Below are positions 1-64,000 of a stretch of 64,000 bases of DNA, one piece after another. Made by a program: the position numbers and the translations under genes. Positions within the stretch are counted from its first letter, which is position 1; each line of letters opens with the position of its first letter. Below the pieces are notes generated by a model that worked only from the letters and a program-made list of their open reading frames with translations, did no database searches and had not been told where the DNA came from. Origin of the DNA: Gemmatimonadetes bacterium bin94 (GTDB taxonomy: Bacteria; Gemmatimonadota; Gemmatimonadetes; Longimicrobiales; Gaopeijiaceae); the NCBI GenBank assembly GCA_002238865.1, contig MPNE01000013.1:1-64000 (forward strand). Direction: 5' to 3'.

Positions 1-914
1 GGTGGGTGATGACCCAGGAAGCTGCGGCGGTCTCGGCGCATGAGCTGGCGCAGGCCATGGTTGGGGGCGCGTCGCCGGGGGTGGGCGGAGGGGGGGACGT
101 GGGTGGCGGCGTGGGAGACGGGGGCGGCAGTGTAGGGGACGTGGGTGGCGGCGTGGGAGACGGGGGCGACAGCGTGGCCGTTCTGGACGGGGTCGCCGTG
201 GATGGCGGCGGAGCCCCTTCGCTCCGTGGCGCAAACCTGACGGTGCGCCGGGGCGAGATCCTCGGCGTCGCCGGGGTGGACGGAAACGGGCAGCGCGCGC
301 TGGCGGGCGTGCTGGCCGGGGTCGTCAAGCCGACCGAGGGCACCGCAAGGCTCCCGGACGAGGTGGGGTGGATTCCGCAGGACCGGGGTGAAGAGGGGCT
401 TGTGAATGAATTCACAATCACCGAGAACGTGGCCTTCGCGCTGCACGGGGGGGAGTCGCACCGCAAGGGCCCCTGGCTCGACTGGGCCGGGATCGGGAAG
501 ACGGCGGCCGCGCTCGTTCGCGAGATGGACGTGCGGGCAGGGTCGCCGGACGACGTGGCCCGCACGCTCTCGGGGGGGAACCAGCAGAAGGTGGTGACGG
601 GACGGGAATTCCTCCGTGCCCGCGACCTGCTGGTCGCCGAGTCGCCCACGCGGGGACTGGATGTGAAAGCGACCCGGGCGGTACGCGCCCGAATCGCCGA
701 GTTGGCGAAAACGGGGGAGCGCCCGCCCGGCATCGTCCTGATCTCCGCCGATCTGGACGAGATCCTCGAACTCGCGGACCGGATCGTGGTCATCGTGCGG
801 GGGCGCTTGATCCCCGTGCCGGACGGCAGCCGCACCGTGGCCGCGATCGGCGAGCTGATGCTGAGCGCGGGAACGGGGGATGGGGGGGCCGGGGACGCGG
901 GGGCCGGGACGTGA
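1..914 (+). CDS. ABC transporter ATP-binding protein, nucleoside/simple-sugar type (partial, C-terminal part)
   Basis: Motor subunit of an importer for nucleosides or simple sugars, acting at the inner face of the inner membrane. The frame is open to the left edge, so the first ATPase domain lies outside. Visible are the tail of domain 1 (ELAQAMVGG, just after the in-frame GTG at 6), a Gly/Val/Asp-rich linker of about 30 residues, and the second ATPase domain. That domain has a degenerate Walker A (VDGNGQRAL, Lys replaced by Gln), signature LSGGNQQKV and Walker B-like LLVAESPTRGLD. A degenerate second site is usual in this two-domain family (MglA/RbsA/BmpB type). The linker contains a 42-bp tandem duplication, which is unusual. 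It overlaps the first permease gene by 4 bp, so the three genes form one transporter. The substrate-binding lipoprotein is not in the window. Nucleoside is favoured over sugar because of the permease pair that follows. Confidence 0.85.
   Translation, partial: WVMTQEAAAVSAHELAQAMVGGASPGVGGGGDVGGGVGDGGGSVGDVGGGVGDGGDSVAVLDGVAVDGGGAPSLRGANLTVRRGEILGVAGVDGNGQRALAGVLAGVVKPTEGTARLPDEVGWIPQDRGEEGLVNEFTITENVAFALHGGESHRKGPWLDWAGIGKTAAALVREMDVRAGSPDDVARTLSGGNQQKVVTGREFLRARDLLVAESPTRGLDVKATRAVRARIAELAKTGERPPGIVLISADLDEILELADRIVVIVRGRLIPVPDGSRTVAAIGELMLSAGTGDGGAGDAGAGT
94..170 (+). repeat. 42-bp tandem duplication in ABC ATPase linker
   Basis: Two copies of a unit with a period of 42 bp (first copy from about 94, second from about 136) encode two 14-residue copies that begin DVGGGVGDGG. 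The copies differ by only a few bases. The duplication keeps the frame and lies in the linker between the two ATPase domains, where length changes should be tolerated. Confidence 0.8.
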
Positions 915-1996
915 CAAGCTCGCCGACCGACGCCGCGCGCCGGCGCTGGGGCAGCGCCCACGCCGGCCTCCGCGCCGCCGCATCCGCCACCGCCGCCCTC
1001 CTGGCCACCCTGGCCATCGCGGCCGGGCTCCTCGCCCTTGGGGGCTACCCGCCCGGCGAGGTCTTCGCGGCCCTCGCCCGGGGCGCGTTCGGCTCCTGGG
1101 ACCGCTTCGCCTCCTTCACCCTGGTCCGGGCTACCCCCCTGCTCCTCACCGGCCTGGCCGTTGCGCTCGCCTTCAAGGCGCACGTCCTCAACATCGGCGC
1201 CGAGGGGCAGCTCCACGCGGGTGCCCTGGCGGGCGTGGCCATCGCGCTACTCCTCCCCGGCGCGCCCGCCCTCGTGCTCCTCCCCGTCACCCTCCTCGCC
1301 GCGGCCGCCGCGGGGGCGCTGTGGGCGTCGGTCCCGGCGGCGATGAAGACCGGGATGGGCATCGGCGAGGTGATTACGACCCTGCTGATGAACTTCGTGG
1401 CGCTCTTCCTGGCCCAGTTCCTCGTCCAGGGCCCCCTGCGCGAGTCGCGGGGCATCTTCAACCAGACCGACGAGATTCCGGCGGCGGCGCACCTCCCCGC
1501 GCTGATCCCGGGAACGCGCCTTCATGTCGGCTTCCTGATCGGACTGGTGATCGCGGTCGCGCTGTGGCTCTACCTGACCCGAACGCCGGGCGGCTTCCGC
1601 GTGCGGGCCGTCGGCGCCTCCGTACGGGCCGCCGAAGTCAGCGGCCGGTTCAAGGCGCAGCCGGTCATCTGGCTGACCTTCCTGGCCTCGGGCGCGGTGG
1701 CGGGCCTGGCCGGCTGGATCCAGGTGGGGGGGATCACGCACCGCATGTACGAGGGCCTCTCTCCCGGGTGGGGATACACCGCCATTGCGGTGGCGCTGCT
1801 GGCGCGGCTCCACCCGCTGGCCGTGGTGATCACCGCCATCGTTTTCGGCGCCCTGAGCGCGGGGGGCGGGGCCATGCAGCGCGAGGCGGGCGTGCCGGAA
1901 GTGTGGGTCCGCGGCATGGAGGCGCTGGTCATCCTGGCCGTGCTCACCGTCGACCGGGTGCTGCAGGTCCTGGCTGGCCGAGGTTCCCGTGACTGA
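911..1996 (+). CDS. ABC transporter permease, BmpC/YufP-like
   Basis: Inner-membrane permease of the nucleoside-type importer, 361 aa. The GTG start at 911 overlaps the ATPase stop (GTGA). The protein shows about eight to ten hydrophobic segments, beginning with one near residues 22-48. It carries the family-typical stretch ALAFKAHVLNIGAEGQ (about residues 90-105), where nucleoside and sugar permeases have the conserved NIGAEGQ, and a later GLAGWIQVGG segment. Family length is usually 320-370 aa, so it is complete. It pairs with the next, shorter permease to form the heterodimeric membrane channel. The next gene starts inside its last codons, indicating translational coupling. Substrate cannot be read from the sequence; guanosine/purine nucleosides are known substrates in characterised relatives. 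Confidence 0.87.
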   Translation: MTSSPTDAARRRWGSAHAGLRAAASATAALLATLAIAAGLLALGGYPPGEVFAALARGAFGSWDRFASFTLVRATPLLLTGLAVALAFKAHVLNIGAEGQLHAGALAGVAIALLLPGAPALVLLPVTLLAAAAAGALWASVPAAMKTGMGIGEVITTLLMNFVALFLAQFLVQGPLRESRGIFNQTDEIPAAAHLPALIPGTRLHVGFLIGLVIAVALWLYLTRTPGGFRVRAVGASVRAAEVSGRFKAQPVIWLTFLASGAVAGLAGWIQVGGITHRMYEGLSPGWGYTAIAVALLARLHPLAVVITAIVFGALSAGGGAMQREAGVPEVWVRGMEALVILAVLTVDRVLQVLAGRGSRD

Positions 1997-2909
1997 CTAC
2001 GCCGCCCTCTCCTCCTTCCTCGTCGCTGCAGTGGGACTGGCCGTCCCGCTCGCGCTCGCCGCCCTCGGCGAAACCGTCTCGGAGCGGGCGGGCGTGATCA
2101 ACATCGGCCTCGAGGGGTCGGTGATCTGGGGCGCGCTCGGCGGGGCGCTCGGCTCGCTGGCGGCCGGGCCCTACGCCGGACTCGCCGCCGGCGCACTCGC
2201 CGGGGGAACGGCCGCGCTGCTGTTCGCGTTTTTCGCGGTCTGGCTCAACACCGACCAGATCATCACGGGGACCGCCGTGACCATCGGCAGCCTCGGCTTC
2301 ACGGGCGCGGTCTTCCAGAGCCGCTTCGGCGCGACGGGCATCGCCCTCGACCTGGAGACCGTTTCGGCGTGGGAAGTGCCGCTGCTCTCGCGCATCCCGG
2401 TGCTGGGGCCCGCCCTGTTCGACCAGGCGGTGACGGCGTACGCGGCCTACCTGCTGGTGCCGCTGCTGGGTTGGTTCCTCTTCCGGACCCGCTGGGGACT
2501 GGCGCTGCGGGCTGTGGGCGAGTCACCGGAAGCGGCGAACGCGGCAGGGGTGCCGGTGGTGCGGACGCGGATGTTGGCGGTCGTCTTCGCGGGGCTGATG
2601 GCTGGGCTGGCGGGGGCGCACCTCAGCCTTGTGCATACGGGCACCTTCGCCGAGAACATGTCGGCCGGGAAGGGCTTCATCGCGATCGCCGTCGTTGTGC
2701 TCGGGAGGTGGAATCCCGGGGGTATCGTCGCGGCCGCGCTCTTCTTCGGCGGAGCAGAGGCGCTCCAGTTCGCGCTGCAGGCGCTGGACGCGGACCTGCC
2801 GTACCCGCTGTTCCTGGCGCTGCCCTATGTTCTCAGCCTGGCGGCGCTGGCCGGCTGGTTCGGACGATCGCGAGCACCCGCGGGGCTCGCCCTGCCCTGG
2901 CCCCGGTAG
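1989..2909 (+). CDS. ABC transporter permease, YufQ-like
   Basis: Second membrane subunit of the same importer, 306 aa, with a GTG start that overlaps the previous gene by 8 bp. The characteristic permease motif is visible as GETVSERAGVINIGLEGSV (about residues 27-45), followed by multiple hydrophobic helices and a late GFIAIAVVVLGRWNPGG segment that matches the cytoplasmic coupling-helix region of this family. The length fits the family (300-320 aa). The strong conservation of the NIGLEG motif in both permeases supports a BMP-type nucleoside/simple-sugar system. This is the last gene of the unit; a short gap and a signal-peptide protein follow. Confidence 0.87.
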   Translation: MTDYAALSSFLVAAVGLAVPLALAALGETVSERAGVINIGLEGSVIWGALGGALGSLAAGPYAGLAAGALAGGTAALLFAFFAVWLNTDQIITGTAVTIGSLGFTGAVFQSRFGATGIALDLETVSAWEVPLLSRIPVLGPALFDQAVTAYAAYLLVPLLGWFLFRTRWGLALRAVGESPEAANAAGVPVVRTRMLAVVFAGLMAGLAGAHLSLVHTGTFAENMSAGKGFIAIAVVVLGRWNPGGIVAAALFFGGAEALQFALQALDADLPYPLFLALPYVLSLAALAGWFGRSRAPAGLALPWPR

Positions 2910-3005
2910 CGATCCCCGGTGAACCCCCGGAACACGCCGCCGCGGTCATGCGTACCATCTGCCGGGCAGGGGCGGCCGCAGCATTCACCTTCATGGGTCA
3001 CGCGC

Positions 3006-3827
3006 ATGTGTCTTCGGTTTCTGATGGTCTCGGGACTCCTGGCGGTCGCCCAGGGCGTCGGCGCGCAGACGGCGGCCGAGAGGGAGGAGCCCGCCGCATC
3101 GGTCGCTCCTCTCGTGGCCGATCGCCCGGATTTCACGGAAGCTGCGACCACCGTGGGCCGTGGCGTCCTTCAGATCGAATTCGGGTACACGTTCGGGCGG
3201 GAACGCGACGACGGCCGCTCGGTGGATGGTCATTCCCTCGGCGAGCCCCTGCTTCGCGCGGGGATCCTGACGGACCGGCTGGAGTTGCGGGTGGGAGCGG
3301 GTCCCGCCACGGAGAGGACCAGCCGGGATGGGATCACCGCCAGCGACACCGGGATGGAAGACCTCTACCTGGGCTTCAAGCTCGCGTTGCGGGAGCAGGA
3401 CGGGGTCATTCCGGCGCTCGCCATCCTCCCTCAGGTCACGATCCCCACCGGCAGCGCCGGGTTCTCGAGCGACCGCACCCTCCCGGGCGCCAACGTTGCG
3501 TACGGCTGGGACGTCACCGACAACCTCGGGCTCGCCGGCAGCACACAGCTCAACCGGGCAGCCGGCGAGCCCGGTGAATCCTACGCCGAGTGGGCGCAGT
3601 CCGTGACCCTGGGGGCGAGCCTGGGGAGTCGCGCAGGGATGTACGGAGAATGGTTCGCGTTCTTCCCTTCCCGGACCGAGGCGGCGCCGACGGAACACTA
3701 CTTCAACACCGGGCTCACCCTGCTGGCGTCCGACGACGTCCAGTGGGACATCCGCGTCGGAATGGGGCTCAACGATCCCGCCGAAGATGTGTTTGTGGGC
3801 ACCGGATTGGCAGTACGGATTCGCTGA
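3006..3827 (+). CDS. Secreted outer-membrane-type protein (transporter/Phenol_MetA-like barrel)
   Basis: Predicted exported protein of 273 aa. The ATG at 3006 is chosen because it begins a signal peptide (MCLRFLMVSGLLAVAQGVGAQ) with cleavage after the AQ; the frame extends further upstream but without a plausible leader. The mature part starts with APLVADRPDFTEAATTV and GVLQIEFGYTF, a pattern I associate with the Phenol_MetA_deg/transporter family of outer-membrane barrels. It continues with alternating polar/hydrophobic strands (LYLGFKLALREQ, IPALAILPQVTIPTGS, YFNTGLTLLASDDVQWDIRVG). The protein ends VRIR rather than in an aromatic residue, so barrel assembly by the usual C-terminal signal is not obvious. 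Function is unknown. It is separate from the upstream ABC genes by a gap of 96 bp. Confidence 0.65.
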   Translation: MCLRFLMVSGLLAVAQGVGAQTAAEREEPAASVAPLVADRPDFTEAATTVGRGVLQIEFGYTFGRERDDGRSVDGHSLGEPLLRAGILTDRLELRVGAGPATERTSRDGITASDTGMEDLYLGFKLALREQDGVIPALAILPQVTIPTGSAGFSSDRTLPGANVAYGWDVTDNLGLAGSTQLNRAAGEPGESYAEWAQSVTLGASLGSRAGMYGEWFAFFPSRTEAAPTEHYFNTGLTLLASDDVQWDIRVGMGLNDPAEDVFVGTGLAVRIR

Positions 3828-3889
3828 GCGGCGCCGGCCTCCGGCAGCGCGGTGCTCGAGGCGCCCGGCGGTCGGGCCGGGCGGTTCCG

Positions 3890-4405
3890 TCAACCGCGCA
3901 TCGCCGCCCGGGCGTGGCGGATGCGCACCTTCACCGCGGCCGACTCGTCCTTCTCGGCACGGTCGAAGAGGGCTTCGGTTTCCGCGCGGCGGGCCGGATT
4001 TCGCCCCGCGAGCACACCGAGGCCGTTGTAGGCCCAGGCACGTGTGAAGACGCGCCGGGAACCGATCAGCTCCAGGAGCGTCTGCCACAGATGCTCCTCT
4101 TCCCCGTCCGGTAGCTCGAGGTACGGCAGCGTCTGAAGCACGTGCAGGACGGCATCCGGCGCTTTCATGCGATCGAGCAGGTGGACGAACCGGGGAACCT
4201 GGTCCTCGTGCGGCGCGGCCCCGTTCTCCGCGAGATGCTTCAGCACCCACGTCGCACCCGCCTGCAGCGCCATCTCGTCGCTGGCGGCAAGACGGAGAAG
4301 GGTCGGGATGGCCTCCCTGGGTGCGTCGCGCACCGCCCGGCCCACCGCCCGAAACGGTTCGACGCGCTTGCCGTCGTAGCTGCGCAGTGTGTTGGCAATG
4401 TCCAC
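3890..4405 (-). CDS. HEAT-repeat-like hypothetical protein
   Basis: A 171-aa protein with a regular helical pattern and repeated Leu/Ala-rich helices (AIPTLLRLAASDEMALQAG, TWVLKHLAENGA, RFVHLLDRM, VLHVLQTLPYLEL), resembling HEAT/ARM-like repeats. No catalytic motif is visible, so a scaffold or binding role is the only inference. The GTG start at 4405 is chosen because an excellent ribosome binding site (AAGGAGAG) lies 5 nt upstream; the frame is open further but overlaps the next gene. It diverges from the PIG-L gene across a gap of 92 bp that contains a small palindrome. The C-terminus is rich in Arg/Lys (KVRIRHARAAMRG). Confidence 0.6.
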   Translation of the reverse strand: MDIANTLRSYDGKRVEPFRAVGRAVRDAPREAIPTLLRLAASDEMALQAGATWVLKHLAENGAAPHEDQVPRFVHLLDRMKAPDAVLHVLQTLPYLELPDGEEEHLWQTLLELIGSRRVFTRAWAYNGLGVLAGRNPARRAETEALFDRAEKDESAAVKVRIRHARAAMRG

Positions 4406-4423
4406 CGGTGCTCTCCTTGTTAC

Positions 4424-4439
4424 CTTCCGGTTCCGGAAG
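4424..4439. promoter_or_regulatory. Palindrome in divergent intergenic region
   Basis: CTTCCGG-TT-CCGGAAG, a perfect 7-bp inverted repeat with a 2-bp centre, lies just upstream of the ribosome binding site of the minus-strand HEAT-like gene and about 60 bp before the PIG-L gene. Its place between divergent starts would suit an operator. No regulator is known. Confidence 0.35.
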
Positions 4440-4497
4440 TATGGGGACGGATCCCGGCTTCCGCGATACCTGCAAAGGTGGAGGCCCGCGGCGGAGC

Positions 4498-7287
4498 ATG
4501 AAAACCCTGAAGATCGCAACCGTCGGCCTGATCGCGTGCGCCGCGGTGTGGCCCGAAACGCCCGTCGGCGCCCAGCAGGCGGGCGGGGTCGTCGCCGCGG
4601 CGCTTCGCATGCGCCAACTCGACGGCGTGAAGCGCGTCCTGATGATCGCCGCCCACCCCGATGACGAGGACACCGGACTGCTGACCGCCCTCGCACGGGG
4701 AATGGGCGCCGAGACCGCATACCTGTCACTCAGCCGGGGCGAGGGCGGACAGAACCTGATCGGGCCCCGGCTGCATGAGGGCCTCGGCGTCATCCGCACG
4801 GGCGAGTTGCTCGCCGCGCGTGCGCTGGACGGCGGGGAGCAGTTCTTTACCCGCGCCTTCGATTTCGGCTATTCCAAGAGCATCGAGGAAGCGCTGGAGT
4901 TGTGGCCGCTGGAAGAGGTGCTCCGCGACGCCGTGTTCGTGGTGCGCACGTTCAGGCCGCAGGTGATCGTGGCAGTCTTTTCGGGGACGCCACGGGACGG
5001 ACACGGGCAGCACCAGGTCGCGGGCGTAGTGGCCCGGGAAGTATTCGACGCGGCGGGTGATCCCGGGCGCTACCCGGAGCTGTCGCGCTGGGGGGTCGAG
5101 CCCTGGTCTCCCGCGAAGCTGTACCGGTCGGTCCGCTTCTCGCCACGCGACGCGACGCTCGCCGTGCCGACGGGCACCTTCGATCCCGTGCTGGGGCGCT
5201 CGCACTTTCAACTGGCCATGGAGAGCCGCAGCCGCCACCGCTCCCAGGACATGGGGTCGGGTCAGTTCATGGGGCCGCGCAGCAGTTCGCTGCGACTGGA
5301 GCAGTCCAGGGTCGGGGCCGGAGGGGCCGCGGGCGGAGACGATGGCGTTTTCGCCGGCGTGGACACCACGCTCTTCGGACAACTCCCCGACCCGCTCCCG
5401 AGCGGCTGGCCGGACGATACCAGGGAGCGCCTGAACCGGTACCGGCAGATGCTCGGGGAAGCTGCCGGCGGTTTTTCGGTGGTTCACGCGGAGGGAGCGG
5501 TCGACGGGCTTTCCGAGGCCGCGTCAGTTCTTCGGAACCTTGTGGACCAGGCGCCACCCGGACCGGGGCGGCGGCAGCTGGAGCACCGGCTGGGGCAGGT
5601 GTCGGAAGCACTACTCGCCGCCGCCGGCGTCGTTGCCGATGTCCGTGTCGGCAGGGACCTGGTGACGCCGGGTGAGTCGGTCGTGGTGGACGTAAACGTT
5701 TGGAACGGCGGATCCCGGGACCTGAACGGCGTCGACCCGTCGCTGCTGTTGCCGGAGGGCTGGACGGCGTCGCCGACGGAAGAGTCGGCCGCCGGGCCCT
5801 CGCGATCTCCCTTCTTCCGGCCTTCGGTGCCGGACACGCCCGCCGACGGACGGATCGCCGCGGGAGGGATCGGGCGCTGGAGCTGGAGAGTGGAGGTGCC
5901 GCCCGATGCGCGTCTCTCGGGGCCCTACTTTCTCGAGGAGGAGCGCCCGGGCGGCCTCTACGCCTGGCCCGAGGACGGAACCCGGTGGGCGCTTCCCTTC
6001 GATCCCTCGCCAATCCGCGCCCGGGTGGCCATGACCGCGCCCGGGTCCACAAACCCTTCAGGGGGCCCCGAAGGGGGATCGCAACCCGGCCTGGCGGTCG
6101 AGCGCGAAGGCCTCTACGTCGGGGTCGACAAGGCCGCGGGCGAGTATCGTGAGCGGGTGCTGGTGATTCCCGCGGTGACAGCCAGCGTCGAGCCGCGGCA
6201 GATGGCCTGGCCCACGGCGAGTCGTGAAGCGCGCGACGTGACCCTTGTCCTGAGCAACAATTCGGCGGGCGCGAGGTCCGGGGCCATTCGCCTCGACACG
6301 CCCCCGGGGTGGGTGGCCGAACCCGAACAGGCATCCTTTGCGCTGGAAGCGGATGGCGCCACCACGTCCTTCACCTTCACCGTGGCACCGGCAGGCGAGG
6401 TCGCGGAGGGCTCGCATGTCTTTCGCGTCGTCGCAAATGAAGCCGGCGGGGCGCGTCCGGAAGGCACCGAAGAAGCCATTGACAGATTCGTAGAGGAATC
6501 TGTCAAGGAATCCGACATCGTCGACTATCCGCACATTCCGCGGGCCGTGATGCTCCGGGACGCCCGGGTCGAGGTCAGCGCGTTCCCTGTCGTCGCCGCC
6601 ACCGACCGCCGCGTCGGGTACATCATGGGTTCGGGTGACGACGGGGCCGCCGCGCTGCGGCAGATGGGGATGCAGGTCGAGGAAATCGGAGCGGCGCAGG
6701 TGCGCGGGGGCGACTTCTCGGAGTACGACGCGCTCGTCCTCGGCGTCCGCGCCTACGAGACCCGGCCCGATCTGGTCGCGGCCAACGACGCGATTCTCGC
6801 CTTCGCCCGTGACGGCGGCACGGTGATCGTCCAGTACAACAAGTACGAATTCCCCGCGGGGGGATTTGCGCCCTACCCGGTCTCGATCGGGAGGCCGCAC
6901 GACAGGGTGACGGACGAAACGGCCGACGTGACCATCCTGGCGCCCCGGTCACCCGTGTTCGCCGGGCCGAACGCGATAGGCCCCGCCGACTTCGAGGGTT
7001 GGGTGCAGGAACGGGGACTGTACTTCCTCGGCGAATGGGACGACCGCTACACGCCCGTCATGGAGATGGCCGACCCGGGCGAGGACCCGAAGCGCGGCGG
7101 ACTCGTGGTGGCCCCCGTGGGGGACGGTCTCTACGTCTACACCGGACTGGCCTTCTTCCGGCAGTTCCCGGCAGGCGTGCCGGGCGCCTATCGGCTGTTC
7201 GCGAACCTCGTGTCGATGCGCGCGGAAGACTGGCGACGCGCGCGCGCCGCCGGGATCATCGGCGCTGACCCATCCGGATCTCGATAA
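4498..7287 (+). CDS. Secreted PIG-L/LmbE deacetylase fused to a glutamine-amidotransferase-like domain
   Basis: A large exported protein of 929 aa. The ATG at 4498 begins a signal peptide (MKTLKIATVGLIACAAVW...VGAQQ). Residues about 35-210 form a PIG-L (LmbE-like) zinc-dependent N-acetylglucosamine deacetylase fold, with the metal/catalytic motif IAAHPDDEDT and a later GHGQHQVAG that supplies another metal His. A middle part (about 400-640) is beta-rich and resembles NEW3/CARDB-type domains. The C-terminal part (about 700-925) looks like a ThuA/class-I glutamine-amidotransferase fold (VGYIMGSGDDG, YDALVLGVRAYE, DGGTVIVQYNKYEF). Likely substrate is an N-acetylated sugar or glycoconjugate outside the cytoplasm. 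An 11-bp perfect inverted repeat lies inside the gene at 6479-6506. Confidence 0.8.
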   Translation: MKTLKIATVGLIACAAVWPETPVGAQQAGGVVAAALRMRQLDGVKRVLMIAAHPDDEDTGLLTALARGMGAETAYLSLSRGEGGQNLIGPRLHEGLGVIRTGELLAARALDGGEQFFTRAFDFGYSKSIEEALELWPLEEVLRDAVFVVRTFRPQVIVAVFSGTPRDGHGQHQVAGVVAREVFDAAGDPGRYPELSRWGVEPWSPAKLYRSVRFSPRDATLAVPTGTFDPVLGRSHFQLAMESRSRHRSQDMGSGQFMGPRSSSLRLEQSRVGAGGAAGGDDGVFAGVDTTLFGQLPDPLPSGWPDDTRERLNRYRQMLGEAAGGFSVVHAEGAVDGLSEAASVLRNLVDQAPPGPGRRQLEHRLGQVSEALLAAAGVVADVRVGRDLVTPGESVVVDVNVWNGGSRDLNGVDPSLLLPEGWTASPTEESAAGPSRSPFFRPSVPDTPADGRIAAGGIGRWSWRVEVPPDARLSGPYFLEEERPGGLYAWPEDGTRWALPFDPSPIRARVAMTAPGSTNPSGGPEGGSQPGLAVEREGLYVGVDKAAGEYRERVLVIPAVTASVEPRQMAWPTASREARDVTLVLSNNSAGARSGAIRLDTPPGWVAEPEQASFALEADGATTSFTFTVAPAGEVAEGSHVFRVVANEAGGARPEGTEEAIDRFVEESVKESDIVDYPHIPRAVMLRDARVEVSAFPVVAATDRRVGYIMGSGDDGAAALRQMGMQVEEIGAAQVRGGDFSEYDALVLGVRAYETRPDLVAANDAILAFARDGGTVIVQYNKYEFPAGGFAPYPVSIGRPHDRVTDETADVTILAPRSPVFAGPNAIGPADFEGWVQERGLYFLGEWDDRYTPVMEMADPGEDPKRGGLVVAPVGDGLYVYTGLAFFRQFPAGVPGAYRLFANLVSMRAEDWRRARAAGIIGADPSGSR
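6479..6506 (+). repeat. Perfect 11-bp inverted repeat inside the PIG-L gene
   Basis: TTGACAGATTC (6479-6489) and GAATCTGTCAA (6496-6506) are exact reverse complements separated by GTAGAG. The stem is far less GC-rich than the surrounding gene and encodes part of the acidic linker before the last domain. RNA from this region would form a strong hairpin. Confidence 0.8.
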
Positions 7288-7341
7288 GGAGCACCCCGTC
7301 GCCACCACCGCCGCGCAACCGCGCAATGCGGCTGCGCCGGG

Positions 7342-8421
7342 TCAATCCCCGAACGAAATCCCCATCGCGCGCGCGGCCAGAACCACATCGTCGTCCATGG
7401 GGACCGACTTGATGTTCTCGATCGCTTCCACGATGGGCACCGCCCGCACCCTGGGCGGATCCAGCGCCACCATGCAGCCGAAGCGCCCCTGCGCGGCGAT
7501 CTCGATCGCGGCGGTTCCGAAGCGCATGGAAAGCAGCCGGTCGAAGGCGATCGGCCTTCCGCCCCTCTGCAGGTGGCCCAGCACGAGGCTCCGCGTTTCC
7601 CGCCCGGTTAGCTCTGCCAGCCGCCGGGAGATCCGGTACGCGGCACCCCCGAGCCGGCGCTTTCCGCCCGGGCCCCTTTCTTCGAGGTAGGACGCCTCTC
7701 CGCCCTTCGGGTGAGCCCCCTCCGCCACGACGACGATCGCGAACTCGGGACCTTGCTGCCAGCGCCCGTTGATCTTCGCGGCCACCAGATCGAGGTCGTA
7801 CGGGATCTCGGGGATCAGGATCACGTCCGCGGTCGCCGCGAACCCGGCGAAGAGCGCGATCCAGCCGGCGTGCCGGCCCATGAGTTCCACCACCATGATC
7901 CGCTGGTGGGCTTCGGCGGTCGAATGGAGCTTGTCGATGGCGTCGGTGGCGGTCTGAACAGCGGTGTGGAATCCGAAGGTGACCGCCGTCGCCTGCAGGT
8001 CGTTGTCGATGGTCTTCGGCACCCCGATCACCTTCAGGCCCTTCTCTGCCAGTTCGCTTGCGATTCTGAGCGATCCGTCGCCGCCCACGGCGATCAGACA
8101 GTCGATCTTCAGCTTCTGAATCCGGTCGATCACTTCGTCCGAACGGTCTTCCATCGTCACGCTGCCGTCCGGCTTCTCGACCGGGAAGGAAAACGGGCTT
8201 CCCCGGTTCGTCGTTCCGAGGATCGTCCCGCCCAGGTGAGTGATCCCGCGCACGGCCGCGCCGTTGAGAGGCACCACCCCGCCGGGGAAAAACAGTCCGT
8301 CGTAGCCGCGGCGGATGCCAACGACCTCCCAGCCCCGACGCTCTGCCGAAAGCACCGCGGCCCGCACGACCGCGTTGAGGCCGGGGGCGTCGCCGCCGCC
8401 GGTGTTGATGGCCACTCGCAT
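7342..8421 (-). CDS. pfkA: 6-phosphofructokinase, predicted ATP-dependent
   Basis: Glycolytic enzyme that phosphorylates fructose 6-phosphate, cytoplasmic, 359 aa. The ATG at 8421 follows a GGAGGAG ribosome binding site about 10 nt upstream. Motifs in order: INTGGGDAPGLNAVVRA at the N-terminus (phosphate-donor loop), AVGGDGSLR, VPKTIDNDL (catalytic TIDND, about residue 130) and MGRHAGW. Residues that set the phosphate donor read Gly in GGDGS and Lys in PKTIDND. In the family, Gly/Gly or Gly/Lys combinations are associated with ATP, while Asp/Lys marks pyrophosphate enzymes; this is a group III/Streptomyces-like combination. ATP use is therefore inferred, not proven. The gene is transcribed away from the Paa-like operon, with its own promoter-like sequence at 8461-8488. 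Confidence 0.92.
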   Translation of the reverse strand: MRVAINTGGGDAPGLNAVVRAAVLSAERRGWEVVGIRRGYDGLFFPGGVVPLNGAAVRGITHLGGTILGTTNRGSPFSFPVEKPDGSVTMEDRSDEVIDRIQKLKIDCLIAVGGDGSLRIASELAEKGLKVIGVPKTIDNDLQATAVTFGFHTAVQTATDAIDKLHSTAEAHQRIMVVELMGRHAGWIALFAGFAATADVILIPEIPYDLDLVAAKINGRWQQGPEFAIVVVAEGAHPKGGEASYLEERGPGGKRRLGGAAYRISRRLAELTGRETRSLVLGHLQRGGRPIAFDRLLSMRFGTAAIEIAAQGRFGCMVALDPPRVRAVPIVEAIENIKSVPMDDDVVLAARAMGISFGD

Positions 8422-8460
8422 GCTCTTCGTTCTCCTCCGGGGTGCCGTGCGCACTCGCCG

Positions 8461-8488
8461 AATGTACCGGCGCCGGCTTCCAGGACAA
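8461..8488 (-). promoter_or_regulatory. Candidate sigma-70-type promoter for pfkA
   Basis: On the minus strand, TTGTCC (8488-8483) and TACATT (8466-8461) are separated by 16 bp, about 40 bp before the pfkA start codon. Hexamer matches are moderate; no experimental support. Confidence 0.35.
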
Positions 8489-8603
8489 GTGGGCACGACG
8501 GCGCCGCCAACGCGAGTCCCGGCGGACTCATCCACGCCCTGCTAGATTGCATGTTCCCCGTCGCCGTTAAGCCCGCGACCGAACAACGCCGGAGGTCCGC
8601 CCA

Positions 8604-8903
8604 GTGCACGTCACCGAAAAAGCCGTCCGCAACGCCCTGAAGACCGTGAAGGACCCGGAGCTGAATCTGGACCTCGTGGTACTGGGTCTGGTATACGACA
8701 TCGAGGTCGAGGGTGCCAGCGCCAAGGCGACGATCTCGCTGACGACGCCGATGTGCCCCGCTGCCGCGCAGATCCTGGAAGAAGCGAAGGAAGCCGTCGC
8801 CAGCGTCGACGGGGTCGAGGACGCCGAGGTCGAACTCACCTTCGATCCGCCCTGGACGCCCGAGCGGATCAGCCCACTGATCCGGTCGGCGCTGGGGATC
8901 TAG
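8604..8903 (+). CDS. DUF59/MIP18-family iron-sulfur assembly protein (SufT/PaaD-like)
   Basis: Small cytoplasmic protein, 99 aa, that is essentially a single MIP18/DUF59 domain: ALKTVKDPELNLDLVVLGLVYDIEV near the N-terminus and TTPMCPAAAQILEEA with the single conserved Cys. Relatives take part in Fe-S cluster assembly (SufT) or in maturation of the phenylacetyl-CoA epoxidase (PaaD). The GTG start at 8604 has GGAGG 8 nt upstream. The next gene, a PaaA homologue, begins 19 bp after its stop. It lacks the C-terminal zinc ribbon of PaaD. A second DUF59 gene follows two genes later, so the operon carries two paralogues. It may serve the operon's oxygenase or general Fe-S assembly. Confidence 0.82.
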   Translation: MHVTEKAVRNALKTVKDPELNLDLVVLGLVYDIEVEGASAKATISLTTPMCPAAAQILEEAKEAVASVDGVEDAEVELTFDPPWTPERISPLIRSALGI

Positions 8904-8922
8904 CCCGTGGCAAGGGAGCACC

Positions 8923-9861
8923 ATGCCTGAATACACCGAAGACGAACTGAAAGCCAGAATCCGGGGCGGACACATCCTCGAATCCCCGGACGAAATGACG
9001 CCCGGCTACCGGAGGGCGATCATCGTCCAGCTGACCGTTCAGGCGGACACGGAGCTGATCAGTGCCCCCGCCTACTGGCTGGCGGCCCGGCATGCGCCGT
9101 CGACCAATACACAGGTCAGCGCGCACGCGATCATTCAGGACGAACTGGCCCACGCCAACATCGCGTACCGGCTCCTGGAGGACATGGGCGTCTCGAAGGA
9201 GCAACTCGTGTACGGGCGCGAACCCCACGAGTTCAAGCACCCCTACGGCTTCGACCAGCCCCTGGACAACTGGGCCGAGCTCGTCGTCGCCAACGGCTTC
9301 TTCGACCGGGCCGGGATCACGCTGCTGAGCGATGTGCACCGGAACACGTCCTACGGGCCGTTGAAGCGCGCGCTGATCAAGGTGGACATGGAAGAGACCT
9401 TCCACCTGCGCCACGGCGAGGTCTGGATGCGCCGGCTGGCCCGGGCGGGCGGCGCCGCGACGGAACTGCTCCAGCGCTGCGTCGACTGGATGTTCCCCAT
9501 GACGATCGAGTGGTTCGGCCTGCCCGATGGTCTCAAGCGGCACAGCGGTCAGCTCGACTACCAGTTGAAGGGGCTGACCAACGACGAGCTGCGCCAGGTG
9601 TGGATGTCGTCCACCGTCCCGCTCTGCGAGAGCCTGGGCCTGTCCGTGCCGGCCCACTACGACGAAGGAAGGGAAGAATACGTGCTGGACTACCCCTTCC
9701 CCTGCCAGTACGACCCGGAGGCCAAGCACTGGTTATTCGACGATGGCGAAATCACCTGGGACGCGGTCTTCGAGCGCTGGAAGGGGCGCGGTCCGATGAA
9801 CGAGATCTACGTCGAGTCGGTGCGGAGGTCCCGGGGAACGGTGTCCGCGTGGCTGAACTGA
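8923..9861 (+). CDS. paaA: Phenylacetyl-CoA 1,2-epoxidase-like catalytic subunit PaaA
   Basis: Diiron oxygenase subunit of the PaaA family, 312 aa (usual length about 310). In known complexes PaaA uses O2 to epoxidise the ring of phenylacetyl-CoA. Diiron ligands appear in the family order: Glu44 (ADTELIS), Glu74-x-x-His77 (QDELAHANIAY), Asp128 (FFDRAGI) and Glu158-x-x-His161 (EETFHLRHGE). The C-terminus KGRGPMNE matches the end of the family. ATG start follows a GGAG-containing leader. It is embedded in an operon with DUF59, PaaB-like, PaaC-like and zinc-ribbon genes, but no PaaE reductase or other phenylacetate catabolic genes are present in the window. The true substrate may therefore be a different CoA thioester or aromatic compound. 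Confidence 0.85.
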   Translation: MPEYTEDELKARIRGGHILESPDEMTPGYRRAIIVQLTVQADTELISAPAYWLAARHAPSTNTQVSAHAIIQDELAHANIAYRLLEDMGVSKEQLVYGREPHEFKHPYGFDQPLDNWAELVVANGFFDRAGITLLSDVHRNTSYGPLKRALIKVDMEETFHLRHGEVWMRRLARAGGAATELLQRCVDWMFPMTIEWFGLPDGLKRHSGQLDYQLKGLTNDELRQVWMSSTVPLCESLGLSVPAHYDEGREEYVLDYPFPCQYDPEAKHWLFDDGEITWDAVFERWKGRGPMNEIYVESVRRSRGTVSAWLN

Positions 9862-10316
9862 CCCACCGTGCCGTCACGCGGCCGGGCGGCGCCGGTCGCC
9901 AGGGTCGACGCTCGCTGAAGACGCTTCTGGCCGAGCAGCCCGCACCGCGGATCCACGCTTCGGGCGGGCGCGACCGCTGGTCCGCGCCGTTGACGGAGGC
10001 GCCGGCGGACAAGAAGGCCGCACTCTGCGCCGCGCTCGGCGAGGTCCTCGACCCCGAGCTGCCGATCTCCGTGACGGAACTCGGGCTGGTCTACGGCGTG
10101 GCCTTTCGGGAAGGGACCGCCCGCGTCGACCTGACCTTCACCGCCACCGCGTGTCCATGCATGGACTTCATCAAGCAGGACGTGCACGACCGGATCGCGC
10201 TGGAACCCTGGGTGGACGCCGTCGAGATCACCGAGGTGTGGGATCCGCCCTGGACCACCGCGCGGATCACGGAAGAGGGGCGCAGGAAACTCGGCAGCTT
10301 CGGAGTCGGCGCATGA
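9849..10316 (+). CDS. PaaD-like protein, N-terminal DUF59 half only
   Basis: A 155-aa protein with a DUF59/MIP18 domain in its C-terminal two thirds (CAALGEVLDPELPISVTELGLVYGV; TFTATACPCMDFI; VWDPPWTTARIT). In standard PaaD, required to mature the phenylacetyl-CoA epoxidase, this domain is followed by a zinc ribbon; here the protein ends with LGSFGVGA just where the ribbon should begin. The missing ribbon is encoded as a separate small gene at 11376. The GTG at 9849 overlaps the end of paaA by 13 bp and is chosen as the furthest start that avoids a long overlap; no strong ribosome binding site is seen. The first 45 residues are Arg-rich and not conserved-looking. The next gene overlaps by 4 bp (ATGA). 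Confidence 0.8.
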   Translation: MAELTHRAVTRPGGAGRQGRRSLKTLLAEQPAPRIHASGGRDRWSAPLTEAPADKKAALCAALGEVLDPELPISVTELGLVYGVAFREGTARVDLTFTATACPCMDFIKQDVHDRIALEPWVDAVEITEVWDPPWTTARITEEGRRKLGSFGVGA

Positions 10317-10552
10317 CGTGGGGACTCGGCGAGGGTGTATACGAGGTCTTCGCGCGCAAGAACCGTGGCGAGCCCCTCCGCCACATCGGCTACATCGACG
10401 CACCGGGTGACGAGTTGGCGCGCGTGTACGCGTGGAAGACCTATGACGAGGAGAACTGGTTCGAGATGTGCGTGGTGCCGCGCCGTGCCGTGATTCCGGT
10501 CAACCGGCTCGAAGGGCCGTGGGCACGAAACCTGCCGGAGGGAACGGAATGA
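10313..10552 (+). CDS. paaB: PaaB-like structural subunit
   Basis: Small subunit of 79 aa (the family is about 95 aa). Visible family pattern: YEVFARKNRGEPLRHIGYI followed by ARVYAWKTYDEENWFEMCVVPRRAVIPV, the conserved core of PaaB. In characterised complexes PaaB bridges PaaA-PaaC heterodimers. ATG at 10313 overlaps the preceding stop (ATGA), and its own stop overlaps the next ATG (10549), so the genes are translated as a coupled unit. The shorter length comes from a short C-terminus. Assignment rests on family pattern plus position between PaaD-like and PaaC-like genes. Confidence 0.8.
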   Translation: MTWGLGEGVYEVFARKNRGEPLRHIGYIDAPGDELARVYAWKTYDEENWFEMCVVPRRAVIPVNRLEGPWARNLPEGTE

Positions 10553-11370
10553 CCGGCGGCGGGCGCCCCGGGTCCCCGTCCGGCGACGGCGACCCGGGAG
10601 CGAGCCGGGAGGCCACTTCTCCCGGCCCCCTTTCGCGGCACATCCTCAGCCTGGCCGACACGAAACGGCTTCTCGGCATCCGTTACAGCGACTGGCTGCT
10701 GGGAAGCCCTTCCATCGAGACGGGGATCGCGGCTTCCTCGATGGCGCAGGACGAATGGGGCCACGCCCGCCTCCTCTACGCCATGCTCAAGCGCCTCGGC
10801 TTCGATCCCTTCGAGGTCGAGCACACGCGTCCCGCCGACCGGTACTATTCGGCCTCCGCACTGGACCACCCCTTCGGCGACTGGGCCGATTTCATCGCGG
10901 CCGTGGTGGTCGTCGATGGTGCCCTGTCGGTCGCCCTGGAGAGTTTCTCCGGGGGCAACTTCACCTTGGCGCGGTCACGCGTGCCCAAGATGCTTGCCGA
11001 GGAGGAGTACCACCGCCAATTCGGCACGGCCTGGTTCGCGCGGCTCGCCTCGGCGGGGGGAGAGGGCGCGGCGCGCCTGAACGTGGCGGCGCGGGCCGTT
11101 CTGCCGTCCACGCTCGCGTGGCTCCTGCCCGGCGACGACGTCTACGACGAGCTGGTCGCCGATGGACGCGTTCTGCCCGGCGAGCAGGTGCGGGAGCGGA
11201 TCCGGATCCGCCTGGGGGACACCCTGGGCGCGGCAGGCATCGCCCTGGACGAGATCGAGCCGGACCGCGCCGGATGGGATCCGGAGCGGCGGCGCGGCCC
11301 GGGCGCACCCGGCGAAGAGGCCGTGGAGCGTGCGCGGGGCGACCGCAACCGCGACCTGTTCGTCGAGTAG
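10549..11370 (+). CDS. paaC: PaaC-like subunit with an intact diiron ligand set
   Basis: Ferritin-like subunit of 273 aa (family about 250), with a Gly/Pro/Asp-rich extension of about 25 residues. The core starts near LSRHILSLADTKRLLGIRYSDWL. In the Escherichia coli type, PaaC is a non-catalytic scaffold for PaaA. Here the positions of a diiron site are all present: Glu57 (SIETG), Glu69-x-x-His72 (QDEWGHARLLY), Glu131 (VALESFSG) and Glu152-x-x-His155 (AEEEYHRQF). The protein could therefore bind iron itself; this is inference from motifs. Coupled by ATGA to paaB. A small zinc-ribbon gene starts 5 bp after its stop. Confidence 0.8.
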   Translation: MTGGGRPGSPSGDGDPGASREATSPGPLSRHILSLADTKRLLGIRYSDWLLGSPSIETGIAASSMAQDEWGHARLLYAMLKRLGFDPFEVEHTRPADRYYSASALDHPFGDWADFIAAVVVVDGALSVALESFSGGNFTLARSRVPKMLAEEEYHRQFGTAWFARLASAGGEGAARLNVAARAVLPSTLAWLLPGDDVYDELVADGRVLPGEQVRERIRIRLGDTLGAAGIALDEIEPDRAGWDPERRRGPGAPGEEAVERARGDRNRDLFVE

Positions 11371-11375
11371 CGGGC

Positions 11376-11603
11376 ATGGGCAAAGACCGCGCGCCCGCCC
11401 CGTGCCCGTTCTGCGGCGGCACGCGAACCGAGGTAATGTCTCTGTTCGGGAGCCACGCCTCGCTCACCACCTGCTGGTGCGCGGATTGCCGCAGCCCGTT
11501 CGAGGTCCTGCGCTGGAAGGACGAGGCGAAATCCGGGTGCGGCGACGACCCTGCGGGAGGGCCCCGCCCGGGTCACTCTTCCACAAACTCCAGCGCGGTG
11601 TAG
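11376..11603 (+). CDS. Stand-alone zinc-ribbon protein matching the C-terminal half of PaaD
   Basis: A 75-aa protein with two cysteine pairs, CPFC (residues 10-13) and CWCADC (about 34-39), and the sequence SLFGSHASLTT between them, ending RSPFEVLRWK. This is the pattern of the PaaD C-terminal ribbon (FGST and EPFDYFK in the standard protein). Together with the DUF59 gene at 9849 it would reconstitute PaaD from two polypeptides. ATG at 11376, five bases after the paaC stop. The last 25 residues are low-complexity and its end overlaps the convergent gene by 31 bp, so the true end of the functional domain is before that. Confidence 0.78.
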   Translation: MGKDRAPAPCPFCGGTRTEVMSLFGSHASLTTCWCADCRSPFEVLRWKDEAKSGCGDDPAGGPRPGHSSTNSSAV

Positions 11604-12130
11604 AAGTCGCTCAGCGGCGCCATCACGCTGACGGCCAGGCTGGCGACGCGAAGCGCGTAGTCGTCGCGCGTTGACGGCCGGCCCGTCATGGCGGCAAGCA
11701 CCGCAGAGCCCACGGCGACATCCGATTCCCGGGCGGCTTGTGCGTACCGGGCGTAACGCGCCCGAACCCGCTCTTCAAAGATGGGGAGCTCGCCCGGATT
11801 GACGCCGTTGGCGACCATATCCTGGTAGACGGCCCGGTGGAGAACGTCGAGGGTCGTGAGGCCGGCACCGGCCCTTTGCTCCAGAGATGCCTGCTGAATG
11901 CCCCTGGTGTGCGCCCACAGAAGGAAGATCAGCGCTTCCTCCGAGGCTCGCGCGTTGGGACTTCCGTCCTCGTTCAGCACGCCGACCCGCTCCAGCAGTT
12001 TCAGGCCGTCCTCGTCGGTGAGCATGTCGCCGAAGCTCTCCCACACGAGATGCGCCAACTGTTCTCCCAGCGCTGTCGGCGTCATGGACCTGGGGGGTCG
12101 GAACGAAGTATCCCGAATTGCGATGACCAT
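11573..12130 (-). CDS. Hypothetical protein, helical
   Basis: A 185-aa protein with no motif I recognise. It is strongly helical and acidic (LLERVGVLNEDG, RASEEALIFLLWAHTRGIQQ, AGLTTLDVLHRAVYQDMVANG), with no signal peptide, no membrane segment and no Cys clusters. The ATG at 12130 gives the full length; an internal ATG at 12085 (MTPTALGEQLAHLVWE) would remove 15 poorly structured residues and may be the real start. Neither has a strong ribosome binding site. Its 3 prime end overlaps the zinc-ribbon gene on the other strand by 31 bp. It diverges from the lipoprotein-like gene at 12245. Confidence 0.55.
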   Translation of the reverse strand: MVIAIRDTSFRPPRSMTPTALGEQLAHLVWESFGDMLTDEDGLKLLERVGVLNEDGSPNARASEEALIFLLWAHTRGIQQASLEQRAGAGLTTLDVLHRAVYQDMVANGVNPGELPIFEERVRARYARYAQAARESDVAVGSAVLAAMTGRPSTRDDYALRVASLAVSVMAPLSDFYTALEFVEE

Positions 12131-12244
12131 CCCCTAACACCGTTGTTCCTGGGGGCAGTTGTCAAGGGGTAGAAGGGAACATGGACCCGCCGACCGGGGT
12201 TGAGTACGTTGTCCGTACGCTCGATTCAGATCCCTCGTAGAAGC

Positions 12245-12973
12245 ATGGTCGAAATGCCGATGTTCGTATCCCGGGACCGTCATTGTGCGGGACACCCCGC
12301 ATCTGCTCCGTTGGCCGCCCTCCTCGCGGTCACAGCCTTTCTCACCTATGCCTGCGCATCGGCCGCGGTCGAACTCCCGGAGCCGCGCCGACTCGTCATC
12401 CTGTCCGGCGAGCGACTTGCCCCGGACAAGGAACGGATGGAAGAGGTGGACGCCTGGCTCCGGGAACAGATGGACAGCATCGAGTTGGACCCATCCTTCA
12501 TGATCTACACGAATGCGCAAGAGGGACCGGTCTACCCCTGGGAGCGCCTGGAGCTGAACCGGCAGGGCGACACGGCCCACATCAGCGCCCAGGCCGTCCC
12601 TGGTGTCTTTGGGCCGTTCACGCTCTACGCACACTTTCATCTCATGAAGGCCCAGAACAGGCTGGATGAATGGCTGCCGGAGGCGGTCGGGGGCACCGAT
12701 TTTGAAATCGAGAAGGCGATTCTTTCGCGCGTGGCCGACTCCTGGCTCTACCAGCGGTCCATCTTCGACGCCTCGCCCTACGGGATCCTCGACGAGCTGA
12801 CCTTCGCAAATGAGAACGGCTTCCTGGACGAGTTCATACTCATCGCCCGGCCCGACGCCTTCGTGGAGGCCCGCCGGGAATGGCTGGCCGAAAACCCCGA
12901 AGGCCGCGACGCCTACCTGGCGTGGTTCCGGAACGCCTTCGAGCGTGATCCGCCGGGACTCCGGGGAGGATAG
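12245..12973 (+). CDS. Hypothetical exported, possibly lipoprotein
   Basis: A 242-aa protein of unknown family. Residues about 18-38 form a hydrophobic leader (APLAALLAVTAFLTYACAS) ending in a lipobox-like LTYAC, so it may be a lipoprotein anchored in the envelope. The rest is hydrophilic with many aromatic residues (YTNAQEGPVYPWERLEL, FGPFTLYAHFHLM, YGILDELTFANENGFLDEFIL) and no recognisable catalytic motif. Several in-frame starts exist (TTG 12200, ATG 12245, 12254 and 12260); 12245 is chosen as the first ATG. There is no obvious partner; the flanking genes diverge or converge. Confidence 0.55.
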   Translation: MVEMPMFVSRDRHCAGHPASAPLAALLAVTAFLTYACASAAVELPEPRRLVILSGERLAPDKERMEEVDAWLREQMDSIELDPSFMIYTNAQEGPVYPWERLELNRQGDTAHISAQAVPGVFGPFTLYAHFHLMKAQNRLDEWLPEAVGGTDFEIEKAILSRVADSWLYQRSIFDASPYGILDELTFANENGFLDEFILIARPDAFVEARREWLAENPEGRDAYLAWFRNAFERDPPGLRGG

Positions 12974-13002
12974 TCGGCCCGCCGACGACACCGCGCGGAC
13001 GG

Positions 13003-13368
13003 CTACGCCGGACCGGCCACCACCCACCCCGTCCGGACCTGGCTCGCGGCCGCCGTCCGGATGTGGATGTCCACGCGCCCCGTACGCGCCAGCCGGCTGT
13101 CGGTGGGCCGGCCCCCGAACAGCGCGAAGCCGTCCACCTTGAGGCGCACTTCCCGACCGTCAGGTGACGACGCGACCAGGGTGCCACCCTTCAGTTCCCT
13201 GGACTTCAGCGCCTCGCCCTGGCCGAGCCGCACCCGCAGGATGCGGCCTCCATGGGGGTGATCGTAGGCGTCGATCACGCGGTACACTGCCTTGGGCGGC
13301 GCTGAAGTGGTCACAGTCTTGCTCGTCTCGGGTTGAAACCTTGGTGAAACCGGCCCCCCGGGATCCAC
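13003..13368 (-). CDS. Hypothetical protein
   Basis: A 121-aa protein with a beta-rich, basic sequence (YRVIDAYDHPHGGRILRVRLG, ALKSRELKGGTLVA, REVRLKVDGFALFGG, RVDIHIRTA). No family recognised, no leader and no membrane segment. The start shown is a GTG at 13368; a second GTG at 13314 would give a 103-aa protein beginning near TTSAPPKAVYRV and is equally possible, as neither has a clear ribosome binding site. It diverges from the decarboxylase gene and converges with the gene at 12245. Confidence 0.5.
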   Translation of the reverse strand: MDPGGPVSPRFQPETSKTVTTSAPPKAVYRVIDAYDHPHGGRILRVRLGQGEALKSRELKGGTLVASSPDGREVRLKVDGFALFGGRPTDSRLARTGRVDIHIRTAAASQVRTGWVVAGPA

Positions 13369-13458
13369 ACGGCTGATCGGAGAGGGTTGACCGGAGTCCT
13401 AATCTGGACAGACTCCGTAGGGTTGAGCAACCACTCGCAGCCCGTGACGTCAAAACGC

Positions 13459-14904
13459 ATGAAAGACGAAGCGACCGAATCGGGCCCGTTGGGCCGGCGC
13501 CTCCTGGAAGATGCGGAGGAGATGCGGCGTTCCGGATACCTGGTGGTCGACGCCATCGTGGACCGATGGAGCCGCCTTGACGACGGGCCGGCATGGCAGG
13601 GCGCAACCCGCGACGCAACCGGGCCCCTGCTGCACGGACCTCCGCCGGAGGAAGGGCGTGATCTGGACGGACTCCTGGAGCAGGTCCTCCAGGATGTAAT
13701 GCCCCTGGCGGCCCGGATCGACCATCCACGCTTCCTCGCATTCATCCCGTCCAGCCCCTCCTGGGCATCCGTGCTGGCCAGCTTTCTGATCAGCGGATAC
13801 AACGTTTTTCAGGGCACCTGGCTGGAGTCCGCGGGGCCTTCCCAGATCGAGCTCACCGTCACGGACTGGTTCCGTGACTGGGTGGGCTACCCGAAGGGTG
13901 GTGGCGGGCTGTTCACGAGTGGCGCTTCCGTAGCCAACCTGGTGGCCATCGTCGCCGCCCGGGAGGTGGCGGGGAACCCCGGCCGGGCCACGCTCTACCT
14001 GTCCGAGCAGGCCCACGCCTCCGTCCAGCGCGCTGCCGGGATTGCCGGGATCGCGCCGGAACTGATCCGGGTGGTGGCCGCGGACGAGGAGCACCGGATG
14101 ATCCCCTCCCGGCTGCACCAGGCCATCCGGCGCGACCGGGCGGAGGGGCTGCGGCCCTTCTGCCTGACCGCAACCGCGGGCACCACGAACACGGGCGCCA
14201 TCGATCCCCTGAACGAACTCGCCGCCATCGCCCGGGAGGAGGGTCTCTGGTACCACATCGACGCCGCATACGGAGGTTTTGCGGTCCTGGATCCGCGTAC
14301 CCGACCGCTGCTGAAGGGGCTGGAGCTGTCCGACAGCATCACTCTCGATCCGCACAAGTGGCTCTTTCAGCCGTACGAAACGGGCTGTCTCATTGCCCGC
14401 GACGCGACCAGGCTGGAGTCGGCCTTCAGGATCATGCCCGAGTATCTCCAGGACGCCGCATGGGGCCCGGAACACGTGAACTTCTGCGATCGCGGGCCAC
14501 AGCTCACGCGAGTGTTTCGTGCCCTGCGCGTGTGGCTGGCCGTGCACCGCTACGGGCTCGCGGCACACCGAGACGCAATCGCCCACGGCATCGCGTTGGC
14601 GGAGCAGGTCGCGGCCAGGATCCGGCGCGAAGGAGAGCTGGAGCTGCTGGCGCCGCAGAGCCTCGGCATGGTGTGCTTCCGCTACCGGGGGCGCCCGGGC
14701 GCGCTCCGCGATGATCGACTTGATGACGTCAACGCACATATTCAGAGCACGATCGTGCAGTCGGGCTTCGCCATGATCTCCTCCACACGCATGAAGGGAC
14801 GGTTTTCCCTGCGATTTTGCATCCTCAACGCCCGGACGACAGCAGGCGACGTGGGCCGCGTCCTGGACCGGATCCTCGAGCTGGGCCGGGAGTTTGCCGC
14901 ATGA
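13459..14904 (+). CDS. PLP-dependent group II amino-acid decarboxylase
   Basis: Cytoplasmic pyridoxal-phosphate enzyme of the aromatic-L-amino-acid/glutamate decarboxylase superfamily, 481 aa from the ATG at 13459. The frame is open further upstream (GTG 13444, TTG 13387) without a clear ribosome binding site. Motifs: HPRFLAFIPSSPS near residue 85, GLFTSGASVANLVA, the PLP-stacking region SEQAHASVQRAAGIAG, TAGTTNTGAID, HIDAAYGG (PLP aspartate) and SITLDPHKWLFQP with the Schiff-base Lys. The substrate cannot be read: tyrosine, tryptophan, phenylalanine, dopa and diaminobutyrate enzymes share these motifs. The CPBP gene overlaps its stop by 4 bp (ATGA), which suggests co-expression. Confidence 0.86.
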   Translation: MKDEATESGPLGRRLLEDAEEMRRSGYLVVDAIVDRWSRLDDGPAWQGATRDATGPLLHGPPPEEGRDLDGLLEQVLQDVMPLAARIDHPRFLAFIPSSPSWASVLASFLISGYNVFQGTWLESAGPSQIELTVTDWFRDWVGYPKGGGGLFTSGASVANLVAIVAAREVAGNPGRATLYLSEQAHASVQRAAGIAGIAPELIRVVAADEEHRMIPSRLHQAIRRDRAEGLRPFCLTATAGTTNTGAIDPLNELAAIAREEGLWYHIDAAYGGFAVLDPRTRPLLKGLELSDSITLDPHKWLFQPYETGCLIARDATRLESAFRIMPEYLQDAAWGPEHVNFCDRGPQLTRVFRALRVWLAVHRYGLAAHRDAIAHGIALAEQVAARIRREGELELLAPQSLGMVCFRYRGRPGALRDDRLDDVNAHIQSTIVQSGFAMISSTRMKGRFSLRFCILNARTTAGDVGRVLDRILELGREFAA

Positions 14905-15728
14905 CGGGAGCGGAGGGTCACGACGCCGGGTCCAAAGCCGGGACGCGGGGACGCCTGTACGGCGCCGGGGCCGGCGTCGCTTGTCTTCTCCTCGCCCTGG
15001 TGGCCACCGTCGGGGGGCTGGCCGGGCCCCTGGCGGCCCTCTTCGCCGCGGTCTGGCTCGTTCTCATTCCGGCTCTGACACTCGGCCAGACCGCCCCGCC
15101 GCCCGCCGAAATGCGCGCCCACCGGCTCGGCTTCTACGCGACGTCGATTCTGGTGCTGGCGGCCGCGGGGATGCTGGCACTTCTTCTCGCACCAGGACTC
15201 GCCGTCCAGCCCGGCCTCTGGCTCGACTGGCCACGACCGGCCGAGCGGCTGCTCATCCCCGCGACTCTCCTGACCGCAACCGGTGTGGCCATCGCCTACG
15301 CCTTCAAGTGGCTTGCCGTACGGCTGGAGTGGCATGAGACCGAGACGGTGCGCGCGCTGATGCCGGCCACACGCCGGGAGAAGGGGGTATTCGCGCTGCT
15401 TTCAGTGGCCGCCGGCACATCCGAGGAGCTCGTTTTCCGGGGTTTCCTGCCGGCCTTCCTGCTGCCCTGGACGGGCTCCTACCTGATCGCCGCCTTGCCC
15501 GTAGCGGTGGTTTTCGGCTTCCTTCATGCCTATCAGGGTCGTCATGGGGTCGTCAGGACGGCGACGGTGGGGGTGCTTCTGGCCCTGGGAGTCGCCTGGA
15601 CGGGGTCCATCTGGCCATCGATCTTCGCGCATGTGGCACTCGACCTGCTGTTTGGACTCGTGCTCAGCAAATCACTACTGGGAGAGCCGCGAGCCGGCTC
15701 GCCCGCGGAAGGAATCACGTGGACATAG
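14901..15728 (+). CDS. CPBP family intramembrane metalloprotease
   Basis: Multi-pass inner-membrane protein, 275 aa, with about seven or eight hydrophobic helices. The CAAX-protease/bacteriocin-processing (CPBP) motif is clear: SEELVFRGFLPA (the EExxxR motif, about residue 175), followed by FGFLHAYQG (second motif with His) and FAHVALDLLFG (third motif). In eukaryotes the family removes CAAX tripeptides; bacterial roles are mostly unknown. Coupled to the decarboxylase by ATGA and overlapping the next small gene by 10 bp. Confidence 0.85.
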   Translation: MTGAEGHDAGSKAGTRGRLYGAGAGVACLLLALVATVGGLAGPLAALFAAVWLVLIPALTLGQTAPPPAEMRAHRLGFYATSILVLAAAGMLALLLAPGLAVQPGLWLDWPRPAERLLIPATLLTATGVAIAYAFKWLAVRLEWHETETVRALMPATRREKGVFALLSVAAGTSEELVFRGFLPAFLLPWTGSYLIAALPVAVVFGFLHAYQGRHGVVRTATVGVLLALGVAWTGSIWPSIFAHVALDLLFGLVLSKSLLGEPRAGSPAEGITWT

Positions 15729-16135
15729 ATCTTGTACTCACCGCCGACGCGGCCACGATCGACGGATCGGGGAAGCTGAACCTGCTCGGCGTTTTCGACC
15801 AGATTTCGGTCGCACGATTCCCGGCGCGCCACGGCCGGCTTTCCCTGGTGCTGCGCTTCCTGGGCAGCGCCGGAGAAGCGGGAACGCACAAGTTGACCAT
15901 CCAGCTGTCGAGCCCCTCGGGCAAGGAGCTTGTTTCGCTTAGCGGGGAGCTGAAGGTGGCGCCCAGTGCCACGAGTCTGCAGACGGGCATCCGCGTCCCC
16001 CATGTGATCAACCTCGACGGGATCGTCTTTCAGGAAGCCGGCGTCCACACATTCCACGTCATGGTAGACGGGCGGCACCAGGCGACCCTGCCGCTCTCGA
16101 TCGTCAGCCGCAGCCTTGACCGGGCCATGGCATGA
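15719..16135 (+). CDS. DUF6941-like conserved protein
   Basis: A 138-aa soluble protein, predicted all-beta, starting with MDIDLVLTADAATIDGSGKL and LLGVFDQISVARFPARHGRL. This N-terminus plus the later HVINLDGIVFQEAGVHTFHV resembles the DUF6941 family, whose function is unknown. GTG start at 15719, inside the end of the CPBP gene, indicating coupling. The next gene (MOSC) begins 10 bp after its stop. The four genes from 13459 to 16991 are probably one transcript, but the proteins give no common pathway. Confidence 0.68.
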   Translation: MDIDLVLTADAATIDGSGKLNLLGVFDQISVARFPARHGRLSLVLRFLGSAGEAGTHKLTIQLSSPSGKELVSLSGELKVAPSATSLQTGIRVPHVINLDGIVFQEAGVHTFHVMVDGRHQATLPLSIVSRSLDRAMA

Positions 16136-16145
16136 GGGAAGCCAC

Positions 16146-16991
16146 ATGACAACCGCCGCCGCCGATTCGGACGTCCTGCGCGTCACCCGCCTCTGGACCT
16201 ACCCCGTCAAGGGTGCCCGCGGCACCGAGCTGGAATCGATGGAATTCGACGATCTGGGACCCCGCTTCGACCGCCGATGGATGGTGGTGAGGCCGGACGG
16301 AGGATTCGTCAGCCAACGCGACACGCCACGACTGGCCATCGTACACCCCCGGCTCGGCGACGGCCTCCTGACGCTGGAGGCTGCGGGCATGACCGCCCTG
16401 ACGCTTCCTTTCGCGCCTGCCGGCGGCCCGGTTCGGGTCCGCATTCACGGTCTGGACGCGGACGCACGTGCCGTCGGACCCGCGGCCGACGAGTGGCTGT
16501 CCACGGTGCTGGGCGGCGACTTCCGGCTGGTCTTCATGCGGGACGAGGACAAGCGCCCGACGGATCCTGCATACGCCGAAGGGCACAGCGTCAGCTTCGC
16601 CGACGGGTTCCCGGCTCTGCTGGTGAGCGACGAATCGGTCGAGGAGCTCGCCCGCCGCGTGGGCCGCCGCATACCGGTGGAGCGCTTTCGCCCCAACGTC
16701 GTCGTGTCCGGCGACCATCCCCACGACGAGGACATGTGGCAGCGCTTTGCCGTCGGCAGCCTGGGGTTCAGCGGCGTCAAGCTGTGTACCCGCTGCAAAG
16801 TCACCACGACCGACCAGCTCACCGGTGTCCGCGATCCGGACTCGGAACCGCTGAGGTCGCTTGCTCTGTATCGCCGCATCGAGTCCAACGTCTACTTCGG
16901 GGTCAATGTGGTGCACCACGGCCCGGGGAGGATCTCGGTTGGCGACGCGGTGGAGGTGCTCGAACGAGGCCCCGTGCCGGGGCTGCACTAA
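16146..16991 (+). CDS. MOSC domain protein (YcbX/mARC-like)
   Basis: A 281-aa cytoplasmic protein with an N-terminal MOSC beta-barrel (RLWTYPVKGARGTELESMEFDDLGPRFDRR..., in order YPVKG, then DRRWMVVRPDG) and a C-terminal MOSC domain containing RFRPNVVVSG and the Cys-bearing segment KLCTRCKVTTTDQLTG. In relatives (mARC, YcbX) the Cys ligates the molybdenum cofactor and the enzymes reduce N-hydroxylated compounds with electrons from a ferredoxin or cytochrome b5 partner. The ATG at 16146 has GAGGGAA about 5 nt upstream. No Fe-S domain is fused here, so it would need a separate donor. Confidence 0.82.
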   Translation: MTTAAADSDVLRVTRLWTYPVKGARGTELESMEFDDLGPRFDRRWMVVRPDGGFVSQRDTPRLAIVHPRLGDGLLTLEAAGMTALTLPFAPAGGPVRVRIHGLDADARAVGPAADEWLSTVLGGDFRLVFMRDEDKRPTDPAYAEGHSVSFADGFPALLVSDESVEELARRVGRRIPVERFRPNVVVSGDHPHDEDMWQRFAVGSLGFSGVKLCTRCKVTTTDQLTGVRDPDSEPLRSLALYRRIESNVYFGVNVVHHGPGRISVGDAVEVLERGPVPGLH

Positions 16992-17009
16992 GGGGGGCCA
17001 GGAGCCCGA

Positions 17010-19502
17010 ATGTCCGTAGCCCGCATGCGCGATCGCGTCCTCGACCGTCACATCGAGGAAGAGATGCGCCACTCGTTCCTCGACTACTCGATGAGCGTGA
17101 TCGTGCGGCGGGCTCTACCCGATGTGAGGGACGGCCTGAAGCCCGTGCACCGGCGGATCCTCGTCGCCATGCACGGCCTGGGCCTCCAGCCCGACCGCGG
17201 TTACAAGAAGAGCGCCAGCGTCGTCGGCGAGGTGCTGGGCAAGTACCACCCGCACGGCGACACCGCTGTATACGACGCTCTCGTGCGGATGGTGCAGGAG
17301 TTCTCGCTCCGCTATCCGCTCGTCGACGGGCAGGGCAATTTCGGCTCCATCGACGGGGACTCGGCCGCCGCCTACCGTTACACGGAAGCTCGCCTTGCGG
17401 CTATCGCGACCGAGCTCCTGGCGGAGATCGAGAAGGACACGGTCGAATGGGAGAACAACTTCGACGACCGCCTGAAGGAGCCGACGGTTCTCCCCTGCCG
17501 GATCCCGAACCTGCTCGTCAATGGCTGTTCGGGGATCGCCGTGGGCATGAGCACGAACGTGCCGCCGCACAACCTCGGCGAGGTTGCCGCGGCGCTTCGT
17601 ACCCTGGTCGCCAACCCGGACTGCGAAACCGCCGATCTGATGAAGCATCTGCCGGGGCCCGACTTCCCGACGGGCGGATACATCGTGGGGCGGTCGGGGA
17701 TCCGCAAGATGTACGAGACGGGCCGTGGAAGCATCACGATGAGAGCGCGCGTGGTCACCGAGGCCGTGCGGGGGGGGCGCAAGCAGCTCGTTGTCACCGA
17801 ACTCCCGTACGCGGTTTCGAAGTCACGGATCATTGCCCAGATCGCGGGCCTTTCGCGAAAGGGCAACCTCCCGGATGTGGCCGACCTGCGCGACGAATCC
17901 GACCGCGAGGGGATCCGGCTGGTGGTCGAGCTGAAGCGGGGGACGGACACCAGCCGGATCATGGCGCTGCTGTTCAAGAAAACCGTGCTTCAGTGCAACT
18001 TCGGCGCGATCATGTTGGCTCTGGACGGGGGGAAACAACCCGAAGAGTTTGCGCTGAAGGAGTTGCTCGGACGCTTCCGCGATCACCGGCTCGAAGTGAT
18101 CCGCCGGCGCTCGCACTTCGATCTGGAGAAGGCCGAGACCGATCTCCACATCACACGGGGCCTGCTCCTCGCGTTGGCCCACATCGATGACGTGATCGAC
18201 GAGATCAAGCGTTCAACCGACCGCTCCGAGGCTGCCGCGCGGCTCCGGGACCGCTTCGGGCTGAGCGACATCCAGGCCGACGCCATTCTGCGCATGCGCC
18301 TGGCCAGGCTCACCGCGCTGGAAGCGGACCAGCTCCGCGCCAGGGAACGGTCCCTTGTCGCCGCGATCGGGGAGCTTCGTGCCCTCCTGAAGGACGAACG
18401 GCTTCAGCTCGACGTGATGATGCAGGAGTTGAACGAGGTCGTGGAGCGCTACTCCGACCCCCGCCGCACGGTGATCATGGCCCGCGAGGAGAAGGCCGAC
18501 TTCGCTTACGTGGAGTCGGGGATCGCGGACGAGGACGTTGTGGTGACCTTCTCCCATCAGGGCCATGTGAAGCGCATCCCGATGCATCTGTACCGCCGCC
18601 GCGTGGCCGCGGGCCTGGAGCTGGCCGCGATGGAGCGGTTCCGGGGCGACTACCTCGAGACCGTGTCCGTCGCGCGGACGCGGGGCTGGCTCCTGTGCTT
18701 CACGAGCAAGGGTCATGTGCATTTTCTCAGGGTCGAAGACATCCCAGAGGGGTCGCGCGCTTCCCGGGGGAAATCGATCTGGGCGCTTCTCGGTGTCGAC
18801 CGGCGCGACCGCATCGTTGCCACCCTGTCGATCGACGACCTGAGCGAGGACCGCTACCTGACCTTCGCGACTCGCGGGGGGTTGTTGAAGCGAACCCGGC
18901 TGGGCGAATTCTCGAACCCGAAGGCCGGGGGCATCATCGCGATGCGGGTGCGCCCCGCCGACGCGGTGCTGGACGTGAAGAGCACACACGGCGACGCCGA
19001 GTTCCTGCTCGTCTCGCGGAACGGTCGCGCGATCCGCTTCCCGGAACGGGATGTGCCGGTCATGGGCCGCGTCGCGCAGGGGGTCAAGGGGATCGGGCTG
19101 CAGGATGGGGACGAGGCGATCGCGCTGGTCATCGCCCTGAGAGAAACGTCGATTCTGATGGTGGCCGACTCCGGAGCCGGGAAGCGAACGTCCATTTCGG
19201 AGTTTCCGTTGCAGCGGCGAGGCGGGCTGGGGGCCCGCACCGCGCCCATGACCGACCGCAGTGCCAAACTCGTGGCTGCGATGGAGGCCCTGGACGATGA
19301 CAGGGTGGTGCTGATCTCCGCCGGAGGCGTACTTACCGGGCTCGGCGCGGGCGAGGTTCCCGTCCAGCGACGGACCGCGGGGGCCCGCGCCGTCCTGCGC
19401 CTCGCGCCGGGCGACCGCATCGTCGAAGTCACCCGGCTGCACGGGGAGCCTCCCGCGCAGGGGCCTCAATTCGACCTTCTGGCAGCCCATGACGTTTCGT
19501 AG
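17010..19502 (+). CDS. Type IIA DNA topoisomerase subunit A (GyrA/ParC family)
   Basis: DNA-cleaving subunit, 830 aa. N-terminal motifs: [38 protein letters not shown] (the fluoroquinolone region: Thr85 and Asp89 here) and the catalytic Tyr124 in [15 protein letters not shown] partner (GyrB/ParE) is not in the window. The C-terminal part (about 500-815) is a six-bladed beta-pinwheel. The canonical GyrA-box position in blade 1, between the YRRRVAAG and ELAAM stretches, is degenerate, whereas a clear QRRGGLG box occurs in a late blade (about residue 735). Since the box in blade 1 is needed for wrapping and negative supercoiling, the enzyme may act more like a decatenase. Length fits GyrA better than ParC. 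The gene is about 18 kb from the origin and not next to gyrB. Confidence 0.9.
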
Positions 19503-19517
19503 AGTGGTCTGTACGCC

Positions 19518-20663
19518 ATGAGGTTCCTCGTTCTGGGAGGCGGCGCCCAGGGTTCCGCCGCCGCCTACGACCTTCTCCAGGCAGAAGATGTTCGCGAGGT
19601 CGTCGTGGCCGACCTTCGCACCGAACCGGTCCACCGTGCGCTCCAGCCCCATCTGGGGGGCCGCCTCACCATCCGCCGGATCGATGCTTCCTCCGGGCGA
19701 GAGGTCAGCGCCGCGATGCGGGGAGCTACCGGCGTCCTCTGTGCGCTGCCCTACTACTTCAACCTCGAAATGACGCGGCTGGCGTTGGAGGCGGGCGCCC
19801 ACTACGCCGATCTGGGCGGAAACACCGCAATCGTGAACCGGCAGCGGCACCTCGACGGGACGGCCCGGGAAAAAGGTCTGTCCGTGACGCCGGACATCGG
19901 GCTGGCGCCCGGGTTGGTCAACATCCTCGCACAGGCCGGCATTGCCGAGATGGACAGGACCAACTCGGTCCGGCTGTGGGTCGGCGGCCTCCCCCAGGAC
20001 CCGAAGCCGCCTCTGAACTACCAGATCGTCTACTCGCTGGAGGGTGTGTTCGACTACTACGTAACGCCTGCCGAGATCCTCCGGGACGGCCGGAGAACGA
20101 CCGTGGAGGCGCTGTCAGGGTTGGAGGAGCTGGACTTCCCGGCTCCCGTCGGCCGCCTGGAGGCGTTCCACACCGGCGGGGGAACTTCCACGCTGCCGCA
20201 CCGCTACGAAGGGCGGATCGGCGTGGTGGAATACAAGACGCTGCGGTATCCGGGGCACGCTCGCATCATGCGCGCGATCCGGGACCTCGGCCTCCTGAGC
20301 GACCGCGATGTCGACTACAACGGGCACCGGATCAACCCGCGCAAGTTCTTCATCGAGCAGATCACGCCCCTGCTGGCAAACGAGCAAGGCGGGGACATGG
20401 TCGTCGCTCGCGTCGAGGTGGCGGGGGAAAAGGACGGACAGCCGGCCCGAATCCGCTACGAACTCGTCGACTACCACGACCCGGTGACCGGGATCACCGC
20501 CATGGCCCGGACCACGGGGTTCTCGCTGGCCGCCACGGCCCTGATGCAGGCCCGCGGAGAGGTGTCCGCTCCCGGCGTGGGCACGCCCGACGAAGTGATC
20601 CGGCCCGACCTGTACGTCGAGGAACTCGGACGGCGGGGCATCCGTGTGGTCCGGTCCGGGTAG
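19518..20663 (+). CDS. Saccharopine-dehydrogenase family protein (lysine dehydrogenase-like)
   Basis: NAD(P)-dependent oxidoreductase of 381 aa. The N-terminus is a Rossmann nucleotide-binding fold (MRFLVLGGGAQGSAAAYDLL), followed by LCALPYYFNLEMTRLALEAGAHYADLGGN, typical of the saccharopine dehydrogenase family, and the substrate domain with LEGVFDYYVTPAEIL, EAFHTGGGTSTLP and RYPGHARIM. The closest known type is L-lysine 6-dehydrogenase or related lysine-catabolic enzymes, but the exact substrate is uncertain. It starts 15 bp after the topoisomerase stop with no obvious functional link. ATG start; no leader. Confidence 0.8.
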   Translation: MRFLVLGGGAQGSAAAYDLLQAEDVREVVVADLRTEPVHRALQPHLGGRLTIRRIDASSGREVSAAMRGATGVLCALPYYFNLEMTRLALEAGAHYADLGGNTAIVNRQRHLDGTAREKGLSVTPDIGLAPGLVNILAQAGIAEMDRTNSVRLWVGGLPQDPKPPLNYQIVYSLEGVFDYYVTPAEILRDGRRTTVEALSGLEELDFPAPVGRLEAFHTGGGTSTLPHRYEGRIGVVEYKTLRYPGHARIMRAIRDLGLLSDRDVDYNGHRINPRKFFIEQITPLLANEQGGDMVVARVEVAGEKDGQPARIRYELVDYHDPVTGITAMARTTGFSLAATALMQARGEVSAPGVGTPDEVIRPDLYVEELGRRGIRVVRSG

Positions 20664-20860
20664 GCGCGTCGGTCATCACCGCAAGGGCCGTCGCGGCGCG
20701 AACCCCGCTGGCCGGGTTGCCGCGTGGCCGGTTTGAACCGTGGCCGATTTCATTACCTTGGTTGGCCATCTCATCGCGCAGGACACACGCCCCGGGCGTG
20801 TTCCGCCGCAACCGGCGACCCGCGCCGAGTTCCCGGGTCCGCCCCAATACATCGAGGACC

Positions 20861-21931
20861 ATGATCCGATCCAACACCCTTCTGCTCGCGGCCCTTGTGG
20901 CCATTGCTTCGCCCTCGCAGTCCCAAGGCCAGTCGGGGGCAGCCGCGTCGACGCTGGTCAAGCAGGGAGAAACCCGCTTCGGCGAAATTACCCAACTCAC
21001 CTTCGAAGGCGAGAACGCCGAGGCTTATTGGGCCTTTGACGGCTCCACGCTGATCTTCCAGTCGACGCCAACCGCCGGAAGGGGGTGCGACCAGATCTAC
21101 ACGCTCGACCCGGCCACCGGCGCCCGTGACCGGGTCAGCACTGGCGACGGCCGCACGACGTGCGCGTATTTCTATCCGGACGGAGACCGGATCCTCTACT
21201 CGTCCACGCACCACTTCAACCTTGCCTGCCCCACCCCTCCCGACTTCTCCATGGGGTATGTCTGGGCCGTGTACCCGAGCTTCGACATCTTCGCGGCGGA
21301 CGCCGACGGTTCGAACGTGGTACAGCTCACCTCGTCGTTCGGGTACGACGCCGAGGCCACCTTCTCGCCCACCGGCGACCGCATCATCTTCACCTCGGTG
21401 CGCGACGGCGACCTCGACCTCTACTCGATGCGCCCTGACGGCTCCGACGTTACCCGCATCACCGATCGGCTCGGCTACGATGGCGGCGCGTTCTACAGCC
21501 CCGACGGCACAAGGATCGTCTGGCGGGCGCATTACCCCGAGACGCAGGAAGCCAGGGAGGACTATCTCTCCCTCCTGGCCGAGGGCCTCATCCGTCCCTC
21601 GGCCCTCGAGATCTACGTGGCCGACGCGGACGGCTCAAACCCGCGCCAACTGACCGACAACGGCGCCGCGAACTTCGCCCCCTATTGGCACCCGTCCGGG
21701 GAGCAGATCATCTTCTCGTCGAACATGGACGACCCGCAGGGGCGGGAGTTCGAGCTCTACCTGATCAATGTGGACGGCACCGGCCTGGAGCGCGTCACCT
21801 GGTCGGAGGGCTTCGACGGCTTCCCCGTTTTTCATCCGGACGGTACCCGTCTGGTGTTCGGATCAAACCGCAACGAGTCGCACGAGGGCAACACCAACCT
21901 GTTTCTGGTGGAATGGCTGGACGGGCGCTGA
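20861..21931 (+). CDS. Secreted TolB-like (PD40) beta-propeller protein
   Basis: Exported protein of 356 aa, with signal peptide MIRSNTLLLAALVAIASPSQSQ at the ATG at 20861. It holds repeated PD40/WD40-like blades with the consensus xxADADGSNxxQLTxxxxYDxxxxFSPxGxRIIFxS; clear copies occur around ADADGSNVVQLTSSFGYD, MRPDGSDVTRITDRL, ADADGSNPRQLTDNGA and NVDGTGLERVTW. Such propellers bind partners or peptides in the periplasm; TolB itself is part of Tol-Pal. The gene is not next to tol genes, so the role is unknown. The upstream gap of 197 bp probably holds its promoter; a hairpin follows its stop. Confidence 0.8.
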   Translation: MIRSNTLLLAALVAIASPSQSQGQSGAAASTLVKQGETRFGEITQLTFEGENAEAYWAFDGSTLIFQSTPTAGRGCDQIYTLDPATGARDRVSTGDGRTTCAYFYPDGDRILYSSTHHFNLACPTPPDFSMGYVWAVYPSFDIFAADADGSNVVQLTSSFGYDAEATFSPTGDRIIFTSVRDGDLDLYSMRPDGSDVTRITDRLGYDGGAFYSPDGTRIVWRAHYPETQEAREDYLSLLAEGLIRPSALEIYVADADGSNPRQLTDNGAANFAPYWHPSGEQIIFSSNMDDPQGREFELYLINVDGTGLERVTWSEGFDGFPVFHPDGTRLVFGSNRNESHEGNTNLFLVEWLDGR

Positions 21932-21952
21932 CGAGGGTACGGCAACACAAGA

Positions 21953-21976
21953 AAATGTAAGGTCCGCTTTACATTT
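21953..21976. terminator. Hairpin between convergent genes
   Basis: AAATGTAA (21953-21960) and TTACATTT (21969-21976) are perfect inverted repeats with an 8-nt loop, lying between the ends of the PD40 gene and the Nudix gene. The position fits a shared transcription terminator, although the stem is AT-rich. Confidence 0.5.
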
Positions 21977-22007
21977 GGTAATGGCGAGTTGACATTTTGA
22001 CGCTCCT

Positions 22008-22628
22008 CTACACCGCCTCCAGGAACCACATCAGCACCCGGTAGGTAAGCCCCCAGATCACGCGGTCTTCGATTCGGACACAGGGGAACCACCTCACCTC
22101 CCCACCCTGCTTCCACGCGTAGCTGCCACGGTTGCTCTCGTCGGTCAGCGCGTCGATCCGGAACCAGTGCACCGAGGCCACTTCCCGGCTGTTGACCCGC
22201 GCCGCCGCCCCGGGTTCGGCCCGGAAGACGAAGGGCCAGATGGCGATCGCGGGAAGGCGCACGCCCTGGGGCCGCAGCATCTCGATCCGCCCCACCGTGT
22301 CCCGGGCGGCATCGAGTCGCAATCCCGTCTCTTCCCGCGTTTCGCGAACCGACGCGGCCAACAGCCCGGCGTCCGCGTCGTCCACCCTCCCACCCGGCAG
22401 AGCCATCTGCCCCGACCACGGATCGCGCGCCGACTCGGCCCTCTGGATCGCCAGCACTTCGCAAGCCCTCACCATCGGGTCGGTCACGCCGGGGGGCGGA
22501 CGCAGGATCAGGGCGATCGCCGCGTTTCTGTGGCGCGGGTCCGGGACCGCCGATTCGACGGGCCCGAAACGGTCGGCCAGCACGGCGGGCAGCCGGGACA
22601 GGCGCGTCGCAACGGGAATTTCCGCCAA
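22008..22628 (-). CDS. Nudix hydrolase, CoA-pyrophosphatase (NudL)-like
   Basis: Cytoplasmic hydrolase of about 206 aa with a Nudix domain. The Nudix box reads GGRVDDADAGLLAASVRETREETGL: the REtREETGL half is intact (residues about 105-113), and GQMALPGGR precedes it. The arrangement EVLAIQRAESARDPWSGQMALPGG matches the CoA pyrophosphatase subfamily, which cleaves CoA to phosphopantetheine and 3 prime,5 prime-ADP. The TTG at 22628, eight bases after the queE stop, is chosen because upstream residues of the open frame lie inside queE and look unlike a protein; no strong ribosome binding site is seen. It probably shares the queE transcript. Confidence 0.78.
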   Translation of the reverse strand: MAEIPVATRLSRLPAVLADRFGPVESAVPDPRHRNAAIALILRPPPGVTDPMVRACEVLAIQRAESARDPWSGQMALPGGRVDDADAGLLAASVRETREETGLRLDAARDTVGRIEMLRPQGVRLPAIAIWPFVFRAEPGAAARVNSREVASVHWFRIDALTDESNRGSYAWKQGGEVRWFPCVRIEDRVIWGLTYRVLMWFLEAV

Positions 22629-22635
22629 GAGTCCG

Positions 22636-23358
22636 CTACACTCCCGCCCGATCCGGTCCCCAGATGTGCTTGTGAAGCTGGGTCTGGAACCGGACCGGAA
22701 GGCCGCTCGCCAGGAGCGACTCGGCCAGCCCCTCCACCCCTTGCATTCCCCACACCGGCGACACCAGGAGCGCACCGAGTGATCCTTCCCGGACCCTCCG
22801 GTCGAGTCCGTGGCGCCGGATCACGGCCGCGGCCCATTCGAAGTCTTCATGGCCGGACACCACGAACTTGACTTCGTCACGACGTGTCAGGTGATCCAGG
22901 TTCGACCACAGGTTCCGCCGTTCCTCGCCCGAGCCCGGGCACTTCAGATCCATGATCCGATGAACGCGGTCGTCGAGAACGCTCACGTCCAGGGCACCCG
23001 AAGTCTCCACCAGCACGGTGCAGCCCGCCGCCAGAAGGCGCTCGGCCAGCACTGCCGCGCCGGGCTGGACGAGGGGCTCCCCACCCGTGATCTCCACGAG
23101 GCGGCACCCGGTTGCCTCGACGGCCGCAAGGACTTCGCCGATCGACATCCGGGTCCCGCCGTGAAAGGCGTACTCGGTGTCGCACCACACGCAACGGAGT
23201 GGACACCCCGTCAGGCGAACGAAGGTGCACGGCAACCCCGCCCAGGTGGACTCGCCCTGAATGGAGTGGAAGATTTCGGTCACGCGGACCGATTGCTTCC
23301 GGTCCCGGCCCGCCGCCGTGCGCACTGCCTCCCCGGCTTCCTCGCGACCCTGCCTCAC
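22636..23358 (-). CDS. queE: 7-carboxy-7-deazaguanine synthase QueE (radical SAM)
   Basis: Radical-SAM enzyme of the queuosine/7-deazaguanine pathway, converting 6-carboxy-tetrahydropterin to 7-carboxy-7-deazaguanine; cytoplasmic, 240 aa. Motifs: VTEIFHSIQGEST near the start, FVRLTGCPLRCVWCDTEYAFHGG (the CxxxCxxC cluster is read here as GCPLRCVWC), VEITGGEPLVQ and the DLKCPGSGE region. The GTG at 23358 overlaps the preceding stop (GTGA) and indicates coupling; the GTG at 23283 would remove an Arg-rich extension and give about 215 aa, nearer to the usual family length. No QueD, QueC or QueF gene is in the window. It is followed by a Nudix gene. Confidence 0.87.
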   Translation of the reverse strand: MRQGREEAGEAVRTAAGRDRKQSVRVTEIFHSIQGESTWAGLPCTFVRLTGCPLRCVWCDTEYAFHGGTRMSIGEVLAAVEATGCRLVEITGGEPLVQPGAAVLAERLLAAGCTVLVETSGALDVSVLDDRVHRIMDLKCPGSGEERRNLWSNLDHLTRRDEVKFVVSGHEDFEWAAAVIRRHGLDRRVREGSLGALLVSPVWGMQGVEGLAESLLASGLPVRFQTQLHKHIWGPDRAGV

Positions 23359-23717
23359 CCCGTCGCCCCGCCTTCCACCTTGCGGACGACGGCTTCGTTC
23401 AGGAGACGCTGTACCTCGTGCAGGGTTACGGCTTCGACGGCGTCGACCACGGCGGCGCGGCTCGATCCCCTCCAGAGCACCGGACTCTCCACGTGCCCCA
23501 CGATGCCGAGCCCGGTATCGGCCCACCGCGGGAAAACCAGGTATCCCACGACAGGCGCCCGGAGGTCGCCCGTCCGCTCCGTTTCGATCGACACGGTGTA
23601 CGGCTGCCCGTCCACCGCCTCGAACGCCGGGGGCCGGGTGTGAACCGACATGTACCCGCCCAGGGTCCGATCGTCCTCACCCTCGCCGGGTTCGGGAGGT
23701 TTCACCGGCTCTGCCAT
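23355..23717 (-). CDS. Hypothetical protein upstream of queE
   Basis: A 120-aa soluble protein with no recognised family: TLGGYMSVHTRPPAFEAVDGQPYTVSIETERTG, then PVVGYLVFPRWADTGLGIVGHVESP and an amphipathic helix AAVVDAVEAVTLHEVQRLLNEAVVRK at the C-terminus. The ATG at 23717 has GGAAGG about 10 nt upstream. It is the first gene of a three-gene minus-strand unit, coupled to queE by GTGA. A link to 7-deazaguanine chemistry is guilt by association only. Confidence 0.62.
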   Translation of the reverse strand: MAEPVKPPEPGEGEDDRTLGGYMSVHTRPPAFEAVDGQPYTVSIETERTGDLRAPVVGYLVFPRWADTGLGIVGHVESPVLWRGSSRAAVVDAVEAVTLHEVQRLLNEAVVRKVEGGATG

Positions 23718-23811
23718 CCAGCCAACTTCCTTCCGGGGATCGTGTGGTGCGGCTAAAGCTAACCGCTATCTTCATGGCGGCGGCACTCCCCGAACAAGGT
23801 TGGCCAGTACG

Positions 23812-24849
23812 GTGTTGGCAGCAGTCTTTCACGAAAACGGCGGCCCCGAGGTCGTCACGGTCGAAGGTATCGAGGCGCCGCGGCCCGGCCCGGGCGAGGT
23901 CCGAATCCGGGTCGAGGCCTCGTCGATGAACCATCTGGACCTGTGGATGCGGCGCGGCCTTCCGATCGATATCCCCATGCCGCACATCGGCGGCTCGGAC
24001 ATCGCCGGCATCGTGGACGAGGCCGGACCCGGAGCGGACCCGTCCTGGATCGGCAGGCGCGTGGTGGTCGACCCGTCCCTTTCCTACGACTGGTACCGGC
24101 TCGCGGCCCTCTCGAACGTGCGCGCGGAGCCGCTCTCGATCATCGGCGAGCACACGCAGGGAGGCTTTGCCGAATTCGCCGTCGCGCCGGCGGCCAACCT
24201 CATGGAAATCCCGGGACAGGTGGCGTCGACGACGGCTGCCGCGGCCGCGCTGGTCGGCGTCACGGCGTGGCGAGGACTGATGGTCCGGGGAGGACTGAGG
24301 GCGGGCGAACGCGTCCTGATCACCGGTGCGAGCGGTGGCGTCTCGACGATGGCGGTCCAGTACGCCAAGGCGGCCGGCGCGGAGGTCTTCGCGGTTACCT
24401 CCTCCGAGGAACGCGTTCGGCTGGTGAGGGAACTCGGTGCCGATCACGTCTTCGACCGCACCGCGACCGACTGGGGGAAGGAGATCTACAAGGCCACCGG
24501 CAAGCGCGGGGTGGATCTCTGCCTGGACTCGGTCGGCCAGGCGATCTGGGGCAGCCTGGTACGGGCACTGGCGGTGGGTGGCCGTCTGGTTTCCTTCGGC
24601 GCGACCACCGGCACCCGCGGCGAGGTCGATCTGCGTCTCCTGTTCTGGCGCCAGCTCTCGATCCTGGGATCCACAATGGGTACGGCGGCCGAGTTCCGGG
24701 CGGCCATGAACCTGGTCTTCAATGGGACGGTCACGCCCCCCGTGCACGCGGTGCTTCCCCTCTCCGAGGCACGGCGGGCCCATGAGATGCTGGAAGCTGG
24801 CCGCGTCTTCGGCAAACTGGTGCTCGTTCCGGGCCGGGGACTTCCATGA
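23812..24849 (+). CDS. Zinc-independent alcohol dehydrogenase/NADPH:quinone oxidoreductase-like protein
   Basis: Medium-chain dehydrogenase/reductase of 345 aa. The GTG at 23812 starts the domain VLAAVFHENGGPEVVTVEGIEAPRPGPGEVRIRVEA, the typical N-terminus. Next come the nucleotide-binding core (GERVLITGASGGVSTMAVQYAKAAGAEVFAV, Gly-rich loop about residues 165-180), the hinge LGADHVFDRTATDW and the C-terminal SEARRAHEMLEAGRVFGKLVL. No complete catalytic zinc pattern was recognised, so it is placed with quinone oxidoreductases and related enoyl reductases. The MazG-like gene overlaps the stop (ATGA). Confidence 0.83.
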   Translation: MLAAVFHENGGPEVVTVEGIEAPRPGPGEVRIRVEASSMNHLDLWMRRGLPIDIPMPHIGGSDIAGIVDEAGPGADPSWIGRRVVVDPSLSYDWYRLAALSNVRAEPLSIIGEHTQGGFAEFAVAPAANLMEIPGQVASTTAAAAALVGVTAWRGLMVRGGLRAGERVLITGASGGVSTMAVQYAKAAGAEVFAVTSSEERVRLVRELGADHVFDRTATDWGKEIYKATGKRGVDLCLDSVGQAIWGSLVRALAVGGRLVSFGATTGTRGEVDLRLLFWRQLSILGSTMGTAAEFRAAMNLVFNGTVTPPVHAVLPLSEARRAHEMLEAGRVFGKLVLVPGRGLP

Positions 24850-25211
24850 GGCTCCGGGACGCGCAGGACCGGGTCGACGACTGGATCAGCAGGTTCGAGG
24901 AAGGCTACTGGCCTCCGCTGGCAATCCTGGCCCGGCTGATGGAGGAGGTCGGCGAGCTGTCACGGGAGATCAACCACCGTTTCGGCTCCAAGCCCAAGCG
25001 GGCCGACGAGGCTCCGGTTGAACTCGAGCTCGAGATCGCGGACATCCTCTTCGTTCTGATCTCCCTGGCCAATCAACAGGGGATCGACCTGGAGCGCGCC
25101 TTTGCCCGGGTCATGGACAAGTACGAAGAACGGGACTGGGCGCGATGGACGCCCAGGCAACCGGCGGCGAAGTCCCCGCCCGGCACCGGGGGCGGCGACG
25201 CGCCAGCCTGA
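24846..25211 (+). CDS. MazG-like nucleotide pyrophosphohydrolase
   Basis: All-alpha NTP pyrophosphohydrolase-type protein, 121 aa. The EExxE motif is EEVGELSREIN (about residues 33-43), followed by the second acidic motif ELEIADILFVLISLANQ (ExxD type, about 65-75); these coordinate the metal ions in the MazG fold. Such enzymes hydrolyse nucleoside triphosphates to monophosphates, e.g. in house-cleaning. ATG overlaps the previous stop. The C-terminal 20 residues are low-complexity. The toxin-antitoxin partner mazEF is absent. Confidence 0.82.
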   Translation: MRLRDAQDRVDDWISRFEEGYWPPLAILARLMEEVGELSREINHRFGSKPKRADEAPVELELEIADILFVLISLANQQGIDLERAFARVMDKYEERDWARWTPRQPAAKSPPGTGGGDAPA

Positions 25212-25365
25212 GAGGTGCAACGGCGGGGCGGAGCCTTGTTGCCAGCCGCGCGGCCGACTCCACCCGGCTATCGGCTGCACCGAACCGGCTAACGGTTTCC
25301 GGGGCACCGCTGTCCTTCTGGCAAGGCGTCGCTTCGTTCGAATCACTTCAACCGACCGGACCTGA

Positions 25366-25926
25366 ATGGACAGTGCGGAGACCGACGCGATCCTCGTTGC
25401 CCGGGTTCGGCGCGGAGACAGCAGAGCGTTCGACCAGCTTGTCCGCCGGCACCTCAGAACCGCACACGCGGTCGCAAGGGCCAACGTGGACATCGTCAGT
25501 GACGCGGACGACGTGTGTCAGGATGCCTTCATCCGGGCGTTGCAGCGGATCGACGACTGCCGCAACCCCGACCGCTTCGGAGCATGGTTGATGTCGATCG
25601 TCCGCAACACGGCGCACAACCGCAGGGAGTACAATCAGGTCCGCGCGACGGTGCCGCTCGACACGGTGCCTTCCGCGACGTCGAGGGACAATCCGCTCGA
25701 GGACGCGGGCAGATCGGAATTGCGGGGTCGGCTGAAGGAAGCCATGGGTCATCTCACGGATCTGCAGCGCAAGGTTCTGGTCCTCTACGACCTCGAGGGC
25801 TGGAAGCACAACGAGATCGCGAGTGAACTGGGGATTTCGCCCGGTTCGTCGCGTGTTCATCTGTACGTTGCCCGCAAGGCAATGCGGAAGCGACTTTCGC
25901 AACCCCTGGCACTCGGGAGCCTCTGA
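25366..25926 (+). CDS. RNA polymerase ECF-type sigma factor
   Basis: Extracytoplasmic-function sigma factor, 186 aa. Region 2 is visible as VRRGDSRAFDQLVRRHLRTAHAVARAN...DADDVCQDAFIRALQRIDD (residues about 12-65), and region 4 as HLTDLQRKVLVLYDLEGWKHNEIASELGISPGSSRVHLYVARKAMRK (about 125-175), the helix-turn-helix for the -35 element. ATG at 25366; the intergenic region before it (154 bp) probably holds an autoregulated promoter but no clear site was read. The next gene starts at the following base and encodes a membrane protein in the place where anti-sigma factors usually sit. Confidence 0.9.
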   Translation: MDSAETDAILVARVRRGDSRAFDQLVRRHLRTAHAVARANVDIVSDADDVCQDAFIRALQRIDDCRNPDRFGAWLMSIVRNTAHNRREYNQVRATVPLDTVPSATSRDNPLEDAGRSELRGRLKEAMGHLTDLQRKVLVLYDLEGWKHNEIASELGISPGSSRVHLYVARKAMRKRLSQPLALGSL

Positions 25927-26349
25927 ATGACCAATCTGCCGACCGACCCCCGCAGCGAAGCACGACGGGACCGGCCCCCGGGCGAGAGCCCGAAGCCGCA
26001 CACAGGGTCCGCGGCCTCCGAGTTGACGCCGGAGCAGGATCCGAACCGCTGGGAGTTCCTCGTGGCCCGGATCTCGGCTCGCGCCCGGCCCATCCTCGAA
26101 GCCCGTCGCCGGCAGCACAGCCTCGCCCGCACGCTCGCGGATTGGCGCCGGCCCGTGTTGACCACGGCGGGAGGCCTCGCCGGCGCCGCCATGGTCACCC
26201 TGCTGCTCCTGCCCGGCCAGGACGGTGCTCCGGCGGAGGCATCCCTCGCCGAGGTGATGATCCCCTGGTCCGTCGCGGCCTGGATCGACGGGAGCTACAC
26301 CCCGACCGTGGAGGAGCTCGTACAGGCCGTCGAGGAGTATGCACCATGA
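25927..26349 (+). CDS. Single-pass membrane protein, possible anti-sigma factor
   Basis: A 140-aa protein with a hydrophilic N-terminal part of about 75 residues, one membrane segment (VLTTAGGLAGAAMVTLLLL, about 81-99) and a short outer part. There is no zinc-binding HxxxCxxC motif that would mark a ZAS anti-sigma factor. Its adjacency to the ECF gene (stop TGA immediately followed by ATG) and its membrane topology make an anti-sigma role the natural inference, but nothing in the sequence proves it. Confidence 0.6.
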   Translation: MTNLPTDPRSEARRDRPPGESPKPHTGSAASELTPEQDPNRWEFLVARISARARPILEARRRQHSLARTLADWRRPVLTTAGGLAGAAMVTLLLLPGQDGAPAEASLAEVMIPWSVAAWIDGSYTPTVEELVQAVEEYAP

Positions 26350-26831
26350 GTGGACGATCCACCGCAGCCACCCTGCTCGCCGCCGTCTTCTTCGCCGGGG
26401 TCGCTTCCACCCTTGGCGCGCTCCGCCTCGTGGAAGGGAGGCCACCTCCCCGGTTCGTCCAGGAACAGCCGCGGGACCGCGATGACCGCCCGCCCGGCGT
26501 GACCCGCCGGCCCGGGGGCATGGCGGAGTCACGCCGGCTCATGGAGCTGGCGCGCATGGAGGTCTCGGAACAACTGTCCAGTGCGCTGAACCTCACCCCG
26601 GAGCAACACGTTGCCATCGAAGAAGCCATGGAGAGATCCCGGATCGAGGCCCAGGAGGTGATGTCGGAGTTCCTCCCTCGTCTGCAGGGCGGGATGGACT
26701 CGCTACAGGCCGAGATCGAACGGATCCTCACGCCCGAGCAGCGCGCAGCCTTCCTCGACTTCCGGCGGGAGGACCGCGCTCGCTTCAGACGGGGCCCCGG
26801 GCGACGGTTTCGCCCGCCCGGAACGCGTTAG
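26346..26831 (+). CDS. Periplasmic LTxxQ (Spy/CpxP-like, heavy-metal-sensor type) protein
   Basis: A 161-aa protein with an N-terminal signal anchor (TAATLLAAVFFAGVASTLGAL) and a Pro/Arg-rich region, then a helical domain with the LTxxQ pattern twice: LNLTPEQHVAIEEAMERSR and RILTPEQRAAFLDFRRE. This spacing is typical of Spy/CpxP/ZraP-like periplasmic chaperones or metal sensors. It ends in a very basic tail (RFRRGPGRRFRPPG). Coupled to the membrane protein by ATGA, so sigma, membrane partner and periplasmic sensor are probably one envelope-stress module. Confidence 0.7.
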   Translation: MSGRSTAATLLAAVFFAGVASTLGALRLVEGRPPPRFVQEQPRDRDDRPPGVTRRPGGMAESRRLMELARMEVSEQLSSALNLTPEQHVAIEEAMERSRIEAQEVMSEFLPRLQGGMDSLQAEIERILTPEQRAAFLDFRREDRARFRRGPGRRFRPPGTR

Positions 26832-26993
26832 CAGTACCCGGGGAGCGGGCCCGCAGGCGGCTCGACCACCAGGCCCAACCCTTGCGACGGTTCCATTTCC
26901 GGGCATCTTGTCATGTCCCGGCCATGAAACGGACAGCTTTTTTCGTGGCCGACCATCGCGCATTCCCAACAGGATCGGCCAACGCCTCCCAAC

Positions 26994-27965
26994 ATGAAGC
27001 GCATCCTCATCACGGGGGCCGCGGGCCAGATCGGTACCGAGTTGGGCGCTCGCCTGGCGGACCGTTACGGGCCCGGCGCGATCCTGGCGACGGACATCCG
27101 CGCCCCCTCCGTCTGGGCCGGGACCGCGCCGGCGGAGCAGCTCGACTGTCTCGACCTGGTCGCGTTGCGGGACGCGGTCAAGCGTTTTCGCGCCACCCAC
27201 ATCGTCCACCTGGCCGCGGTCCTGTCCGCGGCGGCCGAACGCGACCCCGCGCGCGCCTACCGGATCAACATGGGCGGGCTGGTGAACGTGCTGCAGGTGG
27301 CTGCAGAGTGTGTCTGCGGCGTGTTCACGCCGAGTTCGATCGCGGTTTTCGGGCCGGACACCCCCCGTGATCCCGCGCCCCAGTCCACACTGCAGCGCCC
27401 GACGACCATGTACGGCGTGACCAAGGTCGCCGGCGAACTCCTCTGCGACTACTACCACACGCGCTTCGGCGTCGACGCCCGGGGGTTGCGTTTCCCCGGC
27501 CTCGTCTCCTACACCGCGCCGCCCGGCGGAGGAACCACGGACTACGCGGTCGACATCTTCCACGCCGCCCTCGACACCGGACGCTACACATGCTTCCTCG
27601 AGGCGGACACGCGGATGGACATGATGTACATGCCGGACGCGATCAGGGCGATTCTCGAGCTCCTGGAAGCACCCTCCGAGAACCTGGTCCACCGGAACGC
27701 CTTCAACATTTCGTCCATGCACTTCACGCCGGCCGAACTCGCCGACGCGATCAGGGTTCACATTCCCGGTTTCGAGATCCACTACGCGCCGGACCCGCTG
27801 CGCCAGGCCATCGCCGATTCGTGGCCAACGCGCCTCGATGACTCCGAGGCCCGCGAGCAGTGGGGCTGGTGCCCGGAATACGAGCTCCCCGACATGGTGG
27901 CGGACATGTTCAGAGGGCTCGGAAAACGCCTCGCCCGACATGGATCGGGTTCCGCCGGAAGGTAG
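26994..27965 (+). CDS. L-threonine 3-dehydrogenase (SDR type)
   Basis: Extended SDR enzyme, 323 aa, NAD-dependent. It shows the Rossmann loop MKRILITGAAGQIGTEL at the N-terminus, HLAAVLSAAAERD, the catalytic YxxxK in TMYGVTKVAGELL (Tyr about 140) and Ser in FTPSSIAVFG. The sequence GLVSYTAPPGGGTTDYAVDIFHAAL matches SDR-type threonine dehydrogenases, which oxidise L-threonine to 2-amino-3-ketobutyrate. The immediately downstream gene encodes the second enzyme of the same route (2-amino-3-ketobutyrate CoA ligase), which strongly supports the assignment. The 162-bp gap before it holds no clear regulatory element. Confidence 0.87.
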   Translation: MKRILITGAAGQIGTELGARLADRYGPGAILATDIRAPSVWAGTAPAEQLDCLDLVALRDAVKRFRATHIVHLAAVLSAAAERDPARAYRINMGGLVNVLQVAAECVCGVFTPSSIAVFGPDTPRDPAPQSTLQRPTTMYGVTKVAGELLCDYYHTRFGVDARGLRFPGLVSYTAPPGGGTTDYAVDIFHAALDTGRYTCFLEADTRMDMMYMPDAIRAILELLEAPSENLVHRNAFNISSMHFTPAELADAIRVHIPGFEIHYAPDPLRQAIADSWPTRLDDSEAREQWGWCPEYELPDMVADMFRGLGKRLARHGSGSAGR

Positions 27966-27972
27966 GCCGCAA

Positions 27973-29205
27973 ATGCCGATGGACCGCCTGACGGGCGTGG
28001 TCAACGGACTCGTCGCCAGGATGGAAGAGCAGGGAACCGCGAAGGGCGCGGAGGTGGTGGTCCGGGAGGTAATCCCGGCGGCGGGTGACACGGGCCCCCG
28101 CTTCCTCCTGGAGGGGCAGGGCGACAAACCCTTCATTCGCATGAACGCGAACTCCTACCTGGGCCTGAGTCTGCACCCGGACGTCATCGCGGCCGAGGAA
28201 GCCACCGCGCGCGCCATGGGAGCCGGACCGGGGGCCGTGCGGTTCATCGCGGGCACCCACAGTCCGCACGTTGAACTGGAGCGCGATCTGGCCGCGTTTC
28301 ACGGCCGCGAAGAGGGCATGATCTTCTCGTCGGCCTACGCCGCCGTGGTGAGCGCGATCGCATCGCTCACCGACAAGACCACCTTCGTGATCTCGGACGA
28401 ACTCAACCACAACTGCATCATCAACGCGATTCGCATGTCGCGCCCTGCCGGCAAGGCCATCTACCCGCATCTGGATCTCGCCGCGCTGGACCGCCTGCTG
28501 GAGGAAACGAAGGGCCGTGCTCGCCGGGTGATCGTGGTGACCGACGGCATCTTCTCGATGCGCGGAGACCATGCCCCGGTGGACGAGATCATGGACATCG
28601 CCGGGCGCCACGATCCGGACTACCCCGAGAACGTGGTCGTCCTGGTGGACGATTCCCACGGTGTCGGCGCGTTTGGGCCAACCGGCCGGGGAACCGAGGA
28701 GTACACGGGCAGCCCTCCCTCGGACATTCTGGTCGGCACTCTGGGCAAGGCTTTCGGCGTCAACGGCGGCTATGTGGTTTCAAGCGCCCCGGTTGTTCGT
28801 TTTCTGCGCGAGTCGTCCCCGCTCTACATCTATTCGAACCCTATCACGGCCGGCGAGGCCGCGGCGGCGCGCAAGTCCCTGGAGATCCTCACGGGTCCCG
28901 AGGGCGAACGGCGTCTCCAGCACCTGCGTGCCCTGACCAGGCGGTTCGAACAGGGGCTCCTTGCGCGCGGCTTCGAGATCATCCACGGCGACCATCCCAT
29001 AACACCCATCATGGTCCGCGACACCGCCGAGACCCGGCGACTCGTCGCCGCCCTCTTCGACGCCGGCATCCTCGCCACGGGCCTCGCCTTCCCCGTCGTG
29101 CCCCGCGGCGACGAGTCGATCCGCTTCCAGATCAACGCGGATCACACGGCAACCGGGATCGACCAGGTCCTGACGGCGCTGGCCGATGCCCGCGCCACCG
29201 GCTGA
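27973..29205 (+). CDS. kbl: Glycine C-acetyltransferase (2-amino-3-ketobutyrate CoA ligase)
   Basis: PLP enzyme of the alpha-oxoamine synthase family, 410 aa. It splits 2-amino-3-ketobutyrate with CoA into glycine and acetyl-CoA. Motifs: NANSYLGLSLHP near residue 57, GPGAVRFIAGTHSPHVELERDLA, VVLVDDSHGVGAFGPTGRG and the Schiff-base Lys in LVGTLGKAFGVNGGYV (about residue 260). The ATG at 27973 is chosen because it begins the expected N-terminus (MPMDRLTG) and has a GGAAGG-type site about 11 nt upstream; it is 7 bp after the dehydrogenase stop. The two genes together degrade threonine to glycine and acetyl-CoA. Confidence 0.9.
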   Translation: MPMDRLTGVVNGLVARMEEQGTAKGAEVVVREVIPAAGDTGPRFLLEGQGDKPFIRMNANSYLGLSLHPDVIAAEEATARAMGAGPGAVRFIAGTHSPHVELERDLAAFHGREEGMIFSSAYAAVVSAIASLTDKTTFVISDELNHNCIINAIRMSRPAGKAIYPHLDLAALDRLLEETKGRARRVIVVTDGIFSMRGDHAPVDEIMDIAGRHDPDYPENVVVLVDDSHGVGAFGPTGRGTEEYTGSPPSDILVGTLGKAFGVNGGYVVSSAPVVRFLRESSPLYIYSNPITAGEAAAARKSLEILTGPEGERRLQHLRALTRRFEQGLLARGFEIIHGDHPITPIMVRDTAETRRLVAALFDAGILATGLAFPVVPRGDESIRFQINADHTATGIDQVLTALADARATG

Positions 29206-29233
29206 GCCGCCCCACCACCACCCGCCCCACCCG

Positions 29234-29980
29234 ATGCGCTACGCCTTCATCTCCGACATCCACGGCAACCTCCCCGCGCTGGAAGCGGCCCTCGCGGACA
29301 TCGCCGGGCGGGACGTGGACGCCACCTTCCACCTTGGCGATCTCGTCGGGTACGGCCCCTGGCCCAACGAGGTCATCGAACTCATCCGCAGCGAGGACAT
29401 CGCGGGGGTGGCGGGCAACTACGACACGACCGTCGCGCTCGACCACCCGAGTTGCGGCTGCCAGCACGACGATCGCCGCCAGAAGGCGCTTTCGGCACAG
29501 AGCTACGCCTGGACACTCGCCCACACCTCCGCCGCCAACCGGCGCTTCCTGGCCAGCCTGCCCTTCCGCCTGGACCTGCGGCCCCTCGGGGGCCACACGG
29601 GCGGTCCGGGAATCATCCTGGTCCACGGCGCGGCCACCCTCAACACCGTGTACTGGCGCGAGGACCGCTCCGATCGCTTCTGCGGCAGGATGACCGCGCG
29701 GCTCGGCGCTCGCGAAGGCGACGCCGTCCTCTTCGGGCACACGCACAAGCCGTGGACCCGTCGCTTCGACGGCCGCACACTGGTCAACACGGGCTCCATC
29801 GGCCGTCCCAAGGACGGTGATCCGCGCGGGTCCTACGCCCTCGTGGACATCGGCGCGGACGGGCTCGAGGTCACTCTCCCGCGCGTTGCGTACGACCTGG
29901 ATCGGGCGGTCGCCGCGATCGCCGAATCGGGACTGCCCGACGCGTTGGGCACCATCCTCCAGACCGGCGGCTCGTTGTAG
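29234..29980 (+). CDS. Calcineurin-like metallophosphoesterase
   Basis: A 248-aa cytoplasmic phosphoesterase. The metallophosphoesterase motifs appear in order: SDIHGN (residues 7-12), HLGDLVGYGPWPNE, GNYDT (GNxD), and later VHGAA and GHTHKPW (H-x-H) near residue 175. It resembles the YfcE/MJ0936-like group acting on phosphodiesters or nucleotides; the substrate is unknown. ATG at 29234. A Cys-His cluster CGCQHDD lies between the metal motifs. The gene is 28 bp after kbl and probably uses the same transcript. Confidence 0.8.
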   Translation: MRYAFISDIHGNLPALEAALADIAGRDVDATFHLGDLVGYGPWPNEVIELIRSEDIAGVAGNYDTTVALDHPSCGCQHDDRRQKALSAQSYAWTLAHTSAANRRFLASLPFRLDLRPLGGHTGGPGIILVHGAATLNTVYWREDRSDRFCGRMTARLGAREGDAVLFGHTHKPWTRRFDGRTLVNTGSIGRPKDGDPRGSYALVDIGADGLEVTLPRVAYDLDRAVAAIAESGLPDALGTILQTGGSL

Positions 29981-30026
29981 CGCCCCGCACCCGCTCTCGG
30001 TGCTCACGCGGGCTAACCCACGGTAA

Positions 30027-30042
30027 GCCGGCAGGGGCCGGC
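30027..30042. terminator. GC-rich inverted repeat between convergent genes
   Basis: GCCGGC at 30027-30032 and 30037-30042, separated by AGGG, with CCTT after it. Its place between the ends of the phosphoesterase gene and the outer-membrane gene suggests a terminator, but such GC-rich palindromes are common here. Confidence 0.3.
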
Positions 30043-30055
30043 CCTTCCATATGTT

Positions 30056-31183
30056 CTAGAAGCCGGGTCTCACCTTCAGGAAGAACGTCCCTCCGAAGCG
30101 CGTGTAGTAGGCACCGCTGATGTTGGTCTCCACCTTCTGCCAGCCGAAGCGAAAGGATGCATCCACTTCCGTCGACATGAAGCGCGTGATCTCCGCGTAC
30201 AGGAGGGAGGCGTTGTCGCCTTCCTCTCCCGGCACGAGGTGGTCCTGGACCGGGTTGCGATACCGCTTTCTCGCCAGCGTCCCTTCGAAGTCGAGCTGCG
30301 TGCTGCTTCCCAGCGACCACGTCAATTCGCCCTTGAGGACCGCTGCGTTGTATTCGACGCGGGGGGCATTGGACCGGCTCAGCCTGCCATCGAGGCTGAG
30401 TCGGATGATCAGCCGTTCGGTTTCCCGTTCGTAGGAAACTCCGCCGCCTACGGCATGGTCGGCCCTGAGCAGACCCAGACCCTGCTTCGGGTAACTGTTG
30501 TAGCGGTAGTTCGCGAAGACGCCGAACTTCGAGAAGTCATCGGTTCTTGCCGGATCTCGAGAGTCCCTCACCGCTTCCGTTCTGACGATGATCGAAGACC
30601 GGTCAAGGAGGTCGAGCTGGGGGAGAGCCTTCGGAGCAGCATAGTCGGCCATTTCGCCGGTGACGGCCATGCTGAGGTCAAGGCCGGGGCGCACGGATCT
30701 GCCGTAGCCCACTTTCGCCGTGTACGTCTCGTAGCCCGGAGACAGGTATAGCGGCAACGGGGGCCGGTCGGCGATGCTGCGGGCCCGGGCCGTGGCCTCC
30801 GTCGTGAAGGTGCCGCCAGCCAGTGCCTGGCCGTAGGTCATCGTCAGACGGCCACTGTGCTCGCGGGGCGCGTAGTTGCGCAGCTGGAAGCCCCCGGTCG
30901 CGAATTGCCGCACCCCGCCGTCAAAGTCGAGCACGAGGGCCCGACGCCCGGAGGGAAGGAAATCGACGCCCCCGCGGGCGGTCCAATGGCCGACACCCGC
31001 CAGGGCACTGTCGGTGGAATCGACCTGGGGGACCGTGATGGCGGAAAAGTTCCCCAGGTACACCTCCATCGCCGCGCCCCCGGTAATGACGAGATCGTTC
31101 AGGCGAACCTGGCCCGCCAGGGGGCTGACAACGCCCAGCGCCAGGCCGAGCGGCAACAGGGTGAGGTATCTGCAGGCCTTCAC
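30056..31183 (-). CDS. Predicted outer-membrane beta-barrel protein
   Basis: A 375-aa exported protein: signal peptide MKACRYLTLLPLGLALGVVSPLAG with cleavage before QVRL, then many amphipathic beta-strand-like segments (RLTMTYGQALAGGTFTTEAT, GYETYTAKVGYGRSV, LSMAVTGEMADYA, GGGVSYERETERLIIRLSL, TSLGSSTQLDFEGTL-like) and a C-terminal strand ending FFLKVRPGF, with the terminal Phe favoured by the Bam machinery. No family was recognised. It is the last gene of a five-gene minus-strand operon, coupled by ATGA to the coiled-coil gene. It probably lies in the outer membrane and could be the target or output of the operon. Confidence 0.65.
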   Translation of the reverse strand: MKACRYLTLLPLGLALGVVSPLAGQVRLNDLVITGGAAMEVYLGNFSAITVPQVDSTDSALAGVGHWTARGGVDFLPSGRRALVLDFDGGVRQFATGGFQLRNYAPREHSGRLTMTYGQALAGGTFTTEATARARSIADRPPLPLYLSPGYETYTAKVGYGRSVRPGLDLSMAVTGEMADYAAPKALPQLDLLDRSSIIVRTEAVRDSRDPARTDDFSKFGVFANYRYNSYPKQGLGLLRADHAVGGGVSYERETERLIIRLSLDGRLSRSNAPRVEYNAAVLKGELTWSLGSSTQLDFEGTLARKRYRNPVQDHLVPGEEGDNASLLYAEITRFMSTEVDASFRFGWQKVETNISGAYYTRFGGTFFLKVRPGF

Positions 31184-32154
31184 GACTCTCTCCCGGCCGC
31201 TTCCACGAAGCTCCTCGACTTTTCCTTCAACCCGTCGATCAGTTCGATGAAGCCCTCCCTCGTCAGGCTCAGGCGCTCAAGCCGTTCTTCCAACGGCAGA
31301 CGAAGCAGGTTGACGACCGTCGTGTCGCCAACTCCAGTCACTCCGCTGAGGTCCGTGTTCGCGGTAGGGGGCGTCACCACCGGCACCGCCCTGTCGTCGA
31401 ACACATTCAGAGCGGCACGGACATCTTCCCGGGTCCGGTCCCGCCGTTGCCGCCTCACCAGATAGGCGATTTCCCTGTCCAGGCCCTCCACCACGTCTTC
31501 CAGCTGCTCGACTCTCCTGTCGATGAACCGCGCCTTGCGCAGAATGTCGGCCCTGCTGTCGCCCTCCCGAATGCTGATGTCGGGCATCGGCGGGACTTCG
31601 AACGATTGCCGCGGACCGAGTATCTCTGCGACTTCCACCTCCACTTCCTCCAAGCGGCGATTGAACTTCGTGTAGAGGGCCTGTTCCTCGCCCTGAGAAC
31701 CCACGGGAGACCGCTCCAGAACAGCGACCAGAATGTCCAGATAGGCGTGCAGGCTCCCAAGCAGACCATCGTAGGCCGTGTACCATTCCTCCTTGCGTGC
31801 GTTGAGCACACTCTGCAGCCTGTCTCTCTCTCCCTGAAGGTTCTGGAACCCGGCCAGCAGCCGTCCGATGCGGTCGTCGTCTTCCGCCCTCTGGGCGTTG
31901 TCGTAGTCGGTCAGGAGCTGGCCCCATTGGTTCTCGATGACCTGGTAGTCCTGGTAGGCCGCGTTGTACGAATCCCGCGCCGAACCGTATTTCAATTCCC
32001 ACTCGGCCACCCAATCCGCTGCGCTCTGTGCCGCCAGGCCCGTCGGAGCGGCAGCCGCGGACAGCAACCCCAGGGCCACCAGCCAGGCGCACTTCCGCCA
32101 TCGCAGCGGTGCCGCAGTCTCACCGTCGGCTGCCGGAAACGGGACGCGTCTCAT
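31180..32154 (-). CDS. Secreted coiled-coil protein in a two-component operon
   Basis: A 324-aa protein with an N-terminal membrane/signal segment (CAWLVALGLLSAAAAPTGLAAQ, about residues 22-43) and a long helical, heptad-rich body (LLAGFQNLQGERDRLQSVLNARKEEW; RRLEEVEVEVAEIL; RRVEQLEDVVEGLDREIAYLVRRQ). It contains no enzyme motif. The leader suggests export to the periplasm. It could be a structural or adaptor protein between inner and outer membrane. Start ATG overlaps the response-regulator stop; its stop overlaps the barrel gene ATG. Family unknown. Confidence 0.68.
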   Translation of the reverse strand: MRRVPFPAADGETAAPLRWRKCAWLVALGLLSAAAAPTGLAAQSAADWVAEWELKYGSARDSYNAAYQDYQVIENQWGQLLTDYDNAQRAEDDDRIGRLLAGFQNLQGERDRLQSVLNARKEEWYTAYDGLLGSLHAYLDILVAVLERSPVGSQGEEQALYTKFNRRLEEVEVEVAEILGPRQSFEVPPMPDISIREGDSRADILRKARFIDRRVEQLEDVVEGLDREIAYLVRRQRRDRTREDVRAALNVFDDRAVPVVTPPTANTDLSGVTGVGDTTVVNLLRLPLEERLERLSLTREGFIELIDGLKEKSRSFVEAAGRES

Positions 32155-33560
32155 GTGCCGATCCCGTACTTCTCGATCTTGTAGTACAGTGCGCTCTTTT
32201 TGATCCCCAGGAGCCGTGCCGCTTCGGCCTTCACGCCGCCGGCCCGCTCCAGCGCCTGGCGAATCAATCGCTCTTCCATGTTGTCCATGGCGCGGCCCAG
32301 GTCGACCCCGTCACCCAGCGCGGGCCCGACCGAAATGCCCGCCGCGCCTCCGTTTGCCAGGAACGGCAGGTCGCCTTCCTCCAGCACCTCTCCGTCGGCG
32401 AGCACCAACGCTCTTTCGATCACGTTTTCGAGCTCGCGGACGTTGCCCGGCCAGTCGTAGTCTTCCAGGCGCTTCATCGCGCCGGGGTCGATGGCCACCA
32501 CGGCGGACCGGGTCCTGGACTGCAGCTTCGTGACGAAGTGCTCGGCAAGGACTCCGATGTCGTCCTTGCGCTCTCTGAGGGGCGGCACCGTTACGGGTAC
32601 GACGTGAAGCCGGTAGTACAGATCCTCGCGGAAGGCGTTCCCCGAAAGCAGTTCGTCGGCCGGCGTATTGGTCGCCGCGACGATGCGCACGTCTACCGGA
32701 ATCGTCTTTTCGCCGCCTACGCGCTCCAGCTCGCGCTCCTGGAGAACCCGCAGAAGTCGCACCTGCGTCGCGGCATTGATGGTCGAGATCTCGTCCAGAA
32801 ACAGCGTTCCGCCATCCGCCAGCTCGAACCGGCCCCGGCGTTTCTTTTCGGCGCCCGTAAATGCTCCCCGTTCGTGCCCGAAGAGCTCCGAATCGAGCAG
32901 TCCTTCAGGAAGAGCGCCACAGTTCACACGCACGAACGGTCCCTTGTGCCGGCCGGAACGTGCGTGGATCGCCCGTGCCACCAGCTCCTTCCCGGTGCCG
33001 GACTCCCCGTAAACCATCACCGTGGAGTCCGAACGGGCTACCCGCTCCACGAAGCGTTTGATCTGGCGAATCCCGGCCGAATCCCCGACCATCTGGCCAT
33101 AGGGGGTGCTGCCATCCCCGGTCTCGCTGCGCAGATAGGTGTTCTCCACCCGCAGCGCCAGGTTCTCGCTCTCGAGGCGCAACCGTTCCTCGCGCTCTCT
33201 GAGGATGCGGTCCACCTTGATCCCGAATTCTTCCGACGAGAAGGGCTTGGAGATGAAGTCGCAGGCACCCAGCTTCATCGCCTCGACCGCCTTCTCCACC
33301 GTTCCGTGCGCGGTGATCACCAGGACATCGGTGTTCGGCGAGTTGCTCTTGACGCCCTTCAACACCTTGATCCCGTCCACCCTGGCCATCTTCAGGTCGG
33401 TGATCACGAGGTCGGCGCCCTCTTCCTCCAACAGGCGCAATCCCTCCTGTCCACCGCCGGCGGAGAGGGTTCGGTGTCCTCGGCGCCGCATGAGCAACTC
33501 GAGTCCCTCGCGCATGCCATCGTGGTCGTCGATGATCAACACCTGTCGCAAACTGCTCAT
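32151..33560 (-). CDS. Sigma-54-dependent response regulator (NtrC family)
   Basis: Transcription activator of 469 aa with three domains. Receiver (about 1-120): VLIIDDHDGMREGLELL, phospho-acceptor Asp in LVITDLKM and Lys in FISKPF. Central AAA+ sigma-54 activation domain (about 145-385): Walker A GESGTGKE, the sigma-54 contact motif GAFTGA, Walker B GTLFLDEI and LRVLQERELERVGG. C-terminal Fis-type helix-turn-helix (about 425-465): KAEAARLLGIKKSALYYKIEKYGI. Activated by the upstream histidine kinase, it should recruit sigma-54 RNA polymerase at promoters whose site is not visible here. Coupled by ATGA on both sides. Confidence 0.93.
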   Translation of the reverse strand: MSSLRQVLIIDDHDGMREGLELLMRRRGHRTLSAGGGQEGLRLLEEEGADLVITDLKMARVDGIKVLKGVKSNSPNTDVLVITAHGTVEKAVEAMKLGACDFISKPFSSEEFGIKVDRILREREERLRLESENLALRVENTYLRSETGDGSTPYGQMVGDSAGIRQIKRFVERVARSDSTVMVYGESGTGKELVARAIHARSGRHKGPFVRVNCGALPEGLLDSELFGHERGAFTGAEKKRRGRFELADGGTLFLDEISTINAATQVRLLRVLQERELERVGGEKTIPVDVRIVAATNTPADELLSGNAFREDLYYRLHVVPVTVPPLRERKDDIGVLAEHFVTKLQSRTRSAVVAIDPGAMKRLEDYDWPGNVRELENVIERALVLADGEVLEEGDLPFLANGGAAGISVGPALGDGVDLGRAMDNMEERLIRQALERAGGVKAEAARLLGIKKSALYYKIEKYGIGT

Positions 33561-35044
33561 CTCGCCACGCCCTCCCCCTTCGTCTCCGGCCTGGCTCCGT
33601 CGGCCGGAAGATCCTCGGGACCACTCAAATATACGCGGAACTCCGCCCCCACACCGGGATCCCCCGCATCGGGCCCTTCGTCGGCAAGTTCGACACGGCC
33701 GTTGTTGGCATCCACCAGCTCCTTGACGATTGCCAGCCCAAGGCCCGCTCCCTGCTCCTTGTCACCCACAAAGGGCTCGAAGATCCGGTCCCGCAGCTCC
33801 GTTTCGATTCCCGGCCCATCGTCGCGCACCGTAATCCGTACCTCGCCGTTCGCCATGAGGCCCTCGACCCACACCGTGTCGCCGGCGTGTGCGGCGTTGC
33901 GCAGCAGGTTCAGGACCAGGCGTTTGACCTGCCGCGGGTCCGCGAGGGCGAGAAGCGGTGCGTCAGGGAAAGCCAGGTGGAGATCCCCCCCCTTGGTTTT
34001 CAGTTCGGCCTCCGCAAGGGCTGCCGCCTCACTGACGGACTCACGGATATCGTGCAGCTCGCGTTCGGTATTGCCCGGCCTCGCGAACTCCAGGAACTCG
34101 TTGATAATGCCGTTCAGGCCCATGACTTCGGCCCTGACGCGCTCGAGGATCCGCCGCCGTTCCCGCGGGTCGTCCGCTTCCAGCGCAGCCGCGGCAAAGA
34201 GTTCAAGGCCACCCAGCGGGTTGCGAATCTCGTGTGCGACCCGGGACAGCATGAGGCGCAGTTGCTCGTCCCGGCGCTGGATCCCGGTTCTCATGCGCTC
34301 CATGGCCCGTGCCAGGCGCCCCACCTCGTCCTCGCCTTCCAGGTCGAAGGGCCGGTCCATGAATCCCCGCTGGATCCTCAAGGCCCCGCGACTCAACATC
34401 TCCAGGCGGGACACGATGCCCCCGGCCAGCCTCCACCCCACGAGTGCGGCAAGGGCGGCCGCGGCCACCGAGAGGCCCGCGATCGTCGCGGCGAGGCGGC
34501 GCAGCGGCGCGAGATGGTCCGCTGGGAATCGCATGCCCAGGAACGCCTCACCGGACAACAGCCGCACGAACACGTACTTGTAATCGCGTCCGTCAACTCC
34601 GGTAAAACGCGTGGTCGTCGCCTCCCCCTGCCGATACGCTCTCGGCACGTCCGCCACCAGATAGGGAACAACCCAACTGAGAGGCTGCCCGATCGAGATC
34701 GAGTCCGGCGGTTGTGCGGTGACCAGGGCTTCGGCTTCCAGGTCCCCGGGCGTCCAGCGAAAGATGTCGGCCAGGTCCACATTTGCCGTGCTGATCAGCA
34801 GCTGCAGCAGCTCCTGGTAGTCACGCCATTCCTGCGTGTCCTCCTGCCCCGCCTCCAGCAGAAGAAGCCCTTCGTCGACCCTGAGAGCAACGTCGCGCAC
34901 CACACCGCCCACACTGAGCAGCTCTTGCTCGAGCTGGTCCTCAAGCGCCCGGCTTATGGCATTCCAGCTCAACCAGCCTCCGAAAGCACTGATCCCCACC
35001 GCGAAGGTGACGAAGAAGACCGTGAACCGGTTCCGAAGAGTCAT
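33557..35044 (-). CDS. Sensor histidine kinase (HAMP, HisKA, HATPase_c)
   Basis: Inner-membrane sensor kinase, 495 aa, partner of the NtrC-type regulator that follows. Topology: membrane helix (about 7-30), a periplasmic sensor part to about residue 170, a second membrane helix (LAATIAGLSVAAAALAALVGW), then HAMP and HisKA with the phospho-acceptor His in SRVAHEIRNPLGGLELFA, and the ATPase domain with N box LVLNLLRNAAHAGDTV, G1 VRDDGPGIETELRDRIFEPF and G2 KEQGAGLGLAIVKEL. All catalytic boxes are present. The periplasmic part is not similar to a known sensor by eye. ATG at 35044, 31 bp after the lipoprotein gene; the stop overlaps the regulator start. Confidence 0.92.
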   Translation of the reverse strand: MTLRNRFTVFFVTFAVGISAFGGWLSWNAISRALEDQLEQELLSVGGVVRDVALRVDEGLLLLEAGQEDTQEWRDYQELLQLLISTANVDLADIFRWTPGDLEAEALVTAQPPDSISIGQPLSWVVPYLVADVPRAYRQGEATTTRFTGVDGRDYKYVFVRLLSGEAFLGMRFPADHLAPLRRLAATIAGLSVAAAALAALVGWRLAGGIVSRLEMLSRGALRIQRGFMDRPFDLEGEDEVGRLARAMERMRTGIQRRDEQLRLMLSRVAHEIRNPLGGLELFAAAALEADDPRERRRILERVRAEVMGLNGIINEFLEFARPGNTERELHDIRESVSEAAALAEAELKTKGGDLHLAFPDAPLLALADPRQVKRLVLNLLRNAAHAGDTVWVEGLMANGEVRITVRDDGPGIETELRDRIFEPFVGDKEQGAGLGLAIVKELVDANNGRVELADEGPDAGDPGVGAEFRVYLSGPEDLPADGARPETKGEGVAR

Positions 35045-35075
35045 TTTCGGCTACGCAGAGTCAGGGGAATCCGGG

Positions 35076-36152
35076 CTACGAGGTGCCGCAAGGCACTCTC
35101 TCCGTCTGCACATCGGCGAAGGACACGTTCGGTCCCTTGGGGGTCACCACGATATGATATGGACGCACAATCCGCCGCGCGGGTGCGCAAAAGTCGCCGG
35201 GGATCCGTTCGACGACTTCGATCTTGGTCCCCGTGACGCCCTCGGCGTCCCCGACCTGCAACACGCGCCGGACTTCCACGGAGTCGCCCACCTCTTCCCT
35301 GACCCCCACAGCTCCTATCACCACCATCTCCCTCGCCCAATCCACCTCGGGCAGGGGCCTCCCGTCCGAGGCCGTGTGAACCGCCCAGAACTCCGCCCAT
35401 TGCTCGGCAGCCGCTTCCGCGTCCGATTCGTCGGGGGACAGAAAATGCGTCGGTCCCTCCAACTCCGTGCCCGTCATGGTCCCCTTCTCCAGCGTGGCGA
35501 ACGGCAGGCTTCCGGAGTAGCGCGATTGAAAGTCCTCGCCGACGGTCCAGTTCCGGGCCGTGATCGCGGCCTGGATCACCCGCGCGGCATTCGTGTCCGG
35601 ACCGGATCCTCCAGTTGTCAGGGTGGCAAGGGTGCCGTCCGCACACCGCGTCCAGTCTGTCTGCTCGTCCCGTCCCGAGTCGCGAACAAGGACCGTCACC
35701 CGGCTCGCTCCGGCCCTGCACTGGGGCTCGAGATCCGGATCCAGGCTCGGCACCCCGAAGAGTTTTGCGCCCTCGTGGTCGTTCAACTGCGTGATCAGGG
35801 TCGCGTACGAAGCAGCGAACTGAACCGGCAGGCCCGGATTGCGCGTCATATGTTCGTCGCCGACCACACCGTCGTATCCGATTTCCTCGAAGAGCCTCCA
35901 GGCCCCGTCCGAATTCCATGTCAGAACGTGCTGGAGCCAGCCGATGTCGCCCTGAAGCGGCGTCTCGACGGTGACCCGTATCTCGCCAGCCTGCCCAAAG
36001 CGGAGGAATCCGTTGCCCACACCGGTCGAATCGCACCCTGTTGTTATGATGTAAGTCATGGTCAGACTGATACTTAGATATTTCGCAAAGAACCTTCCCG
36101 GACTTCCCTTGCGGGGCCGTCCATCGTATCTTTCCCTTGTTATGCCTGCCAT
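35076..36152 (-). CDS. Lipoprotein-like protein with PrcB-like C-terminal domain
   Basis: First gene of the minus-strand operon, about 358 aa from the ATG at 36152. That start has a strong ribosome binding site (GGAGG 6 nt upstream) and gives an Arg/Lys-rich n-region followed by a hydrophobic segment and a lipobox-like TTGC, so the protein may be lipid-anchored at the envelope. The ATG at 36059 would leave only eight residues before the Cys and is less likely. The C-terminal 90 residues (VDWAREMVVIGAVGVREEVGDSVEV, IPGDFCAPARRIVRPYHIVVTPKG) resemble the C-terminal domain of PrcB. Two Cys in this region could form a disulfide. The function is unknown; it probably supplies the periplasmic or outer-membrane arm of the sensor operon. 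Its start lies inside the beginning of pyrE. Confidence 0.6.
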   Translation of the reverse strand: MAGITRERYDGRPRKGSPGRFFAKYLSISLTMTYIITTGCDSTGVGNGFLRFGQAGEIRVTVETPLQGDIGWLQHVLTWNSDGAWRLFEEIGYDGVVGDEHMTRNPGLPVQFAASYATLITQLNDHEGAKLFGVPSLDPDLEPQCRAGASRVTVLVRDSGRDEQTDWTRCADGTLATLTTGGSGPDTNAARVIQAAITARNWTVGEDFQSRYSGSLPFATLEKGTMTGTELEGPTHFLSPDESDAEAAAEQWAEFWAVHTASDGRPLPEVDWAREMVVIGAVGVREEVGDSVEVRRVLQVGDAEGVTGTKIEVVERIPGDFCAPARRIVRPYHIVVTPKGPNVSFADVQTERVPCGTS

Positions 36153-36684
36153 TCTGCGCCTCCGCCAGCTGCTCCGCGAACGAAGTGTAAGGTTAGGGGA
36201 TTTCACACTCGCCAGCGGTCGCCGTTCCAATTTCTACATCGACGCGCGGCTGACCACGATGAGCGGTGAGGGCCAGACTCTTGTGGGCGAAGTCTGCCAC
36301 GGCGCGATCCTCGATGCCGGGTGGAACCCCGAATTCGTGGGCGGCATGACTCTGGGAGCCGATCCCATCGCCTACGCCATCGCCAATCACGCGACGCGCA
36401 CCGGTTTCACATTGGACGCGTTCACCGTCCGCAAGCAACCCAAGGGTCACGGCACCGGACGTCAGATTGAAGGTGGCCTTCCCGCTGGCGCCCGCGTCGT
36501 CGTTATCGAGGACTCGGTCACGACCGGAGGCAGCCTTCTCCGTGCGCTCGAGGTCATCGCCGGGCACGGAGCGGTCGTGCTTGGCGTTCTCGCCCTGGTC
36601 GACCGCGAGGAAGGTGGCGCGGCACGCCTTGCCGAAGCGGGCTACGATTTCCGGCCCGTACTCACGGCGACCGATCTCCTGTAG
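36142..36684 (+). CDS. pyrE: Orotate phosphoribosyltransferase
   Basis: Pyrimidine biosynthesis enzyme, 180 aa: joins orotate to PRPP to give orotidine 5 prime-monophosphate. The N-terminus MPAILRLRQLLRERSVRLGDFTL and ASGRRSNFYIDARL match the family, and the PRPP-binding motif VVVIEDSVTTGGSLL is complete (about residues 116-130). ATG at 36142 is preferred over an upstream ATG at 36058, because the family N-terminus starts there; a -10-like TATCTT ends 9 nt before it, so translation may be leaderless. Its first 11 bp overlap the divergent lipoprotein gene. Confidence 0.9.
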   Translation: MPAILRLRQLLRERSVRLGDFTLASGRRSNFYIDARLTTMSGEGQTLVGEVCHGAILDAGWNPEFVGGMTLGADPIAYAIANHATRTGFTLDAFTVRKQPKGHGTGRQIEGGLPAGARVVVIEDSVTTGGSLLRALEVIAGHGAVVLGVLALVDREEGGAARLAEAGYDFRPVLTATDLL

Positions 36685-36767
36685 CAGTCCGTTGCAAACC
36701 CTCCGCGCCGCCAGGCCGCGCGGGCTCCCGTTCGCCCGGAACCTGACGCTCCCGACACGGCGGGAAC

Positions 36768-37871
36768 TCAGTCGACCAACCGCAGCGGCATGACCAGACA
36801 CAGGTAGTCCAACTCGTCGTCCGCGGGTTCTATCGTCGCCGCCCTTTCCGCCGTCTTGAAGGCGACCTTGACCTCGCCGGCAGGCATGTTGCGCAACACC
36901 TCGAGGAGGTAGTTCGCGTTGAAACCGATCTCGAGAGCGTCGCCCTGGTAGTCGAGGTCGAGCTCGTCGTGGGCCTCGCCGAGATCCGGGGTTCGCACGT
37001 CCAGGTGCACCTTGTCGGACTCGAAGGCCAGCTTGACCCGGTGGGTCTGGTCGCTGGCCAGTACCGCCATCCTGCGCACGGCCCTCTCGAAGGCCTCCCG
37101 GTCGACACGCGCAATCTTGTCGTTGTCCTTCGGGATGACCTGTTCGTAGTTCGGGTACCTCCCCTCGATCAGGCGGGTGTACACCTCCCTCTCATCGGAG
37201 CGGAAGGCCAGGTGATTGCCGCCGCGGGCGACCGTCAGATCTCCCTGCCCGTCAAAGAGCCGCTCAACCTGCACGAGGGCGGCCGGCGGGATGATCAGGT
37301 CCGTGCTTCCCCCGTCGGACGACCCCGCTTCCACCACCATCTTGGCAAGCCGGTGGCCATTCGTCGCAACCATGCTCATCCGGGTCTCCTTCAGCTCCCA
37401 CAGGACGCCGTTCAGGATCGGCCGACTCTCCTCCGTCGAGACCGCGAAGGCCGTGCTGTGGATGAGGCGCCTCAGCGAGTCTTCCGATACGTGCCAGCCT
37501 TCCTCGAAGTCGATCACCGGGAAGTTCGGGAACTCCTCGCTGGGCAGGCCGTTCAGCTTGAAGCGGCTGTGGCCACACCCGACCTCCAGCTGATGTGCTC
37601 TGGCCCGCAGGTCGACCGGCTGATCCGGAAGCTCGCGCGTGAGCTCCTGGAGTTTCTTGCCCGGCGCCGTGATGGCGCCGCTCTCGGCCACCTCTGCCGG
37701 AACCTTCACCCGGATTGAGACATCGAGGTCGGTGCCGCTTATCCAGACGGCGCCTTCGTCCGACTCGATCAGGACATTGGACAGCACCGGAAGGGTGGTC
37801 TTGCTCGGGATGCTCGCGGAGACTGCTGCGAGTCCCCGGTGCAGGTTCTGACGTGTGATCGTGAGCTTCAT
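36768..37871 (-). CDS. dnaN: DNA polymerase III subunit beta (sliding clamp)
   Basis: Ring-shaped clamp that tethers the replicative polymerase, cytoplasmic, 367 aa (family 365-380). N-terminus MKLTITRQNLHRGLAAVSASIPSKTTLPVLSNVLIE and the repeated clamp folds (AITAPGKKLQELTRELPDQPV; STEESRPILNGVLWEL; NDKIARVDREAFERAVRRMAVLASDQ) are typical, and the C-terminus ends CLVMPLRLVD with the MPLR motif. It lies 371 bp downstream of dnaA on the same strand, which is the classical dnaA-dnaN order, with the origin-like region between them. recF and gyrB do not follow; the neighbouring pyrE is convergent. Confidence 0.95.
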   Translation of the reverse strand: MKLTITRQNLHRGLAAVSASIPSKTTLPVLSNVLIESDEGAVWISGTDLDVSIRVKVPAEVAESGAITAPGKKLQELTRELPDQPVDLRARAHQLEVGCGHSRFKLNGLPSEEFPNFPVIDFEEGWHVSEDSLRRLIHSTAFAVSTEESRPILNGVLWELKETRMSMVATNGHRLAKMVVEAGSSDGGSTDLIIPPAALVQVERLFDGQGDLTVARGGNHLAFRSDEREVYTRLIEGRYPNYEQVIPKDNDKIARVDREAFERAVRRMAVLASDQTHRVKLAFESDKVHLDVRTPDLGEAHDELDLDYQGDALEIGFNANYLLEVLRNMPAGEVKVAFKTAERAATIEPADDELDYLCLVMPLRLVD

Positions 37872-37951
37872 GGATGGCCTGTTGCGAGAGCCGGGGAGGG
37901 AAACCTGAAGGACCGTAGGAAGGCGTAGTCCACAGGAGCCGCGGTCTGTCC

Positions 37952-37992
37952 TATGAATAAGTAACTAAAGATAAAAAGAATCGTCATCATAG
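37952..37992. other. AT-rich candidate DNA-unwinding element
   Basis: The only strongly AT-rich stretch in the dnaA-dnaN gap (about 41 bp), containing runs such as AAGATAAAAAGAA and ATGAATAAGTAACT. It lies a few bases from a DnaA-box-like site (37997-38005) with a short C/G cluster between, which fits an unwinding element. Confidence 0.6.
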
Positions 37993-37996
37993 GGGC

Positions 37997-38005
37997 TGTG
38001 GAAAC
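37997..38005 (-). promoter_or_regulatory. DnaA box-like site
   Basis: TGTGGAAAC, the reverse complement of GTTTCCACA. Next to the AT-rich element, with GCCCC between on the minus strand. Confidence 0.55.
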
Positions 38006-38127
38006 GTGGACTCGATGGCGCGCGGCAAGCGTCCACGGCCGCTTGGCCCCTGGGGGAAACAGACTTCCCTCGCGCAGTGGAAAGCGTTGGGGATTGGGAC
38101 AGCTTTCCCCAGGCGAAAAAGGGCCGC

Positions 38128-38136
38128 TGTGGAAAA
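38128..38136 (-). promoter_or_regulatory. DnaA box-like site
   Basis: TGTGGAAAA, the reverse complement of TTTTCCACA, which matches the relaxed box TTWTNCACA exactly. Confidence 0.6.
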
Positions 38137-38154
38137 CCGCGGTGATTCCACGAC

Positions 38155-38163
38155 TTTTCCACA
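38155..38163 (+). promoter_or_regulatory. DnaA box-like site
   Basis: TTTTCCACA, an exact match to TTWTNCACA; opposite orientation to the site at 38128-38136. Confidence 0.6.
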
Positions 38164-38166
38164 ACG

Positions 38167-38175
38167 GTTTCCACA
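38167..38175 (+). promoter_or_regulatory. DnaA box-like site
   Basis: GTTTCCACA, one mismatch to the relaxed box; 3 bp from the preceding one, in the same orientation. Confidence 0.5.
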
Positions 38176-38242
38176 GAAGCCCGGTGGCGGCGGGGTGCTT
38201 CAACGGACTCCGCTTCCGGACGGGCTTTCTTCCAGATGGCTG

Positions 38243-39619
38243 CTACGCACTGGCCCGAAGTTGCTTCCGCACCTCGTCGACCTTCGCCCGGAAGTCGGGG
38301 TCGCCGCCGCAACGCACGTCCACCTGCCTGATCGAGTGAATCACCGTGGAATGGTCGCGGCCCCCGAAGACACGCCCGATTCTCTGAAGGGGAACGTCGA
38401 GGAGGTCGCGAATGAGGAACATGGCCACCTGCCGCGGCACCGTGACCTTGCGGGTCCGGCGCCTCGACACGAGTGCATCCCCGGTCACCCCCCACACCCC
38501 GGCCACGTGGTCGCGTATGGCTTCGGGGTCCAGCCGGGTGCGCTCCTCCGTAGCCTCCATCCCTGCCAGCGCGGCCCGGGCCAGGTCGAGGCTGAGCTGC
38601 TGGCGGGTCAGCGACGAGAATGCCAGCAACTTGATCACCGCGCCTTCCAGCTCGCGAACCGAAGACCTGCAGCGCCGTGCGATCAAGTCGAGCACCTGCG
38701 GATCCAGGGGGACCTGGTCCTCGTCGGCCTTCTTCCTGAGGATGGCCATCCGGGTCTCGTAGTCGGGCACGTCGACGCCGGCCACGAGCCCCCACTCGAA
38801 GCGCGAGACCAGGCGGTCCTCGAGACCCTGGAGTTCCTTGGGGTGGCGATCGCTGGTCAGGACGATCTGCCGGTCGCTGTTGTAGAGTGCGTTGAAGGTG
38901 TGGAAGAACTCCTCCTGGGTGTGGTCCTTGCCGCGCAGAAACTGGACGTCGTCCACCAGGAGAAGGTCGTGGGAGCGGTAGCGGGCCCGAAACGCGTCGG
39001 TGCTGTGACTGCCGATCGCGGCGACCATCTCGTTGACGAACTGCTCGGCGGGGATGTAGCAAATCCGCGTCTTCGTCCCCGTCTCAAGAAGACGGTTCGC
39101 GATCGCCTGCATGAGGTGCGTCTTTCCGAGCCCTGTGGCACCGTACAGGAACAGCGGGTTATAGCTCCGTGCCGGCCGGTCGGCGACGGCGAGGCTGGCT
39201 GCCTGCGCCAACCGGTTGTTCGAGCCGACGATGAAACGGTCGAAGGTGTAGCGAACGTTCAGGCCGGCCACGGGTTGAGGAGGAGGAGGAAGCCGCGACG
39301 CGTAGGCCGGAGCAGCTGGCGCGGCCACGTGCGACACCGAGATTTCGGGAGCGGTACGCTCTGCCGAGGCGGTTGCCGACGTTATGCGCAGCTCAACCGG
39401 GCTCCCGACGATCCGACGTGCGATGTCCTGCACGAGCTCCCCGTACTTGTCCTCCAGCCACTCGGCGTGGAACCGGCTGGTGGCCGTGAGGTGGAGGACG
39501 CCGTGCGCCCAGGAGACAGCCTCGGCGCTCGAGAGCCAGGTTCGAAAGGCCTGTTCCGGAAGGCCTGACCTGGCCTGTCCGAGGACCATGTCCCAGAGTT
39601 CGTTTGCGCCCAGTTCCAT
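38243..39619 (-). CDS. dnaA: Chromosomal replication initiator protein DnaA
   Basis: Replication initiator, 458 aa from ATG 39619 (an upstream ATG at 39664 adds 15 basic residues). Domain I about 1-90 (ELWDMVLGQARSGLPEQAFRTWL), a Pro/Ala-rich linker, and the AAA+ domain with Walker A YGATGLGKTHLMQAI, Walker B HDLLLVDDVQFLRG and sensor motifs. The C-terminal DNA-binding domain has the DnaA signature RIGRVFGGRDHSTVIHSIRQ. It binds DnaA boxes (seen downstream of its own gene) and melts the origin. The promoter-like sequence lies about 30 bp upstream. Confidence 0.95.
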   Translation of the reverse strand: MELGANELWDMVLGQARSGLPEQAFRTWLSSAEAVSWAHGVLHLTATSRFHAEWLEDKYGELVQDIARRIVGSPVELRITSATASAERTAPEISVSHVAAPAAPAYASRLPPPPQPVAGLNVRYTFDRFIVGSNNRLAQAASLAVADRPARSYNPLFLYGATGLGKTHLMQAIANRLLETGTKTRICYIPAEQFVNEMVAAIGSHSTDAFRARYRSHDLLLVDDVQFLRGKDHTQEEFFHTFNALYNSDRQIVLTSDRHPKELQGLEDRLVSRFEWGLVAGVDVPDYETRMAILRKKADEDQVPLDPQVLDLIARRCRSSVRELEGAVIKLLAFSSLTRQQLSLDLARAALAGMEATEERTRLDPEAIRDHVAGVWGVTGDALVSRRRTRKVTVPRQVAMFLIRDLLDVPLQRIGRVFGGRDHSTVIHSIRQVDVRCGGDPDFRAKVDEVRKQLRASA

Positions 39620-39648
39620 GCGTCGCCGGTGGGTGTGAAAGGGTCGCC

Positions 39649-39677
39649 AAGCTACCGGGGGCACGGCCCGAAGTCAA
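39649..39677 (-). promoter_or_regulatory. Candidate dnaA promoter
   Basis: On the minus strand, TTGACT (39677-39672) and TAGCTT (39654-39649) with a 17-bp spacer. Transcription would start about 20-25 nt before the dnaA ATG. Confidence 0.6.
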
Positions 39678-39754
39678 ACCCGACAGGGCGTCGCGGGCCG
39701 GTCGTGCGTCAGCCGGCGGAAGCTCGTGCGCCCGATCCTCTTCGCCGCCTGCGG

Positions 39755-39784
39755 TTGACCTCGGAAGACCGGTGCGGGTAGCTT
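39755..39784 (+). promoter_or_regulatory. Candidate rpmH-operon promoter
   Basis: TTGACC (39755-39760) and TAGCTT (39779-39784) with an 18-bp spacer, about 85 bp before rpmH. The -10 hexamer is identical to that of the divergent dnaA promoter. Confidence 0.5.
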
Positions 39785-39866
39785 TCGACGCTCGACAACT
39801 CCGGTCGCTCCCCCCATCGCCTTTTTGGGACCCGAAGCGGCCGCCAATGAGACAGGTACGGAAGAG

Positions 39867-40025
39867 ATGAAACCGACGTACAGGCCTCGCAACCGCAAGC
39901 GCGTGAACAAGCACGGCTTCCGGGCGCGCATGAAGACCAAGGCGGGCCGCGAGACCCTCAACCGCCGGCGCCGACAAGGCCGACGGGCACTCGTGGTGCG
40001 CATCGGGTCGAAGAACCCGCGATAG
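39867..40025 (+). CDS. rpmH: Large ribosomal subunit protein bL34
   Basis: Ribosomal protein of 52 aa, starting [17 protein letters not shown] and continuing with the near-invariant [22 protein letters not shown]. The extra basic residues and RIGSKNPR tail make it slightly longer than the 44-47-aa typical form. ATG at 39867 with GGAAGAG directly upstream. First gene of the canonical rpmH-rnpA-yidD-yidC-mnmE-mnmG run. Confidence 0.93.
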
Positions 40026-40032
40026 GGGGCTC

Positions 40033-40425
40033 GTGGTGGAGCCGGAAGACCAGCGGCTCCCAAGAGCGGCCAGGATTCGTCGCACCCGCGACATCCGAGC
40101 CGTGCTCCGTCAGGGGACGCGAAGACGATTGCCCTCGCTGGACATCTTCGTGCTGACACCTCCATTTCGTGTTTCGGCTTCGGGCGGTGCTCTGCCCAGG
40201 GTCGGCTGGATCGTGCCCAAGCTCGGGTACCGAATCGTGGCCAGGAATCTGCTGAAGCGCAGACTGCGCGACATCGGACGCAGGAAGGTGCTGGTCAGGC
40301 TTCGTGGGGCCGGGCGCCCGATCGACATCCTGGTCAGGGCCAGAAGAAGCGCCTACCGGGCGTCGTACCGTCAACTGGAATGTGAATGGATGAGCGTAGT
40401 GGAGGGTGTATGCTCGGACGCCTGA
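40033..40425 (+). CDS. rnpA: Ribonuclease P protein component
   Basis: Protein subunit of RNase P that matures the 5 prime end of tRNA, 130 aa. The RNR signature is present as RIVARNLLKRRLRDIGRRK (about residues 68-86), and the N-terminal RIRRTRDIRAVLRQGTRRR matches the family. Start is GTG 40033 or the next GTG at 40036. It begins 7 bp after rpmH, and the yidD start overlaps its last codons. Confidence 0.92.
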   Translation: MVEPEDQRLPRAARIRRTRDIRAVLRQGTRRRLPSLDIFVLTPPFRVSASGGALPRVGWIVPKLGYRIVARNLLKRRLRDIGRRKVLVRLRGAGRPIDILVRARRSAYRASYRQLECEWMSVVEGVCSDA

Positions 40426-40643
40426 TGGTGGGGGCGATACGACTCTACCAGATCTTCGTATCGGGGTGGAGACAGTCACCGTGCCGGTATCTTCCCACCT
40501 GCTCCGAATACACGCGCCTCGCGATCGAAATCCACGGACCGTGGCGCGGTGGCTGGCTCGGGGCCAGGCGCATCGGCAGGTGTCATCCCTGGGGAGGCTT
40601 CGGTCTTGACCCCGTTCCCGGGAGCGAGGTGGACGATCGATGA
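40410..40643 (+). CDS. yidD: Membrane protein insertion efficiency factor YidD
   Basis: Small protein of 77 aa, with MLGRLMVGAIRLYQIFVSGWRQSPCRYLPTCSEYTRLAIEIHG and the conserved GRCHPWGGFGLDPVP. It is associated with the inner membrane and assists YidC. ATG at 40410, preceded by GGAGG 4 nt upstream, is preferred over an in-frame ATG at 40386. Overlaps the end of rnpA by 16 bp and yidC by 4 bp. Confidence 0.9.
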   Translation: MLGRLMVGAIRLYQIFVSGWRQSPCRYLPTCSEYTRLAIEIHGPWRGGWLGARRIGRCHPWGGFGLDPVPGSEVDDR

Positions 40644-42304
40644 AGGGCGGGCTGCGATTTTTTGTCGCGATGTCGCTGATGTTGGGCGTTTTCGTCCTGA
40701 CCAACATCCTTTTTCCGCCCATCCCCCCCGATCCTCCTGCCGAGGAGGTCGACGCGGGCCCCGACGTCCCCGTGGAAGACGAGGTCCTCATCGAACAGGG
40801 GGTCGGTGTCTCCGAGCCGGACGAAGATGTGCCGGAACGGCTGGTCACGGTGGAGACCCCGCTCTTCGAGATCACCTTTACCAGCTACGGAGCCGCTGTC
40901 CGCTCCGTGGTGCTGCCGCAGTACGAGTCGTTCCAGCGCGACGGCCCCGTCGAACTGGTCCCTGCCGAGGCAGAGGCAATCCTCGCGGGGACCTGGATGT
41001 ACGGCGCGGGCACGGAGTCGGTGGACCTCATGCGGTTTCCGTACACGATCAGCCCCGCGGACGGGATCCGGCTGAGCGAGGGCAGCGGCCCACGCACGCT
41101 GACCTTCCGCTACGATGCTCCGGCTGGCCTGTTCTTCAGCGAAATCCGCTACACCTTCACGGGCGATTCGTACATCGTGGCGGTCGAGGGGGAGCTTCCC
41201 GCGGTGGAGCGGGCCTCGCTCTTCCTGGACATGGGTCCGGGACTGGCCCTCAACGAGTTGAGAGAGGTGGAGGACCGTCGCATGATGGCCTTCGCCGGGA
41301 ACCATGTGGACGAGGGCGTCCGGTCGCGCCCCCTCTCCAGAGTTGACGAGACGGAGGTCATGGACGGCCCGCTTCGCTGGGCGGCGATCAAGAACAAGTA
41401 CTTCGTGGAAGCGATTCTCCCCGGGGACGGAAGCGAAGGCGGGGGCTACCTCGCCGGCGTCTGGGCCGAACCGACCGTTTGGGAAGACCGGGCGGCGGTC
41501 CGGGTCGCGAGTCCGGTGGGGGATGACGGGAGGTACAGCTACCGCGCCTACCTGGGTCCGATCGAGCGGGATCGGCTGGTTTCGGTCGGGGACAACCTCG
41601 AAGAGGTGAATCCGTACGGCTGGAGAATCTTCCGCCCCATCATCCGGCCCCTGGTCGGTGTGATCCTGTGGGTGGTCAGGGTGCTGCACGACAATTTCCT
41701 GCTGCCGTATGGATGGGTGCTGATCGTGATCGGCATTCTGCTGCGTGTGCTCCTGTGGCCCTTGCAGCGCAAGGCGATGGTGTCGCAGGTCAAGACGATG
41801 TCCATTCAGCCCCTGGCCCAGGAGATCAAGGAGAAGTACCCGAAGGATCCCCAGCGCGTGCAGCAGGAGACGATGAAGCTGTACAAGGAGCATGGAGTCA
41901 ACCCCCTTGCGGGGTGTGTGCCCATGCTGATTCCGATGCCCATGCTGATCGCCCTGTTCTTCGTGTTCCGCAACACGATCGAGTTGAGGGGCGAATCCTT
42001 CATGTGGCTGCCGGATCTGTCTGCGCCCGACCCGCTCTATATCCTGCCCCTCCTGATGGGGGGGAGCATGTTCCTGCTGCAGTTCGTCACGTTCAAGAGC
42101 ACGGCGGGGCCGCCCAACCAGCAGATGAAGATGATGATGTACCTCATGCCGATCATGATGACCGTGTTCTTCTGGCGCTTTGCGTCGGGCCTGAATCTCT
42201 ACTACGCCACGGTCAACCTGGCGACGATCCCTCAGCAGCTCCTGATCGCCAGGGAGCGAAGGAAGCGTCAGGCGGAGGGGCCGCCCCCCAAGCGTCGAGC
42301 CTGA
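40640..42304 (+). CDS. yidC: Membrane protein insertase YidC
   Basis: Inner-membrane insertase, 554 aa. It has an N-terminal membrane helix (FFVAMSLMLGVFVLTNILFP), a large periplasmic beta-sandwich domain (about 60-330) and a C-terminal core of five helices with IIRPLVGVILWVVRVLHDNFL, LLWPLQRKAMVSQVKTMSIQPL and the lipid-facing helices. Length and structure match the diderm type with the extended P1 domain. The conserved helical hairpin (EIKEKYPKDPQRVQQETMKLY) is present. Gene order rnpA-yidD-yidC is canonical. Confidence 0.94.
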   Translation: MKGGLRFFVAMSLMLGVFVLTNILFPPIPPDPPAEEVDAGPDVPVEDEVLIEQGVGVSEPDEDVPERLVTVETPLFEITFTSYGAAVRSVVLPQYESFQRDGPVELVPAEAEAILAGTWMYGAGTESVDLMRFPYTISPADGIRLSEGSGPRTLTFRYDAPAGLFFSEIRYTFTGDSYIVAVEGELPAVERASLFLDMGPGLALNELREVEDRRMMAFAGNHVDEGVRSRPLSRVDETEVMDGPLRWAAIKNKYFVEAILPGDGSEGGGYLAGVWAEPTVWEDRAAVRVASPVGDDGRYSYRAYLGPIERDRLVSVGDNLEEVNPYGWRIFRPIIRPLVGVILWVVRVLHDNFLLPYGWVLIVIGILLRVLLWPLQRKAMVSQVKTMSIQPLAQEIKEKYPKDPQRVQQETMKLYKEHGVNPLAGCVPMLIPMPMLIALFFVFRNTIELRGESFMWLPDLSAPDPLYILPLLMGGSMFLLQFVTFKSTAGPPNQQMKMMMYLMPIMMTVFFWRFASGLNLYYATVNLATIPQQLLIARERRKRQAEGPPPKRRA

Positions 42305-42317
42305 CGCGTTAACCTCG

Positions 42318-43760
42318 ATGGACCGGCGCGGCTCGCTCCTCGATACGATCGTGGCGCAGGCCACGCCACCGGGATTCGGCGCGGTTGCGCTGATCCGCCT
42401 TTCGGGTCGCCGCGCCATTGAAATCGCGGGGCTGCTCATGCAAGAGGATGCCGCGGCAATGGCCGGATGGGCGGACCGTACCAGTCGGCTCCGCCCGCTG
42501 CTGCGGCCAGGCCTTGGCTCCGGCGAGGTTGTCGACCACGCCCTGGTGACCCTGTTTCGGGCCCCGGGCAGCTACACCGGCGAGGATGTCGTGGAGATCT
42601 CGACCCATGGCGGCCATTCGATTCCGGCGAGCGTTCTGGCCGGCTGCGTGTCCCTGGGGGCACGGCAGGCCAGGGCCGGGGAGTTCACGCAGCGCGCCTA
42701 CCTGAACGGAAAGATCGACCTCACTCAGGCCGAGGCCGTTGCGGATCTCGTCGCGGCAAGGTCTTCGAAGAGCCGTGCGGTCGCGCTGCACCAGCTCGAG
42801 AGGGGGCTGGGCGAGCGCATTGCGACCTTGCGGAACGAGGTCATCGGCCTGGGCGCGCTCCTGGTGCAGCACATCGACTTCCCGGAAGAAGATGACGCTC
42901 CCACGCCGTTGGAAACCATCGCCGCGCAGGCCCGGAGGGTGGGCCGGGGCATCGATCTCCTACTCGCGACCGCGCCGTCGGGCGAACTGCTGCGGGAGGG
43001 GGCGGTGGCGGTGCTGGCCGGGAGGCCAAATTCCGGCAAGTCTAGTCTTTTCAACGCGTTACTGGGTTCCGAGCGAGCAATCGTGACCGACGAGCCGGGT
43101 ACAACCCGAGACGCGATCGAGGCTGTCATCGAGGTGAACGGCTTCCCCTTCCGCCTGGTCGATACGGCGGGTCTGCGTGGCGGCGCGGGGCGAGTGGAGC
43201 GCCTGGGGATCGAGGTGGCGCGGCGGTACCTGGCCGGGGCCGACGTGGTGCTGTACTGTCGCGAGGCGGGTCGGCCGGCGGATCGGGCGGAGGAGGACTT
43301 TCTGGCAACCCTGGCGTCCCCGGTGGTCGTGGTGCGGACGAAGTGGGACCTGGTGACCGCGGGCGAAACTGCGGACGATCACGCTGGCGGTGACGTGGAC
43401 AGTGCGCTGTCAGGGGCCCGCGGCGAAGGACCCGAGGACGTCGAGGTGCCGGTGTCCGTCCTGTCGGGCGAAGGTCTGGCGTCGCTGAGGGGAGCACTGC
43501 GCGACCTCGCCTTTCAGGGCGTGGTGGAGAATCGTGACGAAGTGCCGGTGGTCACCAGCAGGAGGCAGGCGGAACTGCTCAGGACCGCCCGGGACGAAGT
43601 GGAGGGCTTCGGCAGCGCTCTGGCGGGGGGTGGTATTCCGCCAGAGGTGGCTTCCGCCCACCTTAAGGCTGCCGAGACCGCGCTCGAGGAGGTACTGGGG
43701 GTCGTTTCGACGGACGATGTGCTGGATCGCGTGTTCAGGGACTTCTGCATAGGGAAGTGA
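42318..43760 (+). CDS. mnmE: tRNA uridine-5-carboxymethylaminomethyl(34) synthesis GTPase MnmE
   Basis: GTPase that with MnmG modifies wobble uridine of some tRNAs, cytoplasmic, 480 aa (family 450-470). N-terminal folate-binding-like domain (LLDTIVAQATPPGFGAVALIRLSG; GSYTGEDVVEISTHGGH), the inserted G domain with GRPNSGKSSLFNALLGS, DTAGLR and KWDL, and the C-terminal invariant CIGK ending as DFCIGK, whose Cys is required for activity. ATG at 42318, 13 bp after yidC. mnmG follows 4 bp after its stop. Confidence 0.95.
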   Translation: MDRRGSLLDTIVAQATPPGFGAVALIRLSGRRAIEIAGLLMQEDAAAMAGWADRTSRLRPLLRPGLGSGEVVDHALVTLFRAPGSYTGEDVVEISTHGGHSIPASVLAGCVSLGARQARAGEFTQRAYLNGKIDLTQAEAVADLVAARSSKSRAVALHQLERGLGERIATLRNEVIGLGALLVQHIDFPEEDDAPTPLETIAAQARRVGRGIDLLLATAPSGELLREGAVAVLAGRPNSGKSSLFNALLGSERAIVTDEPGTTRDAIEAVIEVNGFPFRLVDTAGLRGGAGRVERLGIEVARRYLAGADVVLYCREAGRPADRAEEDFLATLASPVVVVRTKWDLVTAGETADDHAGGDVDSALSGARGEGPEDVEVPVSVLSGEGLASLRGALRDLAFQGVVENRDEVPVVTSRRQAELLRTARDEVEGFGSALAGGGIPPEVASAHLKAAETALEEVLGVVSTDDVLDRVFRDFCIGK

Positions 43761-43764
43761 AGCC

Positions 43765-45693
43765 GTGAGGCTGCGTTACGATGTGATCGTGGTGGGCGGA
43801 GGCCACGCCGGGACGGAGGCGGCCGCAGCGGCCGCGCGCCTGGGCGCGAAGACCGTGCTCATCACTCCGGACCTCACGCGGATCGCGCAGATGAGCTGCA
43901 ATCCCGCCATCGGGGGGGTGGCCAAGGGCACCGTGGCGCGCGAGGTGGGGGCTCTGGGAGGGGTGATGCCTCAGGCCACCGACGCTTCGCGTATACACTT
44001 CCGTATGCTAAACAAGTCGAAAGGGCCCGCGGTATGGGGGCCGAGGGCACAGTGTGACCGGGCGCTCTACCCCATCGCCGTCCGGCGCATCCTCGACGGA
44101 CTGGAAAACCTCGATCTCTTTCAGGAGATGGTGACCGGGCTTCACATCGACGATCGCGTTCGGGGTGTCGAGACACGTGGGGGCGTGACCTTCGAGGGCG
44201 AGGCCGTGGTCGTCACTGCGGGGACCTTCCTCCGTGGCAGGATTCATGTCGGGGGTGCCGCCGCACAGGGGGCGGGCCGCGCGGGGGAGAGTCCGTCCAT
44301 CGCTCTCGCCGAGGCGCTGGAAGCGCGCGGCCTGGAAATGGCGCGCTTCAAGACGGGAACGCCGCCGCGCATCGATGGTCGCACGGTCGACTACTCACGG
44401 TGTGAGCGGCAGGATGGCGACCGCCAGCCCTTCCGGTTCTCGTTCTACGTGCGGGAGCCGCTTCTGAAACAGATGCCTTGCTGGATCACATGGTCTGACA
44501 ATGGTTTACGGGATATCGTCACCAGGAATCTGGCGCGGAGTGCGCTCTACGGCGGTGCGATATCAGGCCGGGGGCCGCGGTATTGCCCTTCCATCGAAGA
44601 CAAGGTGGTTCGGTTCCCCGATGCTGCCCGTCATCAGGTCTTTCTGGAGCCCGAGGGGTTGGACACCACCGAACTCTATGTGAATGGCCTCTCCACCTCG
44701 CTGCCGCCGGGTGTCCAGCTGGAGTTCCTGCGGTCGATCCCGGGACTGGAAGACGCCAGGATGACGAAGCCGGGGTACGCCATCGAGTACGATTACTTCC
44801 CACCGCACCAGTTGAACCACGCGCTGGAGGTCCGGTCGATGCGGGGACTCTACTTCGCCGGACAGATCAACGGTACCACCGGATACGAGGAGGCGGCCGG
44901 GCAGGGCCTGGTCGCGGGCGCCAATGCGGCGCTGGCGGTTCTGGGGGGCGATCGCTTCATCGTCGAAAGGGATCAAGGCTACATCGGCGTCCTCATCGAC
45001 GACCTCGTCACCAAGGGAGTAGACGAACCGTACCGCCTTTTCACGTCGCGGGCCGAGTTCCGCCTGCTGCTTCGTCAGGACAACGGTCCCAGCCGACTGG
45101 GTCCGCTGGCCCGTTCGATCGGCCTGCTCACGAGCGGCCAGGAGATTGCGCTCGAGGAGCGGCTGCGGGAAGAATCCCGTGCCATGGTCTGGTTTCGGGA
45201 CTACTCGTTGTCGCCGGAGGTGGCCAACCCCGTGCTTCACGCGGCCGGCAGTGAGCCGGTCAAGCACTCCAGACGTGCCCGTCAACTCCTGCGGCGGCCG
45301 CGCGTGGATGCCCGGGCCCTGCTCGCGGCGGCGGGTGGTGAGGCCCCGGACTTCGACCCCGATGTGCTGGCCAAGGTGGAGATCGACGCGAAATACGAGG
45401 GGTATGTACGCAGGGAAGCGGAACGGGCCCAAAGGCTCCGCGAGCAGGCGGACTTCATAATCCCGGAAGACGCGCCGTTCACGACCTTTGCGACACTCTC
45501 CCTCGAAGCCCGCCAGAAGCTGTCCCGGGTACGGCCGACCAGCCTTGCCCAGGCCGGGAGAATCCCTGGGGTATCGCCCGCGGACCTGCAGAATCTGGTA
45601 ATGGAGCTCCGCCGGATGCACGGCGGCGGAGCGCAGGCAAAACGGGTGTTCCACGTGAAACACCCGGCTTACGTCCCAGAGCAGCAACGCTGA
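43765..45693 (+). CDS. mnmG: tRNA uridine-5-carboxymethylaminomethyl(34) synthesis enzyme MnmG
   Basis: FAD- and NADH-dependent tRNA-modification enzyme, 642 aa (family 620-650). Motifs: N-terminal dinucleotide fold VIVVGGGHAGTEAAAAAARLGAKT; MSCNPAIGGVAKG; FKTGTPPRIDGRTVDYS; GTTGYEEAAGQGLVAGANAAL. GTG start at 43765. The last codons contain a 16-bp sequence identical to parS except for one base (45647-45662), encoding RVFHVKHP. The usual next gene, rsmG, is missing; parA follows instead. Confidence 0.95.
   Translation: MRLRYDVIVVGGGHAGTEAAAAAARLGAKTVLITPDLTRIAQMSCNPAIGGVAKGTVAREVGALGGVMPQATDASRIHFRMLNKSKGPAVWGPRAQCDRALYPIAVRRILDGLENLDLFQEMVTGLHIDDRVRGVETRGGVTFEGEAVVVTAGTFLRGRIHVGGAAAQGAGRAGESPSIALAEALEARGLEMARFKTGTPPRIDGRTVDYSRCERQDGDRQPFRFSFYVREPLLKQMPCWITWSDNGLRDIVTRNLARSALYGGAISGRGPRYCPSIEDKVVRFPDAARHQVFLEPEGLDTTELYVNGLSTSLPPGVQLEFLRSIPGLEDARMTKPGYAIEYDYFPPHQLNHALEVRSMRGLYFAGQINGTTGYEEAAGQGLVAGANAALAVLGGDRFIVERDQGYIGVLIDDLVTKGVDEPYRLFTSRAEFRLLLRQDNGPSRLGPLARSIGLLTSGQEIALEERLREESRAMVWFRDYSLSPEVANPVLHAAGSEPVKHSRRARQLLRRPRVDARALLAAAGGEAPDFDPDVLAKVEIDAKYEGYVRREAERAQRLREQADFIIPEDAPFTTFATLSLEARQKLSRVRPTSLAQAGRIPGVSPADLQNLVMELRRMHGGGAQAKRVFHVKHPAYVPEQQR
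45647..45662. promoter_or_regulatory. parS-like site inside the mnmG C-terminus
   Basis: TGTTCCACGTGAAACA, one mismatch from the chromosomal ParB-binding consensus TGTTTCACGTGAAACA. It is translated in mnmG as VFHVKH. Confidence 0.85.
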
Positions 45694-45774
45694 GCGGGAG
45701 CGATTTTAGGGACGGATGCGTCGCCGGGCTGGGCTCACTCCGGCTTGCCACGTGCTTGCCGGATCCTGGGTAGC

Positions 45775-45788
45775 GTTCCACGTGGAAC
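45775..45788. promoter_or_regulatory. parS-like site upstream of parA
   Basis: GTTCCACGTGGAAC, a perfect palindrome two bases from the parS core. It lies in the gap before parA and would be bound by the ParB encoded just downstream, possibly also regulating parAB. Confidence 0.75.
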
Positions 45789-45838
45789 CCCCCTCACGTG
45801 TTAGATTTTCACAGTCGTTCCCACAACGAGAGTGCCCA

Positions 45839-46633
45839 TTGACCCGAATCATAGCGCTGGCAAACCAAAAGGGCGGAGTCGGCAAGACGACGACGGCCGT
45901 CAACCTGAGCGCGTCCCTTGCGCGCGACGGCGCACGGGTCCTTCTCGTGGACATCGACCCGCAGGGCAACGCATCGAGTGGCCTCGGCGTGGTGCCCCGG
46001 GACGGGATCCCGACGGTTTACGATGTTCTGATCCGGGGATTGCCGGTGTTCAGGGCGATCCACCGCACCGATGACCAGCACGGTCTGGATTTGCTACCCG
46101 CAAACCGCGACCTGGTGGGTGCAGAGGTCGAACTCGTAGGCGTCCGGGAGCGCGAGACCATCCTTCGTGACACGTTGATGCCCATTCTGGGAGACTACGA
46201 CTTCGTCTTCATCGACTGTCCGCCGTCTCTGGGGCTGCTCACGCTCAATACCCTGGCCGCGGCTCATTCGGTGCTCATTCCCATCCAGTGCGAATACTAC
46301 GCCCTGGAGGGATTGAGCCAGCTGCTGAACACGATCCGAGTGGTCCAGCGAGGCCTCAATCCCGATCTGGAGATCGAGGGCGTTCTTCTCACGATGTACG
46401 ACCAGCGCTTGAGCCTTTCTCGTCAGGTGGCGACGGAAGCCAAGAGATACTTCGGGCGTCAGGTCTTCGACACCGTCATACCGCGGAACGTCAGCATTGC
46501 GGAAGCGCCCGGGTTCGGGAGGCCGGTCGCGGACTATCAGCCCTCATCGCTCGGGGCCCGGCGTTACACCGCCCTGGCCAGGGAACTCCGATCGAAACGC
46601 AACGGCAAGGGAGAGGAGCGCGACGAATCATGA
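45839..46633 (+). CDS. parA: Chromosome-partitioning ATPase ParA
   Basis: ParA/Soj, 264 aa, a nucleoid-bound ATPase that segregates ParB-parS complexes. TTG start at 45839: MTRIIALANQKGGVGKTTTAVNLSASL with the deviant Walker A KGGVGKTTT, then VLLVDIDPQGNASSGLG (Walker A-prime), DFVFIDCPPSLGLLTLN (Walker B) and LSRQVATEAKRYFG. A longer frame goes upstream, but it would read through the parS palindrome and is not protein-like. The parB ATG overlaps its stop (ATGA). Confidence 0.94.
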   Translation: MTRIIALANQKGGVGKTTTAVNLSASLARDGARVLLVDIDPQGNASSGLGVVPRDGIPTVYDVLIRGLPVFRAIHRTDDQHGLDLLPANRDLVGAEVELVGVRERETILRDTLMPILGDYDFVFIDCPPSLGLLTLNTLAAAHSVLIPIQCEYYALEGLSQLLNTIRVVQRGLNPDLEIEGVLLTMYDQRLSLSRQVATEAKRYFGRQVFDTVIPRNVSIAEAPGFGRPVADYQPSSLGARRYTALARELRSKRNGKGEERDES

Positions 46634-47541
46634 GCACTGGTGACCGACTTGGCCGGGGCCTCGGGGCCCTTCTCGGAGACTACATGCAGGAACCGCGCGC
46701 TCCAGGGGGCGAGTCTGGAGCGGCGGCCAGGCTGCCCGTGAGGGCGATCGCCCGAAACCCCTACCAGCCTCGACGGGGGTTTGGTGAAGCCGAACTGAAC
46801 GACCTGGCCGACTCGATCAGGACCAACGGCCTGCTGCAGCCCATTCTGGTGCGCCGCTCCGCTTCGGGACGCACCTACGAGCTCGTCGCGGGAGAACGCA
46901 GGCTCCGCGCGGTCAGGCAACTCGGCTGGACCGAAGTCGCGGCGCACGTCCGCGAGGTCGACGATCGCACCCTTCTGGTCCTGGCGCTCGTGGAGAACAT
47001 TCAGCGCGAGGACCTCGGCCCCCTTGAAGAGGCCATGGGGTACGCACAGCTTCGGGATACGTTCGGGTACAGTCAACGGGAAATCGGCGAGGCGGTGGGA
47101 AAGAGCCGCTCAACCGTGGCCAACATGCTGCGCCTGATCGCCTTGCCGCCCTCCGTGCGCCGCCTCCTGGAGGACGGAGACCTGTCGATGGGCCACGCGA
47201 GGGCCCTCCTGGCCGTCGACGATCCCGTCCGGGCAGCCGACCTGGCGCGCGAGGCTGTCGCCGGGGCCTGGACGGTGCGCGAGACCGAAAGGCGTGTCCG
47301 GGAAGAAGCCAGGGCGAGCCGTACACCCGGGGACGGGGACAAGAGCACGTCGACGATCGAGCGGGACCCTGCCGTCGGAGCGCTCGAGGAAGCGCTTGCC
47401 GGACATCTGGGTGCGAGGGTCGCCATCCGGTGGAAGGGCGATGGAGCCGGCGCCATCCGGATCGCATTCAGCGGAGCCCGCGACCTGGAGCGTGTTTTCG
47501 CGGCCATAACGGGCAGGGAGGCGGCAGACATTGTTGGCTAA
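46630..47541 (+). CDS. parB: Chromosome-partitioning protein ParB
   Basis: CTP-dependent DNA clamp that binds parS, 303 aa. N-terminal ParB/Srx domain with the CTP-binding pattern LRTNGLLQPILVR and GERRLRAVRQLG, ALVENIQREDLGPLEEA (conserved patch), then the helix-turn-helix YSQREIGEAVGKSRSTVANMLRL. The C-terminal dimerisation domain follows from about residue 240 (DPAVGALEEALAGHLGARVAI). Coupled to parA by ATGA. The two parS-like sites upstream are the likely loading sites. Confidence 0.94.
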   Translation: MSTGDRLGRGLGALLGDYMQEPRAPGGESGAAARLPVRAIARNPYQPRRGFGEAELNDLADSIRTNGLLQPILVRRSASGRTYELVAGERRLRAVRQLGWTEVAAHVREVDDRTLLVLALVENIQREDLGPLEEAMGYAQLRDTFGYSQREIGEAVGKSRSTVANMLRLIALPPSVRRLLEDGDLSMGHARALLAVDDPVRAADLAREAVAGAWTVRETERRVREEARASRTPGDGDKSTSTIERDPAVGALEEALAGHLGARVAIRWKGDGAGAIRIAFSGARDLERVFAAITGREAADIVG

Positions 47542-47640
47542 CCGGCCCCGAACTCGCCACAATCAGGGCTCACGGCGGCAAGCGCACGCTAGCCGCATGT
47601 TTTCGGCGCCAAGCGCGACAGCGGAATGCGAGCGTGAGCA

Positions 47641-48408
47641 GTGACCGACAAGGAAGGACAGGTCTCGATCATCGTCATGCCCGACGGGAGAGCCGAGCCG
47701 AGAAGCTATTCGATCTCCCGCCGCTGGATTCGTGTGCTGGTGGTCGTCGCGGGTCTGATCGCCGCCGGGATCGTCGCGATGGCCGCGAGTTGGGCGTCGG
47801 TCGCCCAACGGGCCGCCCAGGCGGATGAACTGGCACAGCAGAACGACTCTCTGCGGGCAAGGCACGCGAGAATGGACACCCTGGTACGGCGCCTGGAGGG
47901 CATCGAGGCACGGCACGACAACGTCCGCCTCCTGCTCGGCGCCGACGGACTTCGGGACTCGGCCTTCTGGCGGGGGGGCGCCCGCGCAATCGCCGTTGCC
48001 GAAGGGACCGGGCTTCCGGAAGAATCGGCCTCGGAGCCGACCTCATGGCCTCTTACGACGGCGGGTGTCATTACGCAGTCGGGAGGTGCCGACGGGGATC
48101 ATCCCGGCATCGACATCGCGGTCCCAAGTGATTCCTACGTCCTGGCGTCGGGTGCGGGCGAAGTGGTCGATGCGGCGAATGATCCGGTTTACGGGCTGTT
48201 TGTTCTCATCGACCATGGCGATGGCTGGCGGACCCGATACGGTCATGCGTCCATTCTGGTCGCCGAGAGGGGAAGGAGGGTGCGCAGGGGAGAAGTGATC
48301 GCACTCTCCGGATCCACCGGTCGGTCTACCGCGCCTCACCTGCATTTTGAGATATTGCAAAACGGAAGACCCATCGATCCGCTCGAGAAGGTCACACCGC
48401 CGCGATGA
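47641..48408 (+). CDS. M23-family (LytM) endopeptidase with membrane anchor
   Basis: Cell-wall hydrolase, 255 aa. N-terminal membrane helix (WIRVLVVVAGLIAAGIVAMAASW), a coiled coil (about 60-110, QAADELAQQNDSLRARH), and a C-terminal LytM zinc-peptidase domain with HPGIDIAVP (His/Asp ligands), YGHAS and HLHFEI (HxH), all in place. It should cleave peptidoglycan crosslinks at the outer face of the inner membrane. GTG start. The bactofilin gene overlaps its stop, a pairing known in which bactofilins position LytM-type hydrolases. Confidence 0.88.
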   Translation: MTDKEGQVSIIVMPDGRAEPRSYSISRRWIRVLVVVAGLIAAGIVAMAASWASVAQRAAQADELAQQNDSLRARHARMDTLVRRLEGIEARHDNVRLLLGADGLRDSAFWRGGARAIAVAEGTGLPEESASEPTSWPLTTAGVITQSGGADGDHPGIDIAVPSDSYVLASGAGEVVDAANDPVYGLFVLIDHGDGWRTRYGHASILVAERGRRVRRGEVIALSGSTGRSTAPHLHFEILQNGRPIDPLEKVTPPR

Positions 48409-48929
48409 CCAGTACGCTGCACGGCAGACTTCAGACATACTTCAAACCCAAGAGGGAGCACGGTAACAACATGACCAGGAAACCCGCAGCCCGCGCGTCG
48501 TCACCCGAGAAGGTCATTTCCATTATCGGCCCTGGCATGCGAGTCGTTGGTGATTGCGACACGACCGACACTGTTCGCATCGAGGGCCAGGTCGAAGGAT
48601 CGGTCCGAGCCGAGAAGGCGGTGGTGGTCGGGAAGGGTGGAACCGTGACGGGGGACATCCAGACGCAGGACGCGGTGATAGCCGGGTCGGTGAAGGGCGC
48701 GCTGGATGTGGAGTCGCGGCTTGAACTTCAGTCCACCTGCCTGATCGACGGGGAGATACGCGCGACCCGCCTGCAGCTGGAGGAAGGGGGAGTCGTGAAC
48801 GGGATCGTCAGTGTCGGGCGGAGGGAACCGGTGGCCGGGATGGACGCCCCCGCGAAGCCGGGCGCCGGGTCCGCGAAGCCCGGTGGCAGCTCGTTCCGGG
48901 GCGGCGTGAAGTCCAAGGGAACGGGATAG
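48405..48929 (+). CDS. Bactofilin
   Basis: Cytoskeletal protein that polymerises and scaffolds cell-wall enzymes, 174 aa. The bactofilin core (about 40-140) is a right-handed beta-solenoid: ISIIGPGMRVVGDCDTTDTVRIEG followed by repeating units such as GQVEGSVRAEKAVVVGKGGTVTG and DIQTQDAVIAGSVKGAL. The N- and C-termini are unstructured, and the C-terminus is Gly/Ser/Lys-rich. The ATG at 48405 overlaps the peptidase stop; an internal ATG (48471) would give 152 aa. It adjoins parAB and the M23 gene, so it may link cell shape to chromosome segregation. Confidence 0.85.
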   Translation: MTSTLHGRLQTYFKPKREHGNNMTRKPAARASSPEKVISIIGPGMRVVGDCDTTDTVRIEGQVEGSVRAEKAVVVGKGGTVTGDIQTQDAVIAGSVKGALDVESRLELQSTCLIDGEIRATRLQLEEGGVVNGIVSVGRREPVAGMDAPAKPGAGSAKPGGSSFRGGVKSKGTG

Positions 48930-48942
48930 GCGCCACATTTCC

Positions 48943-49719
48943 ATGACTCCCGTCTCCCTGACGGAGATCACCGGGTTCCTTGATGAGTATCTTGACATCG
49001 CGGGAGTGCCGGACTATCCGAACGCCCTGAACGGGTTGCAAGTGGAAGGCCGAGGCCGGGTCGAACACCTCGCCGTCGCCGTCGACGCGAGTGCCGCCGT
49101 GATCGATGCAGCAAATGATTGGGCCGACCTGCTGATTGTCCATCATGGTCTTTTCTGGAACGGACTTCAGCCGCTGACGGGCCCTCACTACCGGCGGGTG
49201 AAAGCGTTGATCGAGGGAGGAACGTCGCTCTACAGCGTTCACCTGCCGCTGGACGCCCACGCCGAAGTGGGCAACTCCGCGATCCTCGCGCGCGAACTGG
49301 GTCTCACGTCGCTGGAACCCTTCGGGGACTACCGGGGGACGCCGATCGGGTGGTGTGGTGTCATCGGGGAAGGCGGGCCGGGTGGAATGCCCGTGTGCCA
49401 GCTTGCCGACGCGCTCGCGGCCGCCCTTGGATGCGGGGTCCAGGTGCTGCCCGGCGGGCCCGATCCTGCTACGCGCGTCGGTGTAGTCACCGGGGCCGGA
49501 GCTTCCTTGCTGAGCGAGGCGGCGGCGGCCGGAATCGATGTGCTGGTCACCGGGGAAGCGCAGCACCATCATGCAATCGAAGCAGCCGAAACAGGGGTGA
49601 CCCTCCTTCTTGGCGGTCACTACGCCACGGAGGTCTGGGGAGTGAAGGCGGTCTCCCGCCTGATCGAAGATCGTTTCGGTATCGAGAGCCGTTTCATAGA
49701 CTCGCCTACAGGTCTGTAA
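48943..49719 (+). CDS. Nif3-like dinuclear metal center protein
   Basis: A 258-aa cytoplasmic protein of the Nif3/YbgI family. Metal-binding motifs: VHHGLFWN (residues about 66-73), HLPLDAHAEVGN and VLVTGEAQHHHAIEAAE, VTLLLGGHYATEV. Members bind two metals and are annotated as GTP cyclohydrolase I type 2 homologues, but the biological role is not settled. ATG at 48943, 13 bp after the bactofilin; no functional link is apparent. The next gene starts 13 bp after the stop. Confidence 0.84.
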   Translation: MTPVSLTEITGFLDEYLDIAGVPDYPNALNGLQVEGRGRVEHLAVAVDASAAVIDAANDWADLLIVHHGLFWNGLQPLTGPHYRRVKALIEGGTSLYSVHLPLDAHAEVGNSAILARELGLTSLEPFGDYRGTPIGWCGVIGEGGPGGMPVCQLADALAAALGCGVQVLPGGPDPATRVGVVTGAGASLLSEAAAAGIDVLVTGEAQHHHAIEAAETGVTLLLGGHYATEVWGVKAVSRLIEDRFGIESRFIDSPTGL

Positions 49720-49732
49720 TCAAGGAGTTGGT

Positions 49733-52039
49733 ATGCGCTGTTCAACACTGACCATCGCACTGGCGCTTCTCGCGGGAGTCCCTGCCGGGGCCGCGGGCCA
49801 GGTGCCCACCCCCGCCGACCACTTCGGCTTCGCCGTCGGCGCCGAGGGAAAGCTCGCGAACTGGGAGAATCTCACGTCGTACTACGAAGCCCTCGCTCGC
49901 ACCAGCGACCGGGTGGCCGTGGACACCCTTGGCCCCACCACGCGGGGACGTCCCTTCGTCATGCTCACCATCACCAGTCCCGGCAACCATGCCCGGCTTT
50001 CGGAGCTGCACGGCATCCAGCGGCAGCTCGCCGATCCGCGCACGGTCGAAGGCTCCGAGCAGCTGGAGCGCCTGCTGGACCAGGGCCGCACGGTGGTCAT
50101 GATCACCCACGCGATCCATTCCACCGAAGTGGGCAGCGCGCAGTCGGCCGCGAAGCTTGCCCACCGCCTCGCCTCCTCCGACGACGACAAGGTCCGGGAG
50201 ATCCTGGACAACGTGATCCTCCTGCAGATCCCGTCGCTGAACCCCGACGGCACACAGTGGGTGAACGACTTCTACAACGAACACGTCGGTACCGAGTTCG
50301 AGGGACGCGCCCAGCCGTGGCTGTACCACTTCTACACGGGGCACGACAACAACCGCGACTGGTACACCTTCTACCAGAACGAGACGCAGCATACGGTCCG
50401 GGCCCAGAACGCATGGCACCCGCAGATCGTGCACGACATCCACCAGATGGGCGGGAGCGGCGCCCGCATCTTCTTCCCGCCCTACATCGACCCGATCGAG
50501 CCCAACGTCGACCCGGGCCTCATGGCCGCGGTCAACCAGCTGGGCGCCTACATGGCCGCCGAACTCACGTCGCAAGGGAAGAAGGGGGTCGTAATCAACG
50601 CGATCTACGACGGATTTCACCCCGGGCGCGCCTACATGCACTACCACGGCGGCGCCCGCATCCTGAGCGAAACCGCGTCGGCCCGGCTGGCGACCACCGT
50701 GGACGTCCCGCGCGAGACGGTGCGAGGGGGCCGCGAGTACGAGGCCTCCGAGTCCGCGTGGAATTTTCCCTGGCCGTGGGAAGGGGGCGAATGGGGCCTC
50801 CCCGACATCGTCGAGTACCAGTATTCGGGCGCGATGGCGCTGCTGACCAACGCCGCGAAGAACCGCCGCTTCTGGCTGGAGAACTTCTACCGCGTGAACG
50901 AGCGGGCGGTCGGTGGCTGGGACGACTGGCCCGCCGCCTGGGTGATCCCGGCGGAGCAGGAGAACCGGGTCGGGGTCCAGAGCGTGCTGCGCATCCTGAC
51001 AATGGGTGACGTCGAGGTCCGCCGAGCCGAGTCGAGCTTCGATGCAGGGGGGACCGAATACCCGGCCGGATCCCATGTCGTGCTGATGCGGCAGCCGTAC
51101 GCGGGCTTCGCCCAGACCCTCCTGGTCGAGCAGGAATACCCGGACATGCGGGAGTTCCCGGGTGGGCCGCCGAAGCGGCCGTACGACGTAACCGCGCATA
51201 CCCTTCCCCTGTTGATGGGCATCGAGGCCGCGGCGCTGGAGTCCGAGCCGCAGGTTGCGCTGAGCGGCCCGATCGGCGTGCAGGGCGTGACTTACGAGTT
51301 GCCCGCGTCGCTGTCCGGGGGGGACGCGCCCCGGGTCGGCATGTACAAGGGCTATCAGGAGCCGATGATCGCCGGGTGGACGCGGTGGATGTTCGACAGG
51401 CATGAAATGCGGTACGACTCCCTCCACGATGCGAGGATCCGCGCCGGAGCACTGGCGGACGACTACGACGTCCTGATCTTCCAGAGCCAGGCGGACCGCT
51501 CGATCAGCCAGGGCAACCCGCCAGGGTCGCTCCCGGAGCAGTACACGGGAGGGATTGGCGAGGAGGGCCGCGCCGCCGTCCGGGAGTTCGTCGAGTCCGG
51601 GGGTCGCCTGGTGGTCATGGAAGAGGCCTCCGACTTCGCCATCGGGCTCTTCGGTCTGGATGTGGGCAACCCGGTGCAGGGCCTGTCCAACACCGACTTC
51701 TACGTGCCGGGGTCGATCCTGCGGGTCGATCTCGCGAATGATCCGCTGTCGTCGGGCTATGACGGTTCCACAGCCGCCTGGTACTGGCGCAGCAGCCGTG
51801 CGTTCTCGGTGAACGACGACCGGGTCGATGTCGTGGGCACCTACAATCAGGACAACCCGGTCGTCGCGGGGTGGATCCTCGGGCCGGAGAGGCTCGCGGG
51901 ACAGCCAGCGCTGCTGCGGGCACGCATCGGCCAGGGCGAAGTCATCCTCTTCGGCTTCCAACCGAACTACCGCGGACAGAGCATTGTGACGTGGCCGCTC
52001 CTCTTCAACGCCATCTCGGGCGGGAGGCTCATCGGATGA
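49733..52039 (+). CDS. Secreted M14-family zinc carboxypeptidase
   Basis: Exported peptidase, 768 aa, with signal peptide MRCSTLTIALALLAGVPAGAAGQ. The N-terminal part (about 30-350) is an M14 zinc-carboxypeptidase domain: HAIHSTEVGS with zinc His129 and Glu132, NPDGTQW, NNRDWYTF (substrate Arg in the NR motif), HDIHQMGG and ligand His further on. The C-terminal 350 residues are beta-rich with a GATase/ThuA-like feel (YDVLIFQSQADRS; VREFVESGGRLVVMEEASD). It presumably trims peptides in the periplasm. ATG at 49733. The zinc-ribbon gene overlaps its stop by 4 bp (ATGA), so it heads a three-gene unit. Confidence 0.82.
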   Translation: MRCSTLTIALALLAGVPAGAAGQVPTPADHFGFAVGAEGKLANWENLTSYYEALARTSDRVAVDTLGPTTRGRPFVMLTITSPGNHARLSELHGIQRQLADPRTVEGSEQLERLLDQGRTVVMITHAIHSTEVGSAQSAAKLAHRLASSDDDKVREILDNVILLQIPSLNPDGTQWVNDFYNEHVGTEFEGRAQPWLYHFYTGHDNNRDWYTFYQNETQHTVRAQNAWHPQIVHDIHQMGGSGARIFFPPYIDPIEPNVDPGLMAAVNQLGAYMAAELTSQGKKGVVINAIYDGFHPGRAYMHYHGGARILSETASARLATTVDVPRETVRGGREYEASESAWNFPWPWEGGEWGLPDIVEYQYSGAMALLTNAAKNRRFWLENFYRVNERAVGGWDDWPAAWVIPAEQENRVGVQSVLRILTMGDVEVRRAESSFDAGGTEYPAGSHVVLMRQPYAGFAQTLLVEQEYPDMREFPGGPPKRPYDVTAHTLPLLMGIEAAALESEPQVALSGPIGVQGVTYELPASLSGGDAPRVGMYKGYQEPMIAGWTRWMFDRHEMRYDSLHDARIRAGALADDYDVLIFQSQADRSISQGNPPGSLPEQYTGGIGEEGRAAVREFVESGGRLVVMEEASDFAIGLFGLDVGNPVQGLSNTDFYVPGSILRVDLANDPLSSGYDGSTAAWYWRSSRAFSVNDDRVDVVGTYNQDNPVVAGWILGPERLAGQPALLRARIGQGEVILFGFQPNYRGQSIVTWPLLFNAISGGRLIG

Positions 52040-52872
52040 CGACCGCGACCGTCCCCTGTCCCCGCTGCCAGTATCGCGAGGGGTCGCACGACGCGAACTT
52101 CTGCTCCCGTTGCGGGGGTGCCCTGCGCGGGCCGCCGTGTGCGCAGTGCGACGCTCCGTCGGAGGTGGGGGACCGTTTCTGTACCCGCTGCGGCACGGCG
52201 TTCGGCAAGGCGGCGGGGCGCGGAGAGGCGCGCGCCGGTGGGCTGCGAGGGAGTCCGGCCTGGCTCGCCTGGGCCGTCACGGGGGTTGTTGCGCTCGTGT
52301 TGATTATTGTATTAGTTGTGGACGAAAACGACGGAAGAGAGATCACGCTGTCGCCGCCGCCGGCTTCGTCCGGAACCACGCTGGGGCCCACCGACGCGGT
52401 GCCTCTGTCGTCGATGACCCCGAGGGAAGCGGCAAACCGTCTCTTCACGCGGGTGATGGGTGCCGTCGAGTCCGGCGACCGGGCCCAGGCGGACATGTTT
52501 CTGCCCATGGCGATCGCAGCATACGACCTGATCCCCGCGCTTTCGCTGGACGACCGCTTCCACCTCTCCCTCCTCCACGCGGCCGGGAGCGATGGTGTGT
52601 CCGCACTGGCGGTCGCCGAAGCGGGCCTCGCGATCCGGCCCACGCACCTTCTCTGCCTGGCAGCGGCGGCCGAGGGCGCGGATCTGATCGGCGACGAGGC
52701 CGGCGCGGCCGGCTACTACCAGACCCTCCTCGACGTGTACGACGACGAGATCGCGGCGGGGCTTCAGGAGTACGGCACGGGTGAATACGGCCACGCCACC
52801 CTGCTGCCGGTGCTTCGCGAAGAGGCGCTGGCCTACCTGTCGTCCTCAACCGCGAGCGGGGAGCGCCCGTGA
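52036..52872 (+). CDS. Zinc-ribbon membrane protein
   Basis: A 278-aa protein with two zinc ribbons at the N-terminus (CPRC..CSRC about 8-26 and CAQC..CTRC about 35-52), one membrane segment (AWLAWAVTGVVALVLIIVLVV, about 77-97) and a helical outer part with an alanine-rich repeat character (LAVAEAGLAIRPTHLLCLAAAAEGADLIG), TPR-like. The codons for the membrane segment include a short AT-rich run (about 52300-52321: TTG ATT ATT GTA TTA), unlike the neighbours. Coupled to the M14 gene on one side and to the DUF819 gene on the other. Function unknown. Confidence 0.68.
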   Translation: MTTATVPCPRCQYREGSHDANFCSRCGGALRGPPCAQCDAPSEVGDRFCTRCGTAFGKAAGRGEARAGGLRGSPAWLAWAVTGVVALVLIIVLVVDENDGREITLSPPPASSGTTLGPTDAVPLSSMTPREAANRLFTRVMGAVESGDRAQADMFLPMAIAAYDLIPALSLDDRFHLSLLHAAGSDGVSALAVAEAGLAIRPTHLLCLAAAAEGADLIGDEAGAAGYYQTLLDVYDDEIAAGLQEYGTGEYGHATLLPVLREEALAYLSSSTASGERP

Positions 52873-54026
52873 TCGATTCTCCCCTGGCTCTCGCCACGGT
52901 CATCGCGGCGTCCACCGCCCTGGCCTTCTGGCTGGACTACCGCTTCCCGGCGCTTGGCAAGCTCGGCGCCTCGATGATGGCGATCATCTTCGGGGCGGTT
53001 CTCTCAAACCTGAACATCGTCCCCGTCTCGTCGGTCGTCTACGACGTGGTCCTGGGTCCGGTGACGTCCCTCTCGATCGCGTGGCTGCTCCTGTCGGTGG
53101 ACCTGCGCGACCTGGCGAAGGCCGGCGCCCGGATGATCGGAGCCTTTGGAGTCGCTGTGACCGGTACGGTGCTGGGCGCCTGCGTGGCGACGGTGGTGTA
53201 CCGGTCACACTTCGGCGACGACGCCTGGCGGATCGCCGGGGCGCTGACGGGCACCTACTCGGGCGGTTCGGTGAACTTCGTCTCGGTGGGTCGCGAGGTG
53301 GGCCTCACGGGCTCGCTCTTCGCCGGGCTCAACGCGGCCGACGCGGTGGTGACCGGCCTCTGGCTCGGCGCCACGCTGATCCTGCCCATCGGGCTCGCGC
53401 GCTTCTACCGGCCGGTGGAGGCACCCGCCGCCACGGAAGCCGAGTCGTCCACGGGCGCGCCCGCCGACGACGAGCGTCACCGCAACCACCCCTACTTCGC
53501 GCGGGAAGGGCTATCGGCCGTGGGAATCGCCGCCCTCTTCGCAACAGGCCTGATCCTGGTCTTCGTGTCGCAGTGGCTGGGCACACGTTTCCCCCAAGTC
53601 CCCTCGATCCTCTGGCTCACGACCCTCGCTCTGGCCGTGGGTCATTCGCCTCTCTACCGGGACGCCCCCGGCGCAATGCAACTGGGGTCGGTGGGCCTCC
53701 ACTTCTTCTTCGTCCTGATCGGCATCCTGTCCCGGGTCTCGGAGATCGCCGCGGTGGGCTTCGAGGTCTTCTACTTCACCCTGATCGTGGTCGGGGTGCA
53801 CGGCGTCGTCGTGCTGGGGATCGGGAAGCTGTTGCGCTTCGACATCGGGTCGGTCCTCGTGGCTTCCCAGGCGTCGGTCGGCGGGCCCACGAGCGCTCTG
53901 GCCGTGGCGATCTCCCGGGAGTGGAAGCACCTCGTGCTGCCCGGCGTGGTGGTGGGGCTGCTCGGCTACGCGGTGGGCACCTATCTGGGGTTGGGAGTGG
54001 CGTACCTGTTGCGGATTTCCTTATGA
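52869..54026 (+). CDS. DUF819-family membrane protein (YjcL-like)
   Basis: A 385-aa inner-membrane protein with about ten hydrophobic segments, beginning LALATVIAASTALAFWLDYRF. Family-like patterns: AWLLLSVDLRDLAKAG, GTYSGGSVNFVSVGREVGLTG and ASQASVGGPTSALAVAISREW. DUF819 (YjcL) proteins look like small-molecule permeases, but substrates are not established. GTG start at 52869 overlaps the zinc-ribbon stop (GTGA). Together with the M14 peptidase, a peptide- or amino-acid-scavenging module is possible. Confidence 0.8.
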   Translation: MIDSPLALATVIAASTALAFWLDYRFPALGKLGASMMAIIFGAVLSNLNIVPVSSVVYDVVLGPVTSLSIAWLLLSVDLRDLAKAGARMIGAFGVAVTGTVLGACVATVVYRSHFGDDAWRIAGALTGTYSGGSVNFVSVGREVGLTGSLFAGLNAADAVVTGLWLGATLILPIGLARFYRPVEAPAATEAESSTGAPADDERHRNHPYFAREGLSAVGIAALFATGLILVFVSQWLGTRFPQVPSILWLTTLALAVGHSPLYRDAPGAMQLGSVGLHFFFVLIGILSRVSEIAAVGFEVFYFTLIVVGVHGVVVLGIGKLLRFDIGSVLVASQASVGGPTSALAVAISREWKHLVLPGVVVGLLGYAVGTYLGLGVAYLLRISL

Positions 54027-54077
54027 TTCAGCCCCCCTTTGCCAAGGGGCCAACGCGTTCATCGGAGATCTCCTGAC

Positions 54078-55166
54078 GTGACTCGGTTACACATAAATGC
54101 GCGAGGCGGCTACGCGCCCGCGGGCAAGGACACCGGCACCGTCAAGCCCAAGGGCACGTCCCGGATCCCGTCCCATTGCGGCATCGACACCATCCCGATC
54201 ACCTCTCGCAAGCCGTCTTGGCTGAAGGTGCGCTCGCCGGGCGGGCCCAACTACCTGCGCCTCAAGCAGTTGATGCGCCGGCAGTCGCTCCACACCGTGT
54301 GCGAGGAGGCCGGCTGCCCCAACATCGGCGAATGCTGGGAGGCCGGCACCGCCACCTTCATGATCCTGGGCGACGTCTGTACCCGCGCTTGCAAGTACTG
54401 CGCGGTGGCGCACGGGATGCCCACCGAACTCGACCTGGACGAGCCCAGGAGGGTGGCCGACACGATCGCCGCCATGGCGCTCGACCACGTGGTGATCACC
54501 TCGGTCAACCGGGACGAACTCCGGGACGGCGGCGCGAGCATCTACGCGGCGACGATCCGCGAAGTGCGTGCCCGGCTGCCCGAATGCTCGGTCGAGGTGC
54601 TCATCCCCGACTTCAAGGGCGACGAGGACGCGCTTCGGGCCGTGATGGAAGCCCGTCCGGCGATCCTGGGGCACAACCTCGAGACGGTCGAGAGACTTCA
54701 CCCCGAGGTGCGGCCCGGGGGCCGCTACTGGCGCTCGATCTCGTACCTGGGAAGCGCCAAGCGGATCGACCCCTCGATGCTGACCAAGACGGGCATCATC
54801 CTGGGGATGGGCGAGGAGGAGCGCGAGATTCGCAAGGCGATGGCGGACCTGAGGGAAGCCGCGGTGGACATTCTGACGCTGGGACAGTACCTGCGTCCGT
54901 CCCGGCAGCACATTCCGGTCGCCCGCTGGGTGACGCCCGACGAGTTCCGCGCGTGGAAGCGGATCGGCGAGGGGGAGTACGGCTTCCGCCACGTGGAGTC
55001 CGGGCCGCTGGTGCGCTCCAGCTACCATGCGAAGGAGCAGGCGCGCGAAGTCGAGGCGGGCGGGCCCGGTACGATCCGCGAGGTGATGGAAGCGGACATT
55101 CCGGCGCCCGCGGAGGTGGTCGGGCCGAGTCGCCGGTTGCCGCTCGTGGCCGGCACGGGAGGCTGA
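54078..55166 (+). CDS. lipA: Lipoyl synthase (radical SAM)
   Basis: Inserts two sulfurs into the octanoyl group of lipoyl domains; cytoplasmic, 362 aa, with an N-terminal extension of about 50 residues beyond the usual 300-330. Auxiliary-cluster cysteines CEEAGCPNIGEC and the SAM cluster CTRACKYC are both present, followed by VVITSVNRDELRDGG and the C-terminal serine-bearing HVESGPLVRSSYHA. GTG at 54078 with GGAG about 10 nt upstream. LipB (octanoyl transferase) is not in the window. Placed directly before the pdh genes, which need lipoate. Confidence 0.93.
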   Translation: MTRLHINARGGYAPAGKDTGTVKPKGTSRIPSHCGIDTIPITSRKPSWLKVRSPGGPNYLRLKQLMRRQSLHTVCEEAGCPNIGECWEAGTATFMILGDVCTRACKYCAVAHGMPTELDLDEPRRVADTIAAMALDHVVITSVNRDELRDGGASIYAATIREVRARLPECSVEVLIPDFKGDEDALRAVMEARPAILGHNLETVERLHPEVRPGGRYWRSISYLGSAKRIDPSMLTKTGIILGMGEEEREIRKAMADLREAAVDILTLGQYLRPSRQHIPVARWVTPDEFRAWKRIGEGEYGFRHVESGPLVRSSYHAKEQAREVEAGGPGTIREVMEADIPAPAEVVGPSRRLPLVAGTGG

Positions 55167-55168
55167 CC

Positions 55169-56332
55169 ATGACCCAGGCGACACGGGAGACGGAAACGGG
55201 GGTGAACGGCGACGCCGCGGCGGTCGCGACGAAGGGCGGCCCGGGGGCGGGTTCCGGCCTTCGAGGATTCTCGCGGGACGACCTCCACGGACTGCTGGCG
55301 GACATGCTCCTCTACCGCCGCTTCGAGGAGAAGGCGGAAGAAGCGTACGCGATCGGGAAGATCGGCGGCTTCTGTCACCTGCACATCGGACAGGAAGGAC
55401 TGGCCGCGGGGGCGATCAAGCCACTGCGCGCGGACGACCTGGTCATCACCGCCTACAGGGAACACACGCAGGCCCTGGCGAAGGGCATCACGCCCCGGGC
55501 CGCCATGGCGGAACTCTACGGCCGCAGCGGCGGCTGCTCCGGTGGCCGCGGCGGATCGATGCACCTCTTCGACACCTCGCTGGGCTTCTACGGGGGCCAC
55601 GGTATCGTCGGGGGACAGATCCCCCTCGGCGCCGGACTGGCCTGGGCGATCAGGTATCGGGGCGGGGACCAGGTATGTGTCTGTTTCATGGGAGACGCCG
55701 CGGTAAACCAGGGCTCGTTCCTGGAATCGCTCAACATGTCGGCGGTCTGGCAGCTGCCGGTCATCTACGTCGTGGAGAACAACGGCTACGGCATGGGGAC
55801 CGCGTTTTCGCGGGTGTCGGTCACCGACATGGAAGCCCGCTCGGGTGCCTACGGTATCCCGGCCCACACGGTGGACGGGCAGGATGTGCTCGAGACGTAC
55901 CGGTTCTTCGAGGAGCTTGCCGGGCAGGTGCGCGCCGGCGCGGGTCCGCAGTTCGTGAACGCGCTGACCTACCGGTTCCGGGGTCACTCCATGTCGGATC
56001 CCGTGTCCGGCACCTACCGGTCCAGGGCGGAAGTCGAGAGGCATGTGGAAGAGCAGGATCCGATCACGATCCTCCGGGACCGCATGATGGACGCCGACCT
56101 CCTCACGCAGGAGGAGCTGGAAGCCGTCGACGCGGAAGCCCGCGCGGCCAGCGAGGATGCGGCCGACTTCGCCGACGCCTCCCCGCCCCCCGACCCCTCG
56201 ACGCTGTACGACCACGTCTACGCCGAGATCAACGAGCACGGGCGGCTGTTCCTGGACGGAAGGGGCAAGGGACCCGCGGCGGGCGCGGGCGGACCCGCTG
56301 CGCCCGGCTTCGGAGGTGGCGACCATGGCTGA
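55169..56332 (+). CDS. pdhA: Pyruvate dehydrogenase E1 subunit alpha (TPP-dependent)
   Basis: Alpha subunit of a heterotetrameric E1, 387 aa. It decarboxylates a 2-oxo acid with thiamine diphosphate and transfers the acyl group to the lipoyl domain. Motifs: YRRFEEKAEEAYAIGKIGGFCHLHIGQEG, the TPP motif VCFMGDAAVNQGSFLESLNMSAVWQLPVIYVVENNGYGMGT (GDAA...N), and GHSMSDPVSGTYRSR near the phosphorylation-loop region. The gene is preceded by GGAGG about 7 nt upstream and follows lipA by 2 bp. Pyruvate is favoured by family similarity and the gene order (E1a-E1b-E2); a branched-chain 2-oxo acid enzyme is an alternative. A pdhB start lies inside its last codons. Confidence 0.92.
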   Translation: MTQATRETETGVNGDAAAVATKGGPGAGSGLRGFSRDDLHGLLADMLLYRRFEEKAEEAYAIGKIGGFCHLHIGQEGLAAGAIKPLRADDLVITAYREHTQALAKGITPRAAMAELYGRSGGCSGGRGGSMHLFDTSLGFYGGHGIVGGQIPLGAGLAWAIRYRGGDQVCVCFMGDAAVNQGSFLESLNMSAVWQLPVIYVVENNGYGMGTAFSRVSVTDMEARSGAYGIPAHTVDGQDVLETYRFFEELAGQVRAGAGPQFVNALTYRFRGHSMSDPVSGTYRSRAEVERHVEEQDPITILRDRMMDADLLTQEELEAVDAEARAASEDAADFADASPPPDPSTLYDHVYAEINEHGRLFLDGRGKGPAAGAGGPAAPGFGGGDHG

Positions 56333-57317
56333 AATCACCTACCGGGATGCCCTGAACGCCGCCATGTGCCAGGAGATGGACCGGGACGACTCGGTCTTTC
56401 TCATGGGCGAGGAGGTCGCCGAGTACGATGGCGCCTACAAGGTCTCGCGCGGGATGCTCGATCGGTACGGGGACCGGCGGGTCGTCGATTCGCCGATCAG
56501 CGAGCTGGGCTTCACGGGGCTTTGCGTCGGCGCCGCGATGACGGGACTGCGCCCGATCTGCGAGTTCATGACCTTCAACTTCTCGTTCCTCGCCATCGAC
56601 CAGGTCATCAACAGCGCGGCCAAGATGATGTACATGACCAACGGCCAGGTCCCGGTCCCGATCGTCTTCCGCGGCCCCACCGGAGCGGCGCTGCAGCTCT
56701 CGGCACAGCACTCCCAGGCGTGCGAGACCTGGTACGTGCACGCTCCCGGGGTGAAGCTGGTGACGCCCGCCACCCCCGCCGACGCCAAGGGGCTGCTGGC
56801 CGCCGCGATCCGGGACGACGACCCCGTCGCGGTGATGGAGGGCGAGCTGCTCTACAACGTTCGGGGCGAGGTCCCCGACGAGGAATACGTGATCCCCCTG
56901 GGCGTGGCCGACCTGAAGCGCTCGGGGGACGACGTGAGCATCGTGACCCACGGCAAGATGGTGCACGTGGCGCTGCAGGCGGCGCGCACGCTGGCCCGCG
57001 ACGGGATCGAGGCCGATGTCCTCGACCTGCGCTCGATCCGGCCGCTGGACGTCGACGCGATCCTGGAGACGGTGGCCCGCACGAACCGGGTGGTCTACCT
57101 GGAGGAAGGGTGGCCGTTTGCCGGTGTCGGCGCCCAGATCGTGTCCCTGATCCAGGACGAGGGCTTCGACGACCTCGATGCCCCGGTCGTCCGTGTGACC
57201 CAGGCCGATGTTCCGATGCCCTACGCGAAGAACCTGGAACAGCTCGCGAAACCGGGCGTCAAGGCGGTAGTGGAGGCGTGCAGGAAGGTGCTGTACCTGC
57301 CGGCGGGTGGCCGATGA
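56325..57317 (+). CDS. pdhB: Pyruvate dehydrogenase E1 subunit beta
   Basis: Beta subunit of E1, 330 aa, which completes the active site. Markers: MAEITYRDALNAAMCQEMDRDDSVFLMGEEVAEYDGAYKVSRG, EFMTFNFSFLAIDQVINSAAKM, FRGPTGAALQLSAQHSQ, and the C-terminal YLEEGWPFAGVGAQIV. ATG at 56325 overlaps the alpha gene by 8 bp, with GGAGG upstream (spacing about 9). Subunit ratio is likely balanced by this coupling. Assembles with PdhC (E2) and Lpd (E3) in the same cluster. Confidence 0.93.
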   Translation: MAEITYRDALNAAMCQEMDRDDSVFLMGEEVAEYDGAYKVSRGMLDRYGDRRVVDSPISELGFTGLCVGAAMTGLRPICEFMTFNFSFLAIDQVINSAAKMMYMTNGQVPVPIVFRGPTGAALQLSAQHSQACETWYVHAPGVKLVTPATPADAKGLLAAAIRDDDPVAVMEGELLYNVRGEVPDEEYVIPLGVADLKRSGDDVSIVTHGKMVHVALQAARTLARDGIEADVLDLRSIRPLDVDAILETVARTNRVVYLEEGWPFAGVGAQIVSLIQDEGFDDLDAPVVRVTQADVPMPYAKNLEQLAKPGVKAVVEACRKVLYLPAGGR

Positions 57318-57336
57318 CGAAAGCGACGGTGTAGAC

Positions 57337-58674
57337 ATGGCAACCAGGGTCCACATGGAAGCCCTCTCCCCGACAATGGAAGAGGGTCAGGTCGTCAAGT
57401 GGCTGAAGGGCGAAGGCGACGCGGTCGCCCAGGGCGACATCCTGGCCGAGATCGAGACCGACAAGGCCACGATGGAGCTGGTGGCCCGGGGCGAGGGCGT
57501 GCTCAGGAAGGTCTTCGTGGGCGAGGGGGCCGCCGCGCCGGTGGGGGACGTGATTGCGGTGATCGCCGCCGAGGACGAGGACATCGCCGCGCTGGTCGCG
57601 GCGGCGGGGAGCGGAGGGGCGACAGATGCTCCAGCGGCGGATGGCGCCGGTACTCCAGCGGCGACTCCTTCGGCAGCGGCCTCGGCGCCCGCCGCAGCGC
57701 CCGCTGTGGTCGCCGCTCCCGGGACCGCTCCAGCGCACGGGGCGGCAGCTCCCGCCACGAGGGCCCCGGCCGCTGCCGCCACACCCGCGTCCGCGCCGAC
57801 CGGCCGTATCAAGGCCTCGCCCGTGGCCAGACGCCTTGCCCGGGATGCCGGTGTGGACCTCGCCGCCGTGCAGGGATCGGGACCGGGCGGCCGCGTGATC
57901 AAGCGGGACGTGGAAGCAGCGGCCGAGGAGGCTGCCGCGGCTCCGGCTCCGGCCGTGACCGCGTGGCCGGCTCCCGCGCCGGACACCGAGTTCGTGGACG
58001 CCCCGCTGTCGCAGATGCGGAAGACGGTCGCCCGCCGTCTGACCGAGTCGCTCGGACCCGTGCCCCACTTCTTCCTCACCGTCGACGTGGACATGACCCG
58101 AGCTCTGGAGGCGCGCAGGCAGGTGAATCGGCTGCTTGCAGAGCGGGGCGCCAAGGCGTCGATCAACGACTTCGTGATCAAGGCCGCGGCGGTGGCCCTG
58201 ACGCACCACCCCGAGTGCAACGCGTGGTGGCAGGGCGACTCGATCCGCCGCTTCAACAGGGTTCACATGGCCGTCGCGGTCGCCGTGCCCGACGGTCTGA
58301 TCACGCCGGTGGTCAGGGACGCGCACGCCAAGGGCCTCGGCCGGATCAGCGCCGAGGTGAGGGAGCTCGCGGGGCGGGCCCGGGAAAAGAAGTTGCAGCC
58401 GCACGAGTACACCGGGTCCACCTTCTCGATCTCCAATCTGGGCATGTTCGGGATCGAGGAGTTCACCGCCGTGATCAATCCTCCGGAGGCCGGGATCATC
58501 GCGGTCGGCGCGGTGGAGGAGCGTCCCGTGGTGCACGAAGGCCAGGTCGTCGTCCAGCCGCGGATGCGGGTCACGATGAGCTGCGACCACCGGGTGATCG
58601 ACGGTGCACAGGGCGCGCGCTTTCTGGCGACGCTGAAGTCGTTCCTGGAAGAGCCGGCGGCTATTCTCATATAG
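57337..58674 (+). CDS. pdhC: Dihydrolipoamide acetyltransferase (E2 of pyruvate dehydrogenase)
   Basis: E2 core, 445 aa. One lipoyl domain (about 1-75) with the lipoyl Lys in EIETDKATMELVARG, an Ala/Pro-rich flexible linker (about 85-160), a peripheral-subunit-binding domain (SPVARRLARDAGVDLAAVQGSGPGGRVIKRDVE) and the catalytic domain with MRKTVARRLTESL, the active-site SCDHRVIDGAQGARFLATLK (His and Asp). ATG at 57337; GTG at 57307 would add ten residues. Its stop is followed at once by the 43-bp palindrome (58675-58717). Confidence 0.92.
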   Translation: MATRVHMEALSPTMEEGQVVKWLKGEGDAVAQGDILAEIETDKATMELVARGEGVLRKVFVGEGAAAPVGDVIAVIAAEDEDIAALVAAAGSGGATDAPAADGAGTPAATPSAAASAPAAAPAVVAAPGTAPAHGAAAPATRAPAAAATPASAPTGRIKASPVARRLARDAGVDLAAVQGSGPGGRVIKRDVEAAAEEAAAAPAPAVTAWPAPAPDTEFVDAPLSQMRKTVARRLTESLGPVPHFFLTVDVDMTRALEARRQVNRLLAERGAKASINDFVIKAAAVALTHHPECNAWWQGDSIRRFNRVHMAVAVAVPDGLITPVVRDAHAKGLGRISAEVRELAGRAREKKLQPHEYTGSTFSISNLGMFGIEEFTAVINPPEAGIIAVGAVEERPVVHEGQVVVQPRMRVTMSCDHRVIDGAQGARFLATLKSFLEEPAAILI

Positions 58675-58717
58675 TGTACAGGTAGTTTTGTACATAATGT
58701 ACACAAAGATCTGTACA
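58675..58717. promoter_or_regulatory. 43-bp near-palindrome of four TGTACA boxes
   Basis: TGTACA occurs at 58675, 58689, 58698 and 58712, with start-to-start spacings of 14, 9 and 14 bp. The whole block is an imperfect inverted repeat centred on 58696: two 21-bp arms, 17 of 21 positions complementary, one central base. It begins one base after the E2 stop codon and is followed by ATTTT. The region is clearly more AT-rich than the flanks. It may be an operator array, a bidirectional terminator or both. Confidence 0.7.
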
Positions 58718-58760
58718 TTTTCGACGGTCCGGCGGCAATCCGACCGCCAGCAAGGCCCGC

Positions 58761-60152
58761 ATGAGGAGGATCATGGGTGATTTGAAGAAGCGCGGATGGG
58801 CGATCGTGCCGGTGGCGTTTTTCGCAGTCGCGGCGTTGGGCTCGGCACCGGGTCCGGCCACGGCGGCCCTCGGCCCGGCCACGCCCGCACCGCACCCCGC
58901 CCCCCTCGTGGCACAGGAAACCACCTCCACGCGGCAGGAGACCACCACCCTCATCCGCGCGGCCCGGATGATCGACGGCAAGGGCAACCTTCTGGAGCCC
59001 GGCGCCGTCCTCGTCTCCGGCGACCGCATCGGCGCAACGGGCTCGGAGGCCGCCTCCGCCCGGGCCGACCACGTCATCGACCTCGGCGACGCCACCATCC
59101 TGCCCGGGCTGATCGATCTGCATACGCACCTCACGGACCGCGTGGGCACGCACTGGGAGGAAGTGCTGATCACCACCACGCCCGCACAGGCGGCGCTGTA
59201 CGGGGCCGCCAACGCCCTGACCACCCTGCGCGCCGGCTTCACCACCGTTCGCGACATGGGCCCCACCTGGCCCTACACCGATGTCGACCTGCGCGACGTG
59301 ATCGACGCGGGCGTGCTCCCGGGGCCGCGCATGCAGGTGGCCGGCAACTACGTCTCGGCGACGGGCGGCGCCGGCGACGCGCGCCAGTTTTCCATCTACG
59401 TGGACGTGCCGACGGTGCGGAACCTCGCCGACGGGGTGGACGCGGTGAGGGCCGCCGTGCGCACCAACCACAAGCACGGAGCGGACTTCACCAAGATCCT
59501 GGCCACGGGCGCGGTGCTGTCCCAGGGGCTCTCGCCCGGCGCGCAGCAGTACTCGGACGCCGAACTCGCCGTAGCGGTGGAGGAGACGAACCGTTGGGGC
59601 CGCTTCACCGCCGCCCACGCCCACGGCGCCGAAGGCATCAAGGCCGCGATCCGCGCGGGCGTGCGCACCATCGACCATGGCTCCATGCTGGACGACGAGG
59701 CGATCGTGATGTTGCAGGAGAGCGACCACACCTACTTCGTGCCCACGCTGTACGTCGGCGTGATCGTCCCCCGCGACGGCGCGGCCCTCGGCATCCCCGA
59801 GGAACAGATCCGGCGCTCGACCGAAATGATGCGCTACCGCAACGCCGCCTTCCGCCGCGCCATGGAGGCCGGGCTGACCGTGGGCTTCAGCACCGACGCC
59901 GGCGTCTTCGAGCACGGCCACAACGCCCGCGAGTTCCGGATCCGCGTGGAGAACGGCCAGAGCGAGATGGACGCCATCACCTCGGCGACGAGCACCTCCG
60001 CCATGATCATGGGCTGGGAAGCGGACGTCGGGTCGCTCGAAGCGGGGAAGTACGCCGATGTGATCGCCGTGCCCGGCAATCCGCTCGACGACATCACCGT
60101 CCTGGAGCGCGTGATGTGGGTGATGAAGGGCGGGGAGGTGTACCGGGACTGA
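58761..60152 (+). CDS. Secreted metal-dependent amidohydrolase
   Basis: Exported amidohydrolase, 463 aa. The N-terminal signal region contains AIVPVAFFAVAALGSAPGPATA, followed by a Pro/Ala-rich stretch. The catalytic TIM barrel shows LPGLIDLHTHLTD (HxH zinc ligands, about 115-125), FTTVRDMG, FTKILATGAV (Lys likely carboxylated), FTAAHAHG, TIDHGS and FSTDAGVFEHG. It resembles the imidazolonepropionase/Xaa-Pro-dipeptidase-like group; the substrate is unknown. It sits between the E2 and E3 genes of the PDH cluster; transcription may be controlled by the palindrome upstream. Confidence 0.82.
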   Translation: MRRIMGDLKKRGWAIVPVAFFAVAALGSAPGPATAALGPATPAPHPAPLVAQETTSTRQETTTLIRAARMIDGKGNLLEPGAVLVSGDRIGATGSEAASARADHVIDLGDATILPGLIDLHTHLTDRVGTHWEEVLITTTPAQAALYGAANALTTLRAGFTTVRDMGPTWPYTDVDLRDVIDAGVLPGPRMQVAGNYVSATGGAGDARQFSIYVDVPTVRNLADGVDAVRAAVRTNHKHGADFTKILATGAVLSQGLSPGAQQYSDAELAVAVEETNRWGRFTAAHAHGAEGIKAAIRAGVRTIDHGSMLDDEAIVMLQESDHTYFVPTLYVGVIVPRDGAALGIPEEQIRRSTEMMRYRNAAFRRAMEAGLTVGFSTDAGVFEHGHNAREFRIRVENGQSEMDAITSATSTSAMIMGWEADVGSLEAGKYADVIAVPGNPLDDITVLERVMWVMKGGEVYRD

Positions 60153-60339
60153 CCCGGCGGGCCAGGAGCGGCTTCCACGGGCGCCGCGCCCCACCTTTAC
60201 CCCGATTGGGCCTGCTTCTACCTTGCTTTGCGCCGGTGCGCCCCGGCGTCATGACACGCGTTGCGCGGCGGACCGGACCCGGCGGGCGGGTCCGCTCCCG
60301 TGGCCGGATCACCCCTCAATCCCTCCCGGAGGTGTCCCC

Positions 60340-61758
60340 TTGGCGGACAAGACTGCAAGAAGCACGGACTTCGATGTCGTCATCATCGGCGGCGGCCCCG
60401 GTGGCTACGTCGCCGCAATTCGTGCGGGCCAGCTCGGCCTGAAGGCCGCCTGCGTCGAAGCGGACAAGCTGGGCGGCGTGTGCCTCAACATCGGCTGCAT
60501 TCCGACCAAGGCGCTTCTGTCCAGCGCCCTTCTCGTCAGCGAACTCAAGAGCGCGGACGGCCACGGAATCACGTTCGACGGCTTCGATGTCGACCTGGGG
60601 CCCGCGCAGAAGCGCAGCCGCACCGTGGCCAACCGGTTGTCCAACGGCGTGAGCTTCCTCCTCAAGAAGAACAAGGTGGAGCACGTCGAGGGGTACGGAC
60701 GCCTCCTCGGCGGCGGCAGGGTCGAGGTCGAAAACAACGGCCAAAAGCGGACGATCACGGCCCGGGACATCATCATCGCCACCGGGTCCCGCCCGCGGAG
60801 CCTTCCCTTCCTGCAGATCGACGAGGAGCGGATCTGGTCGTCGACCGGGGCGCTGTTTCAGAAGAAGGCGCCCGGGTCGCTGGTCGTGGTCGGCGCCGGG
60901 GCGGTCGGGATGGAGTTCGCGGACATCTACAACGCCTACGGCACCAGGGTGACCGTCATCGAGGCGCTGGACCGGGTCCTGCCGCTCGAGGACAAGGATT
61001 CATCCCGCGTGGTGGCCCAGTCCTTCAAGCGGCGGAAGATGGACATCTTCACGAGCGCGCGGGTGAAGAACACCGAGGTGATCTCCGACGGGGTAGCCAT
61101 CTCGTTCACGGACAAGAAGGGGAAGGACCACCGGCTCGAGGTCGACTACGTGTTGTCGGCGGTCGGCCGAATCCCCAATACGGAAGACGTGGGATTGGAA
61201 AGGGCGGGCGTGAGGCTCACCGAGCGCGGCGGCTTCGTTGCCGTTGACGAGGCCATGCGGACCAGCGTTCCCGGCGTGTGGGCGGTCGGGGACTGCGCGG
61301 GCGAGCAGCTGCTGGCGCACAAGGGCATGCACGAGGGCGTCGTGGCCGCCGAACACATCGCAGGCGTCGGGCACCACACGGTCGACTACGGCAACGTGCC
61401 CAACTGCACCTACTGTCACCCGGAAGTCGCGTCCGTGGGACTGACCGAGGAGCAGGCCCGCGAGAAGGGCCTCGACATCGAGGTGGGCAAGTTCCCCTGG
61501 GCCGGAAACGGGCGGGCGCTTGCCGCAGGAGACTCCACCGGGTTCGTCAAGGTGATTCGCGACAAGCGCTACTCGGAGGTCGTGGGCGCGCACATCGTGG
61601 GGCCGCACGCAACCGAGCTCATCGCCGAATTCGTGATGGCGAGACACCTGGAGTCGACGGTGGAGGAGATCGACCGGGCCATGCACCCGCACCCGACGCT
61701 GTCGGAGGCGGTGGCGGAGGGCGCGCTGGGCGCGCTGGGACGGGCGCTGCACATTTGA
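60340..61758 (+). CDS. lpdA: Dihydrolipoyl dehydrogenase (E3)
   Basis: FAD-dependent disulfide oxidoreductase, 472 aa, that reoxidises lipoyl groups of the E2 and passes electrons to NAD+. The start is TTG at 60340, 7 nt after a perfect GGAGG. Motifs: VVIIGGGPGGYVAAIRAGQLGL, redox-active disulfide GGVCLNIGCIPTKALL, the NAD domain VVVGAGAVGMEFADIYNAYG and C-terminal HPHPTLSEAVAEGAL with the base His. Separated from the E2 gene by the amidohydrolase gene. The 187-bp gap before it has no gene and a weak promoter at most. Confidence 0.94.
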   Translation: MADKTARSTDFDVVIIGGGPGGYVAAIRAGQLGLKAACVEADKLGGVCLNIGCIPTKALLSSALLVSELKSADGHGITFDGFDVDLGPAQKRSRTVANRLSNGVSFLLKKNKVEHVEGYGRLLGGGRVEVENNGQKRTITARDIIIATGSRPRSLPFLQIDEERIWSSTGALFQKKAPGSLVVVGAGAVGMEFADIYNAYGTRVTVIEALDRVLPLEDKDSSRVVAQSFKRRKMDIFTSARVKNTEVISDGVAISFTDKKGKDHRLEVDYVLSAVGRIPNTEDVGLERAGVRLTERGGFVAVDEAMRTSVPGVWAVGDCAGEQLLAHKGMHEGVVAAEHIAGVGHHTVDYGNVPNCTYCHPEVASVGLTEEQAREKGLDIEVGKFPWAGNGRALAAGDSTGFVKVIRDKRYSEVVGAHIVGPHATELIAEFVMARHLESTVEEIDRAMHPHPTLSEAVAEGALGALGRALHI

Positions 61759-61780
61759 GGGCCGTGAGTGTGCCGTCAAC

Positions 61781-61797
61781 CCTGACGTAACGTCAGG
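61781..61797. terminator. Perfect 8-bp inverted repeat between convergent genes
   Basis: CCTGACGT (61781-61788) and ACGTCAGG (61790-61797) with a single base between. It lies between the lpdA stop and the M20 peptidase stop and overlaps the latter. It fits a two-sided terminator hairpin; there is no T-run. Confidence 0.45.
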
Positions 61798-63091
61798 CTC
61801 CCTCGTTCGGCCCCGCCAGCTCCAACACCGCCAGCGCGAGGACCCGGGTGCTCGCCACGATATCGTCCACCGCGCACGACTCGTCCGGCTGGTGCGCCTC
61901 TTCGAGCGGACCCGGTCCGTACGCGACGCAGTGCTCGACACCGGCAATGCGCGCGAAGTGCTTCTGGTCGTAGGTGCCGGGGCTGGCGACCAGCTCGGCG
62001 GGCTTGCCGCACACCTTCGCCACCGCGGCCGAGAGAGCCCGGGTCACCGGTGATCCGGAGGGCGTCTGCACGGGGTGGACCACCATGCGGTCCTCGATGC
62101 GGAAGCGCCGCCTGGGGTTCCTCCGCTCCACGGCCGCGACCAGGTCGGCGATCTCGCTGCGCACCTCTTCGAAGGTCTCTTCCGGGACGAAGCGCCGGTC
62201 GAAGGTCGCGGTGCAGCGGTCGGACACGCAGGGGGACTGGGTGGTCTCGCCCGCCTGGCCGCCCACGACGGCGTTGACGTTGAGGGACGGTCGCCGGGAC
62301 AGCCCCGGGACGACGGGAAGCGCGGACAGGCGAGCCGCGAGTTCGGGGCCGAGCCGGGTGCGGAAGCCCTCGAGCAGCGCCCCCATGTCGTCGATCGCGC
62401 TGTGGCCCAGGTGTGGCATGCTCCCGTGGGCGGCGTGGCCGTGGGCGATGGCGTCGAACCAGTAGACGCCGCGGTGTCCGACGCAGATGCGTGCCGGACC
62501 GAAGGGCTCCGGGATGATCGCGTAGCCGGTCTCGGGCGCCGAAATGATCCCGGCCTCGCACAGGTATGCCACGCCCGCGAAGCCGCCGCTCTCTTCGTCC
62601 ACGGTCCCGCTGACGTCGACCGCGCCTTCGAGATCCACGCCCGCGCGGCGGATCGCCTCGACCGCAAAGGCCGCGGCGGCGATCCCCGACTTCATGTCGG
62701 ACGCGCCTCTCCCGTGGATGCGCCCGCCGCGCACCACGCCCCCGAACGGATCGACCGACCAGCCGTCGCCCGGGGGCACCACGTCGAAGTGGCCGTTGAG
62801 GTGGAGCCGGGGGCGTCCCGCCGCCCCCTCCCCGCGCCCCACCACGTTCACGCGCGGGTGCGCCGCCGTGTGCTCCGGGCGTCCCTCCGCCTCCACGTAC
62901 TGCACCGCCAGCCCGGTCTTCGCCAGCTGCCGCCCGATCACTTCGGCGCAGTCCCGGTAGAAGTCGCCCGGGGGGTTCACCGTCGGGACGCGGATCAGCT
63001 CGGCCGTGAAGGCGACAATCTCGTCGCGGGCGGCTTCGACCTCGGCCAGAACGCGGTCGGCGCGGGTCGGAAAGCTGTGGCGGTTCCGCAT
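61793..63091 (-). CDS. M20-family metallopeptidase (ArgE/DapE-like)
   Basis: Cytoplasmic zinc hydrolase, 432 aa. Conserved dizinc motifs: HLNGHFDVVPPGDGW (first His and Asp), GRGASDMKSG (bridging Asp), TVDEESGGFAG (catalytic and metal Glu), EPFGPARICVGHRG and a later His. The N-terminal RVPTVNPPG is typical of the ArgE/DapE/ACY1/CPG2 group, which hydrolyses N-acyl amino acids or dipeptides. The exact substrate is not determined. It is transcribed on the minus strand with a promoter-like sequence (63102-63131) just upstream and converges on lpdA. Confidence 0.86.
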   Translation of the reverse strand: MRNRHSFPTRADRVLAEVEAARDEIVAFTAELIRVPTVNPPGDFYRDCAEVIGRQLAKTGLAVQYVEAEGRPEHTAAHPRVNVVGRGEGAAGRPRLHLNGHFDVVPPGDGWSVDPFGGVVRGGRIHGRGASDMKSGIAAAAFAVEAIRRAGVDLEGAVDVSGTVDEESGGFAGVAYLCEAGIISAPETGYAIIPEPFGPARICVGHRGVYWFDAIAHGHAAHGSMPHLGHSAIDDMGALLEGFRTRLGPELAARLSALPVVPGLSRRPSLNVNAVVGGQAGETTQSPCVSDRCTATFDRRFVPEETFEEVRSEIADLVAAVERRNPRRRFRIEDRMVVHPVQTPSGSPVTRALSAAVAKVCGKPAELVASPGTYDQKHFARIAGVEHCVAYGPGPLEEAHQPDESCAVDDIVASTRVLALAVLELAGPNEGA

Positions 63092-63101
63092 GGTGAATTC
63101 C

Positions 63102-63131
63102 AGTGTACCTTATGTCATGCCGACTTTACAA
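63102..63131 (-). promoter_or_regulatory. Candidate promoter of the M20 peptidase gene
   Basis: On the minus strand, TTGTAA (63131-63126) and TACACT (63107-63102) are separated by 18 bp; the start codon is about 10 bp downstream, so the transcript would be nearly leaderless. Confidence 0.35.
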
Positions 63132-63151
63132 GCGAGACACCGGTGACCTCC

Positions 63152-63931
63152 ATGTTCAGCCTGGAAGGGCGGAGCGCGGCGGTGGTGGGTGGCGGCTCCG
63201 GCATCGGCGAAGCGGTCGCGATCGGGTGTGGCGAGGCGGGAGCAAGCGTTTGCTGCCTCGACGTGAACGCCGACGCCGCGGCCGGGACCGCGGCCGCGAT
63301 CCGCGGGGCGGGGGGCGAGGCCTCGGCGGCGCGGCTCGACGTCCTCGACGGCGAGGCCGTCACGGCCGCGTTCGAGGAAATCGCCGCCGCGCGAGGGTCG
63401 CTGGACGTGGTGGTGTGCACACCCGGGGTGAACGTGCGCAAGCCCCTCCTCGACTACACCGACGAGGAGATTGACCGGGTCCTCGGCGTCAACCTGAAGG
63501 GCGGCGCCCACGTCATCCAGGCGGCGGGGCGGATCATGAAGGAGCAGGGCTCGGGGTCGATCATCCTGTTCAGCTCCATCCGGTCCGTCGTGGTCGAACC
63601 GGGGCAGAGCATGTACGCGGCCACCAAGGCCGGGATCGTGCAGATGGTGCGCTCGGCGGCCGCCGAGCTCGGCCCGTCCGGCGTGCGGGTGAACGCGGTC
63701 GCGCCGGGGGTGATCGACACGCCGCTGACGGCGCCCATCAAGGACCGGCCCGAGTGGTACGGGGCGTATGCGCGGCGCAACATCTTCGACCGGTGGGGGA
63801 GCGCACGCGAGATGGCGGGCCCCACGGTCTTCCTTGCGTCGGATGCCGCGAGCTACGTGACCGGCACGGTGCTCTTCGCCGATGGCGGCTGGACCGCGAT
63901 CGACGGGAGGTTCACGCCGCCCGGAATGTGA
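63152..63931 (+). CDS. Short-chain dehydrogenase/reductase (SDR)
   Basis: Classical SDR, 259 aa. Cofactor loop GGGSGIGEAVAIG, a conserved Asp at LDVLDG, the SSIRSV region with the catalytic Ser, active-site YAATKAGIVQMVRSAAAELG (YxxxK) and VNAVAPGVIDTPLT. It ends ADGGWTAIDGRFTPPGM. ATG at 63152 is preferred; an in-frame GTG at 63143 would add three residues. The substrate is unknown, and the gene diverges from the M20 peptidase over about 60 bp. It is the last complete gene of the window; 63932-64000 holds no gene that could be supported. Confidence 0.85.
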   Translation: MFSLEGRSAAVVGGGSGIGEAVAIGCGEAGASVCCLDVNADAAAGTAAAIRGAGGEASAARLDVLDGEAVTAAFEEIAAARGSLDVVVCTPGVNVRKPLLDYTDEEIDRVLGVNLKGGAHVIQAAGRIMKEQGSGSIILFSSIRSVVVEPGQSMYAATKAGIVQMVRSAAAELGPSGVRVNAVAPGVIDTPLTAPIKDRPEWYGAYARRNIFDRWGSAREMAGPTVFLASDAASYVTGTVLFADGGWTAIDGRFTPPGM

Positions 63932-64000
63932 TCGGGCGGGTTACCCGTGGTGGGGCGGCCCGCTCGGCCAGTGCCGCTGGCGGCTACAACTCGAAGTCTA

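What the first reader, a model, noticed from the sequence alone, without database searches (positions are those of the whole stretch)
58675..58717. 43-bp near-perfect palindrome of four TGTACA boxes downstream of pdhC
Four TGTACA hexamers occur within 43 bp, with start spacings of 14, 9 and 14. The block is symmetric about 58696, with 17 of 21 positions complementary between arms. It begins one base after the E2 stop codon and lies before the secreted amidohydrolase. It is AT-rich in a GC-rich region. Candidate functions are a regulator's operator array (each TGTACA is itself a palindrome, so several dimers could bind side by side), a terminator, or a cruciform-forming element. I know of no published regulator with this exact layout.
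Basis: seen in the sequence. Interest (0 to 1): 0.65.

Follow-up and report, generated by a model that had tools for sequence, protein, structure and literature searches.

The report
Antitoxin-type operator array before a hydrolase
A 43-base block of four identical TGTACA boxes in front of a secreted hydrolase gene looks like a landing site for the DNA-binding half of a toxin-antitoxin pair; in this one species that site also sits at about nine places other than the pair's own promoter, suggesting that an antitoxin has become a wider gene regulator.

Summary
Four TGTACA boxes (starts 14/9/14 apart) occupy 58675-58717, directly after the pdhC stop codon and 55 bp before a secreted amidohydrolase. 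The genome has ten such arrays built from one unit, TGTACA-N7/8-TGTACA; about 0.01 such pairs are expected by chance. The four-box form is absent from 120 other genomes of the family, 22 congeners among them. One array is the promoter of a phd-vapC (PIN) toxin-antitoxin pair. In 13 of 17 homologues of that antitoxin, from several phyla, the same unit (at most 1 mismatch) lies near -42; in 10 other Phd/YefM antitoxins of this genome it does not. Congeners carrying this antitoxin have one 14-spaced pair each, at phd; congeners without it have none. The window array is therefore most likely two back-to-back Phd-type operators acting in trans on the amidohydrolase: one of nine non-TA sites, several apparently gained in this species (relatives have no AT-rich element at C26, C14, C72, C45). 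Terminator, LitR/CarH, mobile-repeat and TA-relic readings fit worse. Binding and regulation are inferred, not shown. Congeners have other ~40-bp dyad classes at the same amidohydrolase promoter, so a different regulator remains possible.

The parts
58675..58717 (.). four-box operator array, two mirrored TGTACA-N8-TGTACA units separated by TAA
   Evidence: the same layout at G000:C25:22510 (phd promoter) and C26:25699, near-identical at C72:36055 and C80:160965
58675..58680 (.). TGTACA box 1
58689..58694 (.). TGTACA box 2
58698..58703 (.). TGTACA box 3
58712..58717 (.). TGTACA box 4
57307..58674 (+). pdhC, dihydrolipoamide acyltransferase (E2); its stop codon abuts the array
   Evidence: Biotin_lipoyl, E3_binding, 2-oxoacid_dh
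58773..60152 (+). amidohydrolase with an apparent signal peptide, presumed regulated gene; AGGAGG just upstream of the ATG at 58773 (an in-frame ATG also at 58761)
   Evidence: (Amidohydro_1, E 3.9e-45)

Best explanation
The array is a double operator for a Phd/YefM-family antitoxin, most likely the one encoded with a PIN-domain (VapC-type) toxin at G000:C25:22265-22507. The operator unit is TGTACA-N7/8-TGTACA. The window array is two units back to back (14/9/14), placed between pdhC and a secreted amidohydrolase. The antitoxin, alone or with VapC, would bind the boxes (by analogy with YefM/Phd, one dimer per TGTACA palindrome, with the toxin bridging dimers) and repress transcription that starts at or enters the amidohydrolase; degradation of the antitoxin under stress would relieve it. 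Shown here: the boxes, their recurrence at ten loci, the conserved unit upstream of this antitoxin clade, and absence of the 14-spaced unit from congeners that lack the antitoxin. Inferred: binding, direction of regulation, stress link, and that one antitoxin serves all ten sites.
For: (1) Ten TGTACA arrays in the genome: 4-box at C25, C26, C42, C72, C80; 3-box at C14, C37; 2-box at C34, C45, C57. (2) The C25 array, same 14/9/14 layout, ends 2 bp before the ATG of a PF02604 antitoxin followed by a PIN toxin. (3) In 13 of 17 clade members (Gemmatimonadota, an Acidobacteria MAG, Bryobacterales, Binatia) TGTACA-N7/8-TGTACA with at most 1 mismatch lies upstream of the start, in nearly all about 42 bp; 0 of 10 other Phd/YefM antitoxins of this genome have it at that stringency. 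(4) In the genus, six other genomes with the antitoxin (G013, G016, G020, G024, G027, G030) each have one 14-spaced pair, at phd; the other 16 have none. (5) Boxes are invariant in the arrays while spacers differ, and with 2 mismatches allowed the 14-spaced pattern is no commoner than its reversed control. (6) Among congeners examined, AT-rich dyads occur at this locus only where the amidohydrolase follows pdhC, so an array there belongs to the amidohydrolase promoter. (7) TGTACA is the experimentally known core of the YefM and Axe operators (PMC7730913), and antitoxins acting on non-TA promoters have precedent (MqsA, PMC4803016; SavR, PMC5913840).
Against: No binding or expression data. One array (C45) lies about 60 codons inside a conserved coding sequence, where a promoter operator is not expected. 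In every congener and outgroup with this antitoxin that was examined the unit is confined to phd (one extra pair in G121 was not examined), so trans sites are not a general habit of the family. Congeners carry unrelated dyad classes at the same amidohydrolase promoter, so another regulator class acts there and could have a TGTACA-type member. Other TGTACA-using arrangements exist in the genus (12/12/12 near endonuclease IV; N4 upstream of a PadR gene). Four clade members (two from one sister genus, Vineibacter, Rhizobium) lack the unit. The genome was not scanned for MerR/LitR or PadR regulators.
Confidence: 0.62

Rival explanations
1. Operator array of a different, unidentified repressor (for example PadR- or XRE-type, or the regulator of the other ~40-bp dyad classes in this genus), which also controls phd-vapC in this species.
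For: Congeners G020-G023 and G012/G014/G019 have other ~40-bp dyads at the same amidohydrolase promoter; G019 has TGTACA-N4-TGTACA upstream of a PadR gene; this genome has a second dyad class; several targets encode apparently exported proteins, a plausible regulon.
Against: The 13/14-bp TGTACA unit is conserved with one antitoxin clade across phyla, and in this genus 14-spaced pairs occur only in genomes with that antitoxin.
Confidence: 0.25
2. Short mobile palindromic element (REP or miniature transposon) that spread in this species.
For: Sharp AT-rich islands gained at several loci where relatives have no AT-rich element (C26, C14, C72), one inside a coding sequence with a net +9 bp in frame.
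Against: Only boxes and spacing are shared; spacers and flanks differ between copies, unlike REP/MITE copies. Box number and spacing vary in discrete operator-like ways. The same unit is conserved at phd promoters in other phyla.
Confidence: 0.06
3. Relics: operators left by former copies of the phd-vapC cassette that were lost.
For: One array belongs to such a cassette; another (C37) lies about 400 bp from a different phd-PIN pair.
Against: tblastn of phd and vapC finds no remnants in up to 6 kb on either side of the other nine arrays; only 55 bp separate the window array from the next gene; four-box symmetry is intact at five loci.
Confidence: 0.03
4. Transcription terminator, RNA hairpin or cruciform after pdhC.
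For: The transcript can fold (-18.6 kcal/mol, z -3.7), four T follow the last box, and the array abuts the stop codon.
Against: No terminator-like site by scan; the hairpin follows from four self-complementary boxes; the other arrays lie mostly upstream of genes, two ending 2-9 bp from an ATG; relatives in which lpd directly follows pdhC have no array.
Confidence: 0.04

Closest known systems
YefM-YoeB / Axe-Txe operators (Phd/YefM antitoxin family)
   Same: TGTACA core palindromes, in pairs, overlapping the promoter, bound by a Phd/YefM-fold antitoxin (PMC7730913)
   Different: known pairs are 12 bp apart centre to centre and sit at the TA operon; here 14/9/14, four boxes, at a non-TA gene, and the linked toxin is a PIN/VapC type
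Phage P1 Phd-Doc regulation
   Same: Phd dimers bind adjacent operator sites with the toxin as co-repressor (conditional cooperativity; PMC4803016, PMC13034048)
   Different: toxin family, site spacing and genomic setting differ
Antitoxins with extra targets: MqsA, SavR
   Same: an antitoxin binding operator-like sites at other promoters (PMC4803016, PMC5913840)
   Different: different operators; here about nine extra sites, apparently gained in one species
LitR/CarH (B12-binding MerR family) operators
   Same: paired TGTACA boxes
   Different: published LitR sites are TGTACA-N12-TGTACA (PMC9758184); no N12 pair here

Membership tests
Phd/YefM antitoxin operator | TGTACA-core palindromes in pairs | tested here: met
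   PMC7730913
Phd/YefM antitoxin operator | 12-bp centre-to-centre spacing (YefM-YoeB subtype) | tested here: not met
   14/9/14 here; the linked PIN-toxin clade uses 13 or 14, so it is not a YefM-YoeB-type operator
Phd/YefM antitoxin operator | identical unit at the promoter of a Phd-family antitoxin in the same genome | tested here: met
   C25:22510-22552 ends 2 bp before the phd ATG; PF02604 40.3 bits, cut-off 29.8
Phd/YefM antitoxin operator | the array itself lies at a TA operon | tested here: not met
   window locus has pdhC and amidohydrolase only; no PF02604 hit on contig C42, no phd or vapC similarity near the array
Phd/YefM antitoxin operator | bound by the antitoxin | not testable with these tools
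   needs EMSA or footprinting
LitR/CarH operator | TGTACA-N12-TGTACA | tested here: not met
   start spacings 14, 9, 14; other box pairs are 23 and 37 apart, none 18; PMC9758184
LitR/CarH operator | LitR/CarH gene in the genome | not tested
Intrinsic terminator | G+C-rich stem followed by a run of T | tested here: not met
   0 sites; boxes are AT-rich
REP/MITE repeat | copies alike over their full length | tested here: not met
   spacers differ between all ten arrays

The most novel reading that the evidence does not exclude
In one species a toxin-antitoxin antitoxin has become a regulator of about nine other loci (secreted amidohydrolase, M20 peptidase, beta-lactamase-family genes, a STAS-domain gene and others) through recent gain of its operator; in congeners the same antitoxin controls only itself. 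If so, it is a recent conversion of a selfish or stress module into a wider regulator, with before and after states in sister species. The extra arrays could alternatively act as decoys that set free antitoxin and toxin levels.
Probability: 0.5. Interest if true: 0.7.

Novelty: new variant of a known kind. Interest (0 to 1): 0.55.

Why it matters
How antitoxins acquire genes outside their own operon is largely known from single examples. Here six congeners have the antitoxin with one operator, one species has ten operator loci, and further congeners have neither, so recruitment of a TA repressor to new promoters could be followed locus by locus. It also gives an operator consensus (TGTACA-N7/8-TGTACA) for a widespread Phd-PIN antitoxin clade.

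Tried and rejected
Terminator and hairpin: no terminator site, array positions do not fit. LitR/CarH: spacing does not fit. YefM-YoeB proper: spacing 12 is not met. TA relic: no phd or vapC remnants. REP/MITE: spacers not conserved. Generic Phd operator: the other Phd/YefM antitoxins of this genome lack the unit (the C1 antitoxin has a 2-mismatch look-alike, GGTACAGATTATCTGTACG). Near-miss arrays with 2 mismatches are at chance level. A 13-spaced TGTACA pair in G019 is inside a GC-rich coding sequence and was set aside. PLSDB plasmids gave one partial antitoxin homologue, not followed up. A scan of this genome for other candidate regulators (MerR, PadR) was not run because searches were exhausted.

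Full report
OBSERVATION. The four TGTACA boxes are at 58675, 58689, 58698 and 58712, the first directly after the pdhC TAG (58672-58674). The 43-mer is complementary at 17 of 21 positions and is the strongest 43-bp dyad of the window, but 12 of those matches are the boxes themselves and the spacers give 5 of 9. The next gene is a predicted secreted amidohydrolase with AGGAGG before the ATG at 58773.

RECURRENCE. In the 4.42-Mb genome (G000) there are ten TGTACA arrays: C14:19460 (13/13), C25:22510 (14/9/14), C26:25699 (14/9/14), C34:32146 (14), C37:11776 (9/14), C42 = window (14/9/14), C45:61060 (13), C57:50996 (14), C72:36055 (13/9/13), C80:160965 (13/9/14). The unit common to all is TGTACA-N7/8-TGTACA; about 0.01 exact pairs are expected by chance. 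Boxes are invariant in these arrays (they were found by exact search), spacers are not, and allowing 2 mismatches at spacing 14 adds nothing above the reversed control. The four-box pattern is absent from 120 other genomes of the family, including 22 of the genus.

CONTEXT. Nearby genes: phd-vapC after an AbiEii-type gene (C25); Beta-lactamase2 and metallo-beta-lactamase-fold genes, divergent (C26); molybdopterin oxidoreductase and a DUF5818 protein, divergent (C14); an X-Pro dipeptidyl-peptidase-type gene upstream (C34); a Trp_halogenase-like FAD protein and tRNAs, divergent (C37); 6-bladed propeller protein (C57); phosphotransacetylase then a STAS-domain gene (C72); M20 peptidase and propeller protein, divergent (C80). 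Most arrays are upstream of genes; at C25 the array ends 2 bp, and at C37 about 9 bp, before an ATG. The exception is C45, inside a conserved BNR-type coding sequence, where seven congeners lack it and the change is a net +9 bp in frame.

WHICH REGULATOR. The C25 array is the promoter of a Phd/YefM antitoxin gene followed by a PIN toxin. Homologues of that antitoxin were collected from the family and from named genomes. Thirteen of 17 carry TGTACA-N7/8-TGTACA with at most one mismatch, nearly all about 42 bp before the start; none of ten other Phd/YefM antitoxins of this genome does. Within the genus, six other genomes with this antitoxin have one 14-spaced pair each, at phd, and the 16 without it have none; a sister-genus genome has one at phd as well. 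A profile of the clade matches solved antitoxin chains including VapB46 and P1 Phd. TGTACA at 12-bp spacing is the established YefM and Axe operator (PMC7730913). Inference: the unit is this antitoxin clade's operator and the window array is a doubled copy acting in trans.

EVOLUTION AT THE WINDOW LOCUS. Congeners in which lpd directly follows pdhC have no AT-rich block there. Congeners with the amidohydrolase next to pdhC have either no block (G016, G026, G029, G032) or a different ~40-bp dyad: TGTCAnnnTGACA twice in G012/G014/G019, or an ACATaATG-centred dyad in G021-G023, with a related AT-rich block in G020. So the amidohydrolase promoter is a regulated site whose operator class has changed. 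At the C34 locus G022 and G023 also have a different dyad. At the sampled C26, C14 and C72 loci relatives have no AT-rich element, so those arrays were probably gained in this species.

MECHANISM. By analogy with YefM and Phd, a dimer would sit on each TGTACA and the toxin could bridge dimers; repression of the amidohydrolase is the likely outcome, lifted when the antitoxin is degraded. No sigma-70-type promoter or terminator consensus was found, so the promoter position is unknown. Binding, sign of regulation and physiology are inference.

ALTERNATIVES. Another repressor is the main rival (0.25), because other dyad classes exist at this promoter and the genome was not searched for MerR, PadR or XRE genes. 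LitR/CarH is disfavoured by spacing; terminator; mobile repeat by non-conserved spacers; TA relic by absence of remnants.

NOVELTY. Operator box and antitoxin family are known; antitoxins with extra targets are known (MqsA, PMC4803016; SavR, PMC5913840). The 14/9/14 layout, the 13/14-bp unit of the Phd-PIN clade and the expansion to nine non-TA loci in one species appear new as far as the searches here go.

Noticed in passing
G000:C46:1922, C52:44173, C55:23355, C81:13905 (loci L204-L207): A second class of AT-rich dyads of about 39 bp, roughly TGWCAACT..TTTACAT-N-ATGTAA..AGTTGWCA. The C55 copy is upstream of an XRE-type regulator gene followed by a gene for a ModA-like binding protein. Congeners G021-G023 have similar dyads at the pdhC-amidohydrolase gap.
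   Followed up: partly
G012, G014, G019 (L179-L198): A third dyad class, about TAATGTYRACATTA in two copies 21 bp apart, at several loci including the amidohydrolase promoter and one between a Fic-like gene and a serine-hydrolase-like gene.
   Followed up: partly
L123 (G033), L127 (G031), L125 (G028): TGTACA boxes at 12/12 or 12/12/12 spacing in the region upstream of an endonuclease IV-like gene; regulator unknown.
   Followed up: partly
L128 (G019:C27:121951): TGTACA-N4-TGTACA upstream of a PadR-like regulator gene, a possible autoregulatory site.
   Followed up: no
G000:C45:61060-61078 (L025:6001-6019): TGTACA array inside a conserved BNR-type coding sequence, net +9 bp in frame compared with seven congeners; how it arose is unexplained.
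   Followed up: partly
window 36044-36083 and 37942-37995: The only other strongly AT-rich islands in this GC-rich window; not examined.
   Followed up: no
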